Shown one piece after another: positions 1-64,000 of a stretch of DNA of 64,000 bases. The notes beneath the pieces were generated by a model, which was not told where the DNA came from, did no database searches, and worked only from the letters and a program-made list of their open reading frames with translations. The DNA comes from Fibrobacter sp. (lineage in GTDB: Bacteria > Fibrobacterota > Fibrobacteria > Fibrobacterales > Fibrobacteraceae), in contig JAKSIJ010000003.1 in NCBI GenBank assembly GCA_024398875.1, positions 1 through 64,000 on the forward strand, written 5' to 3'. The first letter of the stretch is position 1, and the number at the start of each line of letters is the position of its first letter. Made by a program: the position numbers and the translations under genes.

Positions 1-909
1 CAGTTCAAGTGGCCGGAGTACGAGCCCAAGAAAGGCAAGATAAAGAAAGATGAAATGTATCGCTATGTGAAGTTCACTCAAGCGAATGGCTGGAAGTTGC
101 GTGGACACGCCCTCATGTGGGGCCATCAAGGATATGGTTTCGACAAGCATTATTCCAACCCCAATAAGCCTAAGGAATGCGCTGATTTCGGAAAATATCT
201 GAAGGCACGCATTGACCGTGATTTGGCAGAATACAAGGGCAAGATTTCTGAATACGACGTTTGGAACGAGCCCCTTCATGAATCCTACACATTTGAAATG
301 TGTGGCTGGAACTATCTGGATAGTGCCTTCATCTGGGCCCATAAGGCTGACCCCGATGCTCGACTTTACATCAACGATTATAACGTCGTGGCCGCAGGCG
401 AAACAGATCGTTACGTCACCCTCATCAAGGGTATGCTGGATCGTAAGGTTCCCGTGCAGGGAATTGGCGTCCAGTGCCACTTCAACGCTCGCCCAGTAGT
501 TCCAGGTCTTATCAAGGAACGCTTGGACAAGTTGGCTGCATTGGGCCTCCCCATCAAGGTGACGGAACTGGATTTCGGTACCTGGGATCAGGGCATGACT
601 CTGACGGAAGAAAAGCAGGCCGATGAATATGAAAAGTTCATCCGTTCCGCCTTCAGTCATCCGGCTGTGGTGGGAATCGTGCTGTGGGGATTCTGGGATA
701 ACCGCCACTGGATTAAGAATGGCGGTATCATCAAGGCCGACAAGACCGAGAAGGAAGCTGCAAAGCGCATCTATGATTTGTGGCACAAGGTCTGGACCAC
801 GGAAGCTACTGCTGTCGCAGGCCCGGATGGTGTGGCCAAATTCCACGGCTTCAAGGGTCGCTATCAGGTGACCATCAAGGGTCAGACTTCTACACAGGAC
901 GTGTGGTAA
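1..909 (+). CDS. GH10 endo-1,4-beta-xylanase, 3' part
   Basis: The frame is open from base 1, so the 5' end lies outside the window. The first visible residues contain FKWPEYEPKKGK, the conserved GH10 entry motif. The acid/base glutamate is the E of VWNEP (bases 268-270) and the nucleophile is the E of VTELDF (565-567); both are intact, so the enzyme should cut internal bonds of xylan. After the barrel (ending near WHKVW) comes a tail of about 30 residues containing GPDGVAKFHGFKG, which looks like the small beta-strand extension seen after some GH10 domains. Signal peptide and any binding modules cannot be seen. A terminator follows at once. Confidence 0.93.
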   Translation, partial: QFKWPEYEPKKGKIKKDEMYRYVKFTQANGWKLRGHALMWGHQGYGFDKHYSNPNKPKECADFGKYLKARIDRDLAEYKGKISEYDVWNEPLHESYTFEMCGWNYLDSAFIWAHKADPDARLYINDYNVVAAGETDRYVTLIKGMLDRKVPVQGIGVQCHFNARPVVPGLIKERLDKLAALGLPIKVTELDFGTWDQGMTLTEEKQADEYEKFIRSAFSHPAVVGIVLWGFWDNRHWIKNGGIIKADKTEKEAAKRIYDLWHKVWTTEATAVAGPDGVAKFHGFKGRYQVTIKGQTSTQDVW

Positions 910-934
910 TTTTGACCGGCTGTTGCTGAATTTA

Positions 935-963
935 AAATCCCGGGCTTCGGCTCGGGATTTTTT
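935..963 (+). terminator. Rho-independent terminator after the xylanase
   Basis: A ten-base stem (AAATCCCGGG with CTCGGGATTT, one G-T pair) is followed by a T run. It lies 25 bases past the xylanase stop. Confidence 0.8.
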
Positions 964-1004
964 AATGATATTTCTATAGCGGTTTGCGGGATGTGGTATG
1001 CAGT

Positions 1005-2228
1005 TTACCGCAGCGGGTATTCCCGATATTCGGAAACGCCGAATTCCTGACGCAGGTAATCCCAGCGGACCAGGCGGTTCTTCCAGAAGTACTTGCGGTA
1101 CAAGCGGCGGGCAACGCGGCTTGTGAGTTCGTAAGGAATGGTGTGGTGGTCGTCAGCCACACTTTCCATGGAAATGCGGAAGTCCATTTCGCCATTCACC
1201 ACATCGACGGTTTCACCAACTTGCACGTCGGGAATGTGGCTCACGTCCACCATGGTGGCGTCCATGCACACACGACCAAGAATGGGGCAGAGTTGCCCGC
1301 GAATCATGACGAAACCTTTGTTGTATTCGCCGCGGAGATAGCCGTCGCCATAACCGATGGCGATTGTCGCAATCCGCGTAGGCTGTTGGGCCATCCAGTA
1401 GCCACCGTATGAAACCGTCTCGCCGGGCTTCACTTCGTGAATGTGGCGGATGGTAGACTTGATTTTCATGACGGGCTTGATGGGCCACGGAGAAGGCATT
1501 GCTCCCATGCAGTTGTAGCCATAAAGGGCGAGACCTGGCCGCACCATGTCAAAATGACTTTCAGGATGGGTAAGCGTGCCTGCAGAACTGCTGCAGTGGC
1601 AAATAGCAGGGCGTAAGCCTTCCGCTTGCAACACATCCACCAAACGGGTGAACCTCTGAATTTGGATTTCCGTCTTCGGGTTCCCAGGCATATCGGCCGT
1701 AGCCAGGTGAGTGAACATGCCTTCAAACCGCAGATACTTCAAGTTCAGAACCGCGCGGATTGTGTCAAAGTCCTCGGCATCAAAACCATAGCGGTTCATG
1801 CCAGAATCAATCTTCAAATGAGCTTTGCAGGTAGTGCCCGTTTCGCCCAGGAACTTGTCGAAGGCGATGGCGGTACGCAAATCTGTAATGGCAGCCGTAA
1901 GCTGGAATTCCACAAAGTAGGCAAAGTCTGAGGGTGTGCAGGGGCCAAGCACCAAGATGGGAAGATCCATGCCATACTGGCGCAGCAGCATGCCTTCGCT
2001 GATGTGGGCCACACCCAGATAGTCCGCACCGCCTTCACGAGCGGCAAAAGAGCAGGCCAAGCTTCCGTGACCGTAGGAATCCGCTTTTACAGGAAGGAGA
2101 ATTTTCGTATTGGCGGGAATCTGGCTTCTGATAAAACGGATGTTGTTGCAGAGGGCGTCTAAATTGATTTCAATCCAGTTCGGGCGCGCAATTTTATTCA
2201 AATCGGGAGGATTCTGTAAAAGCTTCAT
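1005..2228 (-). CDS. alr: Alanine racemase
   Basis: PLP enzyme interconverting L- and D-alanine for peptidoglycan, cytoplasmic. The PLP lysine is K48 in PVKADSYGHG, and the second catalytic base is the tyrosine in AIGYGDGYLR. The substrate-side motif GRVCMDATMVDV is also present. The protein has 407 residues, slightly longer than the usual 360-390, with a basic tail of about 30 residues (from YRKYFWKN on). The gene is monocistronic and diverges from the chorismate mutase operon, with about 70 bases between the two starts. Confidence 0.95.
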   Translation of the reverse strand: MKLLQNPPDLNKIARPNWIEINLDALCNNIRFIRSQIPANTKILLPVKADSYGHGSLACSFAAREGGADYLGVAHISEGMLLRQYGMDLPILVLGPCTPSDFAYFVEFQLTAAITDLRTAIAFDKFLGETGTTCKAHLKIDSGMNRYGFDAEDFDTIRAVLNLKYLRFEGMFTHLATADMPGNPKTEIQIQRFTRLVDVLQAEGLRPAICHCSSSAGTLTHPESHFDMVRPGLALYGYNCMGAMPSPWPIKPVMKIKSTIRHIHEVKPGETVSYGGYWMAQQPTRIATIAIGYGDGYLRGEYNKGFVMIRGQLCPILGRVCMDATMVDVSHIPDVQVGETVDVVNGEMDFRISMESVADDHHTIPYELTSRVARRLYRKYFWKNRLVRWDYLRQEFGVSEYREYPLR

Positions 2229-2298
2229 GATGCCTTAAATATAAATAACTCCCTCGCTAAAAAATGGCCTTCACAGGATATTTACTATTTTTCGCAGC

Positions 2299-2562
2299 AT
2301 GGAAATTGATGACTGGCGAAACCGCATAGACGCAATGAATGACGAAATTATCGCTCTTTTGAACAAGAGGGCTGTTTGTGCGGCTGAAATTGGCAAACTG
2401 AAGAAAGAGTTGGGTTTGCCGGTTTTGGATGCCAGTCGCGAAAATGAGGTCCTGGAAGCTGTGGGGGAGAAGGCCGTAAAAGCTGGTGGTCCCCTGACTG
2501 CAGAATCCGTCAAGAAGATTTTCCAGGCCATCATGGAAGAGACTCGCAAGGTGGAGGACTAG
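2299..2562 (+). CDS. Chorismate mutase, AroQ type
   Basis: An 87-residue all-helical protein beginning MEIDDWRNRIDAMNDEIIALL, the standard AroQ helix 1 (R8, D11). The later motif EIGKLKKELGLPVLDASRE carries the conserved K and the R/E pair that bind chorismate. It converts chorismate to prephenate for Phe and Tyr. Its TAG stop directly abuts the ATG of the prephenate dehydrogenase gene, so the two are translationally coupled; in many bacteria these activities are fused. No clear Shine-Dalgarno precedes the ATG. Confidence 0.9.
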   Translation: MEIDDWRNRIDAMNDEIIALLNKRAVCAAEIGKLKKELGLPVLDASRENEVLEAVGEKAVKAGGPLTAESVKKIFQAIMEETRKVED

Positions 2563-3729
2563 ATGAAGCGCATCACATTGGTGGGCTTTGGCCTCCTTGC
2601 CAGTTCCATTGCCGCTGCCGTCAAACAGGCTAAATTGCCTGCGGTCATTCGTGCAGTGAGTTCCGCGACGACTCTTGCGCGGGCTCGCGAACTTGGCCTG
2701 GCTGATGAATTTTTTGAGTACGAAGCCGCTGAGGAATGGTCCAAAGACAGCGACCTGATTCTCCTTTGCGGCCCCATCCTTCACATTTTGAAGTGCATTG
2801 ACGCCCTAAGCAAGATTACACCGCAAAATCCGTGCTTGGTGAGCGACATCGGCAGCACCAAGGTGGAGATTTGCAAGGCCGGTGCAAAATTGTCGGCCCC
2901 CTTCCGCTTTGTAGGGAGCCACCCCATGGCGGGTTCTGAAAAACGGGGTTGCGAACATCACGACCCGGCTATTTTTGAAAATGCCTACTGGTTCATTTGT
3001 CCGCCGGAAGGAACCGAGGAATCTGTTTATTCGCCGCTTCTTGATTTGGTAAAGTTTGTCGGGGCGAACGCGGTGGTGTTCCCTCCGGAGCATCACGACA
3101 GGACGATGGCCTGGGTGAGCCACATGCCTCAGATGCTCAGTTCCACCTTGGCGGCGAACATTCCCGAACGCTTGCTCAGTCACAACTACCAGCATTACGC
3201 GGGCCGGGCATTTAGAGATATGACACGCATTGCCGCCAGTGGCTGGGGGATGTGGCACGACATTTCCGTCACCAATCGGGATGAGATGGTGCGGGCCCTT
3301 ACCGAAGTCCGCGATGGCGTAGACAAGACCATTGAAGCCATGAAAAAACTCAATGTGGTGGAAAACGGAATGCCTGCTGGCGGTATTTTTGGTAACCCTG
3401 GCGCAGGGTCAACAGAGGCTGATAACAGTGCCGCGCTTGCGGACATTTTCAAGGCCGGTAATGATGGCCGTGCAAGCCTTTTTGCTCCAGGACGCAATGC
3501 CTCTGCCGCATTTTTTGAAGTGACGGTAATGCTGAAGGATGAGCCTGGCGCACTTTTGGCGGTAATGGAACCATTGGCGAAGGCCGGCATCAATATTCGG
3601 GATATTGAACTGATGAAGGTTCGGGAGAACATTGCGGGCACATTGCTTCTTGCCTTCAAGACGCAGACCGCGGCAGCTCGCGCAATTCAGATTCTCAGAG
3701 ATCTCGGGCTCGAGGCAAAGGAACGGTAG
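2563..3729 (+). CDS. tyrA: Prephenate dehydrogenase with C-terminal ACT domain
   Basis: A 388-residue TyrA. The N-terminus has a Rossmann fold with VGFGLLASSIAAAVK as the dinucleotide loop. The catalytic histidine is in GSHPMAGSEKRG. The all-helical dimerisation domain contains HMPQMLSSTLA. Residues from about 315 form an ACT domain (FEVTVMLKDEPGALLAVMEPL), the usual tyrosine-sensing feedback module. It oxidatively decarboxylates prephenate to 4-hydroxyphenylpyruvate. The stop codon abuts the next gene's ATG. Confidence 0.93.
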   Translation: MKRITLVGFGLLASSIAAAVKQAKLPAVIRAVSSATTLARARELGLADEFFEYEAAEEWSKDSDLILLCGPILHILKCIDALSKITPQNPCLVSDIGSTKVEICKAGAKLSAPFRFVGSHPMAGSEKRGCEHHDPAIFENAYWFICPPEGTEESVYSPLLDLVKFVGANAVVFPPEHHDRTMAWVSHMPQMLSSTLAANIPERLLSHNYQHYAGRAFRDMTRIAASGWGMWHDISVTNRDEMVRALTEVRDGVDKTIEAMKKLNVVENGMPAGGIFGNPGAGSTEADNSAALADIFKAGNDGRASLFAPGRNASAAFFEVTVMLKDEPGALLAVMEPLAKAGINIRDIELMKVRENIAGTLLLAFKTQTAAARAIQILRDLGLEAKER

Positions 3730-5136
3730 ATGGAATTTCTTTTGAATCCAGATCGGGAACGCATGAACCTCACACTCGTGATGGCATTGCTTGTCAATGG
3801 CCGTACGGTTCTGGAGGATTTTTCATGGCCAAGTGGTGCGGAGCGTTTTGCTAATGCCCTCAAGGAATTCGGATTGGAATATGCAACTCAGGGCCATCAG
3901 TTGGTGCTGACGGGGAAGGGCTTCCAGTATAGCCTGCCTTCGGTTCTGCCCTGTGATTTTGGGGAGCTGGAAAATGTGCTTCTCTGGACGCTAGCCAGCA
4001 AGGATTCCGAGCAGCTTTATACTTTTATTGCGCCAGAAACCGCGGGCGATGTTACTTCGGGCGATGTTACTTCGGGTGCGGACTCCGCTTCGCCGTTGGA
4101 ATCCGCCAAGCAGCTTTTGCAGAAGTACTTCAAGATAAAGCCGCAAATCGATGAACCGGGAAAGTTCGTCTTCAGTTTCGAGCCTGCAGAGCCCAGTATC
4201 AGGAAGGATACCTCGGGCAGCATCCCGTACATCATGCGAAACCGCCTCCTCATTCGGGCCCTTGTTCGGAGCGAATACCTCACCTTTGAAGAGAAATCTC
4301 CGGTTCGGGATCAGCTCACGAGAATGTTCCAGTTCTTTGGCGTGGCGCTCAAGTACGAGGGCCGCGGCATGGAGCAGTTGAGCGAGTTCGAACGCCGCCT
4401 CATGATGGCGCAGGGCAAAAAAATTGAGCGCACGCAGACCACGGAACTTTCCGAGACCCGCGTGCTTACCGCCCACGACTACTTTGTTCCCGGAGATACC
4501 TCCGAGGCTGTGTCGATTGTCGTTTTGACGGCAGTGGGGAATGTCCCGAAGGAAAATGCGGTCAAGATTCTCAATGTGGATTTGAACACCAGCCGCTCGG
4601 GAGCGATTTCTTGCCTCAAGCGCATGGGTGTGAATGTGGACAACGCCACTCGTCGCGAAAAGTTTGGCGACGTGTTTGGCGATTTGGATGTGTTCCCCAT
4701 GGCCGCAGGCAAACGCTTGCAGGGGCGCCGTTTTGGCGAAGACGCTGTGGCATCTAGTCTCAGCGAGTATGCGCTTCTGGCTGTTGCCGCCTGCTTTGCA
4801 GAGGGTGAAACTATCCTCCGCCTGCCCAAGGAAAACCGCACTGCAATGCGGCCCATGAATGAATTTCTGGCAGAAAACCTCCGGAAGACGGGCGTGGAAG
4901 TGGGCGTCTACGAAGATGGCATGGTCATCCGTGGTATGGAAACTATCCTCAAGGGGAGTGACTTTAGCGCAGGCGAATGGCCGGAAGTCGGCCTTGCATT
5001 GACGGTTCTCTCGCTTGCCCTTCAAAATGACGAACCTATCAAAGGTGCGGATTTGGTGGAAGCGACTTATCCGGGAATTCTCGCAAAGCTCGAGCAGGTG
5101 CTAGTTTCGGAGAAAACAGAGGAGGTTGAATCGTGA
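3730..5136 (+). CDS. Highly divergent EPSP synthase (AroA)-like protein
   Basis: The second half matches EPSP synthase motif by motif: KSPVRDQLTRMFQFFGV, VPGDTSEAVSIVVLTAV, LNTSRSGAISCLKRMGV, LLAVAACFAEGETILRL and NLRKTGVEV. The residues that bind shikimate-3-phosphate and PEP look lost. The N-terminal KSxSxR signature is replaced by NPDRERMNLT, no NAGTxxR motif is seen, and the catalytic aspartate of the DEFPLLAVAA motif aligns with S in LSEYALLAVAA. Length (468) is normal to slightly long. Position after chorismate mutase and TyrA points to aromatic biosynthesis, but a working EPSP synthase cannot be assumed; it may be a regulatory or structural paralogue. It overlaps nadK by four bases. 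Confidence 0.7.
   Translation: MEFLLNPDRERMNLTLVMALLVNGRTVLEDFSWPSGAERFANALKEFGLEYATQGHQLVLTGKGFQYSLPSVLPCDFGELENVLLWTLASKDSEQLYTFIAPETAGDVTSGDVTSGADSASPLESAKQLLQKYFKIKPQIDEPGKFVFSFEPAEPSIRKDTSGSIPYIMRNRLLIRALVRSEYLTFEEKSPVRDQLTRMFQFFGVALKYEGRGMEQLSEFERRLMMAQGKKIERTQTTELSETRVLTAHDYFVPGDTSEAVSIVVLTAVGNVPKENAVKILNVDLNTSRSGAISCLKRMGVNVDNATRREKFGDVFGDLDVFPMAAGKRLQGRRFGEDAVASSLSEYALLAVAACFAEGETILRLPKENRTAMRPMNEFLAENLRKTGVEVGVYEDGMVIRGMETILKGSDFSAGEWPEVGLALTVLSLALQNDEPIKGADLVEATYPGILAKLEQVLVSEKTEEVES
4046..4075 (+). repeat. 15-bp tandem duplication inside the aroA-like gene
   Basis: Two exact copies of GCGATGTTACTTCGG (4046-4060 and 4061-4075) encode GDVTSGDVTSG in a low-complexity loop between domains. 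The duplication keeps the frame. Confidence 0.9.
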
Positions 5137-6041
5137 TTTCCTTGAAGATTAATCCTCAGGCCTCCATGTTCAAGAAGATTGGAATTGTTGGTTTCAAAGA
5201 CAAAAGCGCCGACTTGGCTTGCGCCTTGAATCAGATTTCCGTGTGGGCCTTGATTCACAAGGACGTGACCTTCTGCGCTCTTGAATCCCTCCGCGGGCTT
5301 GCCAACAAACCCATCCGCGTTGTCAAGGAATCTGCACTCCGCAAGTGCGATTTGCTTCTGGCCATTGGTGGCGATGGTACTGTTTTGACTGCGGCTCACA
5401 TTGCCCTCGGCTATGGCATCCCTATTCTCGGCGTGAACGCGGGCCGTGTGGGATTTCTGGCGGAAACCCGCGTGGAAGATCTCAAGCGCACCTTGGACGA
5501 CCTTGCCGCAGGCGATTTCTCCACCCGCGAGCGCATGATGATTGATGCTAGTGTCATGCGGGGCAAAAAGTGCATCTCCAAGCAGACGGTTTTGAATGAA
5601 GTACATGTCCGCGCTCATGCTCCTGAACGCATGGTGAACGTGAATGTGGAATATAACGGCACTGCCCTCACGGAATATTGGGCGGATTCCCTTCTGGTTT
5701 CTACGCCGACAGGTTCTACCGCCTATAATCTGGCGGCGGGCGGTCCTATTATCCATCCGGCGACGCCCGCAGTGGTGCTCACGCCTGTGGCTCCCAGTAG
5801 CCTCTCCATGCGCCCGCTGGTGCTTTCTCTTTCGCCCAAGACCCTGAAGATTTCTTCTACGGTGGAACGCCCCGTGGACATCGTTTTTGATGGCCGCATT
5901 ACCACGGTTTTGAATCCCGGCGAGTCCGTTGTCCTCACCGAAAGCAAGGCGGTGACTACATTCATCCGCATGCGCCATACAGGATTTGTCGGTGCCCTCA
6001 AAGAGAAGTTGGGTTGGACGGGCAAGCCCCGTTTGGCCTAA
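5133..6041 (+). CDS. nadK: NAD kinase
   Basis: Phosphorylates NAD to NADP. Motifs: LLAIGGDGTVLTAAHIA (GGDGT), VNAGRVGFLAE, NEVHVRAH, and DSLLVSTPTGSTAYNLAAGG; all catalytic positions are present. I chose the GTG at 5133 because a strong GGAGG lies seven bases upstream and the start overlaps the aroA-like stop as GTGA, typical of coupled genes. An internal ATG at 5166 is an alternative that would remove 11 residues. It is the last gene of the aromatic operon; NADP supply does not obviously belong to that pathway. Confidence 0.93.
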   Translation: MISLKINPQASMFKKIGIVGFKDKSADLACALNQISVWALIHKDVTFCALESLRGLANKPIRVVKESALRKCDLLLAIGGDGTVLTAAHIALGYGIPILGVNAGRVGFLAETRVEDLKRTLDDLAAGDFSTRERMMIDASVMRGKKCISKQTVLNEVHVRAHAPERMVNVNVEYNGTALTEYWADSLLVSTPTGSTAYNLAAGGPIIHPATPAVVLTPVAPSSLSMRPLVLSLSPKTLKISSTVERPVDIVFDGRITTVLNPGESVVLTESKAVTTFIRMRHTGFVGALKEKLGWTGKPRLA

Positions 6042-6055
6042 TCATTTATAAAATT

Positions 6056-6137
6056 TGCGTCATTATATCAGAAATTTTAAGGTAATTTCGGCTTTGCGTC
6101 ATTTTTTATCAAATAATGCCGCAATTTATGCGTCATT
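6056..6137 (+). promoter_or_regulatory. Triple TGCGTCATT repeat upstream of fic
   Basis: Three exact copies of TGCGTCATT at 6056-6064, 6095-6103 and 6129-6137 (steps of 39 and 34 bases) fill the gap before fic. A TATATT hexamer follows just after the third copy, near 6143. Repeated sites over a promoter suggest an operator; Fic proteins with a C-terminal winged helix can be autoregulatory, so self-binding is a reasonable guess. Confidence 0.5.
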
Positions 6138-6166
6138 ATTGCTATATTTACGCTATCGAGGCGATT

Positions 6167-7258
6167 ATGTATATTCACGAGAAACCGAATTGGACGCAAT
6201 TTTACTGGAATGCGGCGGAGGTGGACCCTCTAGTGAGCAAGGTGTGCCATGCTCAGGGTGTGCTGTATGGTCGTCTTTTGGGCCTTGGTTTTGATAACCG
6301 CATCAAGAATCTGGCGGATAACTTGACCAAGGATGTGGTTCGCTCGTCGGAGATTGAGGGAATTGAACTCAATATGGATGAGGTCCGCTCTTCGGTGGCG
6401 AATCGGCTTGGCATCGAGAACGACACGAACATCGCCCCGTCCCATAGGATAGAGGCGGTGGTGGAGGTGATGGTCTCTGCCATGGAGCATTACGACCAGT
6501 TGCTGACCGACGAGAAATTGTGGGGCTGGCAGTCGGCGTTCTTTCAGGATGGTCATAGCCGCGGTTCCCGCCTAGAGGTGGGGAGGTACAGAACTTGCGA
6601 GGAGCAGGTGGTTTCTGGAATGTTCGGTAGGGAGCGCGTGCATTACGAGGCGCCCAAGCCCGAGCGGGTACCCTTTGAGATGCGCCGCTTTTTGGAGTGG
6701 TTCAACGGCTACGATAACAAGCCCTGGGTTATCCGTTCTGCAATAGCCCACTTCTGGTTTGTCTGCATTCACCCCTTTGAGGATGGCAACGGACGTTTGG
6801 CTCGAATTCTTGCGGATATGCAGCTTGCTCGGGGCGAGGAGCTGCGGATGCGTTTTTACAATGTGTCGGGCCAAATCAACAAGGACCGCAAAAACTACTA
6901 CCGCATTCTGGAGGAGACTCAGAATGGTACGGGAGATATTACAAGGTGGCTGGTTTGGTTCATGCACACGCTCCTGTTTTCTTTGCAGGAGGCGGAGGAG
7001 TGCCTGGACCGGGTTCTTGTGAAGACGAACTTCTGGAATCATTTTGCGGAGGTGCCGCTGTCCGCCCGTCAGAAGAAAATCCTCAACCTGTACCTCAATG
7101 GTTATGAGGGAAAGATTTCTTCAAAGAATTGGGCTCACTTGGGGAAGTGTTCCTCGGATACGGCAAACCGCGACTTGCTGGACCTTTGCGAGAAGGGACT
7201 CATCACCTGCGATGACATGCTGGCCAAGCGCCGCACATATCATCTGGTGCAGGTTTAG
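6167..7258 (+). CDS. Fic family AMP-transferase, class II, DUF4172 N-terminus
   Basis: The start at 6167 is set by GAGG five bases upstream and by the N-terminus MYIHEKPNWTQFYWN, typical of DUF4172 Fic proteins; a longer frame from 6116 lacks support. The catalytic Fic motif is complete: HPFEDGNGRLAR. The inhibitory helix motif SSEIEG fits [S/T]xxxE[G/N] and lies before the Fic core, which makes this a class II, self-inhibited enzyme. Residues from about 300 form a winged-helix-like domain (SARQKKILNLYLNG through KRRTYHLV). It is expected to transfer AMP from ATP to a hydroxyl side chain of an unknown target. No separate antitoxin is seen. Confidence 0.9.
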   Translation: MYIHEKPNWTQFYWNAAEVDPLVSKVCHAQGVLYGRLLGLGFDNRIKNLADNLTKDVVRSSEIEGIELNMDEVRSSVANRLGIENDTNIAPSHRIEAVVEVMVSAMEHYDQLLTDEKLWGWQSAFFQDGHSRGSRLEVGRYRTCEEQVVSGMFGRERVHYEAPKPERVPFEMRRFLEWFNGYDNKPWVIRSAIAHFWFVCIHPFEDGNGRLARILADMQLARGEELRMRFYNVSGQINKDRKNYYRILEETQNGTGDITRWLVWFMHTLLFSLQEAEECLDRVLVKTNFWNHFAEVPLSARQKKILNLYLNGYEGKISSKNWAHLGKCSSDTANRDLLDLCEKGLITCDDMLAKRRTYHLVQV

Positions 7259-7275
7259 AACGCGAAAAGTGTAAA

Positions 7276-7866
7276 TTAAACCAAATCAGCGGCCCATTGT
7301 GGCAAATTTTCCACGTATTTTTTGAACATTTTCCCATCAACCATGCGGCACAGCAATCGTGGCAACTCGTTTTCTATGGAATTGTCGTAGACGTAGGCTC
7401 TGTCCACCAAAGAAAATGCCAAGGCTGCGTTGGCAAGAGATTTGTAATAGCGCGATATGATTTTAGAAATTGGAACTTCATGTCCTCCGTTAAGATATCG
7501 GTTTGTTATACGGAGAACGTTGATTGCCGGGTCGTTTGTGCAAACAAAAAACAAGCGGATGAAAAATTCGGCTTCTTTTGCCTTGCGGATAAATTCAATT
7601 TTTTCATCTGACGAAAAAACTGTTTCAAAGACGAAATTCTTTCTTTCGTCAAGACATTTGTATCGCATGTCCGTGGCAAGTTTCGCTGCTTTTAAAACTG
7701 CATCGGGCGAATTCCAGTCGCCAAAGGTTTTTTGGGCGATGTCGTCGGGATTGATGTAGACACTATCTGCCGCCCATTCATTATTTAATAACTGAATGGT
7801 TGTGGTTGTCTTACCCGATCCATTGGGGCCGGCTACAATGCAGAGGGTTGGCTTCAGTTCGGGCAT
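7276..7866 (-). CDS. Zeta-toxin-like P-loop kinase
   Basis: A 196-residue protein with a Walker A motif near the N-terminus (CIVAGPNGSGKTTTT), followed by INPDDIAQ and FETVFSSDEKIEFI, the order seen in zeta-toxin/PezT-like small kinases. Zeta toxins phosphorylate UDP-N-acetylglucosamine, but the substrate of this subgroup is not established. The ATG at 7866 overlaps the stop of the upstream small gene (TAATG) and follows GGGGA at good distance; an upstream TTG in frame is less likely. It forms a two-gene unit with that small gene, as in toxin-antitoxin pairs. Confidence 0.75.
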   Translation of the reverse strand: MPELKPTLCIVAGPNGSGKTTTTIQLLNNEWAADSVYINPDDIAQKTFGDWNSPDAVLKAAKLATDMRYKCLDERKNFVFETVFSSDEKIEFIRKAKEAEFFIRLFFVCTNDPAINVLRITNRYLNGGHEVPISKIISRYYKSLANAALAFSLVDRAYVYDNSIENELPRLLCRMVDGKMFKKYVENLPQWAADLV

Positions 7867-8075
7867 TATATTCCCCAATGCGCTTTTTTGTTAGCTATTT
7901 GAACCAAAACGTTCGCCTGCATACGTTGCTTGGCGGCCTCTGCTCTGAAGGTTGATTCCCGGGCTGCTGCACCAACACGTTCCATAAGAGCCTCCAATAA
8001 TTCATCGGAAGGTTCTTCCATGGAACTTAGCCTGTATTTTTTCAACTCTTCGTCGGCCATACTGGTAATATACAT
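7866..8075 (-). CDS. Small helical partner of the zeta-like kinase, possible antitoxin
   Basis: A 69-residue, charged, mostly helical protein (from MYITSMADEELKKY) ending HWGI. It resembles no antitoxin family that I recognise with certainty. Function is inferred only from its place: the toxin-like gene starts inside its stop codon. The start is uncertain: ATG at 8075 (GTGGA upstream) or ATG at 8060. The leader and first 14 codons resemble those of the membrane-protein gene starting at 16847. The gene starts just past a strong hairpin that ends the parC transcript. Confidence 0.6.
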   Translation of the reverse strand: MYITSMADEELKKYRLSSMEEPSDELLEALMERVGAAARESTFRAEAAKQRMQANVLVQIANKKAHWGI

Positions 8076-8083
8076 TTTTCCAC

Positions 8084-8116
8084 TAAAAGAGGAAGTCCAA
8101 AGGACTTCCTCTTTTA
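8084..8116 (-). terminator. Strong hairpin terminator after parC
   Basis: A perfect 15-bp inverted repeat (TAAAAGAGGAAGTCC and its complement) with a 3-base loop lies 20 bases past the parC stop. The A/T ends of the stem make it usable in both directions. Confidence 0.85.
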
Positions 8117-8135
8117 AGTTCACGAAAGGGGTAAT

Positions 8136-10676
8136 CTAGAACAAACTGGGTTCGTCCTGCTCGGTGTCACCCTCTTCATCGGGGGCGCTGTCGTCGAAGG
8201 GGTCCGGCGGAGAGATGCGGCTCGTGCGCTTCACTTTCTGAGCGGTGAACTTGCTCCCTAGAGCCTTGTAGCCCTTTACATCGGCAACTTCCGTCAAATC
8301 CAGTTCTTCCTTCTGGACTTCGCGGCCTACCTGGTATTCCATGAGCTGGCGTGCATCATCTGTTGCGAAGAATTCCACCATTCGGGAATCCTTGTGCTCG
8401 CTGATGAGGCTGAATTCCGTAGTCATGGGGCAGCCTTCCAGATTGAAGCGCTTCACCATGTAGTTGAAGTTTCCTCCCTCAAAGTACAGGATGGTGAAGA
8501 CCTGGCTCGGGTCGAATTTGTGGACGTACTTGACGCCAGTTCCCACCAGGATGGGGTCCGCCATGTCGTGAATGCGGGCGGTACCGTTCTCCTTCACGAT
8601 GAGAATCTTGTCCTTCTCGCCATATTCACCAATCCGCTCGCCCTTCTTCTGGGTGCTGATGACGCCACTGAGGGCATCGAAGTACATGATGCGGGCGCCA
8701 AGGGTGCTCACGCCCTTGCGGATGCGCTTTACCGTTTTCACGGGATACTTGGTGACGATGTTGCCCATGGCTCCGCGGTTCTTCACCTCGATGGAGCTGA
8801 AATCTACCTCGAAGTTCAATTTGATGCGCGGGCGAGGCTTTAGAACCACTTCCACGACTTCCGCTTCACCGTTCAGGTTGCTGGACATGTACAGGAGGCG
8901 GCTACCGGGCTTGTTTTTGCCCATGTAATAATCCTTGTCGCGGGTCACGCCGCCCACGTTGAAGCGCTTGATGTAGGCCGTTCCATCCTTGCCATCCTGA
9001 TGGATGACGTTGTAGATGTGGCGTTCGTCTTCCTTGTTGAATTTCTCCACCAGGACGATGTCCTTACCTACGAAGTCCTTGTCGCTGACGCGGACCACCT
9101 TGAAGCTGCCGTCGGCCTTGAAGACGATGAGATCGTCGTATTCGCTCACGTCAAAGAGGTATTCCTCCTTCTTCATGCCGGTGCCGAGGAAGCCTTCCTT
9201 CCGGTTCACGTAGAGTTTCTGGTTGGCGAGGGCCACATGGACGGCGTTCACCATGCCGAATTCGCCGATTTCCGTTTTGCGGTCCTTGCCTTCGCCATAC
9301 TTCTTCAGGATGTTCTTGAAGTGGTTGACAGCGTAGTCGGTAATGTGTTCCAAATCGTAGTGGACCTGGGCGATTTTCTCGTCCAATTCCGCCATGAGTT
9401 CGTCGGCTTTTTTGCGGTCGAAGCGGCTGATGCGGCGGACTGGGATTTCAGCCAGCTTGAGAATCTCTTCACGGGTCACACCGCGGCGGAGGTAGCGCTT
9501 TACATATGGCTTTAAGCCTTCGTCGATGAGTTCCACCATCTCGTCGCGGTCTTTTGCCTTCTTGATGACCTCGTAGACTTCCTTTTCGATGAAGATTTTT
9601 TCCAGGCTGGTCATGTGCCAGCGGTCTTCCAGGTGCTTCAGCTGGTTTTCCAAATCCCACTTGAGGAGTTCCACTGTATGGTCTGTGGAAAGCTTCAAAA
9701 TTTCCGTTGTGCTCAGGAATTTCGGCTTCTTATCTACGATGACGCAGGAGTTGGCCGCCAGGGAAATCTGGCAGTCCGTGAAGGTGTAGAGGGCGTCAAT
9801 TGCCATCTGGGGGTCGGTTCCCGGCTGCAGATGGATGAGAATCTCCACATTTTCGGCAGTGTGGTCCACAATCTGCTTGACTTTGATTTTCCCTTTGTCG
9901 TTGGCGGCAATGATGGAATCAATCAGCGTCTCAGTGGTGGTGCTGTATGGGATTTCCTTGATGACGAGAGTCTTGTTGTCCAGCTTCTCGATGCGGGCGC
10001 GAACCTTCAGACGGCCGCCCCGTTCACCATCGTTGTATTCGCTAACATCGATGATTCCGCCGGTAAAGAAGTCCGGATACAGGGTGAACTTGCGGCCACG
10101 CAGGTAGTCAATGCTGGCCTGGCAGAGTTCCTTGAAGTTGTGGGGGAGGATTGTGGTGGCAAGACCTGTAGCGATACCATCTGCACCTTGGGCGAGCAAG
10201 AGCGGGAATCTGGCCGGAAGCATCACCGGTTCCTGCTCCGTGCTGTCGTAGTTCGGGATCCATTCCGTAGTTTCCGGATTGAATAGCACTTCCAGGGCGA
10301 ATGGTGTCAAACGTCCTTCAATGTAACGGGGTGCTGCAGCCTCGTCGCCGGTAAGGGGGTTTCCCCAGTTGCCTTGGGTATCCACCAGCAAATTCTTCTG
10401 GCCAATGTTCACCAGGGCGGAATAGATGGAAGCATCACCATGGGGGTGGAAGTGCATGGTGTCGCCCACGATACCTGCCACCTTGTGGTACTTGCCGTCA
10501 TTGGTCTTGAACATGGTGTGGAGAATGCGGCGTTGCACCGGCTTCAAACCATCTTCAAAATAGGGGACGGCACGGTCTAGGATGGTATAGCTAGCATAGT
10601 CCAAAAACCATCCGTTGTAGAGCTTTTCCAGATGGTTTGCGTTCGAAAGTCCGAGAGTATTCAGTTCTTCATCCAT
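8136..10676 (-). CDS. parC: DNA topoisomerase IV subunit A
   Basis: The 846-residue breakage-reunion subunit that passes and decatenates DNA with ParE. The catalytic tyrosine is in AAAPRYIEGRLTPFA. The QRDR-like stretch is GDTMHFHPHGDASIY and the start of the winged-helix domain is DGLKPVQRRILHTM. The C-terminal part (from about residue 480) is a beta-rich DNA-wrapping domain, ending in an acidic tail (PDEEGDTEQDEPSLF). I call it ParC rather than GyrA because it follows parE with a 42-base gap and shares the parE/parC style of Bacteroidetes-like pairs; GyrA is the alternative. Confidence 0.9.
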   Translation of the reverse strand: MDEELNTLGLSNANHLEKLYNGWFLDYASYTILDRAVPYFEDGLKPVQRRILHTMFKTNDGKYHKVAGIVGDTMHFHPHGDASIYSALVNIGQKNLLVDTQGNWGNPLTGDEAAAPRYIEGRLTPFALEVLFNPETTEWIPNYDSTEQEPVMLPARFPLLLAQGADGIATGLATTILPHNFKELCQASIDYLRGRKFTLYPDFFTGGIIDVSEYNDGERGGRLKVRARIEKLDNKTLVIKEIPYSTTTETLIDSIIAANDKGKIKVKQIVDHTAENVEILIHLQPGTDPQMAIDALYTFTDCQISLAANSCVIVDKKPKFLSTTEILKLSTDHTVELLKWDLENQLKHLEDRWHMTSLEKIFIEKEVYEVIKKAKDRDEMVELIDEGLKPYVKRYLRRGVTREEILKLAEIPVRRISRFDRKKADELMAELDEKIAQVHYDLEHITDYAVNHFKNILKKYGEGKDRKTEIGEFGMVNAVHVALANQKLYVNRKEGFLGTGMKKEEYLFDVSEYDDLIVFKADGSFKVVRVSDKDFVGKDIVLVEKFNKEDERHIYNVIHQDGKDGTAYIKRFNVGGVTRDKDYYMGKNKPGSRLLYMSSNLNGEAEVVEVVLKPRPRIKLNFEVDFSSIEVKNRGAMGNIVTKYPVKTVKRIRKGVSTLGARIMYFDALSGVISTQKKGERIGEYGEKDKILIVKENGTARIHDMADPILVGTGVKYVHKFDPSQVFTILYFEGGNFNYMVKRFNLEGCPMTTEFSLISEHKDSRMVEFFATDDARQLMEYQVGREVQKEELDLTEVADVKGYKALGSKFTAQKVKRTSRISPPDPFDDSAPDEEGDTEQDEPSLF

Positions 10677-10718
10677 AATTTATAGCCTTTGGGTCGCGGC
10701 GCTTTCCATTTCCTCAAA

Positions 10719-12578
10719 TTAAAGTTCTTCCACAGCTTCGGTTCTCAGGTTTTCCACGATGTAGTCTTGGCGGGCCTGAGTGTTCTTGCCCATGTAGTAT
10801 TCCAGCATCTTGCCGAGGGAGGCGTCGGGAGGCATAGTCACGCTTTCCAGGCGCATGTCCTCGCCGATAAAGTTCTTGAACTCATCCGGGTTCACTTCGC
10901 CAAGGCCTTTGAATCGGGTGATTTCCACTTCGCCCTTGCCCTTGGAGAGTTCATCCTTCGCCATGTCGCGCTCGTTTTCGTCGTAGCAGAAGCGGGTCTC
11001 GTATTTGGCGCCCTGCTTCTGGCGCACGCGGAACAGCGGCGTCTGGAGAATGTACAGGTGCTTCTGCTCCACCAGTTCCGGGAAGAACTGCAGGAAGAAA
11101 GTCATCATGAGAAGGCGGATGTGCATGCCGTCCACATCGGCATCGGTAGCGATGATTACCTTGTCGTAGCGGAGGTCTTCGAGGCCGTTCTCGATGTTCA
11201 ATGCCGCCTGGAGCAGGTTCATCTCCTCATTCTCGTACACCAGCTTCTTCGTGAGGCCAAAGCTGTTCTTGGGCTTACCGCGGAGGCTGAAGACCGCCTG
11301 GGTCTTGGGGTTCCTTGCCTTGGTGATGGAGCCGGATGCAGAATTACCCTCGGTAATGAAAATCATGGTCTCGTTGCGGAGGGGGTTCTTCGCGTCGCTC
11401 AAATGGACGCTGCAGTCGCGGAGCTTCTTGTTGTTGAGGTTTGCCTTCTTGGCGCGCTCGTTGGCCAGTTTCTTCACGCCAGCCAGTTCCTTGCGGAGCT
11501 TTTCGTTCTGGTTGATGCGGTCGAGAATGGCTTTTGCCACCGTTTCGTTCTTGTGGAGGTAGTTGTCCAGTTCCTTCGAAACGTTATCCACAATCCAGGA
11601 GCGGAGCGCGGGCCCGTTGGGAGCGGTGGTGGTGCTGCCCAGCTTTGTCTTGGTCTGGGATTCGAAAACCGGCTCCTGAATGCGCACGGAAACAGCGCCG
11701 ATGATGCAGTTGCGCACATCGCTTGCGTCGAATTCCTTTTTGAAGTGGTCGCGGATGCCCTTGACCACGGCTTCGCGGAAGGCCGCCAGATGTGTACCAC
11801 CCTGGGTGGTGTGCTGGCCGTTCACGAAACTAAAGTAGTGTTCCCCTTCCTGGTTGGAGTGGGTGAGGGCGAACTCCAGATCCTTCAACTTGCAGTGGAT
11901 GATGTCGTAGCGGATGGAATCGTCCACGCGGGATTTGAGCAAATCCAGAAGGCCGTTGGGGCTCACGTAGGTCTTGTCGTTCATGACCATGGTGAGGCCC
12001 GTGTTCAGGTAGGCGTAGTTCCAGATTTTCTCCTCCATGTAGGCGGGGAGGAAGCGGTAATTCTTGAAAAGGCTCGCGTCGGGTTCGAAGTAGATTTCGG
12101 TGCCGTTCTTTTCGCTGGTGGCGCATTCACGATATTCCTTCACCAGAATGCCCTTGCTGAATTCGGCCCGCTTGCAGCGGCCGTCACGGAAACTCTGGAC
12201 CACGAAGTTTGTGGAGAGGGCGTTCACTGCCTTTGTACCCACGCCGTTCATGCCCACGGACTTCTGGAAGGCCTCGGAATCGTACTTTCCGCCGGTGTTC
12301 ATCTTGGAGACGCAGTCCACCACCTTGCCCAGAGGAATGCCGCGGCCAAAGTCCCGGACCCGGCAGGAGTGGTCGCTCATCTCGATGATAATCTTCTTGC
12401 CTGCGCCCATGGCGAATTCGTCGATGGAGTTGTCGATGACTTCCTTTGCCAAAACGTAGATGCCGTCGTCGGGGCTCTGTCCGTCCCCAAGCTTACCGAT
12501 GTACATGCCCGGACGCATCCGGATATGCTCGTACCACTCCAAAGTCTTGATGTTTCTCTCGTCGTAATTACTTGCCAT
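10719..12578 (-). CDS. parE: DNA topoisomerase IV subunit B
   Basis: A 619-residue GHKL ATPase subunit. The ATP site contains [13 protein letters not shown] and [12 protein letters not shown], and [14 protein letters not shown] is the lid glycine motif. The TOPRIM domain has [11 protein letters not shown] (catalytic E) and [12 protein letters not shown] (metal-binding DxD). The start is an ATG with AAGGCG just upstream. It is the first gene of the parE-parC unit; a plausible promoter lies about 130 bases upstream at 12718-12747. Confidence 0.92.
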
Positions 12579-12717
12579 AGATTCGCCTTAAAACAGTCGT
12601 AAAAAGTGCAATTGCCGTTTTTGACCCAATTTTAACAATTTTTTGAACATTCGTGGTGGATACATTGTTCATAAACGGGTGTTTAAGAATATGCGCCGCC
12701 ACATGACGAAATCAAAT

Positions 12718-12747
12718 ATAATAAAAATTTTTGACAAAGAGTGTCAA
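12718..12747 (-). promoter_or_regulatory. Putative parE promoter with palindromic -35
   Basis: On the minus strand a consensus TTGACA (12747-12742) is followed after 18 bases by TATTAT (12723-12718). The -35 is half of a palindrome, TTGACA-N5-TGTCAA (12731-12747), which could be an operator. The implied leader to parE is about 130 bases. Confidence 0.5.
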
Positions 12748-12810
12748 TTTGTGCACTATTTGTTTTGACTCTGTCAAGCCAATCTGCACAGTAGACTAGA
12801 AAGCTGTGGG

Positions 12811-12863
12811 GCTTGTCCTTGACAAGCGAGCGTCATAGGACCGATTCAAAGCACAGCTTTGAA
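12811..12863. terminator. Two consecutive hairpins after the FISUMP lipoprotein gene
   Basis: The first is TTCAAAGC-ACA-GCTTTGAA (12845-12863), directly touching the stop codon of the minus-strand gene. The second is GCTTGTC-CTT-GACAAGC (12811-12827). Neither has a T run, so they may act as mRNA 3' stabilisers or processing sites rather than classical terminators. The rest of 12579-12810 holds the parE promoter and nothing else that I can name. Confidence 0.55.
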
Positions 12864-14144
12864 CTAATCCTTGATACACCGAACAGAGAGCGCGCTGGAC
12901 TTATTGTAGTTGCTCAGGTTGGCACTCTCGCCGTTGTCCAATCGCATGTGGTAGGCGGAGTACTCATCCAGTTCGCTAGACGACCAGAAGTAGGCGCTGG
13001 TGCCCAATTCGCGGAAATTGCCATTGAAGAGTCTGATGCCTGCAGGTACAGCGGAAAAGCCGTAGCTATCCCCTCTATTGCGTCCATTCCAACTGAAGAA
13101 TTCCGTCAGGCTGGACTTCAGCTCTGTTCCCGCCGTATTTATTCCTCCAACGTTCGTGAACAAGGTATCCCATTCCGCCTTGCTGGGCAGGTGCCAGCCA
13201 CTGGGGCAAACGCCCTTAACAACAGCCAGCCAACAGGGTTTACCATATCCGCAGGTCCGGGGATTTTTAGAATCATTTGCCAAGCCAACCGAGTCAATAG
13301 CTGCCGCCCAGGTGTATAGGCGACCACCTCGATCGAGGCAATTGACACTAAATTTGTCGTAGCAATAACTCAACGTGTCTTCGTAGTCCCTAAACGGGAC
13401 TTCGTAGTTCAAATTCTGCGCCATCCAGGTCTGGGCTTTTGCACCCTCGCCGATGGTCACCACCTTGTACACCTGGCCGTCGCGGGTGTCCAGGATTTCG
13501 CCGTAGCCATTGGTGTCAAGCATATCCTGATTCAGATAACCCGTAGAAACGCATTTGTACGTTTTGCAATCATAGGTGTCGGAAGGCATCACCTCCGCCA
13601 CGGCTTCGCTGGAACTGCTTTCTTCTTCGCTGGAGCTACTTTCTTCACTGCTGGAAGAATCTTCCTCGCTGCTACTAGATTGCTTCGCTCCCGAGGAGCT
13701 CGCAATGACGTTGGAAGAGGAACTTTCCTCTGCAATCGAGGAACTGCTCTCAGCCTCGCTGCTGGAACTGGTTGCTTCTTCGCTGGAACTACTTTCTTCA
13801 CTGCTGGAAGAATCTTCTTCGCTGGAGCTGGATTGCTTCGCTCCCGAGGAGCTCGCAATGACGTTGGAAGAGGAACTTTCCTCTGCAATCGAGGAACTGC
13901 TCTCAGCCTCGCCGCTGGAGCTAGATTGCTTCGCAGACGAGCTGCTCGCAATGACGTTGGAAGAAGAACTCTCTTCTTCGCTGGAGCTGGACTTGCCCTC
14001 TTCTTCAACGGAGGAAGAGGATTCGTCCTCAACCTCGATGGAAGAACTAGACTCCTCTTCAGGACCACTGGAACTGTCGTCGCCGCAGGCGCTGAACAGG
14101 GCAAATGTAGCGAGAACCGCGGAGGAGAGAAGCAGCTTCTTCAT
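12864..14144 (-). CDS. FISUMP-domain lipoprotein with long Ser/Glu linker
   Basis: Signal peptide with lipobox FSAC (MKKLLLSSAVLATFALFSAC), so lipid-anchored. Residues about 24-185 are a low-complexity linker of SSSS blocks separated by acidic residues, including two copies of a 51-residue unit and part of a third. Residues about 205-426 are the Fibrobacter major paralogous domain: DTRDGQVYKVVTIGEGAKAQTWMAQNLNY, GRLYTWAAAID, CPSGWHLPSKAEWDTL, AYFWSSSELD and the end motif LSVRCIKD, with paired cysteines. The function of this family is not known; the anchor plus linker places the domain away from the membrane. AAGGA precedes the ATG. Confidence 0.92.
   Translation of the reverse strand: MKKLLLSSAVLATFALFSACGDDSSSGPEEESSSSIEVEDESSSSVEEEGKSSSSEEESSSSNVIASSSSAKQSSSSGEAESSSSIAEESSSSNVIASSSGAKQSSSSEEDSSSSEESSSSEEATSSSSEAESSSSIAEESSSSNVIASSSGAKQSSSSEEDSSSSEESSSSEEESSSSEAVAEVMPSDTYDCKTYKCVSTGYLNQDMLDTNGYGEILDTRDGQVYKVVTIGEGAKAQTWMAQNLNYEVPFRDYEDTLSYCYDKFSVNCLDRGGRLYTWAAAIDSVGLANDSKNPRTCGYGKPCWLAVVKGVCPSGWHLPSKAEWDTLFTNVGGINTAGTELKSSLTEFFSWNGRNRGDSYGFSAVPAGIRLFNGNFRELGTSAYFWSSSELDEYSAYHMRLDNGESANLSNYNKSSALSVRCIKD
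13678..13970 (-). repeat. Long in-gene repeats encoding the Ser/Glu linker
   Basis: A unit running from GATTGCTTCGC through the CGCAATGACGTTGGAAGA segment starts at 13678, again at 13831 (153 bases on) and, diverged and shorter, at 13924 (93 bases on). Spacings are multiples of three, so copy number can change without frameshift. Confidence 0.8.
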
Positions 14145-14228
14145 ACGTGAATCCTTCTGTGGAATTGAGCTTCAAATATAGATAATAACAATATCGGCTC
14201 TGTCAAGCCTGTTCGTTTTACTTCATGT

Positions 14229-14584
14229 TCAGAAAGATTTCCCATCTTTCATGAACGGCCCTATATTTGCATGCACAATACCGTTTCTTCGTTGAATCAT
14301 GTCGTTTCTCGTCATGACATACTTTGGATAATTGTCTCTTATGGATTCCAGGGGCTTGAATTCCCGATTTTCCGTATCAACATTATTCATGATGGTCATC
14401 GCAACTTGGATATAACTGTATTCGGAATGTTTTCGTCGCATGATAAAATCGCATTCTAGCTTGCCGATGCGCCGTCCTCGATATTGGTATAGTCCAGCGT
14501 TTTGGGTAAGCCACCTTCGGCAATGAAATTGTCCAATTCCGCAGTGACTTTTGCTGCTGGCAACAATTCCATTATCTGCCAGGT
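14229..14584 (-). pseudogene. Remnant of an AAA ATPase with DUF4143 C-terminus
   Basis: Two pieces in different frames. The right piece (about 14465-14584) reads FIAEGGLPKTLDY, the DUF4143 'EGGFP' region. The left piece (14229 to about 14475) reads RIGKLECDFIMRR, then IQVAMTI and PLESIRDNYPKYVMT, the restriction-like C-terminus of the same family. Roughly the middle of the domain and the whole ATPase part are missing. The right end stops exactly where the truncated 35-bp repeat begins at 14585, so the 5' part was probably cut off by the event that placed the repeat. Confidence 0.7.
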
Positions 14585-14608
14585 GTTTTCCCCGGGTTCA
14601 AAAAGAGC
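14585..14608 (+). repeat. Cassette repeat A (truncated copy, 24 bp)
   Basis: Matches the left 24 bases of the 35-bp repeat (GTTTTCCCCGGGTTC, A5, GAGC) and then diverges. It marks the left end of the array and abuts the ATPase remnant. Confidence 0.85.
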
Positions 14609-14632
14609 AATGGATTGAAAAAAAGAAGAAAT

Positions 14633-15040
14633 CTACTTTTTCAGCATTTCTAAAAAATCCCGTGGGGTAACGATAATGGGCGTTGATGGAAAATGCTTTA
14701 TATTTCCTGTAACGAGATGCGTTTCGGTTGTCTTCCCATGGGCTAGGGCGACAGAATAAAAGACGACATCTTTTGGGTCGGGTATGTTTTCTACGATTTC
14801 TGCCAAATCCTTTTCAGCAACACCCAGAATTTCTATTTGATTCATGGTTGCTTCTAGCAACATCTTTGGAAAATGAAATTTCTCTCGGTTTAGTACAAGC
14901 CTATATTCGTTTAGAATATCCTCGTTATAAACGGGAATCACGTTGCCTTCAAAAACAGCCTGCAAAACTTTGCCTGGAACGGAATCCCATTTCAGTAAGG
15001 CTGAAACGATGACATTTGTGTCGATGACCGCACAGCGCAC
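14633..15040 (-). CDS. PIN-domain toxin (COG1569-type)
   Basis: A 135-residue PIN nuclease: VIDTNVIVSALL (first metal aspartate), NEDILNEY (acidic residue), IPDPKDVVFY (aspartates) and TGNIKHFPS at the C-terminus. Such toxins cleave RNA, often tRNA. It starts with GTG overlapping the stop of the upstream antitoxin gene (TAGTG), so the two are co-translated. The pair sits alone in the cassette between the truncated repeat A and repeat B, a typical self-maintaining cargo. Confidence 0.85.
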   Translation of the reverse strand: MRCAVIDTNVIVSALLKWDSVPGKVLQAVFEGNVIPVYNEDILNEYRLVLNREKFHFPKMLLEATMNQIEILGVAEKDLAEIVENIPDPKDVVFYSVALAHGKTTETHLVTGNIKHFPSTPIIVTPRDFLEMLKK

Positions 15041-15381
15041 TAAATACCGTTCCTTGCGGCATCGATTTCGGCGTTGATTTCATCAAGACTCATGTTTGCA
15101 ACTCCAGCCTCTTGCGCTTCTGCAGAAAGAGCCTGCATAATTCGAAGCATCTGGCTGGCGGAACGCTTGGGGGAGGCGTTGTAGCATCCGCGCACATCAG
15201 CCGCCATTAACGGAGCCGTTTTGTGAGATGAAACCTCAAAGGGAATACGTCCTTCGCGAACCACCGTGCGGGCGAAAATGTTAATGGCCGTAGCCATAGA
15301 CATACCGAATTCTTCACAAAGAGAATCGAACTCCTGCTTCAGATTGCTATCCATTCTAACGCTAAAGGCTATTTGCGACAT
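15040..15381 (-). CDS. RelB/DinJ-type antitoxin
   Basis: A 113-residue protein. The N-terminal 45 residues are a ribbon-helix-helix domain (IAFSVRMDSNLKQEFDSLCEEFGMSMATAINIF), as in DinJ/RelB. The C-terminal half (from about SPKRSASQMLRIM) is the toxin-wrapping part. GGAG precedes the ATG. Pairing RelB-like with PIN is less common than with RelE/YafQ but known. It should repress its own promoter, probably through the repeat at 15427-15443. Confidence 0.85.
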   Translation of the reverse strand: MSQIAFSVRMDSNLKQEFDSLCEEFGMSMATAINIFARTVVREGRIPFEVSSHKTAPLMAADVRGCYNASPKRSASQMLRIMQALSAEAQEAGVANMSLDEINAEIDAARNGI

Positions 15382-15426
15382 ATTAGGCTCCTATTTCATA
15401 TTAAATATACAAAAATGCAACCTAAA

Positions 15427-15443
15427 TGGTATCGTAATGGTAT
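15427..15443. promoter_or_regulatory. Candidate antitoxin operator
   Basis: Direct repeat TGGTAT (15427-15432 and 15438-15443), eleven bases apart (about one helical turn), 45 bases upstream of the antitoxin start. This spacing suits paired ribbon-helix-helix dimers. Confidence 0.45.
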
Positions 15444-15511
15444 GATTTTGTTGAAATTTGCACTTAATTCCTTGATCAGGGATTTGTGTCAAAGAATTGC
15501 CGAATCTTCAA

Positions 15512-15546
15512 GTTTTCCTCGGGTTCCAAAAGAGCCCCTATAAGAT
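15512..15546 (+). repeat. Cassette repeat B (35 bp)
   Basis: Full copy with CTCGGGTTCC in the left arm. It separates the toxin-antitoxin cassette from the outer-membrane-protein cassette. Confidence 0.92.
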
Positions 15547-15611
15547 TAAATATAGACCCGCCCCCAAGGGACGAGTCAATAGGGAAAATAGGAAATTTTG
15601 AAAAGACGTGA

Positions 15612-16226
15612 TTAGAACGGAATGTTGAAACCGATGTTGAATAGGCCGCGCTGGCCCCACCCGAGCAGTTGAAAGTGGACCCATCCAATCTCAAGTCCGA
15701 GAAGTGTTAGGTGACCCATCGGAACGACGCCTTTGCCGATAGCGGCCATTACGCCGGCATCCAGTTCCATGTAGGGGTTCACGAATCCGTTGTTGTTGAA
15801 ATTGATTTTCGCCCTCGGCATGAAGGTAAGGAAAAAGAGGTCCTGGGTGGGCATGGCAAAATTGGCGACGAGACCCGTTTCGAACATGTCGTTGACCTTG
15901 TAGCCATAGTTAATGGAAAATGCACCGACGATTAGTGTGGGGTCTTCATCGTTTCCTAAAGAAAAGAGTGACGTCAGGGCCGTGCTTAAGGCACCGATAA
16001 AATCGCTTACTGTCAAAAATCCATATTCAATGCCTAGGGTGTGCCTGTTCTTGAGTTCCTGCTTATTGCTTTCATTGGCTGCTAGGCTTGAATCCTGAAT
16101 CTGCGGTTCGACATATTGCGCCTCGTCATTTGCAGGCGGGATGGGCTGTACCGCGTTTTCCTGTGCGAAGGTTGCGCTGCACAGGCTGACGGTCATGGCT
16201 AGGGAGATTGCGAAAAAATGTTTCAT
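15612..16226 (-). CDS. Exported outer-membrane-like protein of unknown function
   Basis: A 204-residue protein with a clear signal peptide (MKHFFAISLAMTVSLCSATFAQ), then an acidic/proline linker to about residue 55, then alternating hydrophobic/aromatic segments (LGIEYGFLTVSDFIGAL, INYGYKVNDMFETGLVANF, GHLTLLGLEIGWVHFQLL) ending in F, as in small beta-barrels. AAGGAA precedes the ATG. It is complete and alone between repeats B and C. I do not recognise the family. Confidence 0.7.
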   Translation of the reverse strand: MKHFFAISLAMTVSLCSATFAQENAVQPIPPANDEAQYVEPQIQDSSLAANESNKQELKNRHTLGIEYGFLTVSDFIGALSTALTSLFSLGNDEDPTLIVGAFSINYGYKVNDMFETGLVANFAMPTQDLFFLTFMPRAKINFNNNGFVNPYMELDAGVMAAIGKGVVPMGHLTLLGLEIGWVHFQLLGWGQRGLFNIGFNIPF

Positions 16227-16270
16227 ACGAGTTCCTTGTAGAAAATGACGGCATCCACGAATCCGAGTTT

Positions 16271-16305
16271 GTTTTCCTCATGCTCAAAAAGAGCCCCTAT
16301 AAGAT
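16271..16305 (+). repeat. Cassette repeat C (35 bp)
   Basis: Full copy with CTCATGCTC in the left arm, so GCTC-AAAAA-GAGC forms a perfect short dyad. Confidence 0.92.
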
Positions 16306-16400
16306 TTGAAACTAAAACCTAAAACAGTGTTAATTACAGAAGCCATACCCTAAATATAGAGCATGGCTAAATAAAATAATAGATTTTTGAACCATCTTTT

Positions 16401-16847
16401 TTATAGATGTATGTTCTTAAAAAGAATATCCATATAATAACAGACTATAGACGGAACCAAATTAAAAACACCCATCAAAGCAATCGAATTCAGCGGCCCA
16501 TACGAGTCATCCATAAACGAAGCCCAACAAATTGTCAAAATCAGCGAAACTCCAAAAGTTACGGCCATGGCACCTGAAGCATTTTTCTTGATCTCATCAG
16601 AAATACAGGCAACACTCATTATTGTAAAATCATACAAATAAAACGGAACCAAGGCGAACCACATATAAAGAGCCCTGTCAGTAAAGAACGGAACAGACAT
16701 TCCGGCAAAAAACAAAAACAACGGAACGAAAAGACCCCATTTATCCTCTTTCGATTCAAATAAAGAAATATGAAAAGATTCAAATTCCTTCTTTGAACGT
16801 TCATTATATTCTTTGATTTCTTCTTGCGTCATATCAATAATATACAT
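16401..16847 (-). CDS. Small four-helix membrane protein
   Basis: A 148-residue protein. A charged N-terminus (MTQEEIKEYNERSKKEFE) is followed by about four membrane segments (WGLFVPLFLFFAGMSVPFF; LYMWFALVPFYLYDFTIM; AMAVTFGVSLILTICWASF; IALMGVFNLVPSIVCYYM). No family recognised. Possible starts are ATG at 16847 (AGTGGA upstream), 16832 or 16871. It is the sole gene between repeats C and D. Confidence 0.65.
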   Translation of the reverse strand: MYIIDMTQEEIKEYNERSKKEFESFHISLFESKEDKWGLFVPLFLFFAGMSVPFFTDRALYMWFALVPFYLYDFTIMSVACISDEIKKNASGAMAVTFGVSLILTICWASFMDDSYGPLNSIALMGVFNLVPSIVCYYMDILFKNIHL

Positions 16848-16897
16848 TATTCCACTGTCAAATTTTAACATCTAGTTTAACTTTTGGGGTTAATCTT

Positions 16898-16932
16898 GTT
16901 TTCCTCGGGTTCAAAAAGAGCCCCTATAAGAT
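16898..16932 (+). repeat. Cassette repeat D (35 bp)
   Basis: Full copy with CTCGGGTTC in the left arm. It opens the smallest cassette, which is 206 bases between repeats. Confidence 0.92.
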
Positions 16933-16984
16933 TTAAGGATAAAATGACAGAAAAATAAGGTATATTTCTATCGGAGGTAGTCAA

Positions 16985-17128
16985 ATGCTGGTACTGACTA
17001 ACATCGTCTTACTCACACTGATAGTTGAAAATTGGGTTCTTTCGTCAAAAATCAAGAAGATACAGAAGCAGATAGAGGACTTGAAGATGGAAAACACCAT
17101 CCTTTACGAGCTTCAAAAGCGTAAATAA
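16985..17128 (+). CDS. 47-residue membrane-anchored coiled-coil protein
   Basis: A short gene filling the smallest cassette. Translation gives MLVLTNIVLLTLIVENWVL, one membrane helix, then SKIKKIQKQIEDLKMEN and a basic end, a heptad-like coiled coil. Gene signals are good: GGAGG seven bases before the ATG and TATATT about 25 bases upstream. Unlike the cassette genes on the minus strand it reads plus. The size and form recall phage Rz-like proteins, small toxins or leader membrane peptides; none can be shown. Confidence 0.65.
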   Translation: MLVLTNIVLLTLIVENWVLSSKIKKIQKQIEDLKMENTILYELQKRK

Positions 17129-17138
17129 GAATTTACAA

Positions 17139-17173
17139 GTTTTCCCCGTGCTCAAAAAGAGCCCCTATAAGAT
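17139..17173 (+). repeat. Cassette repeat E (35 bp)
   Basis: Full copy with CCCGTGCTC in the left arm. It ends three bases before the stop codon of the next minus-strand gene. Confidence 0.92.
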
Positions 17174-17176
17174 ATA

Positions 17177-17836
17177 TCAATCCCTTATACAGCGAATAGA
17201 TAATTGATGTTCGCCAGAGCTATTTATGTTACCAACAACGCCACCGATACCGATTTCATATGCCCCATACGCGTCTTTCATTGTTGACGACCAAAAATTT
17301 CCTCCATAATACATATAAGTTCCCTTCCCTGATTCGTACAGGTATCCACTTGGTATTACAGAAAAACCACAATCATCAGTACCCTTTTCTCGGCTTTCAT
17401 CCCACAAAGATGATGTACTTTGTAACCTAAGAGCTGTTGGTTCATCTTGGTATCCACCAACTGTTCCAATCATTTGAGACCATTCTTCATTTGATGGCAA
17501 ATGCCATCCAACAGGACATATTGTATCCACTTTATTCCAATCAAGAATATCTGAATCTCCTTCTTGCAACGCGTAAAAACGCCCCCAAAAGTCGCAATTT
17601 AATTTATCATTGTCATAGCAGGTACTATAATCAACATTGTAATTCAAGTTCTCTGCCATCCAAACCTAGTTGCCAATAGTCGTGTATTTATACACTTGTC
17701 CGTCACGTTCATCAATGAACGTTCCGCGACCGCTTTCTGGACAGACTTCGCTAGCGTTCCAACTATTGCTATCGTCAGAACACGATGCTAAGAACGCGGC
17801 AAGAGCGATTGACAAAAAAGCTTGTTTCTTATTCAT
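17177..17836 (-). pseudogene. FISUMP lipoprotein with in-frame amber stop
   Basis: From the ATG at 17836 the frame reads MNKKQAFLSIALAAFLASCSDD (signal peptide with lipobox LASC), then DERDGQVYKYTTIGN, a TAG at 17666-17668, and continues in the same frame VWMAENLNYNVDYSTCYDN to CPVGWHLPSNEEWSQM, FWSSTMKD and LSIRCIRD. Family members have Q where the TAG stands (CAG to TAG). All else is intact, so the change is recent, or the stop is read through. A protein restarted at the M at 17659 would lack a signal peptide. It is the only gene between repeats E and F. Confidence 0.85.
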
Positions 17837-17856
17837 TTTGATTACCTCTATTTTAA

Positions 17857-17891
17857 GTTTTCCCTGTGTTCAAAAAGAGCCCCTATAAGAT
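17857..17891 (+). repeat. Cassette repeat F (35 bp)
   Basis: Full copy with CCTGTGTTC in the left arm, 20 bases beyond the start codon of the minus-strand FISUMP gene, so that gene's promoter would have to lie in or beyond the repeat. Confidence 0.92.
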
Positions 17892-17995
17892 TTAATCCAA
17901 TCATCTATACCCTGTGTTTTATTCTGCACAGTATTATCGATATTATAAGGATCATTATTCAATGGGTTAGAAAGCCCTTGTTTTTTTTGCAAATT

Positions 17996-18787
17996 TTACG
18001 GAACCCAAAAACCGATATAACCAATATACGAACGGCATGCAATGCGTTCGTCAGGTTTCAATTTTGAAAAATCAAAATGCAGTTGACTTTCGCCTTTTGT
18101 CACAACAAACTTTCTTGGGTCATCCTTCCCATTAGGCAGAAAACCGTTTTTCTCCACTTCCTTATAAACTTTGCATGTTATCTGTTCTTCTAGCTTTGAC
18201 CTTGCACGGATCAAGTTGCTATCAGGAGTCAACTCCACCCTTACAAAATCATCTCGTATCCATTTACTAATTTCCCTAGTTATGGTTTCCATCTTCAGGG
18301 ACTGCGTAACTCCTCCCGGTCCCTGTGCAATCGCATACGCAAGTTTACCTTCATGCCTAAAGGACACATTTATTGATGCAAAAGGGATTCGATTGGGATT
18401 AACCATTAAAGTTTCCGATTCAAAACCTTTCAGGGATGTTACAATTCTTGTGTAAGTAGCTGTATCGTTTAAAGTGTCCTTCTTAATAGATTCCCATTCC
18501 ATCAAAGAATCACTCATGTCTGCATCGTAATAAATGGTCCTCACAACAATCCACGAGGAATCCAAAGGAATCTTTTCAAAGGTTGCGTAATAATTCTCAC
18601 GCTCTGTTTCAAACATTTGAAAAATTCCAATATAATCATTTCTGTTGCTAGCCGTATCTTGACTTGGCTCTACTTCTTGCATATAAACAACAAGTTTCTC
18701 TTTTTTAGGAGAACTCGTCGTGGGTCGACCAACGCACGCCTGCAAAAGAATGGCGCACAATATAAAGAAACAAAAACGCACTTTCAT
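17996..18787 (-). CDS. Lipoprotein of unknown function
   Basis: A 263-residue protein. The signal peptide ends in lipobox LQAC (MKVRFCFFILCAILLQAC). The mature part is mixed alpha/beta without a motif that I recognise; it contains YVVDAD-like acidic stretches and ends GYIGFWVP. I prefer the ATG at 18787 over an upstream TTG. A TATATT-like hexamer lies about ten bases upstream, right after the hairpin at 18811-18825, so it seems to have its own promoter. Single gene between repeats F and G. Confidence 0.7.
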   Translation of the reverse strand: MKVRFCFFILCAILLQACVGRPTTSSPKKEKLVVYMQEVEPSQDTASNRNDYIGIFQMFETERENYYATFEKIPLDSSWIVVRTIYYDADMSDSLMEWESIKKDTLNDTATYTRIVTSLKGFESETLMVNPNRIPFASINVSFRHEGKLAYAIAQGPGGVTQSLKMETITREISKWIRDDFVRVELTPDSNLIRARSKLEEQITCKVYKEVEKNGFLPNGKDDPRKFVVTKGESQLHFDFSKLKPDERIACRSYIGYIGFWVP

Positions 18788-18810
18788 CGCTTTTTTCAAT
18801 ATAACAAAAA

Positions 18811-18825
18811 AGCCCCTACGGGGCT
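18811..18825. terminator. Bidirectional terminator hairpin next to repeat G
   Basis: AGCCCC-TAC-GGGGCT with an A6 run on the left and a T-rich stretch on the right. It insulates the lipoprotein gene from transcription entering across repeat G. Its AGCCCCTA half also occurs inside the 35-bp repeat. Confidence 0.75.
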
Positions 18826-18832
18826 CTGTTTT

Positions 18833-18867
18833 GTTTTCCCCGTGCTCAAAAAGAGCCCCTATAAGAT
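18833..18867 (+). repeat. Cassette repeat G (35 bp)
   Basis: Full copy with CCCGTGCTC in the left arm. A headless gene fragment starts immediately after it. Confidence 0.92.
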
Positions 18868-18869
18868 GA

Positions 18870-19037
18870 AAGAATGGGTTTAAGCCTTTAACTGTCGAGG
18901 ATCTTAATGAAAGATTTGAAACAACATCTAAAATTGAAGATAGGGAGTATAGTTACTTAATCGACATAGAAAAAATAAAAGACTCCCCGAAATTTAGGGA
19001 GTTGATAGGATTCTTTAACACGCAATCAAAAAATTAA
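18870..19037 (+). pseudogene. C-terminal gene fragment cut at repeat G
   Basis: An open frame of 55 codons starts directly after the repeat (the repeat's final T begins a TGA in this frame) and has no start codon. It reads KNGFKPLTVEDLNERFETTS, then YLIDIEKIKDSPKFRELIGF and ends at TAA (19035-19037). Composition is protein-like and highly charged. It looks like the 3' end of a gene whose 5' part was removed exactly at the repeat. No family recognised. Confidence 0.55.
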
Positions 19038-19047
19038 ATCAAAAATG

Positions 19048-19278
19048 TTAATCATTGCTAAAGAATTTTACCCAATATGGATTCTCTTTGTCAAACAAAG
19101 CTTTTTCTTCTTTTGAAAAATTTTTAGGGTAGTCTCCAAAAATGAATAAAATTTTCTTTTTGTCAAAAGAAACAGCGTGAACTCCACATTGCCCGATATA
19201 ACGAACATGCCAAATTTTATCTCCTTCATGCTTCTTGTAGAATTCGATTTTTTCCGTTTCTTTGTCAACCGTGATCAT
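19048..19278 (-). CDS. Small hypothetical protein
   Basis: A 76-residue protein with GAGGGAGAGG before its ATG (MITVDKETEKIEFYKKHEGD). Strand-rich, with aromatic and lysine residues (KIWHVRYIG, KKKILFIFGDYPKN). The gene seems complete and lies between the plus-strand fragment on its left and a divergent plus-strand gene on its right. No family recognised; small acidic/basic proteins in such places can be immunity proteins, but nothing here shows it. Confidence 0.55.
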   Translation of the reverse strand: MITVDKETEKIEFYKKHEGDKIWHVRYIGQCGVHAVSFDKKKILFIFGDYPKNFSKEEKALFDKENPYWVKFFSND

Positions 19279-19328
19279 GCTTAACCTCTCCCTCTAATAT
19301 ACCTCTTTTCCCAAGGAAATGCAACCCC

Positions 19329-19420
19329 ATGGCAGATATCATCAACGCAACCATAGACGACAAACAGTTCGAAGTGTATGTCAGGATGATGAAGGAGCGC
19401 TCCGAGAACCTGAAGCCGGT
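19329..19420 (+). pseudogene. N-terminal fragment of a phage-morphogenesis-like gene, cut at repeat H
   Basis: A normal start (AAGGAAA before ATG) leads into MADIINATIDDKQFEVYVRM, which resembles the N-terminus of phage virion-morphogenesis/tail-completion proteins (gpG-like). After 30 codons the frame runs into repeat H at 19421 and continues as repeat-encoded sequence. The gene is therefore truncated exactly at the repeat's left boundary. The family match is short and tentative. Confidence 0.5.
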
Positions 19421-19455
19421 GTTTTCCTCGAGTTCAAAAAGAGCCCCTATAAGAT
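19421..19455 (+). repeat. Cassette repeat H (35 bp)
   Basis: Full copy with CTCGAGTTC in the left arm. It truncates the phage-like gene on its left and abuts an open minus-strand frame on its right. Confidence 0.92.
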
Positions 19456-19697
19456 CAGATTGCGCAGCCTCTTCCGGGGAAAAGGACATAGACCCCTGCG
19501 CGGGTCGTCCGCCACCCTGAATCCGTGGGTGGGCCTCGTTCTGCCCCACTCGGGGCATATTGGTTGGAGACGTACCAGATTCCAGTTGCGCGGAGGCTGT
19601 GGTGATGCCCCCGTTGTCGATGTTCTCCCCATCCTCGCGGGTAGGGGCGTCTCCTAATTCGTGGACGGGGAGGGTGTCGGTCCCCCTGGATAGTCGA
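19456..19697 (-). pseudogene. Internal gene fragment trapped between repeats H and I
   Basis: One minus-strand frame stays open over all 242 bases with no start or stop of its own: it includes DTLPVHELGDAPTREDGENI and MPRVGQNEAHPRIQGGGRPA, ending FSPEEAAQSD at repeat H. It is rich in G, P and acidic residues and more GC-rich than neighbours. It could be a C-terminal piece of a phage structural protein, but I cannot assign it. Confidence 0.4.
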
Positions 19698-19733
19698 GTT
19701 TTCCTCGGGTTCCAAAAGAGCCCCCTATAAGAT
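19698..19733 (+). repeat. Cassette repeat I (36 bp)
   Basis: Last copy, with one extra C in the right arm (GAGCCCCC). It closes the array; no further copies were seen to the right. Confidence 0.9.
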
Positions 19734-19837
19734 GTCTTTTGCTAAAACACCTTATTTTATGCGGGTTGGCAATCGGTTTGCCGTTGAAAAAAATCAGAAA
19801 AATTCAATGAAATCCTTTATTTTAGGCTAGATTTTGT

Positions 19838-19855
19838 CGCCCTTGGGGGCGTTTT
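19838..19855 (+). terminator. Rho-independent terminator right of the array
   Basis: CGCCC-N4-GGGCG followed by TTTT. It faces plus-strand transcripts leaving the array. Confidence 0.65.
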
Positions 19856-19900
19856 CCTTTTACACCACAGCCGAAGTCAAGAAGCTGCCAGCCAACAGGT

Positions 19901-20089
19901 ATGGCCGTGCCAAACGTTAAGTGGTCCGATATTGCGTTGCAAAGAATCCACGAGGCTGCCGACCATATTGCGAAAGATGCCCCACATGCGGCAATCAAGT
20001 GGACCGAGGAACTGTTCAGGCAGGAAGCCGTAATACCAAAACTCCCGTTTGTAGGCAGAATGGTTCCTAAAATCAGGGACGAAAAATAG
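19901..20089 (+). pseudogene. ParE/RelE-type toxin, truncated
   Basis: The 62-residue frame begins MAVPNVKWSDIALQRIHEAA and reaches FVGRMVPKIRDEK, matching the first two thirds of ParE toxins. The C-terminal strands with the usual IREIxxGNYRIxY motif are missing because of an early TAG. Just upstream, overlapping the start in another frame, is what may be the tail of a lost antitoxin (TTAEVKKLPANRYGRAKR then stop), with no beginning. Both pieces are probably dead. Confidence 0.65.
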
Positions 20090-20108
20090 TATATTTCCCC
20101 TGGAACCC

Positions 20109-21104
20109 ATGGTGAAACGCATCGTCATAACAAGCCCATTTGCATATATCCTTGGCGCATTGAGCTGCATCATTTGTTGCAGTTGCTCCACGCCAACGGT
20201 TCCTGATGACGATTCCAGCAATTCCATTGGAAATAAAATTCTCCCCAGCCAAAAGTCGGACCTCATTACCGACGATATATTGCGGTATTATGTATTCGAC
20301 ACCCTCCATTCCTACATAGTCTACCATTTCAATGGCATGTGTTACGCCAAGAACGGGAAACTGGTGTGGGACCCCAAAAGGGATGAATCCGACAAATATC
20401 GCGATTACCGTCTTTCTGGAGATACTCTTGCTTTCTCTTATTCAGAGTCCGTTGTGGAAACCTACCTGCGGGAGACAAATGACGGCAGCGCCCTGGGTGG
20501 CCGCTGGATTCGGCTGGAGGATGAGAGCGAAATCTTCACGCCCAAATATCTCATTGTCTCCGGTCTTACGGCAATATGGGAGTATTCCCTCAAGGATGAC
20601 GCTCCTATCACGAGCACGGAAGCCTTTACCTTGATGATGCAGGATATTGTTGCCGAGCAGGATGGAACTTGGCATCCGCATCAAGTGGAGGAATACAATG
20701 ACACCTACGTCTGGAATCCGGACTGGAATTTTATGTTCACCCATGAAGTCCATTTGACGGAAGAGGAATGGCTCGAATACTGTGCGCCCTGCGAGGATTT
20801 TGTGCGGACCAATACGTCCATTGCATTTACCCGGAAGGGGAAGCGGTTTGAACTTTCCGCAGAGAACCTGGTGCACAACGAGAAGAAAATGAGTTACCCC
20901 TTCAAAATCGTTGCCGATGGAGATTCCTGCCTTTTCCATCCGGAAATGATTGACGCCACGGAGGACGTGTGCCTATCAAAAGAATATGCGACGAACGACC
21001 AGTTTACGGGACATAATCTGATAGAGGGCCATGCCTACACGGCGCTGGGAAAGGACCCAGAGTACGACAAGTTCCGAAAATGCTTTAAGGGGCTGTTTGA
21101 ATAG
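20109..21104 (+). CDS. Lipoprotein of unknown function
   Basis: A 331-residue protein with signal peptide and lipobox IICCSC (near residues 20-26), followed by a short acidic/serine linker. The mature part contains repeated strand-like stretches with aromatic residues (YYVFDTLHSYIVYHFNG, GDTLAFSYSESVVETYL) and several cysteines (CAPCEDF, DSCLFH, EDVCLS). No family recognised; the style is common to Fibrobacter surface lipoproteins. GGAA precedes the ATG and TATATT lies about 20 bases upstream. Confidence 0.75.
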   Translation: MVKRIVITSPFAYILGALSCIICCSCSTPTVPDDDSSNSIGNKILPSQKSDLITDDILRYYVFDTLHSYIVYHFNGMCYAKNGKLVWDPKRDESDKYRDYRLSGDTLAFSYSESVVETYLRETNDGSALGGRWIRLEDESEIFTPKYLIVSGLTAIWEYSLKDDAPITSTEAFTLMMQDIVAEQDGTWHPHQVEEYNDTYVWNPDWNFMFTHEVHLTEEEWLEYCAPCEDFVRTNTSIAFTRKGKRFELSAENLVHNEKKMSYPFKIVADGDSCLFHPEMIDATEDVCLSKEYATNDQFTGHNLIEGHAYTALGKDPEYDKFRKCFKGLFE

Positions 21105-21116
21105 CCTGTCAACTGA

Positions 21117-22778
21117 TTATCGCCGTCCGCGAACAGCCAGACGCACACCATCGGCAGCGCTGGTGACGATTCCGCCGGAATAGCCTGCGCCTTCGCCCAG
21201 CACAAAAAGGCCTTGTGTGTTGACACTTTCCAAGGTATTGTTGTTGCGGGTCATCCGCAGGGGGGAACTGGTCCTGGTTTCCGGTGCCACAATCATGCCT
21301 TCTTCAATGAACCCGGGAATCTTCCGCTCAAAATTCTGGAAGCCTTCCGCCAGGCTCTGACAGATTTTCTTGTCCATCCAGTCCCAGAGATTGCTTGCCA
21401 CGAGTCCGCAGGGGTAGGTGGATTTGCGGAGAGATTTGTCTGTTTGCCCGGCGAGGAAAGCCTTGATGCTCTGGGCCGGCGCTGCATAACCTTTGCCGCC
21501 CACATCAAACGCATCCTTTTCAATTTTCCGCTGAAAATCAAGGCCGCCAAAAAGCGTTCCTGCGGTTTTGACATCAAAGCCCGCTGCACCAGCCTCAATA
21601 GGGACCGCGATGGCTCCGTTGGCAAAAGGGCCGTTACGGCGGCTGTAGCTCATGCCGTTTGTGGCGAGAGTCCCGGGCTCAGAGGCGCAGGGTACCAGAA
21701 CGCCGCCGGGACACATGCAGAAACTGTAGGCGCTGCTGGTCTTGTTGAGGGTAGGGGTGGCAAGAAAATATTCGGCACTGCCTGTGAGGTGTGTGTCCAC
21801 ATCGCGGCCCAGTTGCCTCAGGTTGATGAGGGCTTGCGGGTGCTCCACCCGGACGCCCATGGCGAAAGCCTTACTCTCCAGCGCCACACCGCGGGCATGA
21901 AGCATCTCGTAAATCCCGCGGGCGGAATGGCCTACAGCAAGGACCAGCGCTTCACATGGCTGCCAATGGCCTGGCGCGGAAACTGTGCAATTTACTGCAT
22001 TCGCACCGGTTACTGCGCCAGAGTTTGCACAATCCCGCAATTTGATGGCACAGATCCTTCCGTCTTTGATTTCAATATCCTCCAAAGCCGTATAGAAGTG
22101 AATCCTGCCACCCAACCGCACAATTTCTGCGCGGATTTTCCGGAGCATCAGAACCAATCTGTCCGTTCCAATATGGGGCTTTGCAAAAGTCACCACGCTT
22201 TCGTCCACGCCAAAATCCACCATGTCTTTCAGCACGGCTTCGGAGAATAAATTCCGGCTGCGGGTGTTCAACTTTCCATCGCTAAATGCGCCGGCACCAC
22301 CTTCGCCAAACAGCACATTGCTGGTTGGGTTGAAAATCCGGTCCACGAAGAATTTCCGGATGTCGCGGAAGCGTTCCTCCACGGGCTTTCCCTGCTCATA
22401 CAAATCTACGGAAAAGCCTTTCCGCAGAAGGTGCAGCGCCGCCCACAAACCCGATGGACCGGCGCCGACGATATCAATGTGGGAGGGTAGCGGGATGGAA
22501 TCCTTAAGCGGGTCGTTATCCAGCGAATCTATCGCGCAGGTCGCCTGCGTAAGACCTCGGGCGGCATTTCCGCCAACCCGCAGATCCTTCTGCACGTCGA
22601 AAATGACGTTGTAGCTCCAGTGGGGCGAACCCTTCCGGCGGCTGTCCAGCGCAAAACGCTCCACCTGCAGGTTGAAAATCTCTTCCGGCTGCAGGTGCAG
22701 GGTTCTCGCGAGAACCTTCCGGAAATCCCCCTTCTTTTCCAGAGGGACTTCCAGTTCTCTATAGCGGTAAGTCTTCAA
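21117..22778 (-). CDS. FAD-dependent oxidoreductase (YtfP/COG2509-like)
   Basis: About 553 residues. A small N-terminal domain (residues 1 to about 80) precedes the FAD-binding GxGxxG (DIVGAGPSGLWAALHLL), followed by VLFGEGGAGAFSDGKLNTR and, at the C-terminus, LGEGAGYSGGIVTSAADGV, all typical of uncharacterised FAD dehydrogenases of COG2509. I set the start at TTG 22778 (AGG seven bases upstream), just after the stop of the preceding gene; the longer frame to 22883 would overlap that gene. Substrate unknown. It is the last gene of the FecR/barrel unit, perhaps only by read-through. Confidence 0.8.
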   Translation of the reverse strand: MKTYRYRELEVPLEKKGDFRKVLARTLHLQPEEIFNLQVERFALDSRRKGSPHWSYNVIFDVQKDLRVGGNAARGLTQATCAIDSLDNDPLKDSIPLPSHIDIVGAGPSGLWAALHLLRKGFSVDLYEQGKPVEERFRDIRKFFVDRIFNPTSNVLFGEGGAGAFSDGKLNTRSRNLFSEAVLKDMVDFGVDESVVTFAKPHIGTDRLVLMLRKIRAEIVRLGGRIHFYTALEDIEIKDGRICAIKLRDCANSGAVTGANAVNCTVSAPGHWQPCEALVLAVGHSARGIYEMLHARGVALESKAFAMGVRVEHPQALINLRQLGRDVDTHLTGSAEYFLATPTLNKTSSAYSFCMCPGGVLVPCASEPGTLATNGMSYSRRNGPFANGAIAVPIEAGAAGFDVKTAGTLFGGLDFQRKIEKDAFDVGGKGYAAPAQSIKAFLAGQTDKSLRKSTYPCGLVASNLWDWMDKKICQSLAEGFQNFERKIPGFIEEGMIVAPETRTSSPLRMTRNNNTLESVNTQGLFVLGEGAGYSGGIVTSAADGVRLAVRGRR

Positions 22779-22786
22779 CAGCGGCC

Positions 22787-25612
22787 TTAGAACACGTAGT
22801 TCACGTTGATGCCGCCGTAGACATCCTTGTATTCGCTGGAAAGGTTGTCCGGGCGGTAATAGATGGCGGCTCCGGTATACCATTCGCTGTAGAGGTGCTT
22901 GGTATGGTTCACGCGGAGGTTGATTTTCCCGAGGATGTCCATCTCGGATTCGTCAAAATCTTCACCACTTTCTTCCCAGTCCGTAATCATGTAGCGGAAA
23001 TCGCCGGAGCCACTCAAGATGAGGAAGCGGTTCATGAAGGACTTTTCCAGTTCATCGGTGACGGAAATTTCCATTTCCTTCATTTCGTCGCGCTTGTAGC
23101 TCTTGTAGCGGGGAGTGACCACAAAGCGGTTCTGAATGGTGTTGAGAGTCGTTGTAACAGAAACGGGATAAACTTGCTCGAAGTAGTTGGATCCACCATA
23201 GTAGTAGCCCAGTTTTGCCCAAGTGTCGTTGGAGAAGTCCATATCTTCAATCAGCTCATCCTTGTAGAATTCGGAGCCATCCAGGCGCAGAGTCCACAGC
23301 CCGTTGACTTTGAATACGGATTTTGCGGCACGGAGGCTTACGCCCGCATTCCAGGAATGCTTGTAAAGTTTTTCGTGGAACTTGGAAGCAAGATAAGGTG
23401 CAGAGGAGAGGGCGTTGTATTCTGCCCAGCGTTCTGCATCCACGGCGGTCTTCTTTCCACCGAAATCAATGGTATCGATGGCGTGGTCCTTGCGAGGAGC
23501 AAACCAGGAATCGCCATAGATTTCGTCGTCCAGAATGTAGTCGCCATGAAGTTGGAGATTGCGGTATTGCTTCTTGAATTCGAAGTTGTAGCCCGCTTCC
23601 ACCTCGATGCGGCTGCCGATTTTGAAGGTGTTGTCGATGCCTGCATTCTGCGTATAGCGGGTACGGTCGTTGTCCAGCTCGTGCTCGTCAAACCAGTTGC
23701 TTTCTTTGTTCGGGAAGAGCCCCCAGCGGGTTCCTTCTCCAAGGCCGAATACATTGGTCTTATTGCCATTGGCGGCATTTTCCACCAAAAGTGAGTATTC
23801 AACACCCAAATTCCAAATGTTTAGAATTCCCTGCTCAACCCGGACTCCAAATTCGCGCACATCGGATATCTGGTCGGGGGAGCCTGCACTGTAGAAATCT
23901 TCACCAACATATTTCAAGTGGCTTTCAACGCGGGTCTTATAGAAATTCCAGTTCAAAGAGGCTGCAAGGGCAACATCCTGAGTTCCCCATTCCAGACCAG
24001 CAAATTCCTCTTCGTCTTCATCATCTTCTTGTTTCTGGATTCTCTTCGCCTTGTTTAAGAGTGAAGCGAGCTTTTCTCTTTTTTGGTTGGTAGAAAGGGC
24101 CAAATTGTCACCAAGGATTTCGTCCAGTTCTTTGGAAGAAAGCTGGTTGACTTCTTCCGGGTGCTTCATTAGGCGGCGGAGTTTACCGTATGAAGCAATC
24201 TCCACGCCAGCATCGGAGAACACCTTGTTGAGAGCCCTCTGGCTTGCCGCATTGGCGGTGTCTGCATTACCCACGGCAATCTGCGCATTGAGTTCAAGAT
24301 TTTCGCGGAAGAATCTCCCGTTACCTTCGGCATAGACGGTAAAGGCGTCAACCATGGGGTCAATGGTTGTTGTGGATGAACTTGCTCCATCGCGCAGGAG
24401 AGGGTCTTCCAATTCATCGCTAGCGTAAATTGCGCCAATCTTTGCATCAAAACGACGGAGGGGGGCCCATTTGAAGTAGCCGCCATAAGCCAAACGCTGT
24501 GCTTCGGCTTCGCCATCCTCGATGTAGTCGTTATACATGTAAGGGTGTCTTGCACCAGGAACCAGCGAACGTTTTGCCTCGCCGAAGAAGCCATTGAATT
24601 GAAGTAGTGGCTGGTCGGCATGATTACGCAACAGGGAAAGGGTATATCCGGCACCAAAGATGGGGAGTCCGGACATGTAAATGTCTCCGTCAATCATCTG
24701 GAAATCGCCGACAGTCGCTTCGCTGTATTTATCGTTATAGCGGATGGTCACCGGGTTGGGTGAGAAGTGGTTCCAAGAATCAGTGGTCAGGTCTGTAGTG
24801 AATTCGATGGTTCTTCCATCCGGGCCCTGCATCAAAAGATAGGCGCTTGCCTCACCGCCAAAACCGGGAACCTGATAGTAGTTCTTGAAACGCTTGCCAT
24901 GCTTTACGGAGTCTTCGCCGAAGACTTCTGTTGCGCCGTGATTTGTTCGTGTACGCACATAGTGGTAGTTGCCGCCCAGCATCACATTTCCGATGATGCT
25001 CCAAGATGCTTGCGTAGTATCTGCGGGGGCGTCATTTGTGTCTGCCAGTGCAACAGCAGGTTCTGTTGCTGGAACGGAGGCTGTATCAGTCATTGCAGTG
25101 TCTGGTGCCGCTGTTGCAGTAGAGTCTGTGGTTTGCGTCGCGGAATCTGGAACCGCGGTTGTCGCGGAGTCTAGAGCGGTAATCGCAGAATCGGGTGCAG
25201 TAGCCGCAGAATCTGGGGCCGAAATCGCGGAATCGGGTGCAGTAGTCGCAGAATCTATCGGTGCAACAGTAGAATCTGCCGCAGGAGTGGAGACTGTATC
25301 GGTCGTCGCTGTGTCTGGAACGGCTGTTGCCGTAGTGTCTGCTGCCTGCGTCGTAGAATCTGGAGTTGCAACTGCCGAGGAATCAATGGCCTGCGCTGCA
25401 GAATCAGAGGCAGTAACCGTGGAATCTGGGGCTGTATTCACGGAATCAGAAACCGCGACTTGAGCGTCTGTTGGAGCAGCTGGTTCTGCAACAAGAGCGG
25501 ATGCGGTATCTGTGGCTACAGCTGTAGAATCGGCGACAGGTGCTTCCTGGGCATAAACCGCAATGGAGCAAATCGTAATCAAAGAGGCAAGCGTGCTACG
25601 AATGAATCTCAT
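22787..25612 (-). CDS. Large outer-membrane beta-barrel protein with DSA-repeat linker
   Basis: A 941-residue protein with signal peptide (MRFIRSTLASLITICSIAVYAQ). Residues about 24-205 are low-complexity Ala/Asp/Ser/Thr/Pro with the motif APDSA repeated many times. From about 210 on, alternating aromatic strands such as SIIGNVMLGGNYHYVRT, to the final strand YGGINVNYVF (terminal F), indicate a barrel. A charged helix segment (KRIQKQEDDEDEEE) interrupts it near residue 555. The ATG overlaps the stop of the upstream FecR gene (TAATG), so they are coupled and probably act together at the envelope. Confidence 0.8.
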   Translation of the reverse strand: MRFIRSTLASLITICSIAVYAQEAPVADSTAVATDTASALVAEPAAPTDAQVAVSDSVNTAPDSTVTASDSAAQAIDSSAVATPDSTTQAADTTATAVPDTATTDTVSTPAADSTVAPIDSATTAPDSAISAPDSAATAPDSAITALDSATTAVPDSATQTTDSTATAAPDTAMTDTASVPATEPAVALADTNDAPADTTQASWSIIGNVMLGGNYHYVRTRTNHGATEVFGEDSVKHGKRFKNYYQVPGFGGEASAYLLMQGPDGRTIEFTTDLTTDSWNHFSPNPVTIRYNDKYSEATVGDFQMIDGDIYMSGLPIFGAGYTLSLLRNHADQPLLQFNGFFGEAKRSLVPGARHPYMYNDYIEDGEAEAQRLAYGGYFKWAPLRRFDAKIGAIYASDELEDPLLRDGASSSTTTIDPMVDAFTVYAEGNGRFFRENLELNAQIAVGNADTANAASQRALNKVFSDAGVEIASYGKLRRLMKHPEEVNQLSSKELDEILGDNLALSTNQKREKLASLLNKAKRIQKQEDDEDEEEFAGLEWGTQDVALAASLNWNFYKTRVESHLKYVGEDFYSAGSPDQISDVREFGVRVEQGILNIWNLGVEYSLLVENAANGNKTNVFGLGEGTRWGLFPNKESNWFDEHELDNDRTRYTQNAGIDNTFKIGSRIEVEAGYNFEFKKQYRNLQLHGDYILDDEIYGDSWFAPRKDHAIDTIDFGGKKTAVDAERWAEYNALSSAPYLASKFHEKLYKHSWNAGVSLRAAKSVFKVNGLWTLRLDGSEFYKDELIEDMDFSNDTWAKLGYYYGGSNYFEQVYPVSVTTTLNTIQNRFVVTPRYKSYKRDEMKEMEISVTDELEKSFMNRFLILSGSGDFRYMITDWEESGEDFDESEMDILGKINLRVNHTKHLYSEWYTGAAIYYRPDNLSSEYKDVYGGINVNYVF

Positions 25613-27489
25613 TAGCGCACCTCATAGGTTTTTGTGCCTTTTAGCACCTGACCATTCTTCATCAAGACTTCCACACGGATATCGTTTCTTTTGCCATACT
25701 TCAGTTCAACTTGCACATCATAATGTAAGTCTGTTATCTGATTATCTACGAGACGAAGTACAACATTGTTCCCTTGTTTTACGACAACGCGTTTGATCAT
25801 TTGTGGGTTCTGATTGAGTATATTCTCAATGGAGAATCGCATTGTTTTGTAGAAGGTGGCTTTGGTTCTATTGGGAGGTGGAGGTACACGCAAACGTTCA
25901 TAACTTGCACCTAAATTAAGAGTGGACCGGTGCTTTAGATAACAGCCCAGGCTACGTTCCATACTCCCCTTATTCCCAGCTTGGTCTGTGGCAAGAACCT
26001 TGTACTTGTGTATGCCTGCAGCGAGCTTAATTTTGCTGGATCCATCTTTTTCAAAGGATACCTCTTTCAAAAGAGAACCGTCCATTTCGGAAGATACAAC
26101 GACTTTGTCGTCCGTTGCACCTTTAACGTAATAGTTCGCAACGCAGTGCAGAGAATCATAGCCCTGGAACTCAACTAAGGGCTTACCCTTATTGACTGCG
26201 GAGCATGTCTTGTCAATATCCAAATCGATGGTTCTCGTTTCACGTCCATCTCGTCCCTGGTACTCCACTAGAGCTTGTTTGTGGTTCCAATTCCGTTCCG
26301 TGTCATTGATGCTGATGGTGTAAGAGAATTTTCCTTCAGCGCTGATGGGTATGAGATTCGAAGAGGCCTTGTTCCCAAGTTTGACGATGAGTGTGGCGGA
26401 GGTGTCGGTGGGGTCGAATGTTCCTTCTACAGTCAATGCGCCTGTTTCGCAAATTTTCACGGGAGATTGAGTGAATACCTGGAATGTCTGTTTTTTTACC
26501 GTATCAATGACCACTGGAGTAGGTTCTTCAATTTTCTTCACATATAGAGTCTTCAATGTGCCACAATCTACGGAGACTTTCCCCACATAGCAGGTGACGG
26601 GGAATTTCTTTTCACCGACGGCATCTGGAGCCCAGCTCTGATCAAACTGCAGTGTCTGGCCGTTGGATTCCTTGCGTTCGGAACTGATTTCTACCTGGAT
26701 TCCGGCGGGGCAGGTTCCCTTGAGGCTAACTTTGGGCTCATAGATTGTATCGGGGAGGGCTTCAAAGTTGCATTTAAGGGAATCTCGCAGGGTTTGTTTT
26801 TGCTGGTTGTATACGGAATCCATCTCCATAATGGACTTTGTCAATTCCTCCGCGGTCTTGGTGGAATCTTCCGACATTTTGTCCAATTCCTTTAGAAATT
26901 CCAGGTTGCCGGAGGAAGCCAGTTGCAATACCACAAGTTCGTCGCCAGAGGGCACCGCAGTTTCACCGCCGTTAACAGTGAAGTTTTTGTTGCCATAATT
27001 GATTTCCAAACGACCGTTGGAGAGGGAGGCTATGGGTTTACCGCGGGAGGTCACACCGATAGTGCCTGAAGTTCCGCGAATGGCTGCCACTGCAGTTCCT
27101 GTTTTGAAATTGAGGTAACTCTTTGCGTCTGTCTGCTTCTGGGCGTCAAAGCGGACTTTCCCGGACCGGATGTCTGCCACAATGGTTTGGACACCATCTT
27201 CATTCAACAGTTTTGAAAATTCAACCAGAGAAAGTTCGTCTACAGAAAGTACACTACCATCGGGCATGGCGATGATGACTTGGGACTCCAGTTCGGTGCG
27301 AATCATGTCTTTCTCCTGAACCTTTGTCTCCAAGGTAATCATGTTCCAGTTACCCTTGGCTTTCTTGTCGATGAACGCGTCCCCAACGCGATACCGAACC
27401 TTGCCGCTTTTGCTCACGGCGGCCATAGAGATTGTTACTGCAATGAGTAACAGTGCTATGAATACCTTGAATCTGCTAGAATGACACAT
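25612..27489 (-). CDS. FecR-domain exported protein 2
   Basis: A 625-residue protein. The N-terminal signal sequence (FIALLLIAVTISMAAVS) is followed by a FecR domain: GKVRYRVGDAFIDKKAKG, IAMPDGSVLSVDELSLVEFS and TGTAVAAIRGTSGTIGVT (residues about 30-190). A helical linker (about 210-245) and Ig-like beta domains with paired cysteines follow, ending EVLMKNGQVLKGTKTYEVR. Classical FecR relays iron signals to a sigma factor, but here there is no cytoplasmic domain or sigma gene, so it more likely builds or senses an outer-membrane or surface structure. Paralogue of the next gene upstream. AAGGAAG precedes the ATG. Confidence 0.8.
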   Translation of the reverse strand: MCHSSRFKVFIALLLIAVTISMAAVSKSGKVRYRVGDAFIDKKAKGNWNMITLETKVQEKDMIRTELESQVIIAMPDGSVLSVDELSLVEFSKLLNEDGVQTIVADIRSGKVRFDAQKQTDAKSYLNFKTGTAVAAIRGTSGTIGVTSRGKPIASLSNGRLEINYGNKNFTVNGGETAVPSGDELVVLQLASSGNLEFLKELDKMSEDSTKTAEELTKSIMEMDSVYNQQKQTLRDSLKCNFEALPDTIYEPKVSLKGTCPAGIQVEISSERKESNGQTLQFDQSWAPDAVGEKKFPVTCYVGKVSVDCGTLKTLYVKKIEEPTPVVIDTVKKQTFQVFTQSPVKICETGALTVEGTFDPTDTSATLIVKLGNKASSNLIPISAEGKFSYTISINDTERNWNHKQALVEYQGRDGRETRTIDLDIDKTCSAVNKGKPLVEFQGYDSLHCVANYYVKGATDDKVVVSSEMDGSLLKEVSFEKDGSSKIKLAAGIHKYKVLATDQAGNKGSMERSLGCYLKHRSTLNLGASYERLRVPPPPNRTKATFYKTMRFSIENILNQNPQMIKRVVVKQGNNVVLRLVDNQITDLHYDVQVELKYGKRNDIRVEVLMKNGQVLKGTKTYEVR

Positions 27490-27550
27490 ATCTTCCTTCT
27501 TAGTTGATAGAGTGCAGAGTTTACAATACGTTTATGGCACGAGCCATAGA

Positions 27551-29059
27551 TTAACGGAATTCGTAGGATTTTGTGGCACGGATAATCTTTCCGCTTTGCA
27601 TGGTCACCAGGACTTCTGCAACGGATTTCCCGCGTCCAATCTTCACCTTGGAACTGTAGCCGATTCCATCCTTGGCAGGAATGAACTTGGTGTCGAATTT
27701 CTGATCACCAATTTTGACAATGACGGATTTAATCTGGGCCGGATCGTTGTTCAAAACGTTCTTGATGACGAACTTGAGTTCCGGGTAGGTGAATGCGCCC
27801 TGAGAAACCTTCTTCACAATCTTTTCAGAAGAGCCGTTCAGAATGTCAATTGCAACCTCTGTTACGGGGAAGCACTTGAATTCCTTGGTCACTGGGGCGG
27901 AGCCATCTACAGAAAGGGTGTAGGAATGAGTTCCGGTATCAAACTTGATGGTGCCGGAAGAATCCTTGTCCAGAACGATTTCCTGGGCCAATTTACCATC
28001 GACCAGGAATTTTACAGCACCCTTGTTGTCTTCAAAACCGTGAGTGGTGTAGGCCACAGAGCATTCCTGCTGGTTCACGGCACCAAAGGCAGCGGATTGA
28101 ACCTTCTGGTATTTCGTGGTAATCTTGCCACATTCAAAGGATTGCTTGCCTACCGTGCAGTTGATGATGAACTTCTTGTCGCCAAGGGCTCCTGCAGCCC
28201 ATGTGGGGGTGAAGGTGATGGCATTCCCGTCAGATTCAATGGTTTCTGCACCTAAAGAGACTTTCATGCCTGCAGAGCATTTGCCTTCGATGGAGATGGT
28301 GTTCGTGTCCACAACTTCAGGAACAGCCTTGAATTCGCACTTGTACTTGCTTTTCAGGTCTTCCTTTTCCTTTTGTATCTGGGCATCCAAAGTCTTTGCG
28401 GTAGCGACAATGTCGGCGTCGGACTTGGTAGTGTCATCCACTGCGGCGCTCAACTGTTCCACAAAAGAGGGGTCGCCGGCATTCTGGGCTTCGCCAACCA
28501 CGGGAGCCTTGCCTTTACGGAAGGCCACAAACTGCTTGGCCTGCACCTGGACTTTCTGTCCGTTTTCTTCCATGTCCATGGCGCCGTTGTTCAAAGCACC
28601 GATAGTGCCACCACCTTTGGTAACACCGATGGTTCCGTCTGTACCGCGGATAGCAGCGGTTGCGGTTCCCGTCTTGAACATAAATTTGCTCTGGGCGGTC
28701 TGCTGTTTCTGCACGTCAAAGCGAATCTTGCCACTCTTGATTTCGGTAAGAGCGGTCTGGACTCCGTTTTCGCTGACGAGTTCCGAAAATTCTACTTCAG
28801 AATTTTCTTCCACGGAGATGGTGCTGCCGTCAGGGAGAGCGATGGTAGCCAAGGATTCAACCAGAGTCTTGATTTTGTCTTTTCCCTGAACTTTGGCACC
28901 TACGCGGAGTGGTGTCCAGGAGTCATCATTGGATTTTTGACGGGTGACGTCGCCGATGACGGAACGAACTTTACCAGAAGATGTTTTTGCGGCAAAGGAT
29001 GTCGTACCAAAGGCGACGAGCATTGCCAGGACGATTGTAGAGCTGCGAGAAATAGACAT
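27551..29059 (-). CDS. FecR-domain exported protein 1
   Basis: A 502-residue protein from the ATG at 29059, chosen for GAGAGG upstream and for a proper signal peptide (MSISRSSTIVLAMLVAFGTT, cleaved near SFAA); a longer start at 29080 is less likely. The FecR domain has the same signature as its neighbour (GKVRSVIGDVTRQK, LPDGSTISVEENSEVEFS, TGTATAAIRGTDGTIGVT). The rest carries cysteine-paired beta domains and ends KIIRATKSYEFR, like the KGTKTYEVR end of the paralogue. First gene of the FecR-FecR-barrel unit. Confidence 0.82.
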   Translation of the reverse strand: MSISRSSTIVLAMLVAFGTTSFAAKTSSGKVRSVIGDVTRQKSNDDSWTPLRVGAKVQGKDKIKTLVESLATIALPDGSTISVEENSEVEFSELVSENGVQTALTEIKSGKIRFDVQKQQTAQSKFMFKTGTATAAIRGTDGTIGVTKGGGTIGALNNGAMDMEENGQKVQVQAKQFVAFRKGKAPVVGEAQNAGDPSFVEQLSAAVDDTTKSDADIVATAKTLDAQIQKEKEDLKSKYKCEFKAVPEVVDTNTISIEGKCSAGMKVSLGAETIESDGNAITFTPTWAAGALGDKKFIINCTVGKQSFECGKITTKYQKVQSAAFGAVNQQECSVAYTTHGFEDNKGAVKFLVDGKLAQEIVLDKDSSGTIKFDTGTHSYTLSVDGSAPVTKEFKCFPVTEVAIDILNGSSEKIVKKVSQGAFTYPELKFVIKNVLNNDPAQIKSVIVKIGDQKFDTKFIPAKDGIGYSSKVKIGRGKSVAEVLVTMQSGKIIRATKSYEFR

Positions 29060-29178
29060 AGAGCCTCTCTTTTTGCACATTTAACATATTAAATATACCT
29101 TTATTCCTTGAATCCAATTTTAAAATTGTATCTTTTAGAGGGTAAAAACAACACAAAAACAATAAGGTGGCGAATTTT

Positions 29179-29463
29179 ATGGAAGTTGAAGAACTGACCG
29201 TTGCTTTTAGCGACGAAGATACTGGTGAAGATGTAATCAAGGAATTGGACAAGGAAATCCTTTCTAAGGGTGCCTGGCCCACAGTGATGTTCTTTTATCA
29301 AGAAAAAGACCCTAAAACGGGCGATTTTGGGGAGCCCAAGGTTTCTCTTCGCCGTTATCGCAAGATGCAGGGCAATTTTAAGGCCCAAGGCAAGTTCAAG
29401 ATTACGGGCAAGGCCCAGGCCGAAGCCATTATCGATGTTCTTAAAAAGTGGTACAAGATTTAA
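29179..29463 (+). CDS. Small conserved-looking protein upstream of ybeY
   Basis: A 94-residue charged protein (MEVEELTVAFSDEDTGEDVI) with the run GAWPTVMFFYQEKDPKTGDF and an end AEAIIDVLKKWYKI. The sequence is compact and single-domain; no family recognised. It is the first gene of the unit with ybeY and the CorC-like gene, and its TAA overlaps the ybeY ATG. The context suggests a link to ribosome or RNA maintenance, without proof. AGGTGG lies upstream. Confidence 0.7.
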   Translation: MEVEELTVAFSDEDTGEDVIKELDKEILSKGAWPTVMFFYQEKDPKTGDFGEPKVSLRRYRKMQGNFKAQGKFKITGKAQAEAIIDVLKKWYKI

Positions 29464-29969
29464 TGCCAGACCCTGCTTGTTGTAAAAAGAATAAGAGCTC
29501 TCGCGCTACAAAGAAGGTTGCGCCCAAAAAGACCTCTCCCAAATACACGATTGATTTTCTCTGTGAAGGGAATATCAAGACATTCCCTTGGAAAGGCAAG
29601 TTTGAAGCCATGGGCCGGAAGCTCCTTCATGAAGAGGGAACGGAAAAGAACGTGAACATCGTGCTTTGTTCCGATGAATTTGTTCGTGAAATGAATCGGG
29701 ATTACCGCGGGTTGGACAAAGTTACAGATGTCCTTTCCTACGAATGGCACGAGGAAGATTTCCTAGGGGAAATCTACATTGCCAGAGACCAGGTAAAGCG
29801 CCAGGCTCCAGAGTACGGGAACACCTTCTTTGCCGAACTCAAACGTGTGATTGTCCACGGCCTATTGCATCTTTCGGGCTACGACCACATCAAGGCTGCA
29901 GACCGCAAGGTGATGCGTGCCCGTGAATGCGAGTTCCTCGGCCTCGATCCCTACAAGGAGAAGTATTGA
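29463..29969 (+). CDS. ybeY: Endoribonuclease YbeY
   Basis: A 168-residue YbeY/UPF0054 protein that matures 16S rRNA 3' ends and helps ribosome quality control. The zinc site is complete: HGLLHLSGYDH (HxxxHxxxxxH). SDEFVREMNRDYRGLDKVTDVLSY is the other conserved stretch. A basic N-terminal extension of about 25 residues (KKNKSSRATKKVAPKK) is unusual. The start overlaps the previous stop (TAATG) and its stop overlaps the next start (TGATG). Confidence 0.95.
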   Translation: MPDPACCKKNKSSRATKKVAPKKTSPKYTIDFLCEGNIKTFPWKGKFEAMGRKLLHEEGTEKNVNIVLCSDEFVREMNRDYRGLDKVTDVLSYEWHEEDFLGEIYIARDQVKRQAPEYGNTFFAELKRVIVHGLLHLSGYDHIKAADRKVMRARECEFLGLDPYKEKY

Positions 29970-31297
29970 TGGAAACCTCGGAAACTTACGCCATAGTTTT
30001 CTTGATTCTCTTTCTTCTCACTTCCGCTACATTTTCCATGGTGAAATCCGCCTTCAGCGCCATCTACGCGAAGCGGGACGCTCGAGATAGGGAAGGTCGT
30101 GAACTGAAGGTGGCCGCTTTGGTGGAAAAGAGCGGCTTCAATGAGACCATTTCCATCGGGCGCATCTTCTGCAATGTGGGCGCCGGCATTTTGGGCATGT
30201 ATCTCTTTGAAAAATTGCCTTTCCCCTGGGTTCAGGATTACTGGTTCATCACATTTGTGTTGTTCCTAGTGGTATCCTGCTTTGGCATTTATACGGTGGC
30301 GGTTTTCTGTCCGAATCTGTTGGGCAGTTTAAAGCCTGATACCTTGGCCATCGTGCTTGTCCCGCTGTTTCGGGTGATGCGGCTCCCTTTTGCATTGCCA
30401 GCAAAAATCTGCCACCAGAGTTTCCTCAAGATTCTCAACTGGTGCGGCTACGATTCCAAACTCAGTTTTTTGCCGGAGGAGCGCCGCGATGCCGTTCAAG
30501 CCGACTTGTCAGATGTAAAGTCTGGCGAAACCGAAGGCCTTGAAAAAGAAGAACGGCAGATGATTCTCAACATCTTTGATTTTGTGGAAACGCCTGTTCG
30601 TGAAATCATGACGCCTCGGGTGGACATGTGCGCTGTGGACGTCAACACCACCATTGAAAATCTCGTGAAGATTCTCAATAACGAGCGACATTCCCGCTTG
30701 CCGGTGTTTAAGGAAAGCCTCGACAACATTGTGGGAATTCTCTCCAACCGCGATTTTCTGGAATGGTATACCGAGCATGGGGAAGAGCCATTCGATATTA
30801 TGAAGCTCGTAATGCCGCCAGTCTTTGTGCCGTATCATCAGAAGATTGACGATTTGCTGACGGAACTTCGCAAGACCGGGAACCAGCTGGCTATTGTCAT
30901 CGATGAATATGGCGGAACCGCGGGTCTTGTGACGCTGGAAGACATCCTGGAAGAAATCGTCGGCGAAATCAAGGATGAAGACGACGTAGACGATGAGGAA
31001 AACATCCAGAGAACGAAGGATGGTCGCTTCATCTTGGACCCGGTCATCACCTTGTCAGACATGGAATATAAGCTCGGCGTTGAGCTCCAAACGCCAGAAA
31101 ATTCTCATGTGGAAACGCTCTCCGGCCTGATTCAAGCAACATTGGGCGTGATACCCACTGCAGGCATGGAAACTGAAATTCAGGGATTCAAGTTCAAGGT
31201 GCTAAAGATGGATGGCACCCGCATGGAAAAAGTCATGATGATTGTGCCTCCGGGAACCGTACTTGGCCCGCGGACGCAGGCCTTCAAAGCTTTATAG
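29969..31297 (+). CDS. CNNM/CBS-domain transporter, CorC/HlyC family
   Basis: A 442-residue protein. The N-terminal part (residues 1 to about 180) is a three- to four-helix CNNM/DUF21 membrane domain. A CBS pair follows: REIMTPRVDMCAVD, RLPVFKESLDNIVGIL and QLAIVIDEYGGTAGLVTLEDILEEIVGEI. The CorC_HlyC C-terminal domain contains ETLSGLIQATLGVIP. Members are linked to Mg2+/Co2+ export, and ybeY next to corC is a conserved arrangement. AAGGAG lies before the ATG, which overlaps ybeY. The end overlaps thrH by six bases, tail to tail. Confidence 0.9.
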   Translation: METSETYAIVFLILFLLTSATFSMVKSAFSAIYAKRDARDREGRELKVAALVEKSGFNETISIGRIFCNVGAGILGMYLFEKLPFPWVQDYWFITFVLFLVVSCFGIYTVAVFCPNLLGSLKPDTLAIVLVPLFRVMRLPFALPAKICHQSFLKILNWCGYDSKLSFLPEERRDAVQADLSDVKSGETEGLEKEERQMILNIFDFVETPVREIMTPRVDMCAVDVNTTIENLVKILNNERHSRLPVFKESLDNIVGILSNRDFLEWYTEHGEEPFDIMKLVMPPVFVPYHQKIDDLLTELRKTGNQLAIVIDEYGGTAGLVTLEDILEEIVGEIKDEDDVDDEENIQRTKDGRFILDPVITLSDMEYKLGVELQTPENSHVETLSGLIQATLGVIPTAGMETEIQGFKFKVLKMDGTRMEKVMMIVPPGTVLGPRTQAFKAL

Positions 31298-31909
31298 CGT
31301 ATCCTGGAACTGGTGGAATTTTTCCAGAAGTTCGTCGTAGGTCCTGGTGCTTTCCAGTTGCGGGAATTGTGCCACAATGGAATCGGGGGCACAGAAGAAA
31401 ACGCCTTTATCGGCCTGCTTCAGCATGCCAGTATCATTGAAGGAATCTCCGCTGGCGAAAACCTTAAAGTTCAAGGCCTGCAAATGCTTCACGACAGTGG
31501 TCTTCTGGTCATTTAACCGCAGGTGATAAGACTTGATCATGTCGTTTTCCACAATTAAGTTGTGGCAGAAAATGGTGGGCATCCCCAGGTTCTTCATGAT
31601 GGGGTAGGCAAATTCCTGGAAGGTGTCGGAGAGGATGATGACCTGGGCTTCGTCGCGGAGTTTATCCATGAAGTCGCGGGCACCTTCCAGCAAGCCAAGA
31701 TTTCCAATCACATTCTGGATAGTGCTGAGGGTGATGTGTTCTCTTTCCAGAATCTTGATGCGGCCCTTCATGAGCACATCGTAATCGGGAATGTCTCTTG
31801 TGGTGAGGCGGAGGTCGGGAATGCCCGTCTTTTCTGCAACCGCAATCCAAATTTCGGGAGCGAGGACTCCTTCCAAATCAAGAGTGACGACACATTGCTT
31901 GGTAAACAT
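31292..31909 (-). CDS. thrH: ThrH, phosphoserine phosphatase / homoserine phosphotransferase
   Basis: A 205-residue HAD-family enzyme. The first motif is VTLDLEGVLAPEIW, where ThrH has DLEGVLVPEIW. Later motifs are IILSDTFQEFAYPIM (motif II) and FASGDSFNDTGML (motif IV, with the metal aspartates). ThrH dephosphorylates phosphoserine and can move the phosphate to homoserine, linking serine and threonine synthesis. It lies two bases after hslO on the same strand. Confidence 0.92.
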   Translation of the reverse strand: MFTKQCVVTLDLEGVLAPEIWIAVAEKTGIPDLRLTTRDIPDYDVLMKGRIKILEREHITLSTIQNVIGNLGLLEGARDFMDKLRDEAQVIILSDTFQEFAYPIMKNLGMPTIFCHNLIVENDMIKSYHLRLNDQKTTVVKHLQALNFKVFASGDSFNDTGMLKQADKGVFFCAPDSIVAQFPQLESTRTYDELLEKFHQFQDTL

Positions 31910-31911
31910 GA

Positions 31912-32790
31912 CTACTTCTTCCTATCCTTGATTAAATCGTCCAAATCCTGCGTGGTGATGGTATAATTCTTGCGGCAGAAATCGCAAACCACATCCAGAT
32001 TCTTGCCATCTTTTCTCAAATCGTTGAGATCGGCGAGAGGAAGTGTCGCAAGAGTTGCAACCATGCGGTCCTTGCTGCAGGGGCAGTAGGCCTTAGGCTC
32101 AATTTCACGAATGATTTCAATATCGTAGGGCCCGCGAAGCTGGTCCAGAAGCTCGTCGGAATCAAAGCCTTCAGCTTTGTGTATGTCCTTGAATTTCGGG
32201 AGGTTGAGGACAATCTGTTCCAGAATGGCAATGTCCTTGTCTTCCAGACCGGGGAAAGCCTCAACATAGAAGCCAGCGGCATAGTCCAGCTTGCTGGGGT
32301 CTTCTTTATTGAAGTCGGCCTCAATCCCTACAGCGGAACGGATTTGTTCGGATTGCAAGAGGTATGTGGCCAGATTCTGCCCCATGGAGATGCTCGGGGC
32401 TTCGATAATGCTTTCGTGAACCCGCTTGCCGAATTCATTCAGTTTCAGGACTTCGATGTTCTGGGGTGCGATGGCGGGTTCGTTTGCGCCAACTGCCTGA
32501 AGCTCTGCCTGTGGAACCATAGCCCGCACAAGACCCATGGGGGTGGAGTCGGACTGGATGGAGGAGATTTCGCCACTGAATTTTGTGGTAAACTTCACGG
32601 TTCCCGGAAACTTGAGCCCGGAACTGAGGAAAATGCTTGCGATAGTATTTTCGGCCAAAAGTTTCAGCATATAGCCTTTGGCGTTGTGCTTACTGCCGAT
32701 TTCATTCATGGTGGCAGTCAAATCTACGACAATCATGCGGAAGGGCGTTTTTTGCCCTGTGGCGCGAACAATGCGGTCCTTGAAATTCAT
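31912..32790 (-). CDS. hslO: Redox-regulated chaperone Hsp33
   Basis: A 292-residue Hsp33. The N-terminal domain starts DRIVRATGQKTPFRMIVVDLT. The C-terminal zinc switch has YCPCSKDRM and VVCDFCRKNYT (CxC ... CxxC), which releases zinc on oxidation and turns on holdase activity. All four cysteines are present. It is first gene of the pair with thrH. Confidence 0.93.
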   Translation of the reverse strand: MNFKDRIVRATGQKTPFRMIVVDLTATMNEIGSKHNAKGYMLKLLAENTIASIFLSSGLKFPGTVKFTTKFSGEISSIQSDSTPMGLVRAMVPQAELQAVGANEPAIAPQNIEVLKLNEFGKRVHESIIEAPSISMGQNLATYLLQSEQIRSAVGIEADFNKEDPSKLDYAAGFYVEAFPGLEDKDIAILEQIVLNLPKFKDIHKAEGFDSDELLDQLRGPYDIEIIREIEPKAYCPCSKDRMVATLATLPLADLNDLRKDGKNLDVVCDFCRKNYTITTQDLDDLIKDRKK

Positions 32791-32852
32791 GTAGGGAAAT
32801 ATAGCAAGAATTTTTATATCTTCTTTTTGTAGAATTAAACATGCGAGGCGAT

Positions 32853-33398
32853 ATGAACATTCTTTTTTTGATGGCCGATGGGTTTGAAGAGCTGGAATTT
32901 GTTGCTCCCTTTGACTACTTTCAGCGTGGTGGTCTGAATGTGACTCTGGCTTCCATTTCAGATAAATTGGAAGTGGTGGGTTCCCATGGATTACCCATCA
33001 AGGCAAATGTTTTGCTGAACGGTCTGGATTTATCCAAATTCGATGGAGTGCTTTTGCCGGGCGGCGGTCTTGGTGTTCAGAACCTCTTGAATTCCAAGTC
33101 TGTAGAAGATGCCATCTGTTACTTCAATGACGAGAACAAGTGGGTCTTTGCCATCTGTGCTGCACCTAAGGTGCTGAGCAAGGCAGGCATTCTGATGGAC
33201 AGGAAGTTCACCTGCTATCCTAGCTGCGAGCAGGGGCTGATGTACCGAGAATTTTCGGAAGACCGAGTTGTGGTGGACGGAAACTTTGTCACGAGCCGTG
33301 GTGCAGGAACCGCCGAAGAATTTGCGCTCATTTGTCTCGCGCAAATGATGGGTGATGCCGTTAGTGAAAAAGTCCGTCAGCAGACGGTTGCCCGCTAG
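32853..33398 (+). CDS. DJ-1/PfpI family protein
   Basis: About 181 residues. The core reads MNILFLMADGFEELEFVAPFD, LLPGGGLGVQNLL, and AICAAPKVLSKAG with the nucleophile-elbow cysteine; the acidic partner is the E of FEELE. Members include DJ-1 and YajL, linked to oxidative-damage or glyoxal repair. GAGG close upstream supports the ATG at 32853 over 32841. The gene sits tail to tail with mnmA, three bases apart. Confidence 0.88.
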   Translation: MNILFLMADGFEELEFVAPFDYFQRGGLNVTLASISDKLEVVGSHGLPIKANVLLNGLDLSKFDGVLLPGGGLGVQNLLNSKSVEDAICYFNDENKWVFAICAAPKVLSKAGILMDRKFTCYPSCEQGLMYREFSEDRVVVDGNFVTSRGAGTAEEFALICLAQMMGDAVSEKVRQQTVAR

Positions 33399-33401
33399 AG
33401 G

Positions 33402-34499
33402 CTATTTATCGATGATGGCGGAAGCGACAACGCCATCTTCATCATAAAGCACAAGAATCTGCCCCGGAGTGGACGCAAATTGAGGTTCATCAAACTGAAC
33501 CTTGATTTCGTTATCGTCCATTTCTAAAATTTTGGCCGGAGAACCTTTATGCCCTAATCGAATTTGGGCGGAAAGTTGTTTTTGAAGGGTTGGAGAATCT
33601 TTGGAAACCATCAGATTCAGGCCAACCCCGTGAACCACATTGCTCTGAAGGACGCTTCTCGGGCCAAGAATCACTTGGTTTTTAGCGACATCGATGTTCA
33701 CCACAAAAAGGGGCTCCGGCTGACCGCCAATATTCAAGCCCTTTCGCTGACCAATGGTGTAGTAGACGATGCCTTTATGCTTGCCAAGGACCTTCCCGTT
33801 GATATCTACAAAGTCTCCAGGAATGTTGTCGGATTCGTCAAAGAGAACGGAATAGTCGCCGCATTCCAGGAAATCCTGGCTTTCCTTTTTATCGGCGTAA
33901 TCGCTCCAGCCAATTTCGCGGGCCAACGCCTTTACATCTTCCTTAAGCATCCCGCCTAGAGGGAATTTGACCATCGATAGCTGGTCGAAATTGAGGCGGG
34001 AAAGGAAGTAGGACTGGTCTTTCGTGTTGTCTGCGGAGCGGTAGAGGAAAGGCTTATCAGGCGTTGAGAAGTCTAGTTTCGCGTAGTGGCCTGTGGCGAA
34101 GTAATCGAAGGCGATGCCCATCTGGCGGGCGGTTTGCTGCAGCGCCCCGAACTTGATGGTCTGATTGCAGCGTACACAGGGGTTCGGGGTGCGGCCGGCC
34201 CGATATTCACTGCGGAAGTAGTCCAGCACCTGCTTGCTGTATTCGCCAGAAACGGGTACGGTGTAGTGGGGAATCCCGAGGCGTTCGGCGATTTTTTTTG
34301 CAGCTTCAATGCTTTCGCCCTCGTTAGGGCCAAAACAGCCGGAGCGACCCTCGATTTTGGGCAGGTTGGGGAGGGAATTGTCCCACATGGACATGGTAAT
34401 GCCAACCACATTGAAACCTTGCTGTTTCAATTTCCATGCGGCCAAGGCGGAATCCACACCGCCAGAAAGTCCCACCGCAACTGTCTTTGCTTCTGCCAT
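33402..34499 (-). CDS. mnmA: tRNA-specific 2-thiouridylase MnmA
   Basis: A 365-residue enzyme thiolating U34 of Lys, Glu and Gln tRNAs. The PP-loop is VGLSGGVDSALAAW. The first catalytic cysteine is in NPCVRCNQTIKFG (C108, with C111). The usual second cysteine, in SQDICFI-type motifs, is absent: here the site reads ESQDFLECGDYS, with a cysteine displaced at 213. A further cysteine sits in GRSGCFGPNEGE (C55). The set C55/C108/C111 recalls the three-cysteine Fe-S type of tRNA thiolases. YYTIGQRKGLNIGG marks the C-terminal domain. Confidence 0.92.
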   Translation of the reverse strand: MAEAKTVAVGLSGGVDSALAAWKLKQQGFNVVGITMSMWDNSLPNLPKIEGRSGCFGPNEGESIEAAKKIAERLGIPHYTVPVSGEYSKQVLDYFRSEYRAGRTPNPCVRCNQTIKFGALQQTARQMGIAFDYFATGHYAKLDFSTPDKPFLYRSADNTKDQSYFLSRLNFDQLSMVKFPLGGMLKEDVKALAREIGWSDYADKKESQDFLECGDYSVLFDESDNIPGDFVDINGKVLGKHKGIVYYTIGQRKGLNIGGQPEPLFVVNIDVAKNQVILGPRSVLQSNVVHGVGLNLMVSKDSPTLQKQLSAQIRLGHKGSPAKILEMDDNEIKVQFDEPQFASTPGQILVLYDEDGVVASAIIDK

Positions 34500-34557
34500 G
34501 CCTTAAAGATAAAAAAGTTTAGAGCGAAGCGCGCAAATTTCTATATTCCTAGCCGTT

Positions 34558-35238
34558 ATGAAGAAGTTTGAATTGAATCGGAGTGAATGGTTGCTGGCAC
34601 TTACCAGCTTCTATTGCGTCATTTCGGTGATGATGAATCTTCTTTGCATGAAGCCATTGAGTTTCGGGACCAGTTTCATCTGGATGGATGGCGGCCTCCT
34701 CATTAGCTGGATTTCCTTCCTCCTTTCCAATGTGATTACGGAAGTTTATGGAAAGCGGACAGCCATCGTCGCAGCCGGCATTGCTGCGGTGGTTTCCTTC
34801 ATCGTAAGCCTCATCGGTCTTTTGGAAGTCTATTTGCCGACACTTCCAGAATATTCTGACCAGGCCACTCATTTTGCCCATGTTTTTAGCAATGGCCCGA
34901 GAACAATTATTTCCTCTTCAATCGCCTTTTTTATCGGCAATTTGATTAATGTGGAAATCATTCATGGCTTCCGTAAAAAAGCCGTGGCTCAGGGGAAAGA
35001 CAATAACGCTAAATTCACGTTCCGAGCCATATTCTCTACGGTTATTGGCCAATTCGTGGATAACGGACTTTTCCAGACTTTGGCATTTGCACCTATTGGG
35101 TTTACACTATATGAAATGCGCTGGGTGGATATCGGTACGGCGGTAGTTTCCAGCACCATTATCGAAACATTGATGGAATCTTTCTTTGTGCTTCTGGTGA
35201 CCATACCTTTGACCCGGTATTTGCAAAAGAAGGTTTGA
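34558..35238 (+). CDS. yhhQ: Queuosine-precursor transporter, VUT family
   Basis: A 226-residue inner-membrane protein with about six helices. The family stretch FLLSNVITEVYGKRTAIVAAGI and the later GQFVDNGLFQTLAF with IETLMESFFVLL are typical of YhhQ/VUT_1 proteins, which import queuine precursors such as preQ0. It starts 58 bases from mnmA, on the opposite strand; both act in modification of the tRNA anticodon's first base. Confidence 0.85.
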   Translation: MKKFELNRSEWLLALTSFYCVISVMMNLLCMKPLSFGTSFIWMDGGLLISWISFLLSNVITEVYGKRTAIVAAGIAAVVSFIVSLIGLLEVYLPTLPEYSDQATHFAHVFSNGPRTIISSSIAFFIGNLINVEIIHGFRKKAVAQGKDNNAKFTFRAIFSTVIGQFVDNGLFQTLAFAPIGFTLYEMRWVDIGTAVVSSTIIETLMESFFVLLVTIPLTRYLQKKV

Positions 35239-35268
35239 GCTAGACTTCAAATAATATATCTTTAGAGC

Positions 35269-36177
35269 ATGATTGAAAATCTTATTTCTGCTCTAAATTC
35301 CGTCCTCTTGGGAAAAGAGGATTCTGTTAAAATGCTGGTGATGGCGCTCCTGGCTGATGGGCATGTGCTGATAGAGGATGTGCCTGGCACGGGGAAGACG
35401 ACGCTAGCGAAAGCCTTGGCGGCGGCCATTGGGGCGGATTTTGCACGCATACAGTTTACGCCAGACCTGCTCCCTGCCGATGTGACGGGTGGAGCAGTTT
35501 TTAAGGCGAACATTGGTGATTTTGAAATTCGAAAGGGTCCTGTTTTTACACAGGTGCTTTTGGCGGATGAAATCAATCGTGCGTCGCCAAGAACCCAGAG
35601 CGCATTGTTGGAGGCTATGGAAGAGCGCCAGGTGAGCCTTGAAGGAAATCGTCACAAACTGCCGGAACTTTTTATGGTTTTGGCAACGGAAAACCCGGTG
35701 GAATTCCATGGCGTTTTTCCGTTACCCGAAGCACAGATGGACCGCTTCATGATTCGCCTCAGTTTGGGCTATCCCAATGCGGAAACGGAACTCCAGGTGC
35801 TGCGCACGCATCGTGAAGGTAAACCCATTGATGCCGTGAAGGCGGTAACCTCGCCGGATGCAATTCTTGAGGCTCGGAAAGCAGTGCAGAAAATCCACGT
35901 GGACGAAGCCCTTGAAGGCTATGTGGTGTCCTTGGTGCAAGCGACGCGTGAGGATCCTTCTGTTCGTCTTGCGGCAAGCCCTCGTGCAGGCATCAATCTC
36001 ATCAAGATGGCTCAGGCTTCCGCCTACGTGGATGGCCGCGATTACGTTATTCCAGACGATATTCAAAAGGTATTCTTCCCGGTGATGGAGCATCGTGTTT
36101 TTGCAAAGGAATCCGTTCCTGGAGCAAGTCGAAAAATTTTGGAAGGTATTTTGAAGCAGGTTAAGATACCGAAATAA
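35269..36177 (+). CDS. MoxR-family AAA ATPase
   Basis: A 302-residue AAA+ protein: Walker A EDVPGTGKTTLAKALA, FTPDLLPADVTG, Walker B FTQVLLADEINRASPRTQSAL, sensor 1 VLATENPVEFHG, and the lid with SPRAGINLI. MoxR proteins act as chaperones that mature extracytoplasmic complexes. It is the first of three genes (MoxR, DUF58, transglutaminase), a widely conserved order. Confidence 0.93.
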   Translation: MIENLISALNSVLLGKEDSVKMLVMALLADGHVLIEDVPGTGKTTLAKALAAAIGADFARIQFTPDLLPADVTGGAVFKANIGDFEIRKGPVFTQVLLADEINRASPRTQSALLEAMEERQVSLEGNRHKLPELFMVLATENPVEFHGVFPLPEAQMDRFMIRLSLGYPNAETELQVLRTHREGKPIDAVKAVTSPDAILEARKAVQKIHVDEALEGYVVSLVQATREDPSVRLAASPRAGINLIKMAQASAYVDGRDYVIPDDIQKVFFPVMEHRVFAKESVPGASRKILEGILKQVKIPK

Positions 36178-36187
36178 TGGGCCCAAT

Positions 36188-37384
36188 ATGTCCGTTGCTT
36201 CAACAATCGAGTGGATTTTGGATTCGATTCCCCGTGCGCCCAAGCGTGCGGGTGTTTTGATGAAAATCTACTATTGTTGGCAGGAGTGCTTTACTCCGGC
36301 TGGGCACGCTGCTGCGGCTTTATTTGCGTTTTCTCTTGCCTTGGGCATGATTCCCGGATTTTGGGCGGCCTGGATTTTCTGCGGTCTTGATTTTCTATTT
36401 TTTCTGGCGCTTATTCCCACATGGTATTTGACGACAAAGAACAAGGCGAAGACAAATCAAATTCGCGTTAATCCTGTTGTTGAAGGGGAAAATGCGGTTG
36501 CTGAAATTTCTTTTTCGGCCATAACGAACATCGACCAGGTTTCCGTGGGTGCGTTTCGCATGGACCCTCAACTAAAATGTTTGGAATCTAAACCGTTGTT
36601 AGGAGCGATGGCTGGTAATTCCTATCAGCTTCAGTGTAGAATTTCCACCCGAAATCGCGGAGCTTTCAAAATACCCAAGATGGCGCTACTTGTTCCGGAA
36701 ATCAATGGAATGCTGCGCTTTGCCATGGACATGGGAAGTGCGGAACTTCTGGTTTATCCACGCATTATAAAAGTTTCATCATTTCCCTTTCTGACTTCGG
36801 GAACTAGCGGCCTCGTGTTTGCTCCGCTTCTCCTTCCAAGCCTCACAAGAGGAATGGATTTCGTAGGAGTTCGTGAATATCGGGAAGGAGATTCTCTTCG
36901 GGATTTGCATCATAAGGCTTTTGCCCGCTATGGCAAGCCATTTACTAAGGAATTTGAAACGGAACGTGGGGCTGGTGCGGTTCTTGTTTTGGATGTCGAA
37001 ACCCGCTCCATTGCCGACCGGATGCGTTTAGAGCCCCTCATTCGGCTTACTGCCGGTGTAGGCCGTTTTCTACAGGAGCGCGGAGCTTTGGGACGGTTCT
37101 TCATTGGAGATGAGGAAATCCCTATTGTTTCCGCTGATGGCGGAAAGTCGCTGCTAGACGCATTGGCCCGCATTCCACAGAAGGGACTGTCAACTGCAAA
37201 ACCTCATTCCTGGTCACCGGCTGCAAGGCCCATGGGCCCCGTGCTTCGACTCGGTTTGTTCCCTAAAAAAGAGGATTTGGTCCACAAGCAGATTGTGGTG
37301 GAATCTTCCGAAAGAACATCTGCTGCAGATGACACTCTGTTTGTGAATGTGAACAAATTAAATGCGGTGGAGGTGTCACTATGA
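36188..37384 (+). CDS. DUF58-domain protein
   Basis: A 398-residue protein. Two membrane helices lie near the N-terminus (AAAALFAFSLALGMIPGFW, FLFFLALIPTWYL). The DUF58 signature is DFVGVREYREGDSLRDLHHKAFARYGKPFTKEFE-like (residues about 225-260), followed by a VWA-like fold (VLVLDVETRS). It is probably a membrane-bound partner of the MoxR ATPase. The start at 36188 lacks a good ribosome site; an ATG at 36260 would fit the usual N-terminus better. Its TGA overlaps the next gene's ATG (ATGA). Confidence 0.85.
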   Translation: MSVASTIEWILDSIPRAPKRAGVLMKIYYCWQECFTPAGHAAAALFAFSLALGMIPGFWAAWIFCGLDFLFFLALIPTWYLTTKNKAKTNQIRVNPVVEGENAVAEISFSAITNIDQVSVGAFRMDPQLKCLESKPLLGAMAGNSYQLQCRISTRNRGAFKIPKMALLVPEINGMLRFAMDMGSAELLVYPRIIKVSSFPFLTSGTSGLVFAPLLLPSLTRGMDFVGVREYREGDSLRDLHHKAFARYGKPFTKEFETERGAGAVLVLDVETRSIADRMRLEPLIRLTAGVGRFLQERGALGRFFIGDEEIPIVSADGGKSLLDALARIPQKGLSTAKPHSWSPAARPMGPVLRLGLFPKKEDLVHKQIVVESSERTSAADDTLFVNVNKLNAVEVSL

Positions 37385-39387
37385 GCCTTTTCCGCGAAAT
37401 ATCGAAAACCCTCTTTCTGACCATTGCCAGCTTTAATCTTGGAATTTCTTCCGGGCTTGAATGGCTTGGAATTCTATTCGCATTAGGATTCATCTATTTG
37501 GGAGTTCGGGATGTTCGTCATGGGAACGGATATGGGTTGGAAGGAAATGAAGTTGTTTCAAAAAATCCCCGCTATCGCAAAGCATGGGCTTATGGAGCTA
37601 TCGTTCCTTGCGCCATTTGGTGGGTCCTGACACCGGGAGTAGAGTACGGAGTTTCTCCTTGGCTGGTATTCATTCCTGGATTCTATCTTTGTTTTTTGGC
37701 CTTAATCCAAAAGAGAAGTCTTGGAAACGGCGGCTACGAGGCTTTTGTCGCTTTTGATGGCTGTGCCGTTTTGCTTTGCAGTTTTTTCCAGGCAGGGCGA
37801 CCAGGCGTGATTACGGGAATTGTTGCACTGTTTTTTGCACTTGTTACTTATAGTCGTCCAAAGACGGCCTTATGGAAGCATCTGCTCTTCATTCTCCTTT
37901 TTGTGGGTTTTGGATTTTCGGCTTATGGGGGATGGCAATATTGGAAAAATCATCGTAGTTATCATGGTTCCTGGGGTAGGGATTACTATGAAAAAAATAG
38001 AGTAATGGGATTTGATCCCGTAGTTTCTCTGGGTTCTTTTTCCAGTAATTATCATTCCCGCTACAATGGGCAAGTTGTCGTTCGCGTTTGGGATACTTTG
38101 GCTCCAGAATACTTGAAAGGTGCTGTTTATGAAAAATATGTGGCGGGCATTTGGAAACTTCCGCCCAAACCGGAAAAGAAGTTGTATCCAAGTAGATACA
38201 ATGTGGACTATGCTGTTTTTGAGATAGGGGATTCTTTGGCTGTTCCAGAAAAATCCCGCGCAATCTGGGTTCAGACGGCGATGGACAACTTTGGCTTTAT
38301 GTTTGCTGCACCCAATGCTGTAGGTGTTGCGGCCAAGAATGCGGATTCCTTAGATTATTATGACACAGGAATCTTTACGGGCGTAAACGGCAATCGCAGT
38401 GATTGGTATTACTTTGTACTGAATAACGAATTTGCTGGCGCGGAATCCGTAGGCTTTGGCCCCGCGATAATGGATATGGATTCAAACTTCCTTCATATAG
38501 CAAAACTTTATGAGGGATTGATTGATTCTATTGCTGTAGAAATGGGTCTGGTTTCGCAAAATCCGGACACTACGGCATTTGCCATAAGGCAGTATTTCAG
38601 GAATAACTTCAAGTATTCGCTAGTGGTTCCAGGGGAGCATCACCACTGGCATAGACATAAGGAAGGTTCTCCTAAAGAAGAGCCTCTGCGCCATTTCTGG
38701 ACTGCAAAGGAAGGCTATTGCGAATATTATGCGACGCTTGCGGTGCTTCTCCTCCGGCACCAAGGCATCCCGGCCCGCTACGTGACGGGATTTGCTCGTC
38801 CGGAACGAGTAGCGGGCCTTCCCTATGTCCAGTACCGCAGGCATCATTCCCACGCCTGGGTAGAAGTCTATGCCCGCGGGGAGTGGCTTCCTTTTGACCC
38901 GACTCCGCCAATTCCTGCAGCAAGTTTCAAATCTCCATCATGGTTCCAGACGAAGTGGGAAGGTATTCAGGGACGATTCGCCTTCTTCTTCCATTTCCTG
39001 AAGGAAGGGGAGTGGCGTCGCACCGTAGATAGCTGGCAATCCGTAACACAACGAACACTGGAAAGCCCGTTCTTCTATATCGGGCTTTTCGCCCTTGTTC
39101 TCGGGACTATTTTATTAAAGATTCGTCAAAATCAAAAGAAGCGGGTTGCCCTTGCAGTCAAAATTTCAAATAATGCAAAGGAATGGATTCGCAAATTGGA
39201 TCGGGCTGAAAAATATTTTGCAAAATACGGATTCGTCCGTGAGTCTGGGGAGACTGTTCTCCAATTTTATGAACGGGTGGAAGATAAATACAATCACGGC
39301 TTATTGGAAGAAAAGAACAAATATCCTACAAAATTTGCCGATGAATTGAAAGCATTAAAAGCCTATAATTCAAATCGGTGGAAATAA
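37381..39387 (+). CDS. Transglutaminase-like membrane protein (TgpA type)
   Basis: A 668-residue protein. Several membrane helices occupy residues 1 to about 185, followed by a periplasmic domain. The transglutaminase core has EGYCEYYATLAVLLLRHQGIPARYVTGF (catalytic C), HHSHAWVEVYARG (H) and FDPTPP (D). One more helix (FFYIGLFALVLGTILL, near 560) precedes a cytoplasmic tail. The third gene of the moxR unit. Enzymes of this type crosslink or cut proteins at the envelope, substrate unknown. Confidence 0.88.
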   Translation: MSLFREISKTLFLTIASFNLGISSGLEWLGILFALGFIYLGVRDVRHGNGYGLEGNEVVSKNPRYRKAWAYGAIVPCAIWWVLTPGVEYGVSPWLVFIPGFYLCFLALIQKRSLGNGGYEAFVAFDGCAVLLCSFFQAGRPGVITGIVALFFALVTYSRPKTALWKHLLFILLFVGFGFSAYGGWQYWKNHRSYHGSWGRDYYEKNRVMGFDPVVSLGSFSSNYHSRYNGQVVVRVWDTLAPEYLKGAVYEKYVAGIWKLPPKPEKKLYPSRYNVDYAVFEIGDSLAVPEKSRAIWVQTAMDNFGFMFAAPNAVGVAAKNADSLDYYDTGIFTGVNGNRSDWYYFVLNNEFAGAESVGFGPAIMDMDSNFLHIAKLYEGLIDSIAVEMGLVSQNPDTTAFAIRQYFRNNFKYSLVVPGEHHHWHRHKEGSPKEEPLRHFWTAKEGYCEYYATLAVLLLRHQGIPARYVTGFARPERVAGLPYVQYRRHHSHAWVEVYARGEWLPFDPTPPIPAASFKSPSWFQTKWEGIQGRFAFFFHFLKEGEWRRTVDSWQSVTQRTLESPFFYIGLFALVLGTILLKIRQNQKKRVALAVKISNNAKEWIRKLDRAEKYFAKYGFVRESGETVLQFYERVEDKYNHGLLEEKNKYPTKFADELKALKAYNSNRWK

Positions 39388-39389
39388 AA

Positions 39390-39418
39390 AATCCGTTGAA
39401 CTCTTTGTCCAACGGATT
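39390..39418 (+). terminator. Terminator after the moxR operon
   Basis: AATCCGTTG and its complement CAACGGATT enclose an 11-base loop, directly after the stop; A/T-rich on both sides, so usable by the convergent lipoprotein gene too. Confidence 0.7.
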
Positions 39419-39439
39419 AAATTCTAGAAATAATAAAAA

Positions 39440-39940
39440 TTACTCTGTACGGGAGAAAATTTCCGTGTCATTACCAGCATTGATGCCATTGCTTGCATCT
39501 TGCTGGAAATACACTTCCTGCAGGTTCAGTATAACCTTGTCGCCGGCATCGTTCGATTCAACAGAAACCGTTGGAGAGAGAGTCCTGTTAGTGATGCAGT
39601 CGCCATTAGTAACCTTCATTTGCAACTGAGTGTCGTTCAGAAGAGCCCATTTGCCGGAATTAGTCATACCAGCACAACCGCCACTGGTAAGAGTGGAAAA
39701 CTGATATGAGAATGTCCCATCGTTATTGAATGTCAGCACACTAGGAGCGGAAGCAAAATTTGTCAAAGGCGTAGAAGGATCTTCCTTTAGAGCGACATGA
39801 TTCAAAGTCCACGTTCCCTCAAGACAATCTTCACTCAGAGTTTCGCACTTGTCGGCGAGGGATTCGGATTCGTCGTCACTGCAAGCAGTGAGGGCGAATA
39901 TGCTGGAAACAGCTATAGCTGCCATAAATTGAATTTTCAT
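39440..39940 (-). CDS. Small lipoprotein, lipocalin-like
   Basis: A 166-residue protein with signal peptide and lipobox LTAC (MKIQFMAAIAVSSIFALTAC). The mature part contains CLEGTWTLNHVAL and LTFNNDGTFSYQF with SGKWALLNDTQLQM, a pattern like small lipocalin-type beta proteins (GxW...L.F..DGTF). Four cysteines may pair. GAGGAA precedes the ATG. Function unknown. Confidence 0.75.
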   Translation of the reverse strand: MKIQFMAAIAVSSIFALTACSDDESESLADKCETLSEDCLEGTWTLNHVALKEDPSTPLTNFASAPSVLTFNNDGTFSYQFSTLTSGGCAGMTNSGKWALLNDTQLQMKVTNGDCITNRTLSPTVSVESNDAGDKVILNLQEVYFQQDASNGINAGNDTEIFSRTE

Positions 39941-40048
39941 AAGATTCCTCTTTGTTGTGTTTTCTCGTAATATAACTAAAACGATGCTGATAAGGCGATT
40001 TTTTAGGTGTTTTTTTCAAAATTTGCCGAATTTGGCTGAATTTTACGA

Positions 40049-41464
<1,416 letters not shown>

Positions 41465-41516
41465 TTTCTACCAATTTTGTGGCAAGTATAGAAATTTACG
41501 TCAATTCCTGCACAGC

Positions 41517-42386
41517 CTAATACAGTTCCTTCAAAAAATTTTCTTTCAGTTTGGTGAGGACCGTTGCCTTGTCTCGTTTGGCACCCAATTCTTTCCGATT
41601 TTTGAGGATTGGCATAATGGCGCTAGGCTTCCTGAGAATCAAGGGCAGAACTTTGCCGAATCCGAGACTTTTATAGAGGACAGGAATCAAATTTTTGGCG
41701 CAGCTAATATTTGATAGGCCTTTTACATTGGATTTTTTAGCGTTGCTGCGGTTGTTGTTCGCGAATGCGGTAATCTCATTTGCCACCAGATACGGCACAT
41801 AGAACATCTTTCCGCCGGCATGGAGCATCCGGAGGCTGTAATCCAGCAGTTGGCTTTCCATGGGGAGGTTTTCGTCAAAGGCTCCAGTCCGCTGCACAAT
41901 CCTGCGGGAAAAAGCGGCAAGCCTCGGGCTTGGACCCGCGGCATAGCGGATTTTACTGTCCTCAGGAATCGGCCTCACGCCCTGCTTTTTGTCCAGAATG
42001 AACCCGCTTTCCCAACGGACATTAGCCTCTCCTCTAGCCAACCCATTTTCTTGGGCAGGTTCCGCAGCGGTATCTGTTGCTTCAACGCCGGTTTTCTCGC
42101 ACCGAATCCTCGGGGCAAAGGCGTCAACCATGGGGAAGGCGGAAATCGTCTCGGCCAGGTTGTTCAGAAAATCTCGGGTGATGTCGATGCTGCTATCCGC
42201 AAAGACAATCCATTCCGCATCGCTTTCGTTGAGCCGCTTGTTGAAGGAATCCGTGTAGAACCAGCCGAGGGCAGGGTCCGTGAAGGGAGGCTCAGGGGCG
42301 GCCGCGCAGTTTAAACCTGAATTTGTCGTGCGGTTTAATTCTGAATTTCCCGCGCGATTTAGAACAAATACATCGAACTGCCGCAC
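41517..42386 (-). CDS. GT2-like glycosyltransferase with 8-residue repeat near the N-terminus
   Basis: A 289-residue protein. WIVFADSSIDITRDFLNNLAETI resembles the DxD-bearing region of GT2 enzymes, with RYAAGPSPRLAAFSRRIVQRTGAF and LLDYSLRMLHAGGKMFYVP further on. Early in the fold the chain is interrupted by three degenerate copies of an 8-residue unit (LNRAGNSE, LNRTTNSG, LNCAAAPE). The GTG start directly abuts the stop of the barrel gene upstream. Likely sugar transfer to a surface glycan; the lack of a complete catalytic set makes this tentative. Confidence 0.6.
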   Translation of the reverse strand: MRQFDVFVLNRAGNSELNRTTNSGLNCAAAPEPPFTDPALGWFYTDSFNKRLNESDAEWIVFADSSIDITRDFLNNLAETISAFPMVDAFAPRIRCEKTGVEATDTAAEPAQENGLARGEANVRWESGFILDKKQGVRPIPEDSKIRYAAGPSPRLAAFSRRIVQRTGAFDENLPMESQLLDYSLRMLHAGGKMFYVPYLVANEITAFANNNRSNAKKSNVKGLSNISCAKNLIPVLYKSLGFGKVLPLILRKPSAIMPILKNRKELGAKRDKATVLTKLKENFLKELY

Positions 42387-43400
42387 TTAGAAGCCTACCC
42401 GGAGGCCAATGCGGTGCTCCATGCCCATTCCCTGCGCAAGGTAGGAGAAGGCATAATCGAGGGAAAAGAGGTTCGAGTTGTAGCCAAGGCCAGCGCTGAG
42501 CATCCGAGCCTCATTGGTTTCATCGGGGCGACTTTCGGAACTGGTCAGTTCAAAGAAATCGCGCTTTAAGTCTAACCAGGTACGGGTAAAGCCTGCACGC
42601 ACAAAGAAGCTGCTGCCGAGGGCATATTCCAAGCCCAAGTTCAGGTCTGGTTCCGCATAACGGGGGAAGTCGTTCTCCATAAAGAGTGTCATGCGGCGCA
42701 GCACCTTAGGCCGTAAAAATCCGCCGATGGCAAATGTCTGGCCGAAGGGGTAGAACTCGTCTTCGCCATCGTCTACATAGTCCTGCAACAGGCAACCGAA
42801 GTCGCGAGCCATAAATGAAAATCCGAAAAGATGACTGCTTGCCTGCCAGGAAATGCCCCAGTCAAAGGCGGCACCATAAGCCATGCGGTCGCCTTCCTCT
42901 TCTGCCAGTTTGTCGCTTGCGAACTTGAGGCTGAAACCGAAATCGAAATGCTTCATGGGGAAGGCTGCGGTGGCGGTGACGAGCTGGCTGAATGGCTCGT
43001 AGGTTTTGCCTGTCTTGTCACCGTAAATATCGTAGCCGTCAATGGAGCCGTAATCCAGCCAGTTATAGGAGACCTGGTAGATAATGTTCCTGAATTGGCT
43101 GGTGTAGAAAATGGAGCCCTGGTTCTCGGCCATGTCTCCGGTTTGCCAGTGCATGCTGACAACGCGTTCCTTACCATCGGGCAGACGGATTGCTGCCGGG
43201 TTTAGCTGGCTAATGGTAGGGTCTGCGGAGGGGAGTGCGGATGCGGATTTTTCAAGGGCCGCGTTTCTCGGGCTATCAAAGGTGTTCATGAAAGAGAAGA
43301 CTTCCTGCCCAGCATCGCCCTGTTCAAAGTAGGCGTTGGCGGCAGAAAATGCCACAGCGCACAAAACAAGGGAACAATGGATTTGTCTCTTCAAGAACAT
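42387..43400 (-). CDS. PorQ/PorV-like outer-membrane protein
   Basis: A 337-residue protein with signal peptide (about 23 residues). The start of the mature part, FSFMNTFDSPRNAALEKSAS with LPSADPTISQLNPAAI, matches the PorQ/PorV pattern (short strand, RxAALG..., D-P-N-P). Strands alternate to the last RIGLRVGF with terminal F, so a barrel. PorQ and PorV belong to the type IX secretion system, which Fibrobacter has; membership here is inferred. It precedes and abuts the GT2-like gene. Confidence 0.6.
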   Translation of the reverse strand: MFLKRQIHCSLVLCAVAFSAANAYFEQGDAGQEVFSFMNTFDSPRNAALEKSASALPSADPTISQLNPAAIRLPDGKERVVSMHWQTGDMAENQGSIFYTSQFRNIIYQVSYNWLDYGSIDGYDIYGDKTGKTYEPFSQLVTATAAFPMKHFDFGFSLKFASDKLAEEEGDRMAYGAAFDWGISWQASSHLFGFSFMARDFGCLLQDYVDDGEDEFYPFGQTFAIGGFLRPKVLRRMTLFMENDFPRYAEPDLNLGLEYALGSSFFVRAGFTRTWLDLKRDFFELTSSESRPDETNEARMLSAGLGYNSNLFSLDYAFSYLAQGMGMEHRIGLRVGF

Positions 43401-43480
43401 GCTTCAAATTTACAATTTCTGCGGTAAAAAGCCCAAATCCCTTTACAAATTAGGGGAACTTTCATATATTTGGCGTGCTC

Positions 43481-43553
43481 GGGCTACTAGCTCAGTTGGT
43501 AGAGCAACGCCCTTTTAAGGCGTGGGTCGAAGGTTCGAGCCCTTCGTAGCTCA
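43481..43553 (+). tRNA. tRNA-Lys (anticodon TTT)
   Basis: A 73-base cloverleaf. Acceptor arms GGGCTAC and GTAGCTC pair; D arm has AGCTCAGTTGGTAGAGC; anticodon stem ACGCC/GGCGT with loop CTTTTAA (anticodon at 43514-43516); T loop GTTCGAGC. Discriminator A; CCA is not encoded. MnmA, coded at 33402-34499, should thiolate its U34. Confidence 0.97.
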
Positions 43554-43556
43554 GTG

Positions 43557-43590
43557 AAAAACCGGTTCCGATTTGTCGGGATCGGTTTTT
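43557..43590 (+). terminator. Terminator after tRNA-Lys
   Basis: A 15-bp stem with two G-T pairs (AAAAACCGGTTCCGA with TCGGGATCGGTTTTT) and a 4-base loop, followed by CCTTTTTG. It begins four bases after the tRNA. Confidence 0.85.
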
Positions 43591-43611
43591 CCTTTTTGTA
43601 TCTTTGTGCCC

Positions 43612-46600
43612 ATGGAATCCTTCCAAGAATTTCTACAAGATCGCGAGGCTCCCTCCATATCCCTTTTTGCGGATGCGGGGAAGGAAGCCATTCACGTCAA
43701 TGGAGCCTCGATTCCTGTGGCCTCTATGATGGTTGCGCGTCGTTTCTTTTCGGCTCCAAGCCCCATTCTTGTTGTGGCCAAGGATTTCAAAAGCGCAGAA
43801 ATCTGGATGGAAAATCTCCGGAGCTTGGTGGGTGAGGATTTCGTCCGGTTTTTCCCGTCCATTGGGCTGAAACCTTATGAGCATAAAGTGCCTTTCGAAG
43901 GGGTGCTGGAAGAACGCCTGCGGTTTTTCCGCGACGCAGGCAATAAGGACAAGCCCATTATCGCAATCTGCCCGTTGGATGCGCTCCTGATGAAACTTCC
44001 AGCTCCTGGTGGGTTGGAAAAAGAGGTTCGGACACTGAAGGTAGGGGATGTTTTTGAGCCTGCCACACTTCGTCCCTGGTTTCTGGATCACGGCTTTACG
44101 GAACAGCCCGTAGTGAGCGGTGTAGGGGAGTTCTCCATCCGCGGTTGCATTGTGGATGTGAACTGCTTTTTGTACCAACACCCCATCCGCATTGAATTTT
44201 TTGGCGATGAGATTGAATCCATCCGCAGTTTTGATATTTTTACCCAGCGCTCCGTGGAGGAGATGAAGCGAATCACCTTGTACCCCATGGGTGAATTTAC
44301 GGTGTCTGAATTGGAAGCCTCCAAGTATAACGGAGATTTGGGTGCCCTCTGGTGGAAACGCGGTGATTACCAACCCCTTTCTTTCAGCCTTTTGGATTAT
44401 CTGTCAGGATGCAGCCTTGTTTTTGAAGGGCTTTCTCATCTTTCAGAAACTGCCTCCAAGTTCTATCAGGCTTATGAGGATGCGTACGAGGAGGTTCGGA
44501 CGGCCAATCCGGATTTCCCGACTCCGGAAAAAATGTGGTGGAAGTTTGGAGAACTTTCGGCATTATTCCCAGGCAAAGCTTCCTTGGATTTGACGGCTGT
44601 GGAAATGGAAGCGGTGAACTGGCACAAGCTGAATGTTCGCCCTCAGGATTTCTCCAGCGCAGGTACGGATGCAGTTGCAAAACAGATTGAGGATTTCTCT
44701 GCTGCCGGCGGTTCCGTCTATGTGGTAGCACCTACGTCGGGCGCTCTTGCTCGCCTCAAACATCTCTTTACGGACTTGCCCGTTGAAGATTATTTTGTTG
44801 GGGATTTGTCCGAAGGCTTTTGGTTGGAAGACGACAAGGTTGCTTTCCTCACAGAAACCCGCATTTTCAATCGCCACGCCACCAAGACCCGCAAACGCCA
44901 AATTTCTGGTTCTGTGGCAAATGCCTTGATGGTGGAATCCCTCAACCGCGGGGATTATGTAGCTCACGAAGATCACGGGGTAGGCCGCTATCTGGGCCTT
45001 GTCCGTGTGGAAGTGAACGGCGGCATGGTGGATTGCGCCCTTCTGGAATACGATGGCGGCGACCGACTCAAGTTCCCCGTCTCGGACCTCCAGAAAATTG
45101 AGCGTCTGGAGCAATCGGAAGAAAATCCTCTCAAGTTGGACCGCTTAGGGAGCAAGACTTGGGAGAATATCAAGAAGCGTGTCAAGCAGAAGGTCGTTCA
45201 GATTGCTCGGGATTTGGTGGAACTTTACGCCAAGCGTGAACTCATCGAGGGCTTTGGCTTCCCGCCCGATGGCAAAATGCAGCGGGAATTTGAGGATGCG
45301 TTCGAGTACGAGCCTACGCCCGATCAGGTGAAGGCAACGGAAGACATCAAGCGGGATATGGAAAGCCGCAAGCCCATGGACCGCCTTATTTGTGGCGATG
45401 TGGGTTTTGGAAAAACAGAAGTCGCCATGCGGGCTGCCTTCAAGTGCATTGTGGCTAAAAAGCAGGTGGCCATTCTCGTGCCTACTACAATTCTTGCGGC
45501 TCAGCATTACGAGAATTTCAAGGATCGCTTTGCGGCATTTCCGGTGAATATCGCCCTAGTGAACCGCTACAAGAGCGCCAAGGAAAAGAAGGAAATCTTC
45601 AAGCAGATTTCAGAAGGCAAGATTGACATTGTAGTTGGCACCCACGCCCTTCTCAGCGAAAAAAATCAATTCAAGGATTTGGGACTCCTCATCATCGATG
45701 AAGAGCAGAAATTCGGTGTAAAGCAGAAGGAAAAACTTCGGGAATTCCGCATGCAGGTGGATACCATCAGCATGAGTGCAACGCCGATTCCCAGGTCGCT
45801 GCACCTCAGTATGACGGGCGTTCGGGACATTTCCCTCATCAATACGCCACCCATGAACCGCCTCCCGGTGGAGACGAAACTTTTGAAGCGCGATGATTTG
45901 GTTTTGGCCGAGGCCGTCAAAGATGAACTTGCTCGGGGTGGCCAAGTGTTTATCGTCAACGATCGGGTCCAGACCATCTATAAGCTGGCGGAAGATGTGG
46001 AATCCTGGGTGCCGGAGGCTCGTGTTGCAGTAGCGCATGGTCAGATGAACGACCGCGATTTGGAACGGGTCATGGAAAGTTTCCTCTCCCGGGAATTTGA
46101 TGTTCTGGTCAGCACTAGCATTATCGAGTCTGGCTTGGACGTCCCTAACGCCAACACCATCATCATCATGAATTCCCATCACTTCGGCATAAGCCAGCTT
46201 TATCAGATGCGTGGACGCGTGGGCCGCAGTGATGTTCTGGCGAAAGCTTTCCTGGTGATTCCTGCCAAGAGTGAAATTTCTCCGGAATCCATGCGCCGCC
46301 TTAAGGCACTGGAGCAGTTTACAGATTTGGGTAGCGGCTACCAGCTGGCCATGCGGGATTTGGAAATTCGCGGTGCAGGGAATCTTCTCGGCCAGGAACA
46401 GCACGGCTTTATTGCCGAGGTTGGTTTTGAAACTTACGTCCGCCTCGTGAAGGAAGCGGTGGAGATGCTTCGGGGTGGTGCGAGCGAGAAGCCCGTGCAG
46501 CCTCGGGTGGAAATTGGTGTGGATGCTTACCTTCCGGAGGATTACATTCAGGATGGCCTCACTCGCATCAGCCTCTATCAACGCATCGCCCGCATTGCTT

Positions 46601-47004
46601 CCACTGCAGAAATTGAAAGCATCGAGCAGGAACTTTTGGACCGTTTTGGACCTATTCCTGCAGCCGCAAAAATGCTTCTCGCCGTCACAGAAATTGGACT
46701 TCTGGCAGGTCGCCTCCGCATTCAGGGTCTGCAATATAAGAGAGGTCTTCTGGCAGCTACGTTTGTGGAATTTCCGCCTATCGAAACTCGCATTCTCGGC
46801 GAAATCGTGGGTAAGAGCCCGGTTCCCATGCGCTATCTGGGCACGTCTCCATTGCAGGCTGTTTTCGAAATAGGTGTGCTACCGCCTGAAAAAGTTGCTG
46901 AAAAAGTGCTGGACGTGTTCCGCCATTTTGCGGATATCAAGATTACAGCTACCGTTAAAGAGCCCGAAAATCCGCTATTCAAAGAAACTACTGTATTGAA
47001 TTGA
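43612..47004 (+). CDS. mfd: Transcription-repair coupling factor Mfd
   Basis: About 1130 residues; displaces stalled RNA polymerase and recruits UvrA. The N-terminal UvrB-like domains come first; the RNA polymerase-binding (CarD-like) domain has YVAHEDHGVGRYLGLVRVEV. The translocase has Walker A DVGFGKTEVAMRAAFK, DEEQ box LLIIDEEQKFGVKQKE, SATPIPRSLHLSM, the TRG-type motif ending INTPPMNRLPVET, and QMRGRVGRSD. The C-terminal TRCF domain follows (RISLYQRIARI). The ATG at 43612 is preferred; a longer frame would start inside the tRNA terminator. Overlaps the TatD gene by 17 bases, tail to tail. Confidence 0.95.
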   Translation: MESFQEFLQDREAPSISLFADAGKEAIHVNGASIPVASMMVARRFFSAPSPILVVAKDFKSAEIWMENLRSLVGEDFVRFFPSIGLKPYEHKVPFEGVLEERLRFFRDAGNKDKPIIAICPLDALLMKLPAPGGLEKEVRTLKVGDVFEPATLRPWFLDHGFTEQPVVSGVGEFSIRGCIVDVNCFLYQHPIRIEFFGDEIESIRSFDIFTQRSVEEMKRITLYPMGEFTVSELEASKYNGDLGALWWKRGDYQPLSFSLLDYLSGCSLVFEGLSHLSETASKFYQAYEDAYEEVRTANPDFPTPEKMWWKFGELSALFPGKASLDLTAVEMEAVNWHKLNVRPQDFSSAGTDAVAKQIEDFSAAGGSVYVVAPTSGALARLKHLFTDLPVEDYFVGDLSEGFWLEDDKVAFLTETRIFNRHATKTRKRQISGSVANALMVESLNRGDYVAHEDHGVGRYLGLVRVEVNGGMVDCALLEYDGGDRLKFPVSDLQKIERLEQSEENPLKLDRLGSKTWENIKKRVKQKVVQIARDLVELYAKRELIEGFGFPPDGKMQREFEDAFEYEPTPDQVKATEDIKRDMESRKPMDRLICGDVGFGKTEVAMRAAFKCIVAKKQVAILVPTTILAAQHYENFKDRFAAFPVNIALVNRYKSAKEKKEIFKQISEGKIDIVVGTHALLSEKNQFKDLGLLIIDEEQKFGVKQKEKLREFRMQVDTISMSATPIPRSLHLSMTGVRDISLINTPPMNRLPVETKLLKRDDLVLAEAVKDELARGGQVFIVNDRVQTIYKLAEDVESWVPEARVAVAHGQMNDRDLERVMESFLSREFDVLVSTSIIESGLDVPNANTIIIMNSHHFGISQLYQMRGRVGRSDVLAKAFLVIPAKSEISPESMRRLKALEQFTDLGSGYQLAMRDLEIRGAGNLLGQEQHGFIAEVGFETYVRLVKEAVEMLRGGASEKPVQPRVEIGVDAYLPEDYIQDGLTRISLYQRIARIASTAEIESIEQELLDRFGPIPAAAKMLLAVTEIGLLAGRLRIQGLQYKRGLLAATFVEFPPIETRILGEIVGKSPVPMRYLGTSPLQAVFEIGVLPPEKVAEKVLDVFRHFADIKITATVKEPENPLFKETTVLN

Positions 47005-47734
47005 TTTTCGCCTGATTTTCAAACAAAATTTTCTCTAAATATTCCGCCCATTGTTCTGACGAGGCTTTTTTTAACGTCGGCAAATTCACGAAAGATTCAT
47101 CCGCATCTGTCTCAACCTTCAGACATTCCTTCGGGATGATTTTGATGGCTTCTGCGGTTGCTTTTTTCTTGAACGAGTCTGCGTGGAGAGAAAATAATGC
47201 TCCCAATTCCAGCGCTCTTTTTGCAATCCCGATGTCACCGCCAAATCGATGAAATAGGGGATGAGGCTTGGCCGCGCTGCCAGACACGATAGACCGTCCA
47301 GACCCGAAGTTCGCCAAAATCCGTCCATAGTCCCCAACACAATGAATCTGCAAATCCCGACCCAATTCTCTGGCCATTTTCGCTTGTTGAATAAAAAAGG
47401 ATTCTTGAATTCCCCCCATCTCATACCCAGGAAAGCGCTTGTCGAGCCCAGTTTCGCCTACCTGTGCCGATGGATATTTCAGCAGAAAACGTTCTAGGTT
47501 GCGCCATTCATTGTCGCCTACCTGAGAGGCAATCATGGGGTGGACTCCGAAAGCCAAATTGCAGCCTTCGATCAACCCTTGCCGCCGAGATTCCTCCCAA
47601 ATTTGATCAAGTTTCGTCCATTCCCAGGGCTCACAAGCGACTGCCGTCCAGCGAATATTTCGCGCATGCAAATGCTGCGCCAATGCCACAGGTTCCGGCA
47701 ATCGGGCCAAATGAATGTGAGAATCGACCAACAT
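46988..47734 (-). CDS. TatD-family metal-dependent hydrolase
   Basis: A 248-residue TIM-barrel protein: DSHIHLA (HxH metal site), FGVHPMIA, VGETGLDKRF (bridging E), LQIHCVG (H) and VETDADESF (D). TatD proteins are metal-dependent nucleases or deacylases; this one is more divergent than E. coli TatD (no long RxYxG section), so the substrate is open. Confidence 0.85.
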   Translation of the reverse strand: MLVDSHIHLARLPEPVALAQHLHARNIRWTAVACEPWEWTKLDQIWEESRRQGLIEGCNLAFGVHPMIASQVGDNEWRNLERFLLKYPSAQVGETGLDKRFPGYEMGGIQESFFIQQAKMARELGRDLQIHCVGDYGRILANFGSGRSIVSGSAAKPHPLFHRFGGDIGIAKRALELGALFSLHADSFKKKATAEAIKIIPKECLKVETDADESFVNLPTLKKASSEQWAEYLEKILFENQAKINSIQ

Positions 47735-47883
47735 GGCCTTAAATATACAAGGTTTTTTGCTTTTTTGGCCTTATTTTGGGTCGTTTGTTGTTTTTTCGGG
47801 GAAAAAAGCTTAATTTAGGATTATGGCGAAGAATTCATCAAAATTCGCCAGAAATTTGGTTTAAATCTCTTAAAGGAGTTCTC

Positions 47884-48081
47884 ATGCGCGATTTGCTGGA
47901 AAAGGCATTGAACAAGGGTCTTAGCGTCAATTTTTCTAATGAAAATGGTTTTGCTGTTATTCGCATCAACAAGGGTGAAGAAGTTGTGGCAAGCTGTAGT
48001 TTGGGTGCTGCAAATTTCCGTTCCAGCGTAGAAGAAAGCCTTCAGTCTCTTTTGATGGAATTGGATCGTAAGGGAATTTGA
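47884..48081 (+). CDS. 65-residue protein of unknown function
   Basis: Begins MRDLLEKALNKGLSVNFSNE with AAAGGAG just before the ATG. An amphipathic helix, then a beta hairpin (GFAVIRINKGEEVVASCSL) and a final helix (SVEESLQSLLMELDRKGI). It is compact and probably real and conserved in the genus; no family recognised. Confidence 0.7.
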   Translation: MRDLLEKALNKGLSVNFSNENGFAVIRINKGEEVVASCSLGAANFRSSVEESLQSLLMELDRKGI

Positions 48082-48162
48082 TTCGCCAGATATTTTTAGT
48101 TTATCTAAATTTATGCCATATTTGGTGCAGTTGTTTGTTGCATCAATTTTAAGAAGGATGAA

Positions 48163-49215
48163 ATGATGAACATTTTACGCTATTTGGCGATATTCCTTTC
48201 TATCGCCAGCTTGTTGATGTTTGCCGCCTGTGGTAGCAAAAGCAATGGAATCTCCGCTGGTCCAAACCCTGACGATGGAATAAACGGAGAAGGGTATGTG
48301 CCCGGAGGGGATAACGGTTTGAATGGCATGAATCCGGATGACGGCTTTAACAACGGCAATAATGACGAAAATCCTCCCGAAGGCGTCTACGATATTACCC
48401 TCGACGAAAAGTACCAATTTAAAAACATGCCCATGGGCACACTCACTGATGATCGTGATGGTAGAATCTATAAGACAGTGACCATCAATGGTAAAACATG
48501 GATGGCAGAGAATCTGAAGTTTGTTTACAACGAGGGATCTGCTCAAAGTTTTTGCTATCAAAATGATCCTAATAATTGTGAGACGTTAGGCCGCCTTTAT
48601 ACCTGGGCTGCAGCCATGGATTCTGCCGCGGTATTTTCAAATGCTAGCGCCGGCTGTGGTTTTTCTCATAGCGAAGGCCAATGCGATGTTGACGGAACTC
48701 ACACACCGGTTAGGGGAATCTGCCCTAGTGGCTGGCACATGCCTATGTACCAGGAATGGGAAGCCCTACTGAATTTTGTCGATAAGAGTGGTTACATTGA
48801 AGCGGGCACGATGCTAAAGAGTTCCGAAGGCTGGGAGTGGTACCCAAATCCAAACAATATGTTTGATCAATTAAACGGCAATGGTTTTGACAACTACAGT
48901 TTTACGGTTTTGCCTGCAGGTTCTTATCTTACTTTCACATTATATGATGAAGATTTCCGCGGCTTAGGGACAGAGGCCTATTTCTGGAGTTCCGCGCAGC
49001 ATCTTCCTACAGAATGGGAACGAAATTGTGTAGATCAATATACCATGTACGATGGATCCATTTATACTCTTTGTGATGGTGGATATATGGGATTGTACGA
49101 ATGGGTATATGGCGAAGGAGCTTTCGCTTTCTATTTTGCCAATGATAAAACAGGTGCTTCGTACGATTACGTAAACAAATTTGCAGGTCTATCTGTTCGC
49201 TGTATTATGGATTAA
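48163..49215 (+). CDS. FISUMP-domain lipoprotein
   Basis: A 350-residue protein. The signal peptide ends in lipobox FAAC (near residue 23). A Gly/Asn/Asp-rich linker (GPNPDDGINGEGYVPGGDNG and on) spans about 30-70; it differs from the Ser/Glu linker of the gene at 12864-14144. The paralogous domain runs from TDDRDGRIYKTVTINGKTWMAENL through GRLYTWAAAMD, CPSGWHMPMYQEWEAL, AYFWSSAQ to LSVRCIMD. AAGAAGG precedes; ATG at 48163 or 48166. It is free-standing, with a terminator downstream. Confidence 0.9.
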   Translation: MMNILRYLAIFLSIASLLMFAACGSKSNGISAGPNPDDGINGEGYVPGGDNGLNGMNPDDGFNNGNNDENPPEGVYDITLDEKYQFKNMPMGTLTDDRDGRIYKTVTINGKTWMAENLKFVYNEGSAQSFCYQNDPNNCETLGRLYTWAAAMDSAAVFSNASAGCGFSHSEGQCDVDGTHTPVRGICPSGWHMPMYQEWEALLNFVDKSGYIEAGTMLKSSEGWEWYPNPNNMFDQLNGNGFDNYSFTVLPAGSYLTFTLYDEDFRGLGTEAYFWSSAQHLPTEWERNCVDQYTMYDGSIYTLCDGGYMGLYEWVYGEGAFAFYFANDKTGASYDYVNKFAGLSVRCIMD

Positions 49216-49274
49216 ATTGACACGATTTCGCAGGAATACTGTAGCCGCTTAAAGTTTGCAGACAGATTTGGTGC

Positions 49275-49317
49275 AAAAAAAACTGCTAGGCGTATGTTTA
49301 CGTCTAGCAGTTTTTTT
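49275..49317. terminator. Bidirectional terminator between FISUMP gene and leuD
   Basis: ACTGCTAGGCGTA pairs with TACGTCTAGCAGT (one G-T), with A8 before and T7 after. It serves both convergent genes. Confidence 0.85.
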
Positions 49318-49337
49318 AATAAAGCCGAAGTTTTAGG

Positions 49338-49940
49338 CTACTTCAAGAAACTCATGTACGGAAGCTTCTTCGCAAGTTCCTGCACCTTGTCTGCATTGGC
49401 GGTGAGGGCTGCGCGAGCGTTCCAGGAACCGTCGAGGAACTGGCCGCGCGGGCCTTCCGCAAGCGTGAGGGCGATGGTTTCGCCGCCCATCTTCAATGTA
49501 CGGGCTTCGGTGCTTGTTTCGAGTTCGCCGTTCGGGTTAGCTTCGATCCATGCGAGAATCTTGTCGGCAGTAGCGTGATCCACCTTGTAGCAGGGAACGC
49601 CCAGGGCGACGCAGTTGCCGAAGAAGATTTCGGAATAGCTTTCGGCGATGATGGCCTTGATGCCCCAGCGCTTGAGAGCCTGCGGAGCGTGTTCACGGCT
49701 GGAACCGCAACCGAAGTTTTGGTTAGAAACGAGGATGGTGCCGCTCTTGTAAGCCGGGTTACGGAACGGATGAACCTTGCCCTGGGCTTCGAGGCCGGCG
49801 ATATCGTCTGCGAAAGCGTTTGCGCCGAGACCTTCGAAAGTCACGCACTTGAGGAAGCGAGCCGGGATGATACGGTCGGTATCGATGTCGTTACCGCGAA
49901 CAGGAACGCCGGAACCTTTAACGATGTCAATAGAATTCAT
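49338..49940 (-). CDS. leuD: 3-isopropylmalate dehydratase small subunit
   Basis: A 200-residue LeuD: VRGNDIDTDRIIPARFLK, NFGCGSSREHAPQALKRWGIKAIIAESYSEIFFGNCVALGVP. With LeuC it isomerises 2- to 3-isopropylmalate in leucine synthesis. It follows leuC by 18 bases on the same strand. Confidence 0.96.
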   Translation of the reverse strand: MNSIDIVKGSGVPVRGNDIDTDRIIPARFLKCVTFEGLGANAFADDIAGLEAQGKVHPFRNPAYKSGTILVSNQNFGCGSSREHAPQALKRWGIKAIIAESYSEIFFGNCVALGVPCYKVDHATADKILAWIEANPNGELETSTEARTLKMGGETIALTLAEGPRGQFLDGSWNARAALTANADKVQELAKKLPYMSFLK

Positions 49941-49958
49941 TTTTAAATCTCCTTAGCG

Positions 49959-51368
49959 TTACTTGATGTACTTGCGGACGTCGGTGACCTTGCCTTCGAT
50001 TGCAGCAGCTGCAACCATGGCGGGGCTCATCAAAATGGTACGGCCAGTGGGGGAGCCCTGACGGCCCTTGAAGTTACGGTTGCTGGAAGATGCACTTACC
50101 TGGCGGCCCTTCAGCTTATCCGGGTTCATGGCAAGGCAGAGAGAGCAGCCGGCTTCACGCCATTCTGCACCAGCATCCTTGAAGATCTTGTCGAGACCGA
50201 GAGCTTCTGCTTCCACCTTGATCTTCATGGAACCAGGAACGACCCACATCTTGACGGTGTCGGCAACCTTGTGGCCCTTGATGATTTCTGCTGCGGCCTG
50301 GAGGTCGGACAAACGACCGTTGGTGCAGGAGCCTACGAAGGCGATGTCGATGGGGGTGCCGATCATCTTGCCACCTTCTTCCCAGCCCATGTATTCATAA
50401 GCTTCGGAGATGACCTTCTTTTCGGAGCCTTCGAATTCAGAAATCTTCGGCATGTTGTCGTTGAGCTGGATTGCCTGTGCCGGAGTGATACCCCAGGTCA
50501 CCATGGGTTCCAGGTTGTCGCAGTTGATTTCGATTTCGTCGTCGAACTGTGCGTCGGCGTCGGTAGCCACGGACTTCCAGTAGGCAACAGCTTCATCCCA
50601 CTTGTCTGCCTTGGGAGCGTAGGGCTTGCCCTTCAGGAATTCGAAAGTCTTTTCGTCGGGGTTGCAGTAGCCAACGCGTGCGCCGCCTTCGATAGCCATG
50701 TTACAGATGGTCATACGGCCTTCCATGCTCATAGCTTCGATAACCGGGCCTGCAAATTCGTAAGCGTAGCCAACGCCGCCGTTCACGCCAAGCTTTGCAA
50801 TGTAGGCAAGTGCTACGTCCTTAGCGGTAACGCCAGCCTTCAAGGTGCCGGTGAAGTTGATGCGGCGGGTCTTGAGGGGGCTCATGGCCAAAGTCTGGGT
50901 AGCGAGAACGTCTGCCACCTGGCTAGTACCGATACCGAAGGCGATTGCGCCGAAGGCACCGTGGGTAGCGGTATGGGAGTCACCGCAAGCGACGGTCATA
51001 CCCGGCTGGGTCACGCCTTCTTCCGGGCCAACGATGTGGATCACGCCCTGTTCGCCAGTCTTCGGGCCAAAGAACTTGATGCCGTTAGATTCGGTGTTCT
51101 TTTCGATATGGGAAAGCATTTCTTCGGAAATGGCGTCCTGGAAGGGGCGGTTGCGTTCCGGGAACGTGGTCGGAATGATGTGGTCGACCGTTGCGAAGGT
51201 GCGTTCCGGGAACAGCACCTTCGTGCCTTCTTCACGGAGCGAGGCGAATGCCTGCGGGCTCGTGACTTCGTGGCAGAGGTGGAGACCGATGAAAAGCTGG
51301 CACTGTCCGCTGGGGAGCTTTGCGACAGTGTGGCTTTCGAAAATCTTCTGATATAGTGATTTACCCAT
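49959..51368 (-). CDS. leuC: 3-isopropylmalate dehydratase large subunit
   Basis: A 469-residue aconitase-type enzyme with a 4Fe-4S cluster. The cluster cysteines are in [12 protein letters not shown] and [38 protein letters not shown] is also present. I set the start at ATG 51368 ([16 protein letters not shown]), the usual LeuC N-terminus, with AGAGAA upstream; a frame to 51413 adds 15 unrelated residues. First gene of leuCD; no leucine attenuator peptide seen upstream. Confidence 0.96.
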
Positions 51369-51513
51369 AATTTTCTCTTTTTTTGAATGGGGCAGGTAAG
51401 TTCCTTCGCCCATTTTTCGGGCTCAAATATAAAAATAAAAGGCTAGCCTCAAAGCCAACCTTCAACATTTTGCGGTGTCTGCGCTGCCTATACGCCTGCG
51501 CGAGCCACATATT

Positions 51514-51951
51514 TTATTTCGTTTCAAATTTATAGGCATCCCGATAGTAAGCTATCATATCGTTGATGCTCTCAAAAGTTCCATTGCGAAGCGACCGCCT
51601 TACTTCAACATCACTTTTCGCCAGTTTTCGGAGTTCTTTGTCAACATCCTTGAAGAAAAGGTCATTGGCGGCCATATCCACCTGCTTCTGGCTGTAATCA
51701 GAATGATAGCGGCGCTCCAGCATCTGGAACAGTTCCGTTTGGCATGAATTTTCTGGAGGTTCCCTCTTTGCCACAGGCATATAGCAGTTCTTGATGTAGT
51801 CCTGCTTCATTCTAATAATAGTTTGATCTACAGCTGGCAAATCGTGGTCATCATCGTGATCAACCATCTTCGCTTTCGGGGTCTTCACTCCGGAACAACC
51901 CACCATAAGCGTTGCGGCAATAAACAATGATGCAAACAATCCAAATTTCAT
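51514..51951 (-). CDS. Small lipoprotein of unknown function
   Basis: A 145-residue protein with signal peptide and lipobox MVGC (MKFGLFASLFIAATLMVGC). A His/Asp-rich stretch (VDHDDDHDLPAVDQ) follows and could bind metal; the rest is helical and charged. Two cysteines (NCYMPV, SCQTEL). No family recognised. Confidence 0.7.
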   Translation of the reverse strand: MKFGLFASLFIAATLMVGCSGVKTPKAKMVDHDDDHDLPAVDQTIIRMKQDYIKNCYMPVAKREPPENSCQTELFQMLERRYHSDYSQKQVDMAANDLFFKDVDKELRKLAKSDVEVRRSLRNGTFESINDMIAYYRDAYKFETK

Positions 51952-52079
51952 TCCAAAGACTCCTTTTTGTCCACCGGCGATTCAAACCCAACCGCAACTA
52001 ATAGGCTCAAATATAAATGATTTTTCAAAAAAAAGGAACAATTTGCAAGAATGGCCGTAAAATTGTGACAAAAAACAAT

Positions 52080-53606
52080 TTACTGAGCATTGGGCTTGAA
52101 GGTATCGTACCACTTCATAGGGTCAATGACCCTGTATTTCACATTTCCAATGTGTTTAGAACCTTTCTTATCAATGATTCCCGTGACTATATGGGCATGA
52201 GGTCCAGTCGTATGTCCTGTGACTCCTACGGTGGCAATTGGGTCTCCTTGCATTACTTCCTGCCCATCCAAATAAAGAAGCTGGTCGCAGTGCATAAAGA
52301 GAATCACGTCTTTTTCTCGAACAAGGCCGATGATGATGCCGCCACGTTCGTCCTTGCTTGTCCACGCTTTAGCGGAGAAAGGGGCCAAAATGCGCGCCCC
52401 TTGGCGGCTAGCCAAATCAATGCCGTTGTGCTGTCGATTTTGAGAAGATGCTTTTTCGTGATAGTACTCTGTGAGGTAGTTAATGCTGTCCGAGACAATG
52501 GAACCCCAATACCGCCAGGCATTTCCTAGTGAATCGACGGCATTTTCCATGATGTTTTCTGAGCGTGAGAATTTGATAACAGTCCCTGCAGGGGGAATGT
52601 TCACATTGTTTTCTAGCCAGGCATTCTCTTCGTATCCATTTTCATTCAAAGTTTCTTCCACATATTGCCGAATCAGCTTTTCATTCGTAATAATCGCGTT
52701 GAACCGGCCAATTGCATAACGAGCTATCCGCTGCATGGGCTCCCTTCCGTCAAACGTGTATTCAAAAGAGGGTGCCTGCCGCAGGGCATTGCGTTCAGAA
52801 ACGCGATCGCGAACGTTAGAAACGCCAAAGTCGATGTCTGTGGGAACAAGGAAGGGAATGGCGACGGCTATCAGTACAAAAAACAGAAACAGTCGTCTAA
52901 AAATTTTGAGGAATCCGTCCAAGGGATTTCGTTTGAGAATGTTCGCCTTGATTAGAAGCTTAAGACTTTCGGCGAATTTTTCGGGCTGATCTTCCCAGCA
53001 TAATTTCTGGAATTCCTTGCAACTGGAGAAACTTTGCTTGATGGCCTTGCAACTACGCGGAAACTTCTTTTTGAGCGGCAGCTGTTTTGCCAAGTAAACA
53101 AGCGGTATCTTTCGCAAAGCTGCGCTATCTTCTAGGAAAGCTCCTGCGTCATCAATACCGCTCTCGTCACCTTTTGCATCCACAATTAAACACTTGGTGA
53201 TGCTCCCGATTTTCTCGATGTTCTCCGGAGCCACATCACTTGAAATAATACCAATGATGTAGGGACGATACTTCTTGATTTCTTCAAGATTGTGGTAGAA
53301 CTTGCGGAAGTTTTCGTCCGATTCAACAGGGAGGCTTCTACCGCCAAGCACCAGATTCCCGGCATCTTCCTGAACGAGTGTCTCTAATTCCTTATTGCGA
53401 AGAATATGTTCGAACAGATTGCTGGCAGGAATGGTTGTTCCGCGGCTTTCCAACTGACCAGAGAAATCCAAAACAACAAAAGGAGCGCCAGCGTTCAGCG
53501 CCAGCGCTACCTTTTCCAAAGCCTCAAGATTGATTTCTTTACCAAAAGCAGTATAGAGAATCAGTCCGCCTTGTCTAGACAGGTATTCCAGAACCTGCTT
53601 CTGCAT
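52080..53606 (-). CDS. Membrane-anchored M23 peptidase with ParA-like N-terminus
   Basis: A 508-residue protein. Residues 1 to about 190 look like a ParA/MinD-type alpha/beta domain (GLILYTAFGKEINLEALEKVALALNAGAPFVVLDFSG) without an intact Walker A loop. A membrane helix follows (RLFLFFVLIAVAIPFLVP, near 235-255), then a helical stretch and LysM/AAGTVI-like segment, and an M23 domain: QHNGIDLASRQGARI (H, D) and TGPHAHIVTG (HxH). M23 domains cut peptidoglycan or, when defective, activate amidases. The upstream gene is six bases away. Confidence 0.75.
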   Translation of the reverse strand: MQKQVLEYLSRQGGLILYTAFGKEINLEALEKVALALNAGAPFVVLDFSGQLESRGTTIPASNLFEHILRNKELETLVQEDAGNLVLGGRSLPVESDENFRKFYHNLEEIKKYRPYIIGIISSDVAPENIEKIGSITKCLIVDAKGDESGIDDAGAFLEDSAALRKIPLVYLAKQLPLKKKFPRSCKAIKQSFSSCKEFQKLCWEDQPEKFAESLKLLIKANILKRNPLDGFLKIFRRLFLFFVLIAVAIPFLVPTDIDFGVSNVRDRVSERNALRQAPSFEYTFDGREPMQRIARYAIGRFNAIITNEKLIRQYVEETLNENGYEENAWLENNVNIPPAGTVIKFSRSENIMENAVDSLGNAWRYWGSIVSDSINYLTEYYHEKASSQNRQHNGIDLASRQGARILAPFSAKAWTSKDERGGIIIGLVREKDVILFMHCDQLLYLDGQEVMQGDPIATVGVTGHTTGPHAHIVTGIIDKKGSKHIGNVKYRVIDPMKWYDTFKPNAQ

Positions 53607-53612
53607 CGCTTA

Positions 53613-54020
53613 TTAAGCCTTGGCAGAGCCTCGGGGATAGGTAAAGCCTGCAGGAGGAGCGGAGATGAACTTGTCCAGCTGCAAGAATATTTCTTCCGGA
53701 GTAGCAGACGGATTGAAGAACACTTCCTGATTGCGATTCTGGCTGCGGCCCTTCAAGAATTCACCGCGACGCTGGCGACCCACAACAGCCATAGGGACTG
53801 TTTCCAACTGGGGGAGGAGGCCGAAATAGCGGAACACGCTGAAGTTCTTCTGCCAAGTGGAACGTTCCACGAGAATAGCGAAAGCACCATCAACGCCCTT
53901 GTTCTGCAACAGTTCGTCAGACGTCATCTTCACCAATTCGTGATTGGAAGGGAAGTTGTTGACGAAATTGGCATAATCGCCCTTCAAGTAGCAGGCATCG
54001 CACAGAAATACAAATTTCAT
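53613..54020 (-). CDS. Partner protein of the M23 peptidase, unknown function
   Basis: 135 residues from the ATG at 54020 (GGA upstream). It begins MKFVFLCDACYLKGDYANFV with two cysteines (CDAC), and contains GVDGAFAILVERSTWQKNFS and LETVPMAVVGRQRRG, alternating strands and helices as in small alpha/beta (receiver-like) folds; the end is Pro-rich and basic. No family recognised. First gene of a two-gene unit with the M23 protein, so a role at the envelope or division site is possible. Confidence 0.65.
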   Translation of the reverse strand: MKFVFLCDACYLKGDYANFVNNFPSNHELVKMTSDELLQNKGVDGAFAILVERSTWQKNFSVFRYFGLLPQLETVPMAVVGRQRRGEFLKGRSQNRNQEVFFNPSATPEEIFLQLDKFISAPPAGFTYPRGSAKA

Positions 54021-54378
54021 ATCTATTCCAGGTTGAATTGTTTTATTAGCTGGGCGAAAGATAACATTTTTAGGGAAAACCGTCATTAAATGGGTTAATG
54101 GATGGATTGGATTGTTAATCAGAATCGGGTAAGTGTATTTTTACCAAATTTTCCCGCATTGGGAGGGGTGCTTCTAACTCATTGAGTATCAATAAGTTAC
54201 ACGATGTTTTGGGTTGCAAGACTTTACAAAGTTGCGATTTTAAGCCAAAAACGCGGTTTTTGAGCATTTTTCTTCAATTTGAAAACTTTATATTTGGTGA
54301 CGTATATCACAAAGAAAAAGGCTTTTTCTCACAAAAAAGAGGAAAGCTGAGTCTGGTATTTATGGGAGAACATAAATA
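54021..54378. other. Non-coding gap upstream of the giant repeat protein gene
   Basis: 358 bases, AT-rich. Apart from the dyad at 54297-54310 and a TATATT at 54289-54294, I see no gene, repeat or hairpin of note. It must hold the promoters of both divergent transcripts. Confidence 0.6.
54297..54310. promoter_or_regulatory. CRP/FNR-type palindrome upstream of the giant gene
   Basis: GTGA-CGTATA-TCAC is a perfect half-site pair with the 6-base spacing of CRP-family sites. It lies 69 bases before the start codon, just after TATATT (54289-54294). If that hexamer is the -10, the site overlaps the transcript start, which suits repression. No CRP-family gene lies in the window. Confidence 0.45.
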
Positions 54379-57300
54379 ATGAAACGTAAGAACTGGTCTA
54401 TTACAGCGTTGCTTGCTACCGCAGGCATTTTGGCTTCCGTGGTTATTGCACAGGAAGCTGATGCTCCAGAAGCTGCCGCTGCTGTTGAAAATAACGCTCC
54501 ATCCGTTAATGGCATTCCTGGGGAATCCATTCAGGAGGGTGGCAAATTTGCCCCCATCAAGTTGGACCAATATGTGTCCGACGATATGGATAAACCGGCC
54601 CAACTGAAGTGGGCTGTTTCTGGCAACAAGAGTCTGAAGGTAACGATTTCTGGTGACCGCACCGCAAAGATCGAGGTCCCGGACCAATATTGGAATGGCG
54701 CAGAAGATATCACCTTTGCCGCAACAGATACCAAGGGCGCTGTCGGTTCTGAAACAGTGACCTTTGAAGTTGAATCTGTGAACAATCCTCCGGTAGTCTC
54801 TCAAATTCCTGACCAGACCATTGACGAAGGCAAGCAGTTTACAAAAATCAAACTGGATGATTTTGTTACGGACCCTGACCATCCGAAAGATCAGATTCTT
54901 TGGGAAACTGACGTCCAACCGGCAGGCAAGGATCAAGCCGAAGGCGACCTCTCTGTGGAAATTGACCCCAAGAGCCGCATTGCTACGGTTGTCATTCCTG
55001 ACACCAACTGGTATGGTGCCGCAAAAATCACATTCATTGCTACCGATGGTGAATATGCTAGCGACAAGAAGACCGCCACATTCACGGTGAAGCCTATCAA
55101 TGACGCTCCCATCATGCAGAAGGTTCCCGACCAAACCATCGAAGAAAAGAACGAATTTGACCAGATTAGTCTTGCAGACTTGGTAAGCGATGTTGATGAC
55201 GATATCGCTAAGATGAAGTGGAGTGCCACTGGCAATAAGGACTTGAAGGTGACTATCGACAAGTCTGGTAATGCCACGATTGCTACTCCGAATGAACTTT
55301 GGAATGGTGCTGAAACAATCACCTTCACGGTAACCGATGCTGCAGGCGCATCTGCAAGCTCCAAGGCGACCTTCACCGTGAAGTCTGTGAACGATGTTCC
55401 TGAATTTGTGAAGTCTGTTCCGGAACAGACCATCGATGAAAAACAGGAATTCAAACCCATCCAACTTGACCAGCTGGTTAAGGATCCGGACCATACTTTC
55501 GAACAACTTAAGTGGAACATTTCCGGCAACAAGGATTTGAAGGTTACGGTGAATGGCAAGAATGCCTCTATCGCCATCCCCAACAAGTTCTGGAATGGTG
55601 CCGAGACCATCAAGTTCCAGGCCTGTGACCCAGAAGGGGCTTGTGCTGAATCTGAAGCAAGCTTTACGGTGAACTCCATCAACGACAAACCTGAATTTGT
55701 TAAGAAGATTGAAGACCAGTCCATTGAAGAAAAGAAGCAATTTGTCAAAATCAAACTTGACGAATATGTAAAGGATGCCGACCACAAGAGCGCAGAACTC
55801 TCTTGGGAAGCCTCTGTCAAGCATCAGGGCAAGGAACCGGAATCTGGTACGCTCCAGGTCAATATCGATGAAAAGCATGTGGCTTCTGTCGAAATTCCTG
55901 ATCAGTACTGGAACGGAACTGCAGTCGTTACCTTCACCTGCACTGACCCTGAAGGCGCTGCCATCAAGCAGGATGTCAAGTTCGATGTGAAGTCCATCAA
56001 TGACATTCCGGTGTTTAAGAAGATTCCGGACCAGTCCGTTGAAGAAAAGACGGAACTTTCCTCCATTGTTCTGGATGAATTCGTTTCTGATGCTGACCAT
56101 CCTCTGGAAAAGCTCAAATTTGAAGTTACTGGCAACAAGGATATCAAGGTCAATATCAATGCCAAGACTCGCGAAGTCTCTTTCAAGACTCCAAACGAAC
56201 TCTGGAACGGTTCTGAAACTCTGACCTTCACCGTCACTGACCCTGAAGGTGGCAAGGCTTCCTCTACCATGAAGATTTCCGTGAAGTCCATCAACGATCC
56301 TCCGGTGATGAAGGATATTGCCGAACAGACCATCAAGGAAAAAGAAAAGTTCAAGACTGTTGAACTGGACAAGTTCGTGGAAGATTTGGATCACGCCAAG
56401 GACAAGCTGAAGTGGACCATTACCGGCAACCGCGAATTGAAGGTTACCGTTGATGGAAACCGCGTCATGACCGTCGCTGCTCCCAATCCGAACTGGAATG
56501 GCTCTGAAACTTTGAACATCAAGGTGACGGACCCGGAAGGAGCAACAGACGAACGTGCTGTGGCATTCACAATCGAATCCGTCAACGATGCTCCTGAGTT
56601 TGTAAAACAGATTGCTGCCCAGACTATCAAGGAGAAGGAACAGTTCCAGCCCATCAAGCTTGGCGAAATGGTGAAGGACGCAGACCATAAGCTCAATGAA
56701 CTTACTTTCGCTTTCGATGTGAAGCCCGCTGCTGGTTCCAAGAAGAAGGAAGCAGGCCTCACTGTGGAAGTGGATGCCCAGATGGTTGCAAAGATTGTCA
56801 TTCCGGACAAGATGTGGAATGGCTCTGACGAAATCACATTCACGGTGACTGACCCTGAGGGCGCAAAGGCTACCTCTAAGGCTGTGTTTACGGTGACTTC
56901 CGTGAACGACGTTCCGACACTTAAGAAGATTCCTGACCAGATGATTGATGAAAAGGGACAATTTACCGCCATCAATCTCGCTGAACTTGCCGCTGATGCA
57001 GATCATTCCTTTGATCAGTTGAAGTGGACCGTTGCTGGCAATAAGGCTTTGAAGGTGAATATTGACAAGGCTGGTGTCGCCACTATTACGACTCCGAACC
57101 CGCTGTGGAATGGTTCTGAAAAGATGACCTTTACTGTAACTGACCCTGAAGGTGCTTCTGCCAAGTCTGAAGCCGTATTTACCGTGAAGTCCATCAACGA
57201 TCCTCCCGTAATGAAGGATATCGCTAGCCAGACCATCAAGGAAAAGCAGGAATTCAAGCCCATCGAACTGGACAAGTTTGTGGAAGATTTGGACCACGAC

Positions 57301-60300
57301 AAGAGCAATCTGAAGTGGACCTTCTCTGGCAACAAGGACTTGAAGGTGGCCATTGATGGCAAGCGTGTTGCAACTATCACTGCTCCCAGCAAGTTCTGGA
57401 ATGGATCCGAAACCATCAAGTTCACTGTAACTGACCCTGAAGGTGCTACGGACAATCGTTCTGTGACCTTCACTGCAGAATCTGTCAATGACGCTCCTAC
57501 ATTTACGAAGCCCATTAAGGATCAGTCTGTTCAGGAAAAGCGTGAATTCGCCATCATCAGTCTTGCTGATATCGTTAGTGATCCGGACCACAAGCCGGAA
57601 CAGTTGACTTGGTCCTTCGATGTGAAGCCGGGCAAGGGCTCTCCCAAGGGTTATGCTCCCAAGCTCACCGTTTCTGTGGACGAAAAGCGCATGGCCAAGG
57701 TTGTCATTCCGGACAAGTTCTGGCATGGTGAAGAAACCATCACCTTCAATGTAGAAGACCCTGAAGGTGGTAAGGCTTCTTGCACCGCTACGTTTACTGT
57801 CACTTCTGTGAACGATGCTCCTGTCCTTGGCAAGATCAACGATCAGACCATTGATGAAAAGGCTGAATTTGCAACCTTCAATATGGCTGAATTGGTTAAG
57901 GATCCTGACCATCCGTTCGAAAAGTTGAAGATTGAAGTTTCCGGCAATAAGGATTTGAAGGTGAACGTGGCCAAGAGTGGGGAAGTGTCCATCAAGACTC
58001 CGAATCCGCTCTGGAATGGTTCTGAAAAGATTACCTTCACTGTCACTGACCCTGAAGGCGCTTCCGCTAAGGCTACCGCAACCTATACGGTCAAGTCCAT
58101 CAACGACGTGCCGGTTCTCAAGGAAATTGCAAGCCAGACCATCAAGGAAAAGCAGGAATTCAAGGCTATCGAATTGGATAACTTCGTAGAGGATTTGGAC
58201 CATCCGAAGAACAAGCTCAAATGGAAGATTGAAGGTGCCAAGGAACTGAAGGTTGCCATGGACGGCAGCCACAAGGTAACCGTCACTCAGCCAAACCAGT
58301 ACTGGCATGGTTCTGAAACCGTAAAGTTCACCGTCACTGACCCTGAAGGTGCTTCCGCCTCTACTTCTGTAACATTCACTGTGGAATCCGTCAATGATGC
58401 ACCTACCTTCGTGAAGGAACTGAAGGGCCAGTCCATTGATGAAAAGAAGCAGTTTGCTACTATCAAGTTGGATGACCTTGTAAAGGATCCGGACCACAAG
58501 AATAGCGAACTCACCTGGACCTTCGATGTAAGCCCTGTTTCCAAGAGTGCTCCTGCCAAGAAGGGCAAGAAGGGTGGTGACGAAAAGGCTTCTGCTAGCG
58601 AAGGTCTCACTGTGAAGGTGGACAACAACCATGTAGCAACCATTGCTATTCCGAACAAGTACTGGAATGGTGCTGCAAACATCACCTTTACGGTTACTGA
58701 CCCCGAAGGTGCAAAGGCTTCCAAGACAGCTCTCTTTGAAGTGAAGTCCATCAATGATGCACCTGTGATTTCTGACAAGGCTCCTAAGGGCGAAACCATC
58801 CGCGAAGGTGGCAAGTTCAAGACCATCGAACTCAACTCTCTTGCTTCTGATGCTGACCACAAGACAACAGATCTCAAGTGGTCTACTTCTGGCAACAAGC
58901 AATTGAAGGTGGAACTCCGCAAGGATAACACTGCTGCCGTTTCTGTGCCGGATGCTCAGTGGTTCGGTCGCGAAACCATCGTGTTCACGGTGACGGACCC
59001 CGAGGGCGCAAGCGCCAACCACAAGATGGAATTTGAAGTTACTCGCGTCAACGACGCCCCGGTGCTCGTCAAGAAGATTGCCGACCAGAAGATTAAGGAG
59101 AAGGAATCCTTCGCCATGATCAAACTGGACGAATACGTGAAGGATCCGGACAATAAGCCGAGCGAACTCACATGGAAGATTACGGGCAATCAGAAGTTGA
59201 AGGCTGAAATTTCTTCTAGCCGTATTCTCACTGTCTCTGCTCCGGATAAGTACTTCTGGTGTGCTCCCGAAACCATGGTTCTCTCTGTGAAGGACCCGGA
59301 TGGTTTGGAAGCCTCTCAGACCATTACCTTTGAAATTACCTCTGTCAATGACGCTCCTGAAGTGAAGGATATTCCTGCTCAAAAGATTAAGGAAAAGTCC
59401 GAATTCAAGGAAATCGATTTGACAAAGTACTTCCACGATCCGGACCACAAGTTCGAACAACTGAGCCTCACCGCCGTTGTCGAAAAGGTGGGCGGTGCCG
59501 AAAAGAAGGCTCCTGCAAAGAAGCCTGCCAAGGGCAAGAAGGATAAGAAGGGTAAGAAGGGCAAGAATGATAAGGCCGAGGCTGAACCTGAAGCCGCAGC
59601 TCCTGCACCTTCTCCAGATGATTTGCAGGTTGAAATTGATGCCAAGGGCATTGCCCGCGTTAAGATTCCGAACAAATACTGGAATGGCCAGCGCAATATC
59701 ACCTTCACTGCAAAGGATCCTGAAGGTGCTAGTGCCTCTACAAAGGTGAACTTCACCGTGGAATCCGTCAATGACGCTCCGGTGATGAAGCCGATTCCGA
59801 CCCAGTCCATCAAGGAGAAGGAATCCTTCAAGCCTATCGATTTGGCTCAGTTCGTATCTGATCCGGATCATCCGATTTCTGCTTTGAAGTTCGATATTGG
59901 TAATACCCGCTTCCTCAAGGCTTCTGTGAATGCCAAACATCAGCTGGTGGTGACCACTCCGGATAAGTTCTGGAACGGCAATGAAAAGATTACTCTCAAT
60001 GTAGTTGACCCTGAAGGCGCAAAGGCATCTCAGCAGATTGCCTTCGAAGTGGCTCCTGTGAACGATGCCCCGAAGATCAGCAAGATTGCTGGCCAGAAGA
60101 TAAAGGAAAAGGAAAAGTTCGCTCCTGTGGATCTTTCCAAGTCTGCCGAAGACCCGGACAACAAGCCTGCTGAACTCAAATGGTCTGTTTCTGGCAACAA
60201 GGATTTGAAGGTGGATGTGAAGGGTGCTCGCGCCCAAATCCTCACTCCGAACCCCAGCTGGAACGGCAAGGAAACACTCACCTTCACGGTGACGGATCCT

Positions 60301-61761
60301 CTTGGCGCAAAGGCATCCACTACAGCTACCTTCGAAGTGACTCCGGTCAACGATCCACCTTCCTTGAAGTCTGTGCAGCCCTTCGTTATTGATGAAAAGA
60401 AGAGTTTTGCTCCTGTTGACTTCGGTAAGTTGGTCAGCGATCCTGATAACAAACTGGAAGAACTGAAGTGGACTCTGGACGATGCAGAACCCGCTGCCGC
60501 TCCTGCCAAGGGCAAGAAGGGCAAGAAGGCCAAGGCTGGTAAGGCCAAGGGACCGAGCGTCACTCATGAACTCATCTATGATATCAGCGATAAGGGTGTC
60601 CTGACCGTTGAAATTCCGGATAAGTATTGGAACGGCTCTGAAACCGTTAAGGTCAATGTCTTTGACCCGTCTGGTGAAAAGGCATCTGTCGATGTTAAGT
60701 TCACTGTCAAGCCGGTAAATGACGCTCCTAGCGTTAAGGAAATTCCTGGCCAGGAAACTCTGGAAGGAAAATCCTTCAAGCCCATCAAGCTGGACCAGTA
60801 TGTTTCTGACCCTGATAACAAGCCACACGAAATCAAGTGGAAGGTCGCTGGAGCAAAGAACCTGCAGGTGACTATCTCTGGCGGTCGTGAAGCCGTTGTC
60901 AAGCCCAAGAAGGACGACTGGTATGGTGAAGAAACGCTGGTCTTCACAGCAACGGATCCTGCCGGCGCATCCGACAAGGCTGTTGTCAAGTTCGTGGTGA
61001 AGCACGTAAACGCCGCTCCTATCATGAAGGATCTTCAGGATTACTCCATCAAGGAAGACGAAAACAAGGGCGTTATCGCCGTGATTAAGCTTGACCAAAT
61101 TGCCCGCGACAAGGATCATCGCTTCGACGAACTCAAGTGGACCTTCACTGGCAACAAATACTTGGAAGTGAAGTATGACAAGTTCAAGAAGACCGTAACT
61201 GTGTCTCAGCCTCGTGAAGATTGGAACGGCAAGCCAGAAAAGATTACCTTTACGGTAACAGACCCAGAAGGTGCTAAGGCTTCCAAGACGGCTACATTCT
61301 CCGTCATTCCTGTGAACGATCCTCCTATCGCAAGTTCTCAGTCCTATACGACTCGTGAAGGCGAAACATTGAAGGTTTCCGCTAAGGAAGGCCTCATGTC
61401 TGGCGTGAAGGATGCCGATGGTGAAAAGCCTGCCAGCGTGCAGATGGTCCAGAAGCCTCGCAACGGTAAGGTCACTCTTAACGAGCGCGATGGTTCCTTC
61501 GAATACGTCCCGAACAAGGGCTTCTCCGGCCTCGATGAATTCACATTCAAGGTGAAGGACCCGGGTGGACTCTATTCCAAGGTTGAAACCGCTAGCATCA
61601 ATGTCACCTTCAAGATGGGCGATCTCCGCGGAACCGCAGCACCTGAAGTAAAGAAGGACGAAACTAAGGAAGACGATTCCAAGTCCAAGAAAGACAATAA
61701 AAAAGACAAAAAGAAAGACAAGAAGAACAATAAGAAAGGAAAGAAGGGTAAAAAGAAATAA
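54379..61761 (+). CDS. Giant exported protein of tandem cadherin-like repeats
   Basis: 2460 residues with a signal peptide (ITALLATAGILASVVIAQE). About 22 repeats of 85-110 residues follow, each with NDxPxxxxIxxQxIxEKxxF, DPDH or similar, LKWxxxGNKDLKV, WNGSETxTFTVTDPEGA and a closing strand; these are Ca-binding-like acidic motifs of cadherin/Ig-like domains. A last domain with GEVEYVPNKGFSGLDEFTF-like motif (near 2330-2420) is of the VCBS/tandem-95 type. The end is a run of Lys with Asp/Asn. Four repeats have Lys-rich insertions. Likely a long surface fibre or adhesin; no LPXTG, type IX tail or catalytic domain is seen. Start: ATG at 54379, weak Shine-Dalgarno (GGGAGAA). Confidence 0.88.
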   Translation: MKRKNWSITALLATAGILASVVIAQEADAPEAAAAVENNAPSVNGIPGESIQEGGKFAPIKLDQYVSDDMDKPAQLKWAVSGNKSLKVTISGDRTAKIEVPDQYWNGAEDITFAATDTKGAVGSETVTFEVESVNNPPVVSQIPDQTIDEGKQFTKIKLDDFVTDPDHPKDQILWETDVQPAGKDQAEGDLSVEIDPKSRIATVVIPDTNWYGAAKITFIATDGEYASDKKTATFTVKPINDAPIMQKVPDQTIEEKNEFDQISLADLVSDVDDDIAKMKWSATGNKDLKVTIDKSGNATIATPNELWNGAETITFTVTDAAGASASSKATFTVKSVNDVPEFVKSVPEQTIDEKQEFKPIQLDQLVKDPDHTFEQLKWNISGNKDLKVTVNGKNASIAIPNKFWNGAETIKFQACDPEGACAESEASFTVNSINDKPEFVKKIEDQSIEEKKQFVKIKLDEYVKDADHKSAELSWEASVKHQGKEPESGTLQVNIDEKHVASVEIPDQYWNGTAVVTFTCTDPEGAAIKQDVKFDVKSINDIPVFKKIPDQSVEEKTELSSIVLDEFVSDADHPLEKLKFEVTGNKDIKVNINAKTREVSFKTPNELWNGSETLTFTVTDPEGGKASSTMKISVKSINDPPVMKDIAEQTIKEKEKFKTVELDKFVEDLDHAKDKLKWTITGNRELKVTVDGNRVMTVAAPNPNWNGSETLNIKVTDPEGATDERAVAFTIESVNDAPEFVKQIAAQTIKEKEQFQPIKLGEMVKDADHKLNELTFAFDVKPAAGSKKKEAGLTVEVDAQMVAKIVIPDKMWNGSDEITFTVTDPEGAKATSKAVFTVTSVNDVPTLKKIPDQMIDEKGQFTAINLAELAADADHSFDQLKWTVAGNKALKVNIDKAGVATITTPNPLWNGSEKMTFTVTDPEGASAKSEAVFTVKSINDPPVMKDIASQTIKEKQEFKPIELDKFVEDLDHDKSNLKWTFSGNKDLKVAIDGKRVATITAPSKFWNGSETIKFTVTDPEGATDNRSVTFTAESVNDAPTFTKPIKDQSVQEKREFAIISLADIVSDPDHKPEQLTWSFDVKPGKGSPKGYAPKLTVSVDEKRMAKVVIPDKFWHGEETITFNVEDPEGGKASCTATFTVTSVNDAPVLGKINDQTIDEKAEFATFNMAELVKDPDHPFEKLKIEVSGNKDLKVNVAKSGEVSIKTPNPLWNGSEKITFTVTDPEGASAKATATYTVKSINDVPVLKEIASQTIKEKQEFKAIELDNFVEDLDHPKNKLKWKIEGAKELKVAMDGSHKVTVTQPNQYWHGSETVKFTVTDPEGASASTSVTFTVESVNDAPTFVKELKGQSIDEKKQFATIKLDDLVKDPDHKNSELTWTFDVSPVSKSAPAKKGKKGGDEKASASEGLTVKVDNNHVATIAIPNKYWNGAANITFTVTDPEGAKASKTALFEVKSINDAPVISDKAPKGETIREGGKFKTIELNSLASDADHKTTDLKWSTSGNKQLKVELRKDNTAAVSVPDAQWFGRETIVFTVTDPEGASANHKMEFEVTRVNDAPVLVKKIADQKIKEKESFAMIKLDEYVKDPDNKPSELTWKITGNQKLKAEISSSRILTVSAPDKYFWCAPETMVLSVKDPDGLEASQTITFEITSVNDAPEVKDIPAQKIKEKSEFKEIDLTKYFHDPDHKFEQLSLTAVVEKVGGAEKKAPAKKPAKGKKDKKGKKGKNDKAEAEPEAAAPAPSPDDLQVEIDAKGIARVKIPNKYWNGQRNITFTAKDPEGASASTKVNFTVESVNDAPVMKPIPTQSIKEKESFKPIDLAQFVSDPDHPISALKFDIGNTRFLKASVNAKHQLVVTTPDKFWNGNEKITLNVVDPEGAKASQQIAFEVAPVNDAPKISKIAGQKIKEKEKFAPVDLSKSAEDPDNKPAELKWSVSGNKDLKVDVKGARAQILTPNPSWNGKETLTFTVTDPLGAKASTTATFEVTPVNDPPSLKSVQPFVIDEKKSFAPVDFGKLVSDPDNKLEELKWTLDDAEPAAAPAKGKKGKKAKAGKAKGPSVTHELIYDISDKGVLTVEIPDKYWNGSETVKVNVFDPSGEKASVDVKFTVKPVNDAPSVKEIPGQETLEGKSFKPIKLDQYVSDPDNKPHEIKWKVAGAKNLQVTISGGREAVVKPKKDDWYGEETLVFTATDPAGASDKAVVKFVVKHVNAAPIMKDLQDYSIKEDENKGVIAVIKLDQIARDKDHRFDELKWTFTGNKYLEVKYDKFKKTVTVSQPREDWNGKPEKITFTVTDPEGAKASKTATFSVIPVNDPPIASSQSYTTREGETLKVSAKEGLMSGVKDADGEKPASVQMVQKPRNGKVTLNERDGSFEYVPNKGFSGLDEFTFKVKDPGGLYSKVETASINVTFKMGDLRGTAAPEVKKDETKEDDSKSKKDNKKDKKKDKKNNKKGKKGKKK

Positions 61762-61783
61762 TCCCTAAAATCTGAAAGAGTTT

Positions 61784-61806
61784 AAAGCCCCGCAATGCGG
61801 GGCTTT
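61784..61806 (+). terminator. Terminator after the giant gene
   Basis: AAAGCCCCGC-AAT-GCGGGGCTTT followed by TTCTC, 22 bases past the stop. Confidence 0.9.
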
Positions 61807-61842
61807 TTCTCTTGCATAAATACGGAAGAAATCTATACAAGA

Positions 61843-61870
61843 AAACCCTCTGACTTTTGCCAGAGGGTTT
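61843..61870 (-). terminator. Terminator after the GH2 gene
   Basis: AAACCCTCTG and CAGAGGGTTT around an 8-base loop; on the minus strand it is followed by TTC after a T-rich arm. It ends 26 bases from the GH2 stop. Confidence 0.8.
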
Positions 61871-61895
61871 ACGTTTACTTTATATGGAATGAGGA

Positions 61896-64000
61896 CTACA
61901 GCAAATCAATAATGGCCGCGAATAACGTATCCGCCAGCACATTGGTTTCCAAGCCTTCAAAGACACTGAACTGGTTGAACATAATTTTTCCATTCCCGAA
62001 GGGGAGAAGCTGCAAGTCAACTCCAGTTTTCACGTCTTCATCGTGAATGCTGATGGAACGTGCAAAGACTTTTGCTCCCGGCAACTCATTGAGGCTAAGG
62101 CCCGGCATAACTGCCGCTGCATTCTGGTCCAAAACGGCTTGACCGCCGAAGACGGAAAGGAGCTTGGAATCCTTAGGCAGGTAGTGGAGAGACAGTCCGT
62201 TTGCACCGGTAGTCCAGTGAGATTCAATTGCGCAATCAAACTGATGGCTCTGATTCAGGAAGTCAATGTCTTCTTGAGTCATGTCAGAAAGAAGCAGTGT
62301 CTTTCCGCCATTCTTGGTCACATCCACAATCTTATTCAAGATTTCATCGGGCCAGGAACTGAGGTTTGCCGTAAAGATAATCTGCTCCGGTCCAGAAAGT
62401 GCAGCCAAGGCATCGCTGGATTCTTCGCTATTATCTAGGAAACAGACCTTCTTGATGGAATCTTTCACATTGACAGATTCCAGCACAATCAGTTCTTCGA
62501 AAGCGGAATGGATTTCCTTTCCATTGTTCTTCAAAGTTTGTTTGATTTGGAATTTTCCTGTGGTCTTGGGAGCAATTAAAGTACATACTCCAAGCTGAGT
62601 CAAGCTTGTCTTACCTGCAGGTTCATTTGGAGTAAGATTCTTTGTGCTGAGGACCTTTCCGTTTCCATCCATCAATGCAATTTCCACAGAAATGTTTTCC
62701 AGACGACTGTTGTTGAGGAGAGTCACCTGGAAAGAGACCTCGCTTTGAGGGGCGACCACATGTTCCAGTTCGCTAATGAGAACGCGACTAGGAGTGGTTA
62801 TTTCTTTAGCAAATCCTTCAAAGCCCTTGCTCACGCGATTTTCATCACAGAATCCGCTAAAGTCTGTTCCAAAGTCAGCCCATTCCGAGAGGAAGAAGCC
62901 TGAAACCTGAGGATTGCTCTGGAATGCGGTAATCTGATCCAACTTACTCTTTATGCCAATGCGGCTTGCATCTGCAATGAACGCATCTAAATTGTTCCAT
63001 ACCGACTCAGGAGAAGCAATAAACGTATCCATCGCCTTATAAACATTCTTGATGGACTTTTGAATCTTGGCACTACGCGGTCCCTTGATGGTGGTTGCCT
63101 TCTTGGGGAGAAGCGAGTGATTCTTTAGGGTGACGAGAAGTTTGTTTTCCACTCCGTCTGCCACATTTTCATCTTCATCCTGGAAGCGGCTATCGCCGAG
63201 GCCAGCGTCGGGCACGGTAAATTCTTCTTCGTCCTTGTCAAACAAGTGGGCGAGGAAGTGGCTATAGCTTGCATTGGGGCAAAGCCGCGGATTCACACGC
63301 AATGAGGAATAGGTGGAAATCCTATCAACGGTCACCGGAAGAAGCTTGCCCGTATCCTTATGGAAATTGCCTTCATTATCCAGATAGATACTATCAAGAT
63401 TGCTGATGACAGGGCGAGTCATATCCACGGGGCTGATGGTGTTCAGAAGTTTGTTTCCGTTTTGCAGCATGAAGGTGCCATTTTCGGAGCCAAGAACCCA
63501 AACGGCAATGCATGGATGATTGTGCTGTTCCTTGACGATATCGTTAATAAGCTTCTTTGCAATTTCCAAGCCCTGCGCAGTTGAACGCATGGTATGGATG
63601 GGGAATTCCTGAAATACCAGAAGACCAATTTCATCGCAAATATCAAGTGCTTCATTGCTCAAGGGAGCGCCGCAACTACGAATTGCGTTGAATCCTGCGG
63701 CTTTCACGGCTTGAAGGTCTTTCTTCAACTTCGGGTTATCCTGGGTCCAAAGTCCGCCTTCACTCCACTGCTGGTTGTAGCATACACCTTGAATTTTGAG
63801 AATAGCGTCATTCAGGTAGTAGTCGCCCTTGATACAGTCAAACTTCCGGAAGGAGAATGTCCGAACAACAGGAAAGGTGTACTCGGGAGCCTTGCCCTTG
63901 TTGCCCTTGATTTCAAGTTGGACTTCCACCGCGAACATATTGGGGCGGTCCAGGCTCCAAATGCACTTGTCGCGCTTCCAATCCTTAATGGAAAGAACGA
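61896..64000 (-). CDS. GH2-family glycoside hydrolase, 5' end outside the window
   Basis: The frame is open to base 64000 on the minus strand, so the N-terminus is missing. GH2 features: IKGDYYLNDAILKIQGVCYNQQ (entry to the barrel), FNAIRSCGAPLSNEALDICDEIGLLVFQEFP, acid/base E in WVLGSENGT (family GNE), and nucleophile E in FFLSEWADFG. The region after the barrel (from about ITTPSRVLISELEHV) is beta-rich, and the last 170 residues are an alpha/beta domain with KTLLLSDMTQEDIDFL. Likely an exo-acting beta-mannosidase/beta-galactosidase-like enzyme on plant polysaccharide fragments; specificity cannot be read. Confidence 0.85.
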   Translation of the reverse strand, partial: VLSIKDWKRDKCIWSLDRPNMFAVEVQLEIKGNKGKAPEYTFPVVRTFSFRKFDCIKGDYYLNDAILKIQGVCYNQQWSEGGLWTQDNPKLKKDLQAVKAAGFNAIRSCGAPLSNEALDICDEIGLLVFQEFPIHTMRSTAQGLEIAKKLINDIVKEQHNHPCIAVWVLGSENGTFMLQNGNKLLNTISPVDMTRPVISNLDSIYLDNEGNFHKDTGKLLPVTVDRISTYSSLRVNPRLCPNASYSHFLAHLFDKDEEEFTVPDAGLGDSRFQDEDENVADGVENKLLVTLKNHSLLPKKATTIKGPRSAKIQKSIKNVYKAMDTFIASPESVWNNLDAFIADASRIGIKSKLDQITAFQSNPQVSGFFLSEWADFGTDFSGFCDENRVSKGFEGFAKEITTPSRVLISELEHVVAPQSEVSFQVTLLNNSRLENISVEIALMDGNGKVLSTKNLTPNEPAGKTSLTQLGVCTLIAPKTTGKFQIKQTLKNNGKEIHSAFEELIVLESVNVKDSIKKVCFLDNSEESSDALAALSGPEQIIFTANLSSWPDEILNKIVDVTKNGGKTLLLSDMTQEDIDFLNQSHQFDCAIESHWTTGANGLSLHYLPKDSKLLSVFGGQAVLDQNAAAVMPGLSLNELPGAKVFARSISIHDEDVKTGVDLQLLPFGNGKIMFNQFSVFEGLETNVLADTLFAAIIDLL

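Follow-up and report, generated by a model that had tools for sequence, protein, structure and literature searches.

A putative pseudo-EPSP synthase encoded in the tyrA-nadK operon of the Fibrobacterota

Pseudoenzymes are a known kind of protein. EPSP synthase is the target of glyphosate, and catalysis in its fold requires a closed two-domain cleft. Mycobacterium has DAHP synthase-chorismate mutase complexes, in which a shikimate-pathway protein controls the mutase through binding to it; the controlling partner in those complexes is itself an active enzyme, whereas the complex that we consider below for the protein of this study is a proposal.

For EPSP synthase itself, the closest described systems involve a link to tyrA. 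AroAs of the Bacillus-Coxiella-CP4 type (3rmt, 3roi, 2gg6) are often encoded next to tyrA, and the TyrA-AroA bifunctional proteins (NCBIfam model NF011381; P. aeruginosa, A. baumannii) consist of a TyrA domain followed by an AroA domain. The gene order tyrA>aroF, in which aroF encodes EPSP synthase, has been described as widespread by Song et al. 2005 (PMC1173090). According to these authors, the EPSP synthase domain (AroF) of the TyrA fusion in Pseudomonas syringae is now a remnant, a stand-alone copy, probably transferred, having taken over, and the authors suggest that the remnant domain could become a regulatory domain (PMC1173090).

The locus described here lies in the first 64,000 nucleotides of a contig of Fibrobacter sp. 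(JAKSIJ010000003.1, assembly GCA_024398875.1), a stretch that we call the window, and its gene of interest, directly downstream of tyrA, is termed X. The product of X is very probably an ancient pseudo-EPSP synthase. With the Bacillus-Coxiella-CP4 AroAs it has in common the fold over its whole length (Z 27-30), about 20-22% identity, the NxxRxG- and DExP-type positions and the proximity of tyrA; unlike them, it has lost the active-site residues, carries an Arg222-Arg223 insert, scores far below the aroA equivalog cut-off and shares its genome with a canonical AroA. The tyrA-X pair follows the TyrA-then-AroA order of the NF011381 fusions, except that the Fibrobacterota have separate, closely coupled genes and that the AroA part is predicted to be no functional EPSP synthase. 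As in P. syringae, a TyrA-linked EPSP synthase would have lost its function. However, the P. syringae remnant (PMC1173090) is a truncation inside a fusion in one species, whereas X stands as a gene apart, full-length for the most part, and has a conserved signature of its own and a phylum-wide spread. Full-text literature searches, including searches on Fibrobacter and judged in part by title, returned no description of an EPSP-synthase-derived pseudoenzyme.

A predicted EPSP-synthase fold in an aromatic operon

The operon of the window reads aroQ-tyrA-X-nadK on the + strand (Table 1). An earlier note on this DNA had placed a full-length X with an undamaged frame between tyrA and nadK, and this holds; aroQ is an addition to that note, which had named only the tyrA and nadK flanks. 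The TAG of aroQ abuts the ATG of tyrA (junction ...GACTAGATGAAG), and the TAG of tyrA in turn abuts the ATG of X (junction CGGTAGATGG). For nadK, an internal ATG at 5166 fits the starts of orthologues better than the GTG does. A scan for promoters and terminators gave results near shuffle expectation, and the Rfam scan was empty.

Table 1. Features of the X operon in the window (position 1 is the first letter of the window)
Feature	Position	Strand	Description and evidence
aroQ	2299..2562	+	chorismate mutase type II, 87 aa; opens the operon; ORF; PF01817 83.7 bits (cut-off 27)
tyrA	2563..3729	+	prephenate dehydrogenase with C-terminal ACT region, 388 aa; PDH_N, PDH_C and ACT matches
X	3730..5136	+	EPSP-synthase-fold protein without EPSP-synthase active site, 468 aa, ATG start
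Tandem repeat in X frame	4043..4076	+	15-bp perfect repeat, 2.3 copies; modelled stretch with pLDDT <50
X-specific insert	4366..4425	+	~20 residues, X residues about 213-232; motif (D/E)ELxRRxxxxxxxK
X C-terminal domain	4477..5097	+	X residues about 250-456; better conserved half
nadK	5133..6041	+	NAD kinase; GTG start overlaps X end

X matches the Pfam EPSP_synthase model (PF00275) at 64.8 bits (cut-off 22.8), with its C-terminal half only (residues 224-454). Its scores against the equivalog models fall short: 79.9 bits against the NCBIfam aroA model TIGR01356 (cut-off 287.25), 84.6 bits against the TyrA-AroA bifunctional model NF011381 (cut-off 902) and 11.5 bits against the best MurA model (cut-off 552), so that X is not MurA. 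Nor do tyrA and X form the one polypeptide of the bifunctional model, since they are separate ORFs with a TAG between them. Aligned by hhalign to a profile of four AroAs, X is matched over residues 2-463 (probability 100, E 6e-43, 20% identity).

The AF2 model of X, made from 14 related sequences, has a pLDDT of 78.3 and a pTM of 0.73. Foldseek matched it to EPSP synthases over the whole length, with 3roi as the best match (E 3e-24), and VIA aligned 394 residues with 3rmt (Z 30.3, rmsd 3.0), a comparison that took in only Foldseek's own top chains and so leaves room for folds outside that list. As modelled, X is a complete two-domain enolpyruvyl-transferase fold, in line with the earlier note, which saw the fold motifs kept. 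The C-terminal domain has a median identity of 23.5% to 12 deep X proteins, as against 12.9% for N-terminal residues 14-200, where the columns of the deep rows (~13% identity) are uncertain one by one. Among the nearest named records is an X relative from a Fibrobacter MAG (L034) with 94% identity; the X of this nearest relative has 449 aa, 19 aa fewer than the 468 aa of the window X. Within the reading frame of X, the tandem repeat adds length to a loop of the protein.

The genome has three PF00275 matches, namely, a canonical AroA (415.6 bits), MurA (339.7 bits), encoded elsewhere in the genome, and X (54.7 bits). The second, canonical aroA that the earlier note had advised looking for is thus present, at G000:C1:322709-323977, and it has all motifs (GSKSITNR, NAGTAMR, SSQ, D, KETDR and DHR) and scores 447.0 bits against TIGR01356 (cut-off 287.25) and 467.9 bits against E. 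coli 1g6s. Because this AroA is encoded elsewhere, X is not the genome's only or principal EPSP synthase. An aroA match over the cut-off occurs in 58/61 genomes of the family.

Loss of the active site and a conserved insert

We take K22, S23, R27, D313, K340, E341, R344, D384, H385 and R386 of E. coli AroA (numbering checked on 1g6s) to be catalytic or substrate residues of EPSP synthase. The active-site columns were placed by two alignments, MAFFT and hhalign, and the column of E. coli R124, which is unreliable, was excluded. In both alignments the window X has R9/E10/L14 in place of K22/S23/R27, Y167/I168 in place of S170/Q171, S345 in place of D313, A372/M373/M376 in place of K340/E341/R344 and W417/P418/E419 in place of D384/H385/R386. 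The earlier report that KSxSxR, NAGTxxR and the catalytic Asp are missing is therefore confirmed by two alignments, and SSQ, KExxR and DHR are absent as well. In a check set beforehand, no canonical active-site residues were found elsewhere in X within the MAFFT or hhalign alignments.

The same columns can be followed through 38 X proteins. The E. coli residue is kept by five of them at K22, one at S23 and none at R27 or S170, by one at K340, five at E341 and four at R344, and by four at D384 and none at H385 or R386. The D313 position is acidic (D or E) in 79/111 distinct X proteins and Ser in the window X. The replacements at active-site columns vary freely among X proteins (38-row table; 111 distinct sequences), and no cluster of conserved polar residues was found phylum-wide in the X cleft. 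The columns that are kept in nearly all X proteins are Gly/Ala/Met/Val/Pro, D256 and R223; apart from D256, which is also present in 25/25 AroAs, and R223, the near-invariant columns are structural.

R223 belongs to the X-specific insert, which lies between the X domains, after ‘RDQxxRMxxFG’ and before ‘PGDxxxA’, and which is absent from 25/25 AroAs, where columns 222 and 223 are gaps. In a census of 117 X sequences, 111 of them distinct, residue 223 is Arg in 108, a gap in 2 and His in 1 (i.e., Arg in 108/109 with a residue there), and at position 222 Arg or Lys is found in 108 of the 111. The blocks of the X model that cover residues 211-250 have a mean pLDDT of only 55-69, and such low values would fit a segment that is ordered by a partner.

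Over 42 loci, X has a median dN/dS of 0.151, as compared with 0.109 in tyrA and 0.119 in nadK (861 locus pairs, of which a dS of 0.1-1.5 retained 283, 309 and 335, respectively), so the claim that X is under selection stands, and the selection is purifying. Judged by its sequence, X bears the marks of a pseudoenzyme: an enzyme fold, loss of the catalytic residues and purifying selection.

Distribution, neighborhood and origin

X is present in 60/61 genomes of the family, and the exception, G016, is a 71%-complete genome that also lacks tyrA and nadK matches. Among 120 sampled Fibrobacterota genomes it is present in 111, spanning ten family labels (f1 64/66, f2 2/2, f3 10/10, f4 1/1, f5 1/1 and f6-f12 33/40). 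A 23-row X profile gives 211-536 bits for full-length X, 115-280 for split or cut copies and at most 93 for canonical AroAs. Of the nine X-less genomes, only five count as absence, namely, all five f6 genomes, one of which is 69% complete; G121 and G133 lack tyrA and nadK matches too, and G084 and G097 have contig ends beside tyrA or nadK. This phylum-wide spread and the signature insert are additions to the earlier note. The counts cover the Fibrobacterota, and confinement to the phylum is not claimed, since the scan beyond it reaches close relatives only. A plasmid search yielded no X, its 16 records being ordinary AroAs by annotation or similarity.

The X frame is open in every well-covered genome outside f6. 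Five family X matches were flagged with one TGA, which lies at the C-terminal end of X, given that the ORFs still run 363-444 aa. Misassembly or a frameshift was considered and rejected, since many independent genomes carry X. In genera g5 and g8 (L064-L068, L070-L077), ~100 aa of the N-terminal half of X are missing, and the insert and the C-terminal domain are kept.

The neighborhood is nearly constant. tyrA stands beside X in 71/74 family loci and nadK in 72/74; in 20 loci of other families, where X was identified by BLAST in 19 and by position and profile in L105, the figures are 19/20 and 20/20. In the f1-f4 genomes that were searched, aroQ was found in 19/19, always on the X contig and, by its coordinates, just upstream of tyrA. 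The tyrA-X junction could be scored in 58 of the 74 family loci, and in 38 of these 58 X starts at a spacing of 0, -1 or -4 from the tyrA stop, in keeping with coupled translation of TyrA and X; X is probably translated together with TyrA in most loci. Open frames of 844-861 and 498-762 aa in f2 and f3 were considered as tyrA/X/nadK fusions and rejected, the three genes being separate there.

Two families depart from this layout. In f6 (L172 = G063, L173 = G068), tyrA overlaps nadK with no X between them, which amounts to a natural empty site. In the f5 genome G061 (100% complete; L177 7201-9056), the order is chorismate mutase-X-nadK, with chorismate mutase replacing tyrA directly before X, and no tyrA over the Pfam cut-off was found in this genome, where a PDH_N match of 21.0 bits elsewhere is sub-threshold. 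Because aroQ-X-nadK occurs there with no detectable tyrA, TyrA cannot be the sole partner of X in G061.

In a maximum likelihood tree of 64 proteins, a single branch sets the 38 X proteins apart as a monophyletic group (100/100; 100% of 200 bootstrap trees); the tree does not indicate the AroA class from which X stems. L114 was excluded from the AroA set because its longest frame is the wrong one. The best solved relatives of X are AroAs of the Bacillus/Coxiella/CP4 type (78.7 bits for 3rmt, 13.0 for E. coli 1g6s), and the NCBIfam model for TyrA-AroA bifunctional proteins matches every one of the 23 sequences in the X alignment A3. The column of X R289 holds Arg in 5/25 AroAs, among them that of Listeria, which is of the tyrA-linked type, and Gln in 20/25. 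The aroA of the Bacillus/Coxiella/CP4 type follows tyrA in Natranaerobius, Thermovirga and Listeria and is fused to it in P. aeruginosa; in Sinorhizobium such an aroA is not linked to tyrA. Since the nearest AroAs are often beside or fused to tyrA, the simplest history would be that X is a resident aroA stripped of its catalytic job.

In the maximum likelihood tree, the canonical AroAs divide into two separate groups, that of f1-f4 and that of f5-f12, which shows that the active aroA was exchanged within the Fibrobacterota; the displacement of X is not dated thereby. Canonical AroAs (L108-L127) are of two types, one E. coli-like and the other with PDALPAL...RIKETDRI.

Possible roles of X

We propose a mechanism in which X is an in-place descendant of a tyrA-adjacent aroA. 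Another aroA would have taken over the pathway, and the resident copy would then have ceased to catalyze and have retained or acquired a role in protein-protein contact. X, co-translated with TyrA, might thus have no catalytic part in the chorismate-to-tyrosine branch but serve it as a scaffold or regulatory subunit, and its partner could be chorismate mutase and/or TyrA, possibly NadK. We speculate that the Arg222-Arg223 insert would make the contact with this partner. Three points suggest a protein-binding role: residues in the cleft are free to vary, and g5/g8 do without part of the N-terminal half; the new conserved element is a basic insert and not a new polar pocket; and at most loci the translation of X is probably coupled to that of TyrA.

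How firmly can this be held? The explanation as a whole, a pseudo-EPSP synthase with a partner or regulator role, has in our estimation about an even chance of being right, and the specific claim that X partners or regulates the chorismate/tyrosine branch without catalysis of its own is tentative, a little short of even. A bolder version, in which X founds a family of EPSP-synthase-derived regulatory subunits and a dead pathway enzyme controls tyrosine synthesis via the Arg222-Arg223 insert, is conceivable, and we regard it with more doubt. The earlier note had proposed an allosteric partner of chorismate mutase/TyrA; this fits the operon, but it sits poorly with the f6 loci, which have tyrA-nadK without X, and with the f5 genome, which has aroQ-X-nadK with no tyrA over the Pfam cut-off. 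Counting against any partner role is that X is dispensable at the lineage level, as f6 demonstrates. Within the genus, the distances of X correlate with those of TyrA (partial r 0.64) far more than with those of NadK (0.10), whereas over all loci the values are 0.51 for X-NadK and 0.25 for X-TyrA, so that TyrA is not singled out. A TyrA-X read-through model, run without a control, gave a pLDDT of 58.6 and a pTM of 0.34, values too low for the model to be informative.

The main rival to the partner/regulator reading is a new enzyme activity: could X have a rebuilt active site for another substrate, perhaps linked to chorismate, prephenate or NAD(P)? We think this unlikely. It is consistent with the full two-domain fold predicted for the window X, with the near-full length of X in most lineages and with its long retention under purifying selection, and its best support is the D or E at the D313 position in 79/111 X proteins. 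The window X itself, however, has Ser at that position, and the residues that replace the active site vary freely across X; the near-invariant columns are structural except for D256, shared with all 25 AroAs, and R223. The N-terminal domain, moreover, is the most divergent half, and g5/g8 do without ~100 aa of it, that is, without one wall of the cleft. Alternatively, X may act on or with NadK, or may have a role unrelated to aromatic synthesis and merely share the operon. That nadK is the more constant neighbor (20/20 deep loci), even where tyrA is missing, and that the partial distance correlation over all loci favors NadK would suit this reading, to which we give little credence: in the exceptional f5 genome aroQ stands where tyrA would be, so that an aromatic gene is still upstream of X, and f6 keeps NadK without X.

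Two further readings take X to be either more or less alive than we propose. That it is a decaying aroA relic, kept only for its place inside the operon, is very improbable. The active site is indeed lost, X is cleanly absent in f6 and its N-terminal half is shortened in g5/g8; yet the dN/dS of 0.15 is close to that of tyrA and nadK over the 42 loci, every well-covered genome outside f6 has an open frame, a conserved insert was gained and the gene persists across ten family labels. Decay to a pseudogene was rejected on dN/dS and conservation. At the other extreme, an EPSP synthase that is very unusual yet active, as a second isoenzyme alongside the canonical AroA, would account for the fold and gene neighborhood of an aroA, and we consider the chance of it to be close to nil, with the active-site residues largely lost in 38 X proteins, 79.9 bits scored where 287.25 is the cut-off, and a canonical copy in existence. 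The very unusual EPSP synthase that the earlier note had entertained was likewise given up on active-site loss and the canonical AroA: the active-site columns are scrambled, and g5/g8 have lost ~100 aa N-terminally. Because the canonical AroA is present and the residues of X are lost, production of EPSP by X is neither needed nor expected. By any mark tested beyond the fold, X is no EPSP synthase.

We thus return to X as a putative pseudo-EPSP synthase, one that is real, phylum-wide and uncharacterized; its fold is not new. The data suggest an old enzyme that was turned into a protein with a new role. If X regulates the tyrosine branch, it would be a concrete and phylum-aged case of the regulator idea put forward in 2005 for P. 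syringae (PMC1173090). Given the Pfam match, X is liable to be annotated as 3-phosphoshikimate 1-carboxyvinyltransferase, and such an annotation would lead astray both metabolic models and surveys of glyphosate sensitivity in rumen bacteria.

Some minor observations concern the surroundings of these genes. One g5 genome (G030) has two aroA matches over the cut-off, on C48 and C116, with contamination (4%) a possible source. Just downstream of the operon in the window, a DUF4172-Fic protein is encoded at 6116-7258 (+), and a Zeta_toxin-type kinase is encoded convergently to it at 7276-7878 (-).

Follow-up and report, generated by a model that had tools for sequence, protein, structure and literature searches.

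Rumen-type Fibrobacter appear to have turned a CRISPR memory machine into a gene-collecting machine. The 35-bp element at positions 15512-15546 (+ strand; GTTTTCCTCGGGTTCCAAAAGAGCCCCTATAAGAT) of the 64,000-nucleotide stretch of Fibrobacter DNA analyzed here, henceforth the window, is with a probability of roughly 0.8 the repeat of a type II-derived CRISPR-Cas adaptation module that lacks Cas9 and in which Cas1-Cas2 would insert DNA of ~0.15-1 kb and thereby assemble an integron-like gene collector. We assign it to the CRISPR type because a conserved leader adjoins the last copy of each array and, in nine Fibrobacter genomes, cas2-cas1 occur within ~400 bp of such a leader. The 35-bp length, the duplication at the leader end, and the dyad all fit a CRISPR repeat read by Cas1-Cas2. 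In the open-access literature searched, we found no earlier description of such a gene-storing array.

Gene-sized inserts between direct repeats

The window holds nine direct copies of the repeat between 14585 and 19733, all on the + strand and 240-980 bp apart, a count that includes one copy with an extra C (19698-19733) and one truncated copy (14585-14608). Matches to the 3' part of the repeat with at most three mismatches number seven in the window versus none in 100 dinucleotide shuffles. The DNA between the copies is mutually unrelated, and each interval usually carries one small gene or gene fragment.

The distal-most, truncated copy retains 24 of 35 bp (GTTTTCCCCGGGTTCAAAAAGAGC, +) before it diverges. 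Insert 1 (14609-15511, 903 bp) encodes a PIN toxin (14633-15040, -) and a RelB-type antitoxin (15040-15381, -), matched in Pfam by PIN_3 (E 8.8e-17) and RelB (E 3.8e-10). Toxin-antitoxin pairs like this one in the distal insert (14633-15381) may stabilize the array, as in integrons. The repeat under study is followed by insert 2 (15547-16270, 724 bp), which consists of a complete gene for a signal-peptide protein (15612-16226, -) with a terminator-like hairpin at its 3' end; the product has no match in Pfam or PHROGs. After the next repeat (16271-16305, +), insert 3 (16306-16897, 592 bp) contains a small membrane-protein gene (16401-16871, -) whose family recurs in the arrays of other species, and the repeat at 16898-16932 (+) leads to insert 4 (16933-17138, 206 bp), with an ORF of 47 amino acids (16985-17128, +). 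Inserts 5 and 6, preceded by repeats at 17139-17173 and 17857-17891 (both +), carry lipoprotein genes: insert 5 (17174-17856, 683 bp) a Fib_succ_major gene on the - strand, now with an in-frame TAG, and insert 6 (17892-18832, 941 bp) a lipoprotein-like gene at ~17996-18799 (-). Beyond the repeat at 18833-18867 (+), insert 7 (18868-19420, 553 bp) combines a DUF7675 gene (19048-19278, -) with the start of a phage head-tail gene that is cut by the repeat. A further repeat (19421-19455, +) precedes insert 8 (19456-19697, 242 bp, GC 63%), in which no gene was recognized, and the array closes with the leader-proximal, one-extra-C copy (+). To the left of the array, a lipoprotein-like gene at 12864-14144 contains long tandem repeats rich in serine (153-bp units), and its C-terminal part resembles Fib_succ_major proteins.

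A weight-matrix scan of the genus, with repeat hits scoring 40-59 and a shuffled maximum of 5.4, yielded 57 distinct inserts of 145-1017 bp and none of ~30 bp. Since some of the arrays lie in nearly complete genomes (G063, G046), this gene-sized pattern is not an assembly artefact. Intact repeats directly adjoin each insert on either side, and repeats within one array are often identical. The longest ATG-initiated ORF covers a median of 70% of the insert length, and ORFs point away from the leader more often than towards it (34:13, p = 0.003). Pfam and PHROGs identify few inserts, and PADLOC recognized none of 45 insert ORFs as a known defence gene. DUF7675 (phrog_6473), which occurs in Mu-like prophages including one in the window's own genome, turns up in a dozen or more array inserts; its ORF is intact there, the insert ends differ, and start-to-repeat distances range from 2 to 283 bp. 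This phage gene thus appears to have been captured at least a dozen times, and two of its copies, which share 99.6% identity, lie in opposite orientations.

Leader and cas genes

The last repeat of each array abuts a conserved leader. About 100 bp are common to six array ends from three genomes, 34 leaders can be aligned, and in 34 arrays the leader-proximal repeat stands at a fixed distance from the leader; copies of the leader core ACCTTATTTTATGCGG occur throughout the genus, and almost all of them have a repeat 15-16 bp away. The window leader spans 19734-19825, with the core at 19749-19764. Most relatives' leaders contain the motif TTGCGA-N17-TATATT on the other strand, facing the array, and this looks like a promoter reading into the array. 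Its counterpart in the window (19744-19772, -) has a -35 element TTGCCA (19767-19772), a 17-bp spacer, and a -10 element TGTTTT (19744-19749) that is poorer than the relatives' TATATT.

In nine Fibrobacter genomes, the window's included, cas2 and then a type II cas1 follow the leader at ~400 bp. This arrangement occurs at a second array of the window's genome (G000:C5) and in G021, G022, G064, G073, G046, G018, and G069; the cas1 of G047 is split into two frames, and that of G052 lies on a separate small contig, the contig with the leader having run out. The leader-adjoining Cas1 matches TIGR03639 (E 7.6e-88) and Cas2 matches TIGR01573. Cas1 can be aligned with the solved type II Cas1 proteins 4zkj and 5xvn. 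All seven sequences compared keep its E-H-E residues E149, H206, and E221, which have identical counterparts at the aligned positions of 4zkj. Cas9 (TIGR01865) has no match in G000, G021, G022, G052, G064, or G073. A second Cas1 group of the genus always sits beside Cas9 and 48-bp repeats with a 78-bp period, and it serves as a positive control: ordinary CRISPR is recognizable in these assemblies. At another locus (L060, G050:C9), a full-length Cas9 is accompanied by a highly divergent type II Cas1, which makes up a third lineage within the genus.

No cas1-cas2 pair accompanies the window array itself, the pair lying beside the G000:C5 array, and several genomes contain arrays and no cas1 at all. 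With cas1 missing from these places, acquisition there would be past or would proceed in trans. Because it is linked to cas1-cas2, we interpret the conserved sequence as a CRISPR leader; with that linkage, its candidacy as an attI site or as an rRNA/tRNA promoter with boxA was dropped. A 16S search made around this question found none in this assembly.

Several observations concern the surroundings of leaders. Just right of the window leader, 19870-20090 reads as a fragment like the start of a ParE/RelE-type toxin, in the place where cas-linked arrays would have cas2. Five loci (L076, L077, L081, L096, L097) have just one repeat next to a leader, close to a tRNA. This arrangement is conserved across several species, including some that lack cas1 altogether; such a locus is a vertically kept, nearly empty array. 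At four others (L082, L094, L098, L099), a conserved ~1.7-kb HipA-HipB toxin-antitoxin unit (HipA_C E 2.4e-49) joins two tandem arrays, between the leader of one and the distal repeat of the next; L092 has a shortened version of this unit.

Sources of the inserts and mode of arrival

The search for sources covered 80 Fibrobacter genomes and scored a small number of candidates in each, so that more may exist. Four inserts, two of them from the window, match DNA outside any array, either along the whole insert or starting at one junction; the match extends to both insert ends for only two sources and is one-ended for several. The sources are a Mu-like prophage and chromosomal genes of other Fibrobacter. 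The insert L093:9798-10814 is 99.0% identical over all 1017 bp to Mu-like prophage DNA of G070, where the corresponding segment is cut inside genes at both ends and has no repeat. Window insert 2 (15547-16270) matches a repeat-free chromosomal locus (G021:C37) in which part of the gene is deleted, and the homology stops exactly at both repeats. Insert 5 (17174-17856) shares 98% identity with a chromosomal lipoprotein gene of G002 that is free of repeats and sits between exbD-like and tonB-like genes; homology starts exactly at the repeat and fades over the last 40 bp, and the in-frame TAG of the insert is CAG in G002. For part of one G076 insert, loci without repeats in G044, G050, and G071 show 97-99% identity.

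One genome pair provides a clean comparison of a locus with and without an insertion. G047 and G064 share a locus with flanks 98.7-99.4% identical, at which G064 has an extra 363-bp insert and one extra 35-bp repeat, positioned exactly between the leader and the first insert. A gain at the leader with repeat duplication is the outcome that would be expected of Cas1-Cas2 acquisition.

How the DNA reaches the integrase may be reflected in the insert ends. In 13/47 inserts, the gene's 3' junction coincides with the end of a terminator-like hairpin and its T-rich tail, against backgrounds of 6% at internal positions (p 4e-6) and 9% at downstream intergenic positions (p 1e-4), with one insert counted twice (98% identical copies) and a criterion set after a few examples had been seen. 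A stricter first criterion gave no excess (3/47 inserts). We treat the excess as a lead hinting at transcript-linked capture and not as a result. Capture might be tied to transcripts, with Cas1-Cas2 receiving mRNA-derived DNA copies or DNA that opens where transcription ends; the arrays would then form a heritable memory of expressed genes, with DUF7675 recaptured because it protects against related Mu-like phages. We hold this extended scenario to be rather unlikely.

The module is clearly CRISPR-derived and many of its arrays are orphans, which would suit decayed ordinary CRISPR arrays whose long intervals arose later by homologous recombination, repeat deletion, or insertion between old repeats. 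We nevertheless consider such decay very unlikely: identical repeats are frequent within arrays, none of the 57 intervals is a normal-length spacer, the inserts match contiguous source DNA flush up to intact repeats, and the recent leader-end insertion in one of two near-identical loci was already gene-sized.

The first-pass annotation had placed the repeat among recombinase core sites, on the plan of dif and other tyrosine-recombinase sites. Its account of the arms was accurate: the left arm varies in the window, at positions 8-13 and 15-16, and the right arm GAGCCCCTATAAGAT is constant save for the extra C of the 19698 copy. The inverted arms around a short centre are likewise real, forming an imperfect GARCC/GGYTC dyad around a 5-bp loop. 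As RNA, the + strand of the window repeat reaches a folding energy of -9.0 kcal/mol (z -2.7) and its - strand folds weakly; the + strand of a commoner variant reaches -10.3 (z -3.7). In 62 distinct repeats of the genus, the inner stem (12-24, 13-23, 14-22, 15-21) and the outer stem (1-35 to 5-31) are nearly always kept as Watson-Crick or G-T pairs, the latter mostly at 1-35, 3-33, and 13-23. Positions 10-11 versus 25-26 mostly lack such pairing.

A dyad with a short centre, single genes between sites, a unit of difference consisting of insert plus repeat, and an orientation bias would all be compatible with a tyrosine recombinase core site, of a Xer/dif module, an integron, or similar, between whose copies cassettes move as circles. 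However, the three tyrosine recombinases of the genome are all located elsewhere, none next to any array, and the XerCD-type dif consensus (11-6-11 bp) is absent from the genome at up to three mismatches. Source copies without a site, insert ends inside genes, and the same gene in both orientations are not what recombination between two core sites predicts, and the leader is linked to cas1-cas2. We therefore put little weight on this interpretation, which we judge very improbable: what stands of the original claim is a repeated dyad site at which DNA integrates, leaving a repeat on each side, while the enzyme and its family were wrong.

Least credible of all is a repeat that is an RNA or transcription element copied between operon genes, with an incidental cas1 link; its hairpin on folding and, by sequence reading, a -10-like TATAAG and a boxA-like GGCTCTTT on its other strand are outweighed by the fixed leader-repeat distance in 34 arrays, the neighbouring cas1-cas2 in nine genomes, and insert ends flush with the repeat. 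The repeat could have a role in transcription in addition to integration. In viral contigs, the only trace of it was a single 17-bp match with no array, which we take as chance.

Origin, proposed mechanism, and related systems

The Fibrobacter Cas1 group is monophyletic (support 100/99). Outside the genus, the closest Cas1 proteins (54% identity) come from Bacteroidales loci that have an ORF of Cas9 size upstream and, on contigs that extend far enough, arrays of 36-bp repeats with a 66-bp period. The sister of the Fibrobacter group, with 98/98 support and a long branch, comes from a roe-deer rumen Alloprevotella whose locus L159 (JAFUZP010000016.1, 8001-12165) has cas1, cas2, no Cas9-sized ORF, and 36-bp repeats. 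Two full copies and one degenerate copy lie 0.6 and 2.3 kb apart with genes between them, and a pattern search of this genome found the two full copies and no others. Based on this one genome, the gene-collecting form may be older than Fibrobacter.

We propose that Cas1-Cas2, encoded in the window's genome at G000:C5, would integrate double-stranded DNA of ~0.15-1 kb next to the leader, each event duplicating the 35-bp repeat as in ordinary spacer acquisition. The array would grow into a series of captured genes and pieces of genes, taken from phages and other Fibrobacter and mostly oriented for reading from the leader, and would work like an integron built on a CRISPR integrase. Linkage, conservation, and geometry point to Cas1-Cas2 as the probable enzyme for the long inserts; expression of the inserts from the leader, and a benefit from the captured genes, are presumed. 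Known Cas1-Cas2 complexes measure short prespacers, and we identified no feature that explains the long inserts. If the proposal is right, the length control of Cas1-Cas2 can be lost, leaving an integrase able to write gene-sized DNA at a short site. The CRISPR integrase would then be a general gene-capture machine with an ordered array, a third solution beside integrons and transposons, and the possibility of immunity by stored phage genes would be raised.

The module shares with type II CRISPR-Cas of Bacteroidales a TIGR03639 Cas1 with E-H-E residues, Cas2, a leader beside cas2, a repeat of 35-36 bp, and duplication at the leader end (one pair, G047/G064). It departs from type II systems in having no Cas9 and in holding gene-carrying inserts of 145-1017 bp instead of ~30-bp spacers; its repeat is palindromic and unrelated in sequence to those of Bacteroidales, and several loci per genome are without cas genes. 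Like casposons and solo Cas1 integrases, it would employ Cas1 on long DNA without a CRISPR effector, but it has Cas2, a leader-repeat array, and many inserts, which lack terminal inverted repeats and apparently polymerase genes; no long inverted repeats were found in the array region. Short dyad sites flank gene modules as in Xer-dif (pdif) modules, whereas Xer-like arms, a 6-bp spacer, and XerC/XerD linkage are missing and the repeats are direct only. From integrons the arrays differ in having no IntI beside them, no attC, and incoming DNA without a recurring site that enters in both orientations and with gene-internal ends; what they have in common with integrons is mostly one-gene inserts, a promoter-like motif that reads in from one end, insertion at this same end, an orientation bias, and toxin-antitoxin inserts.
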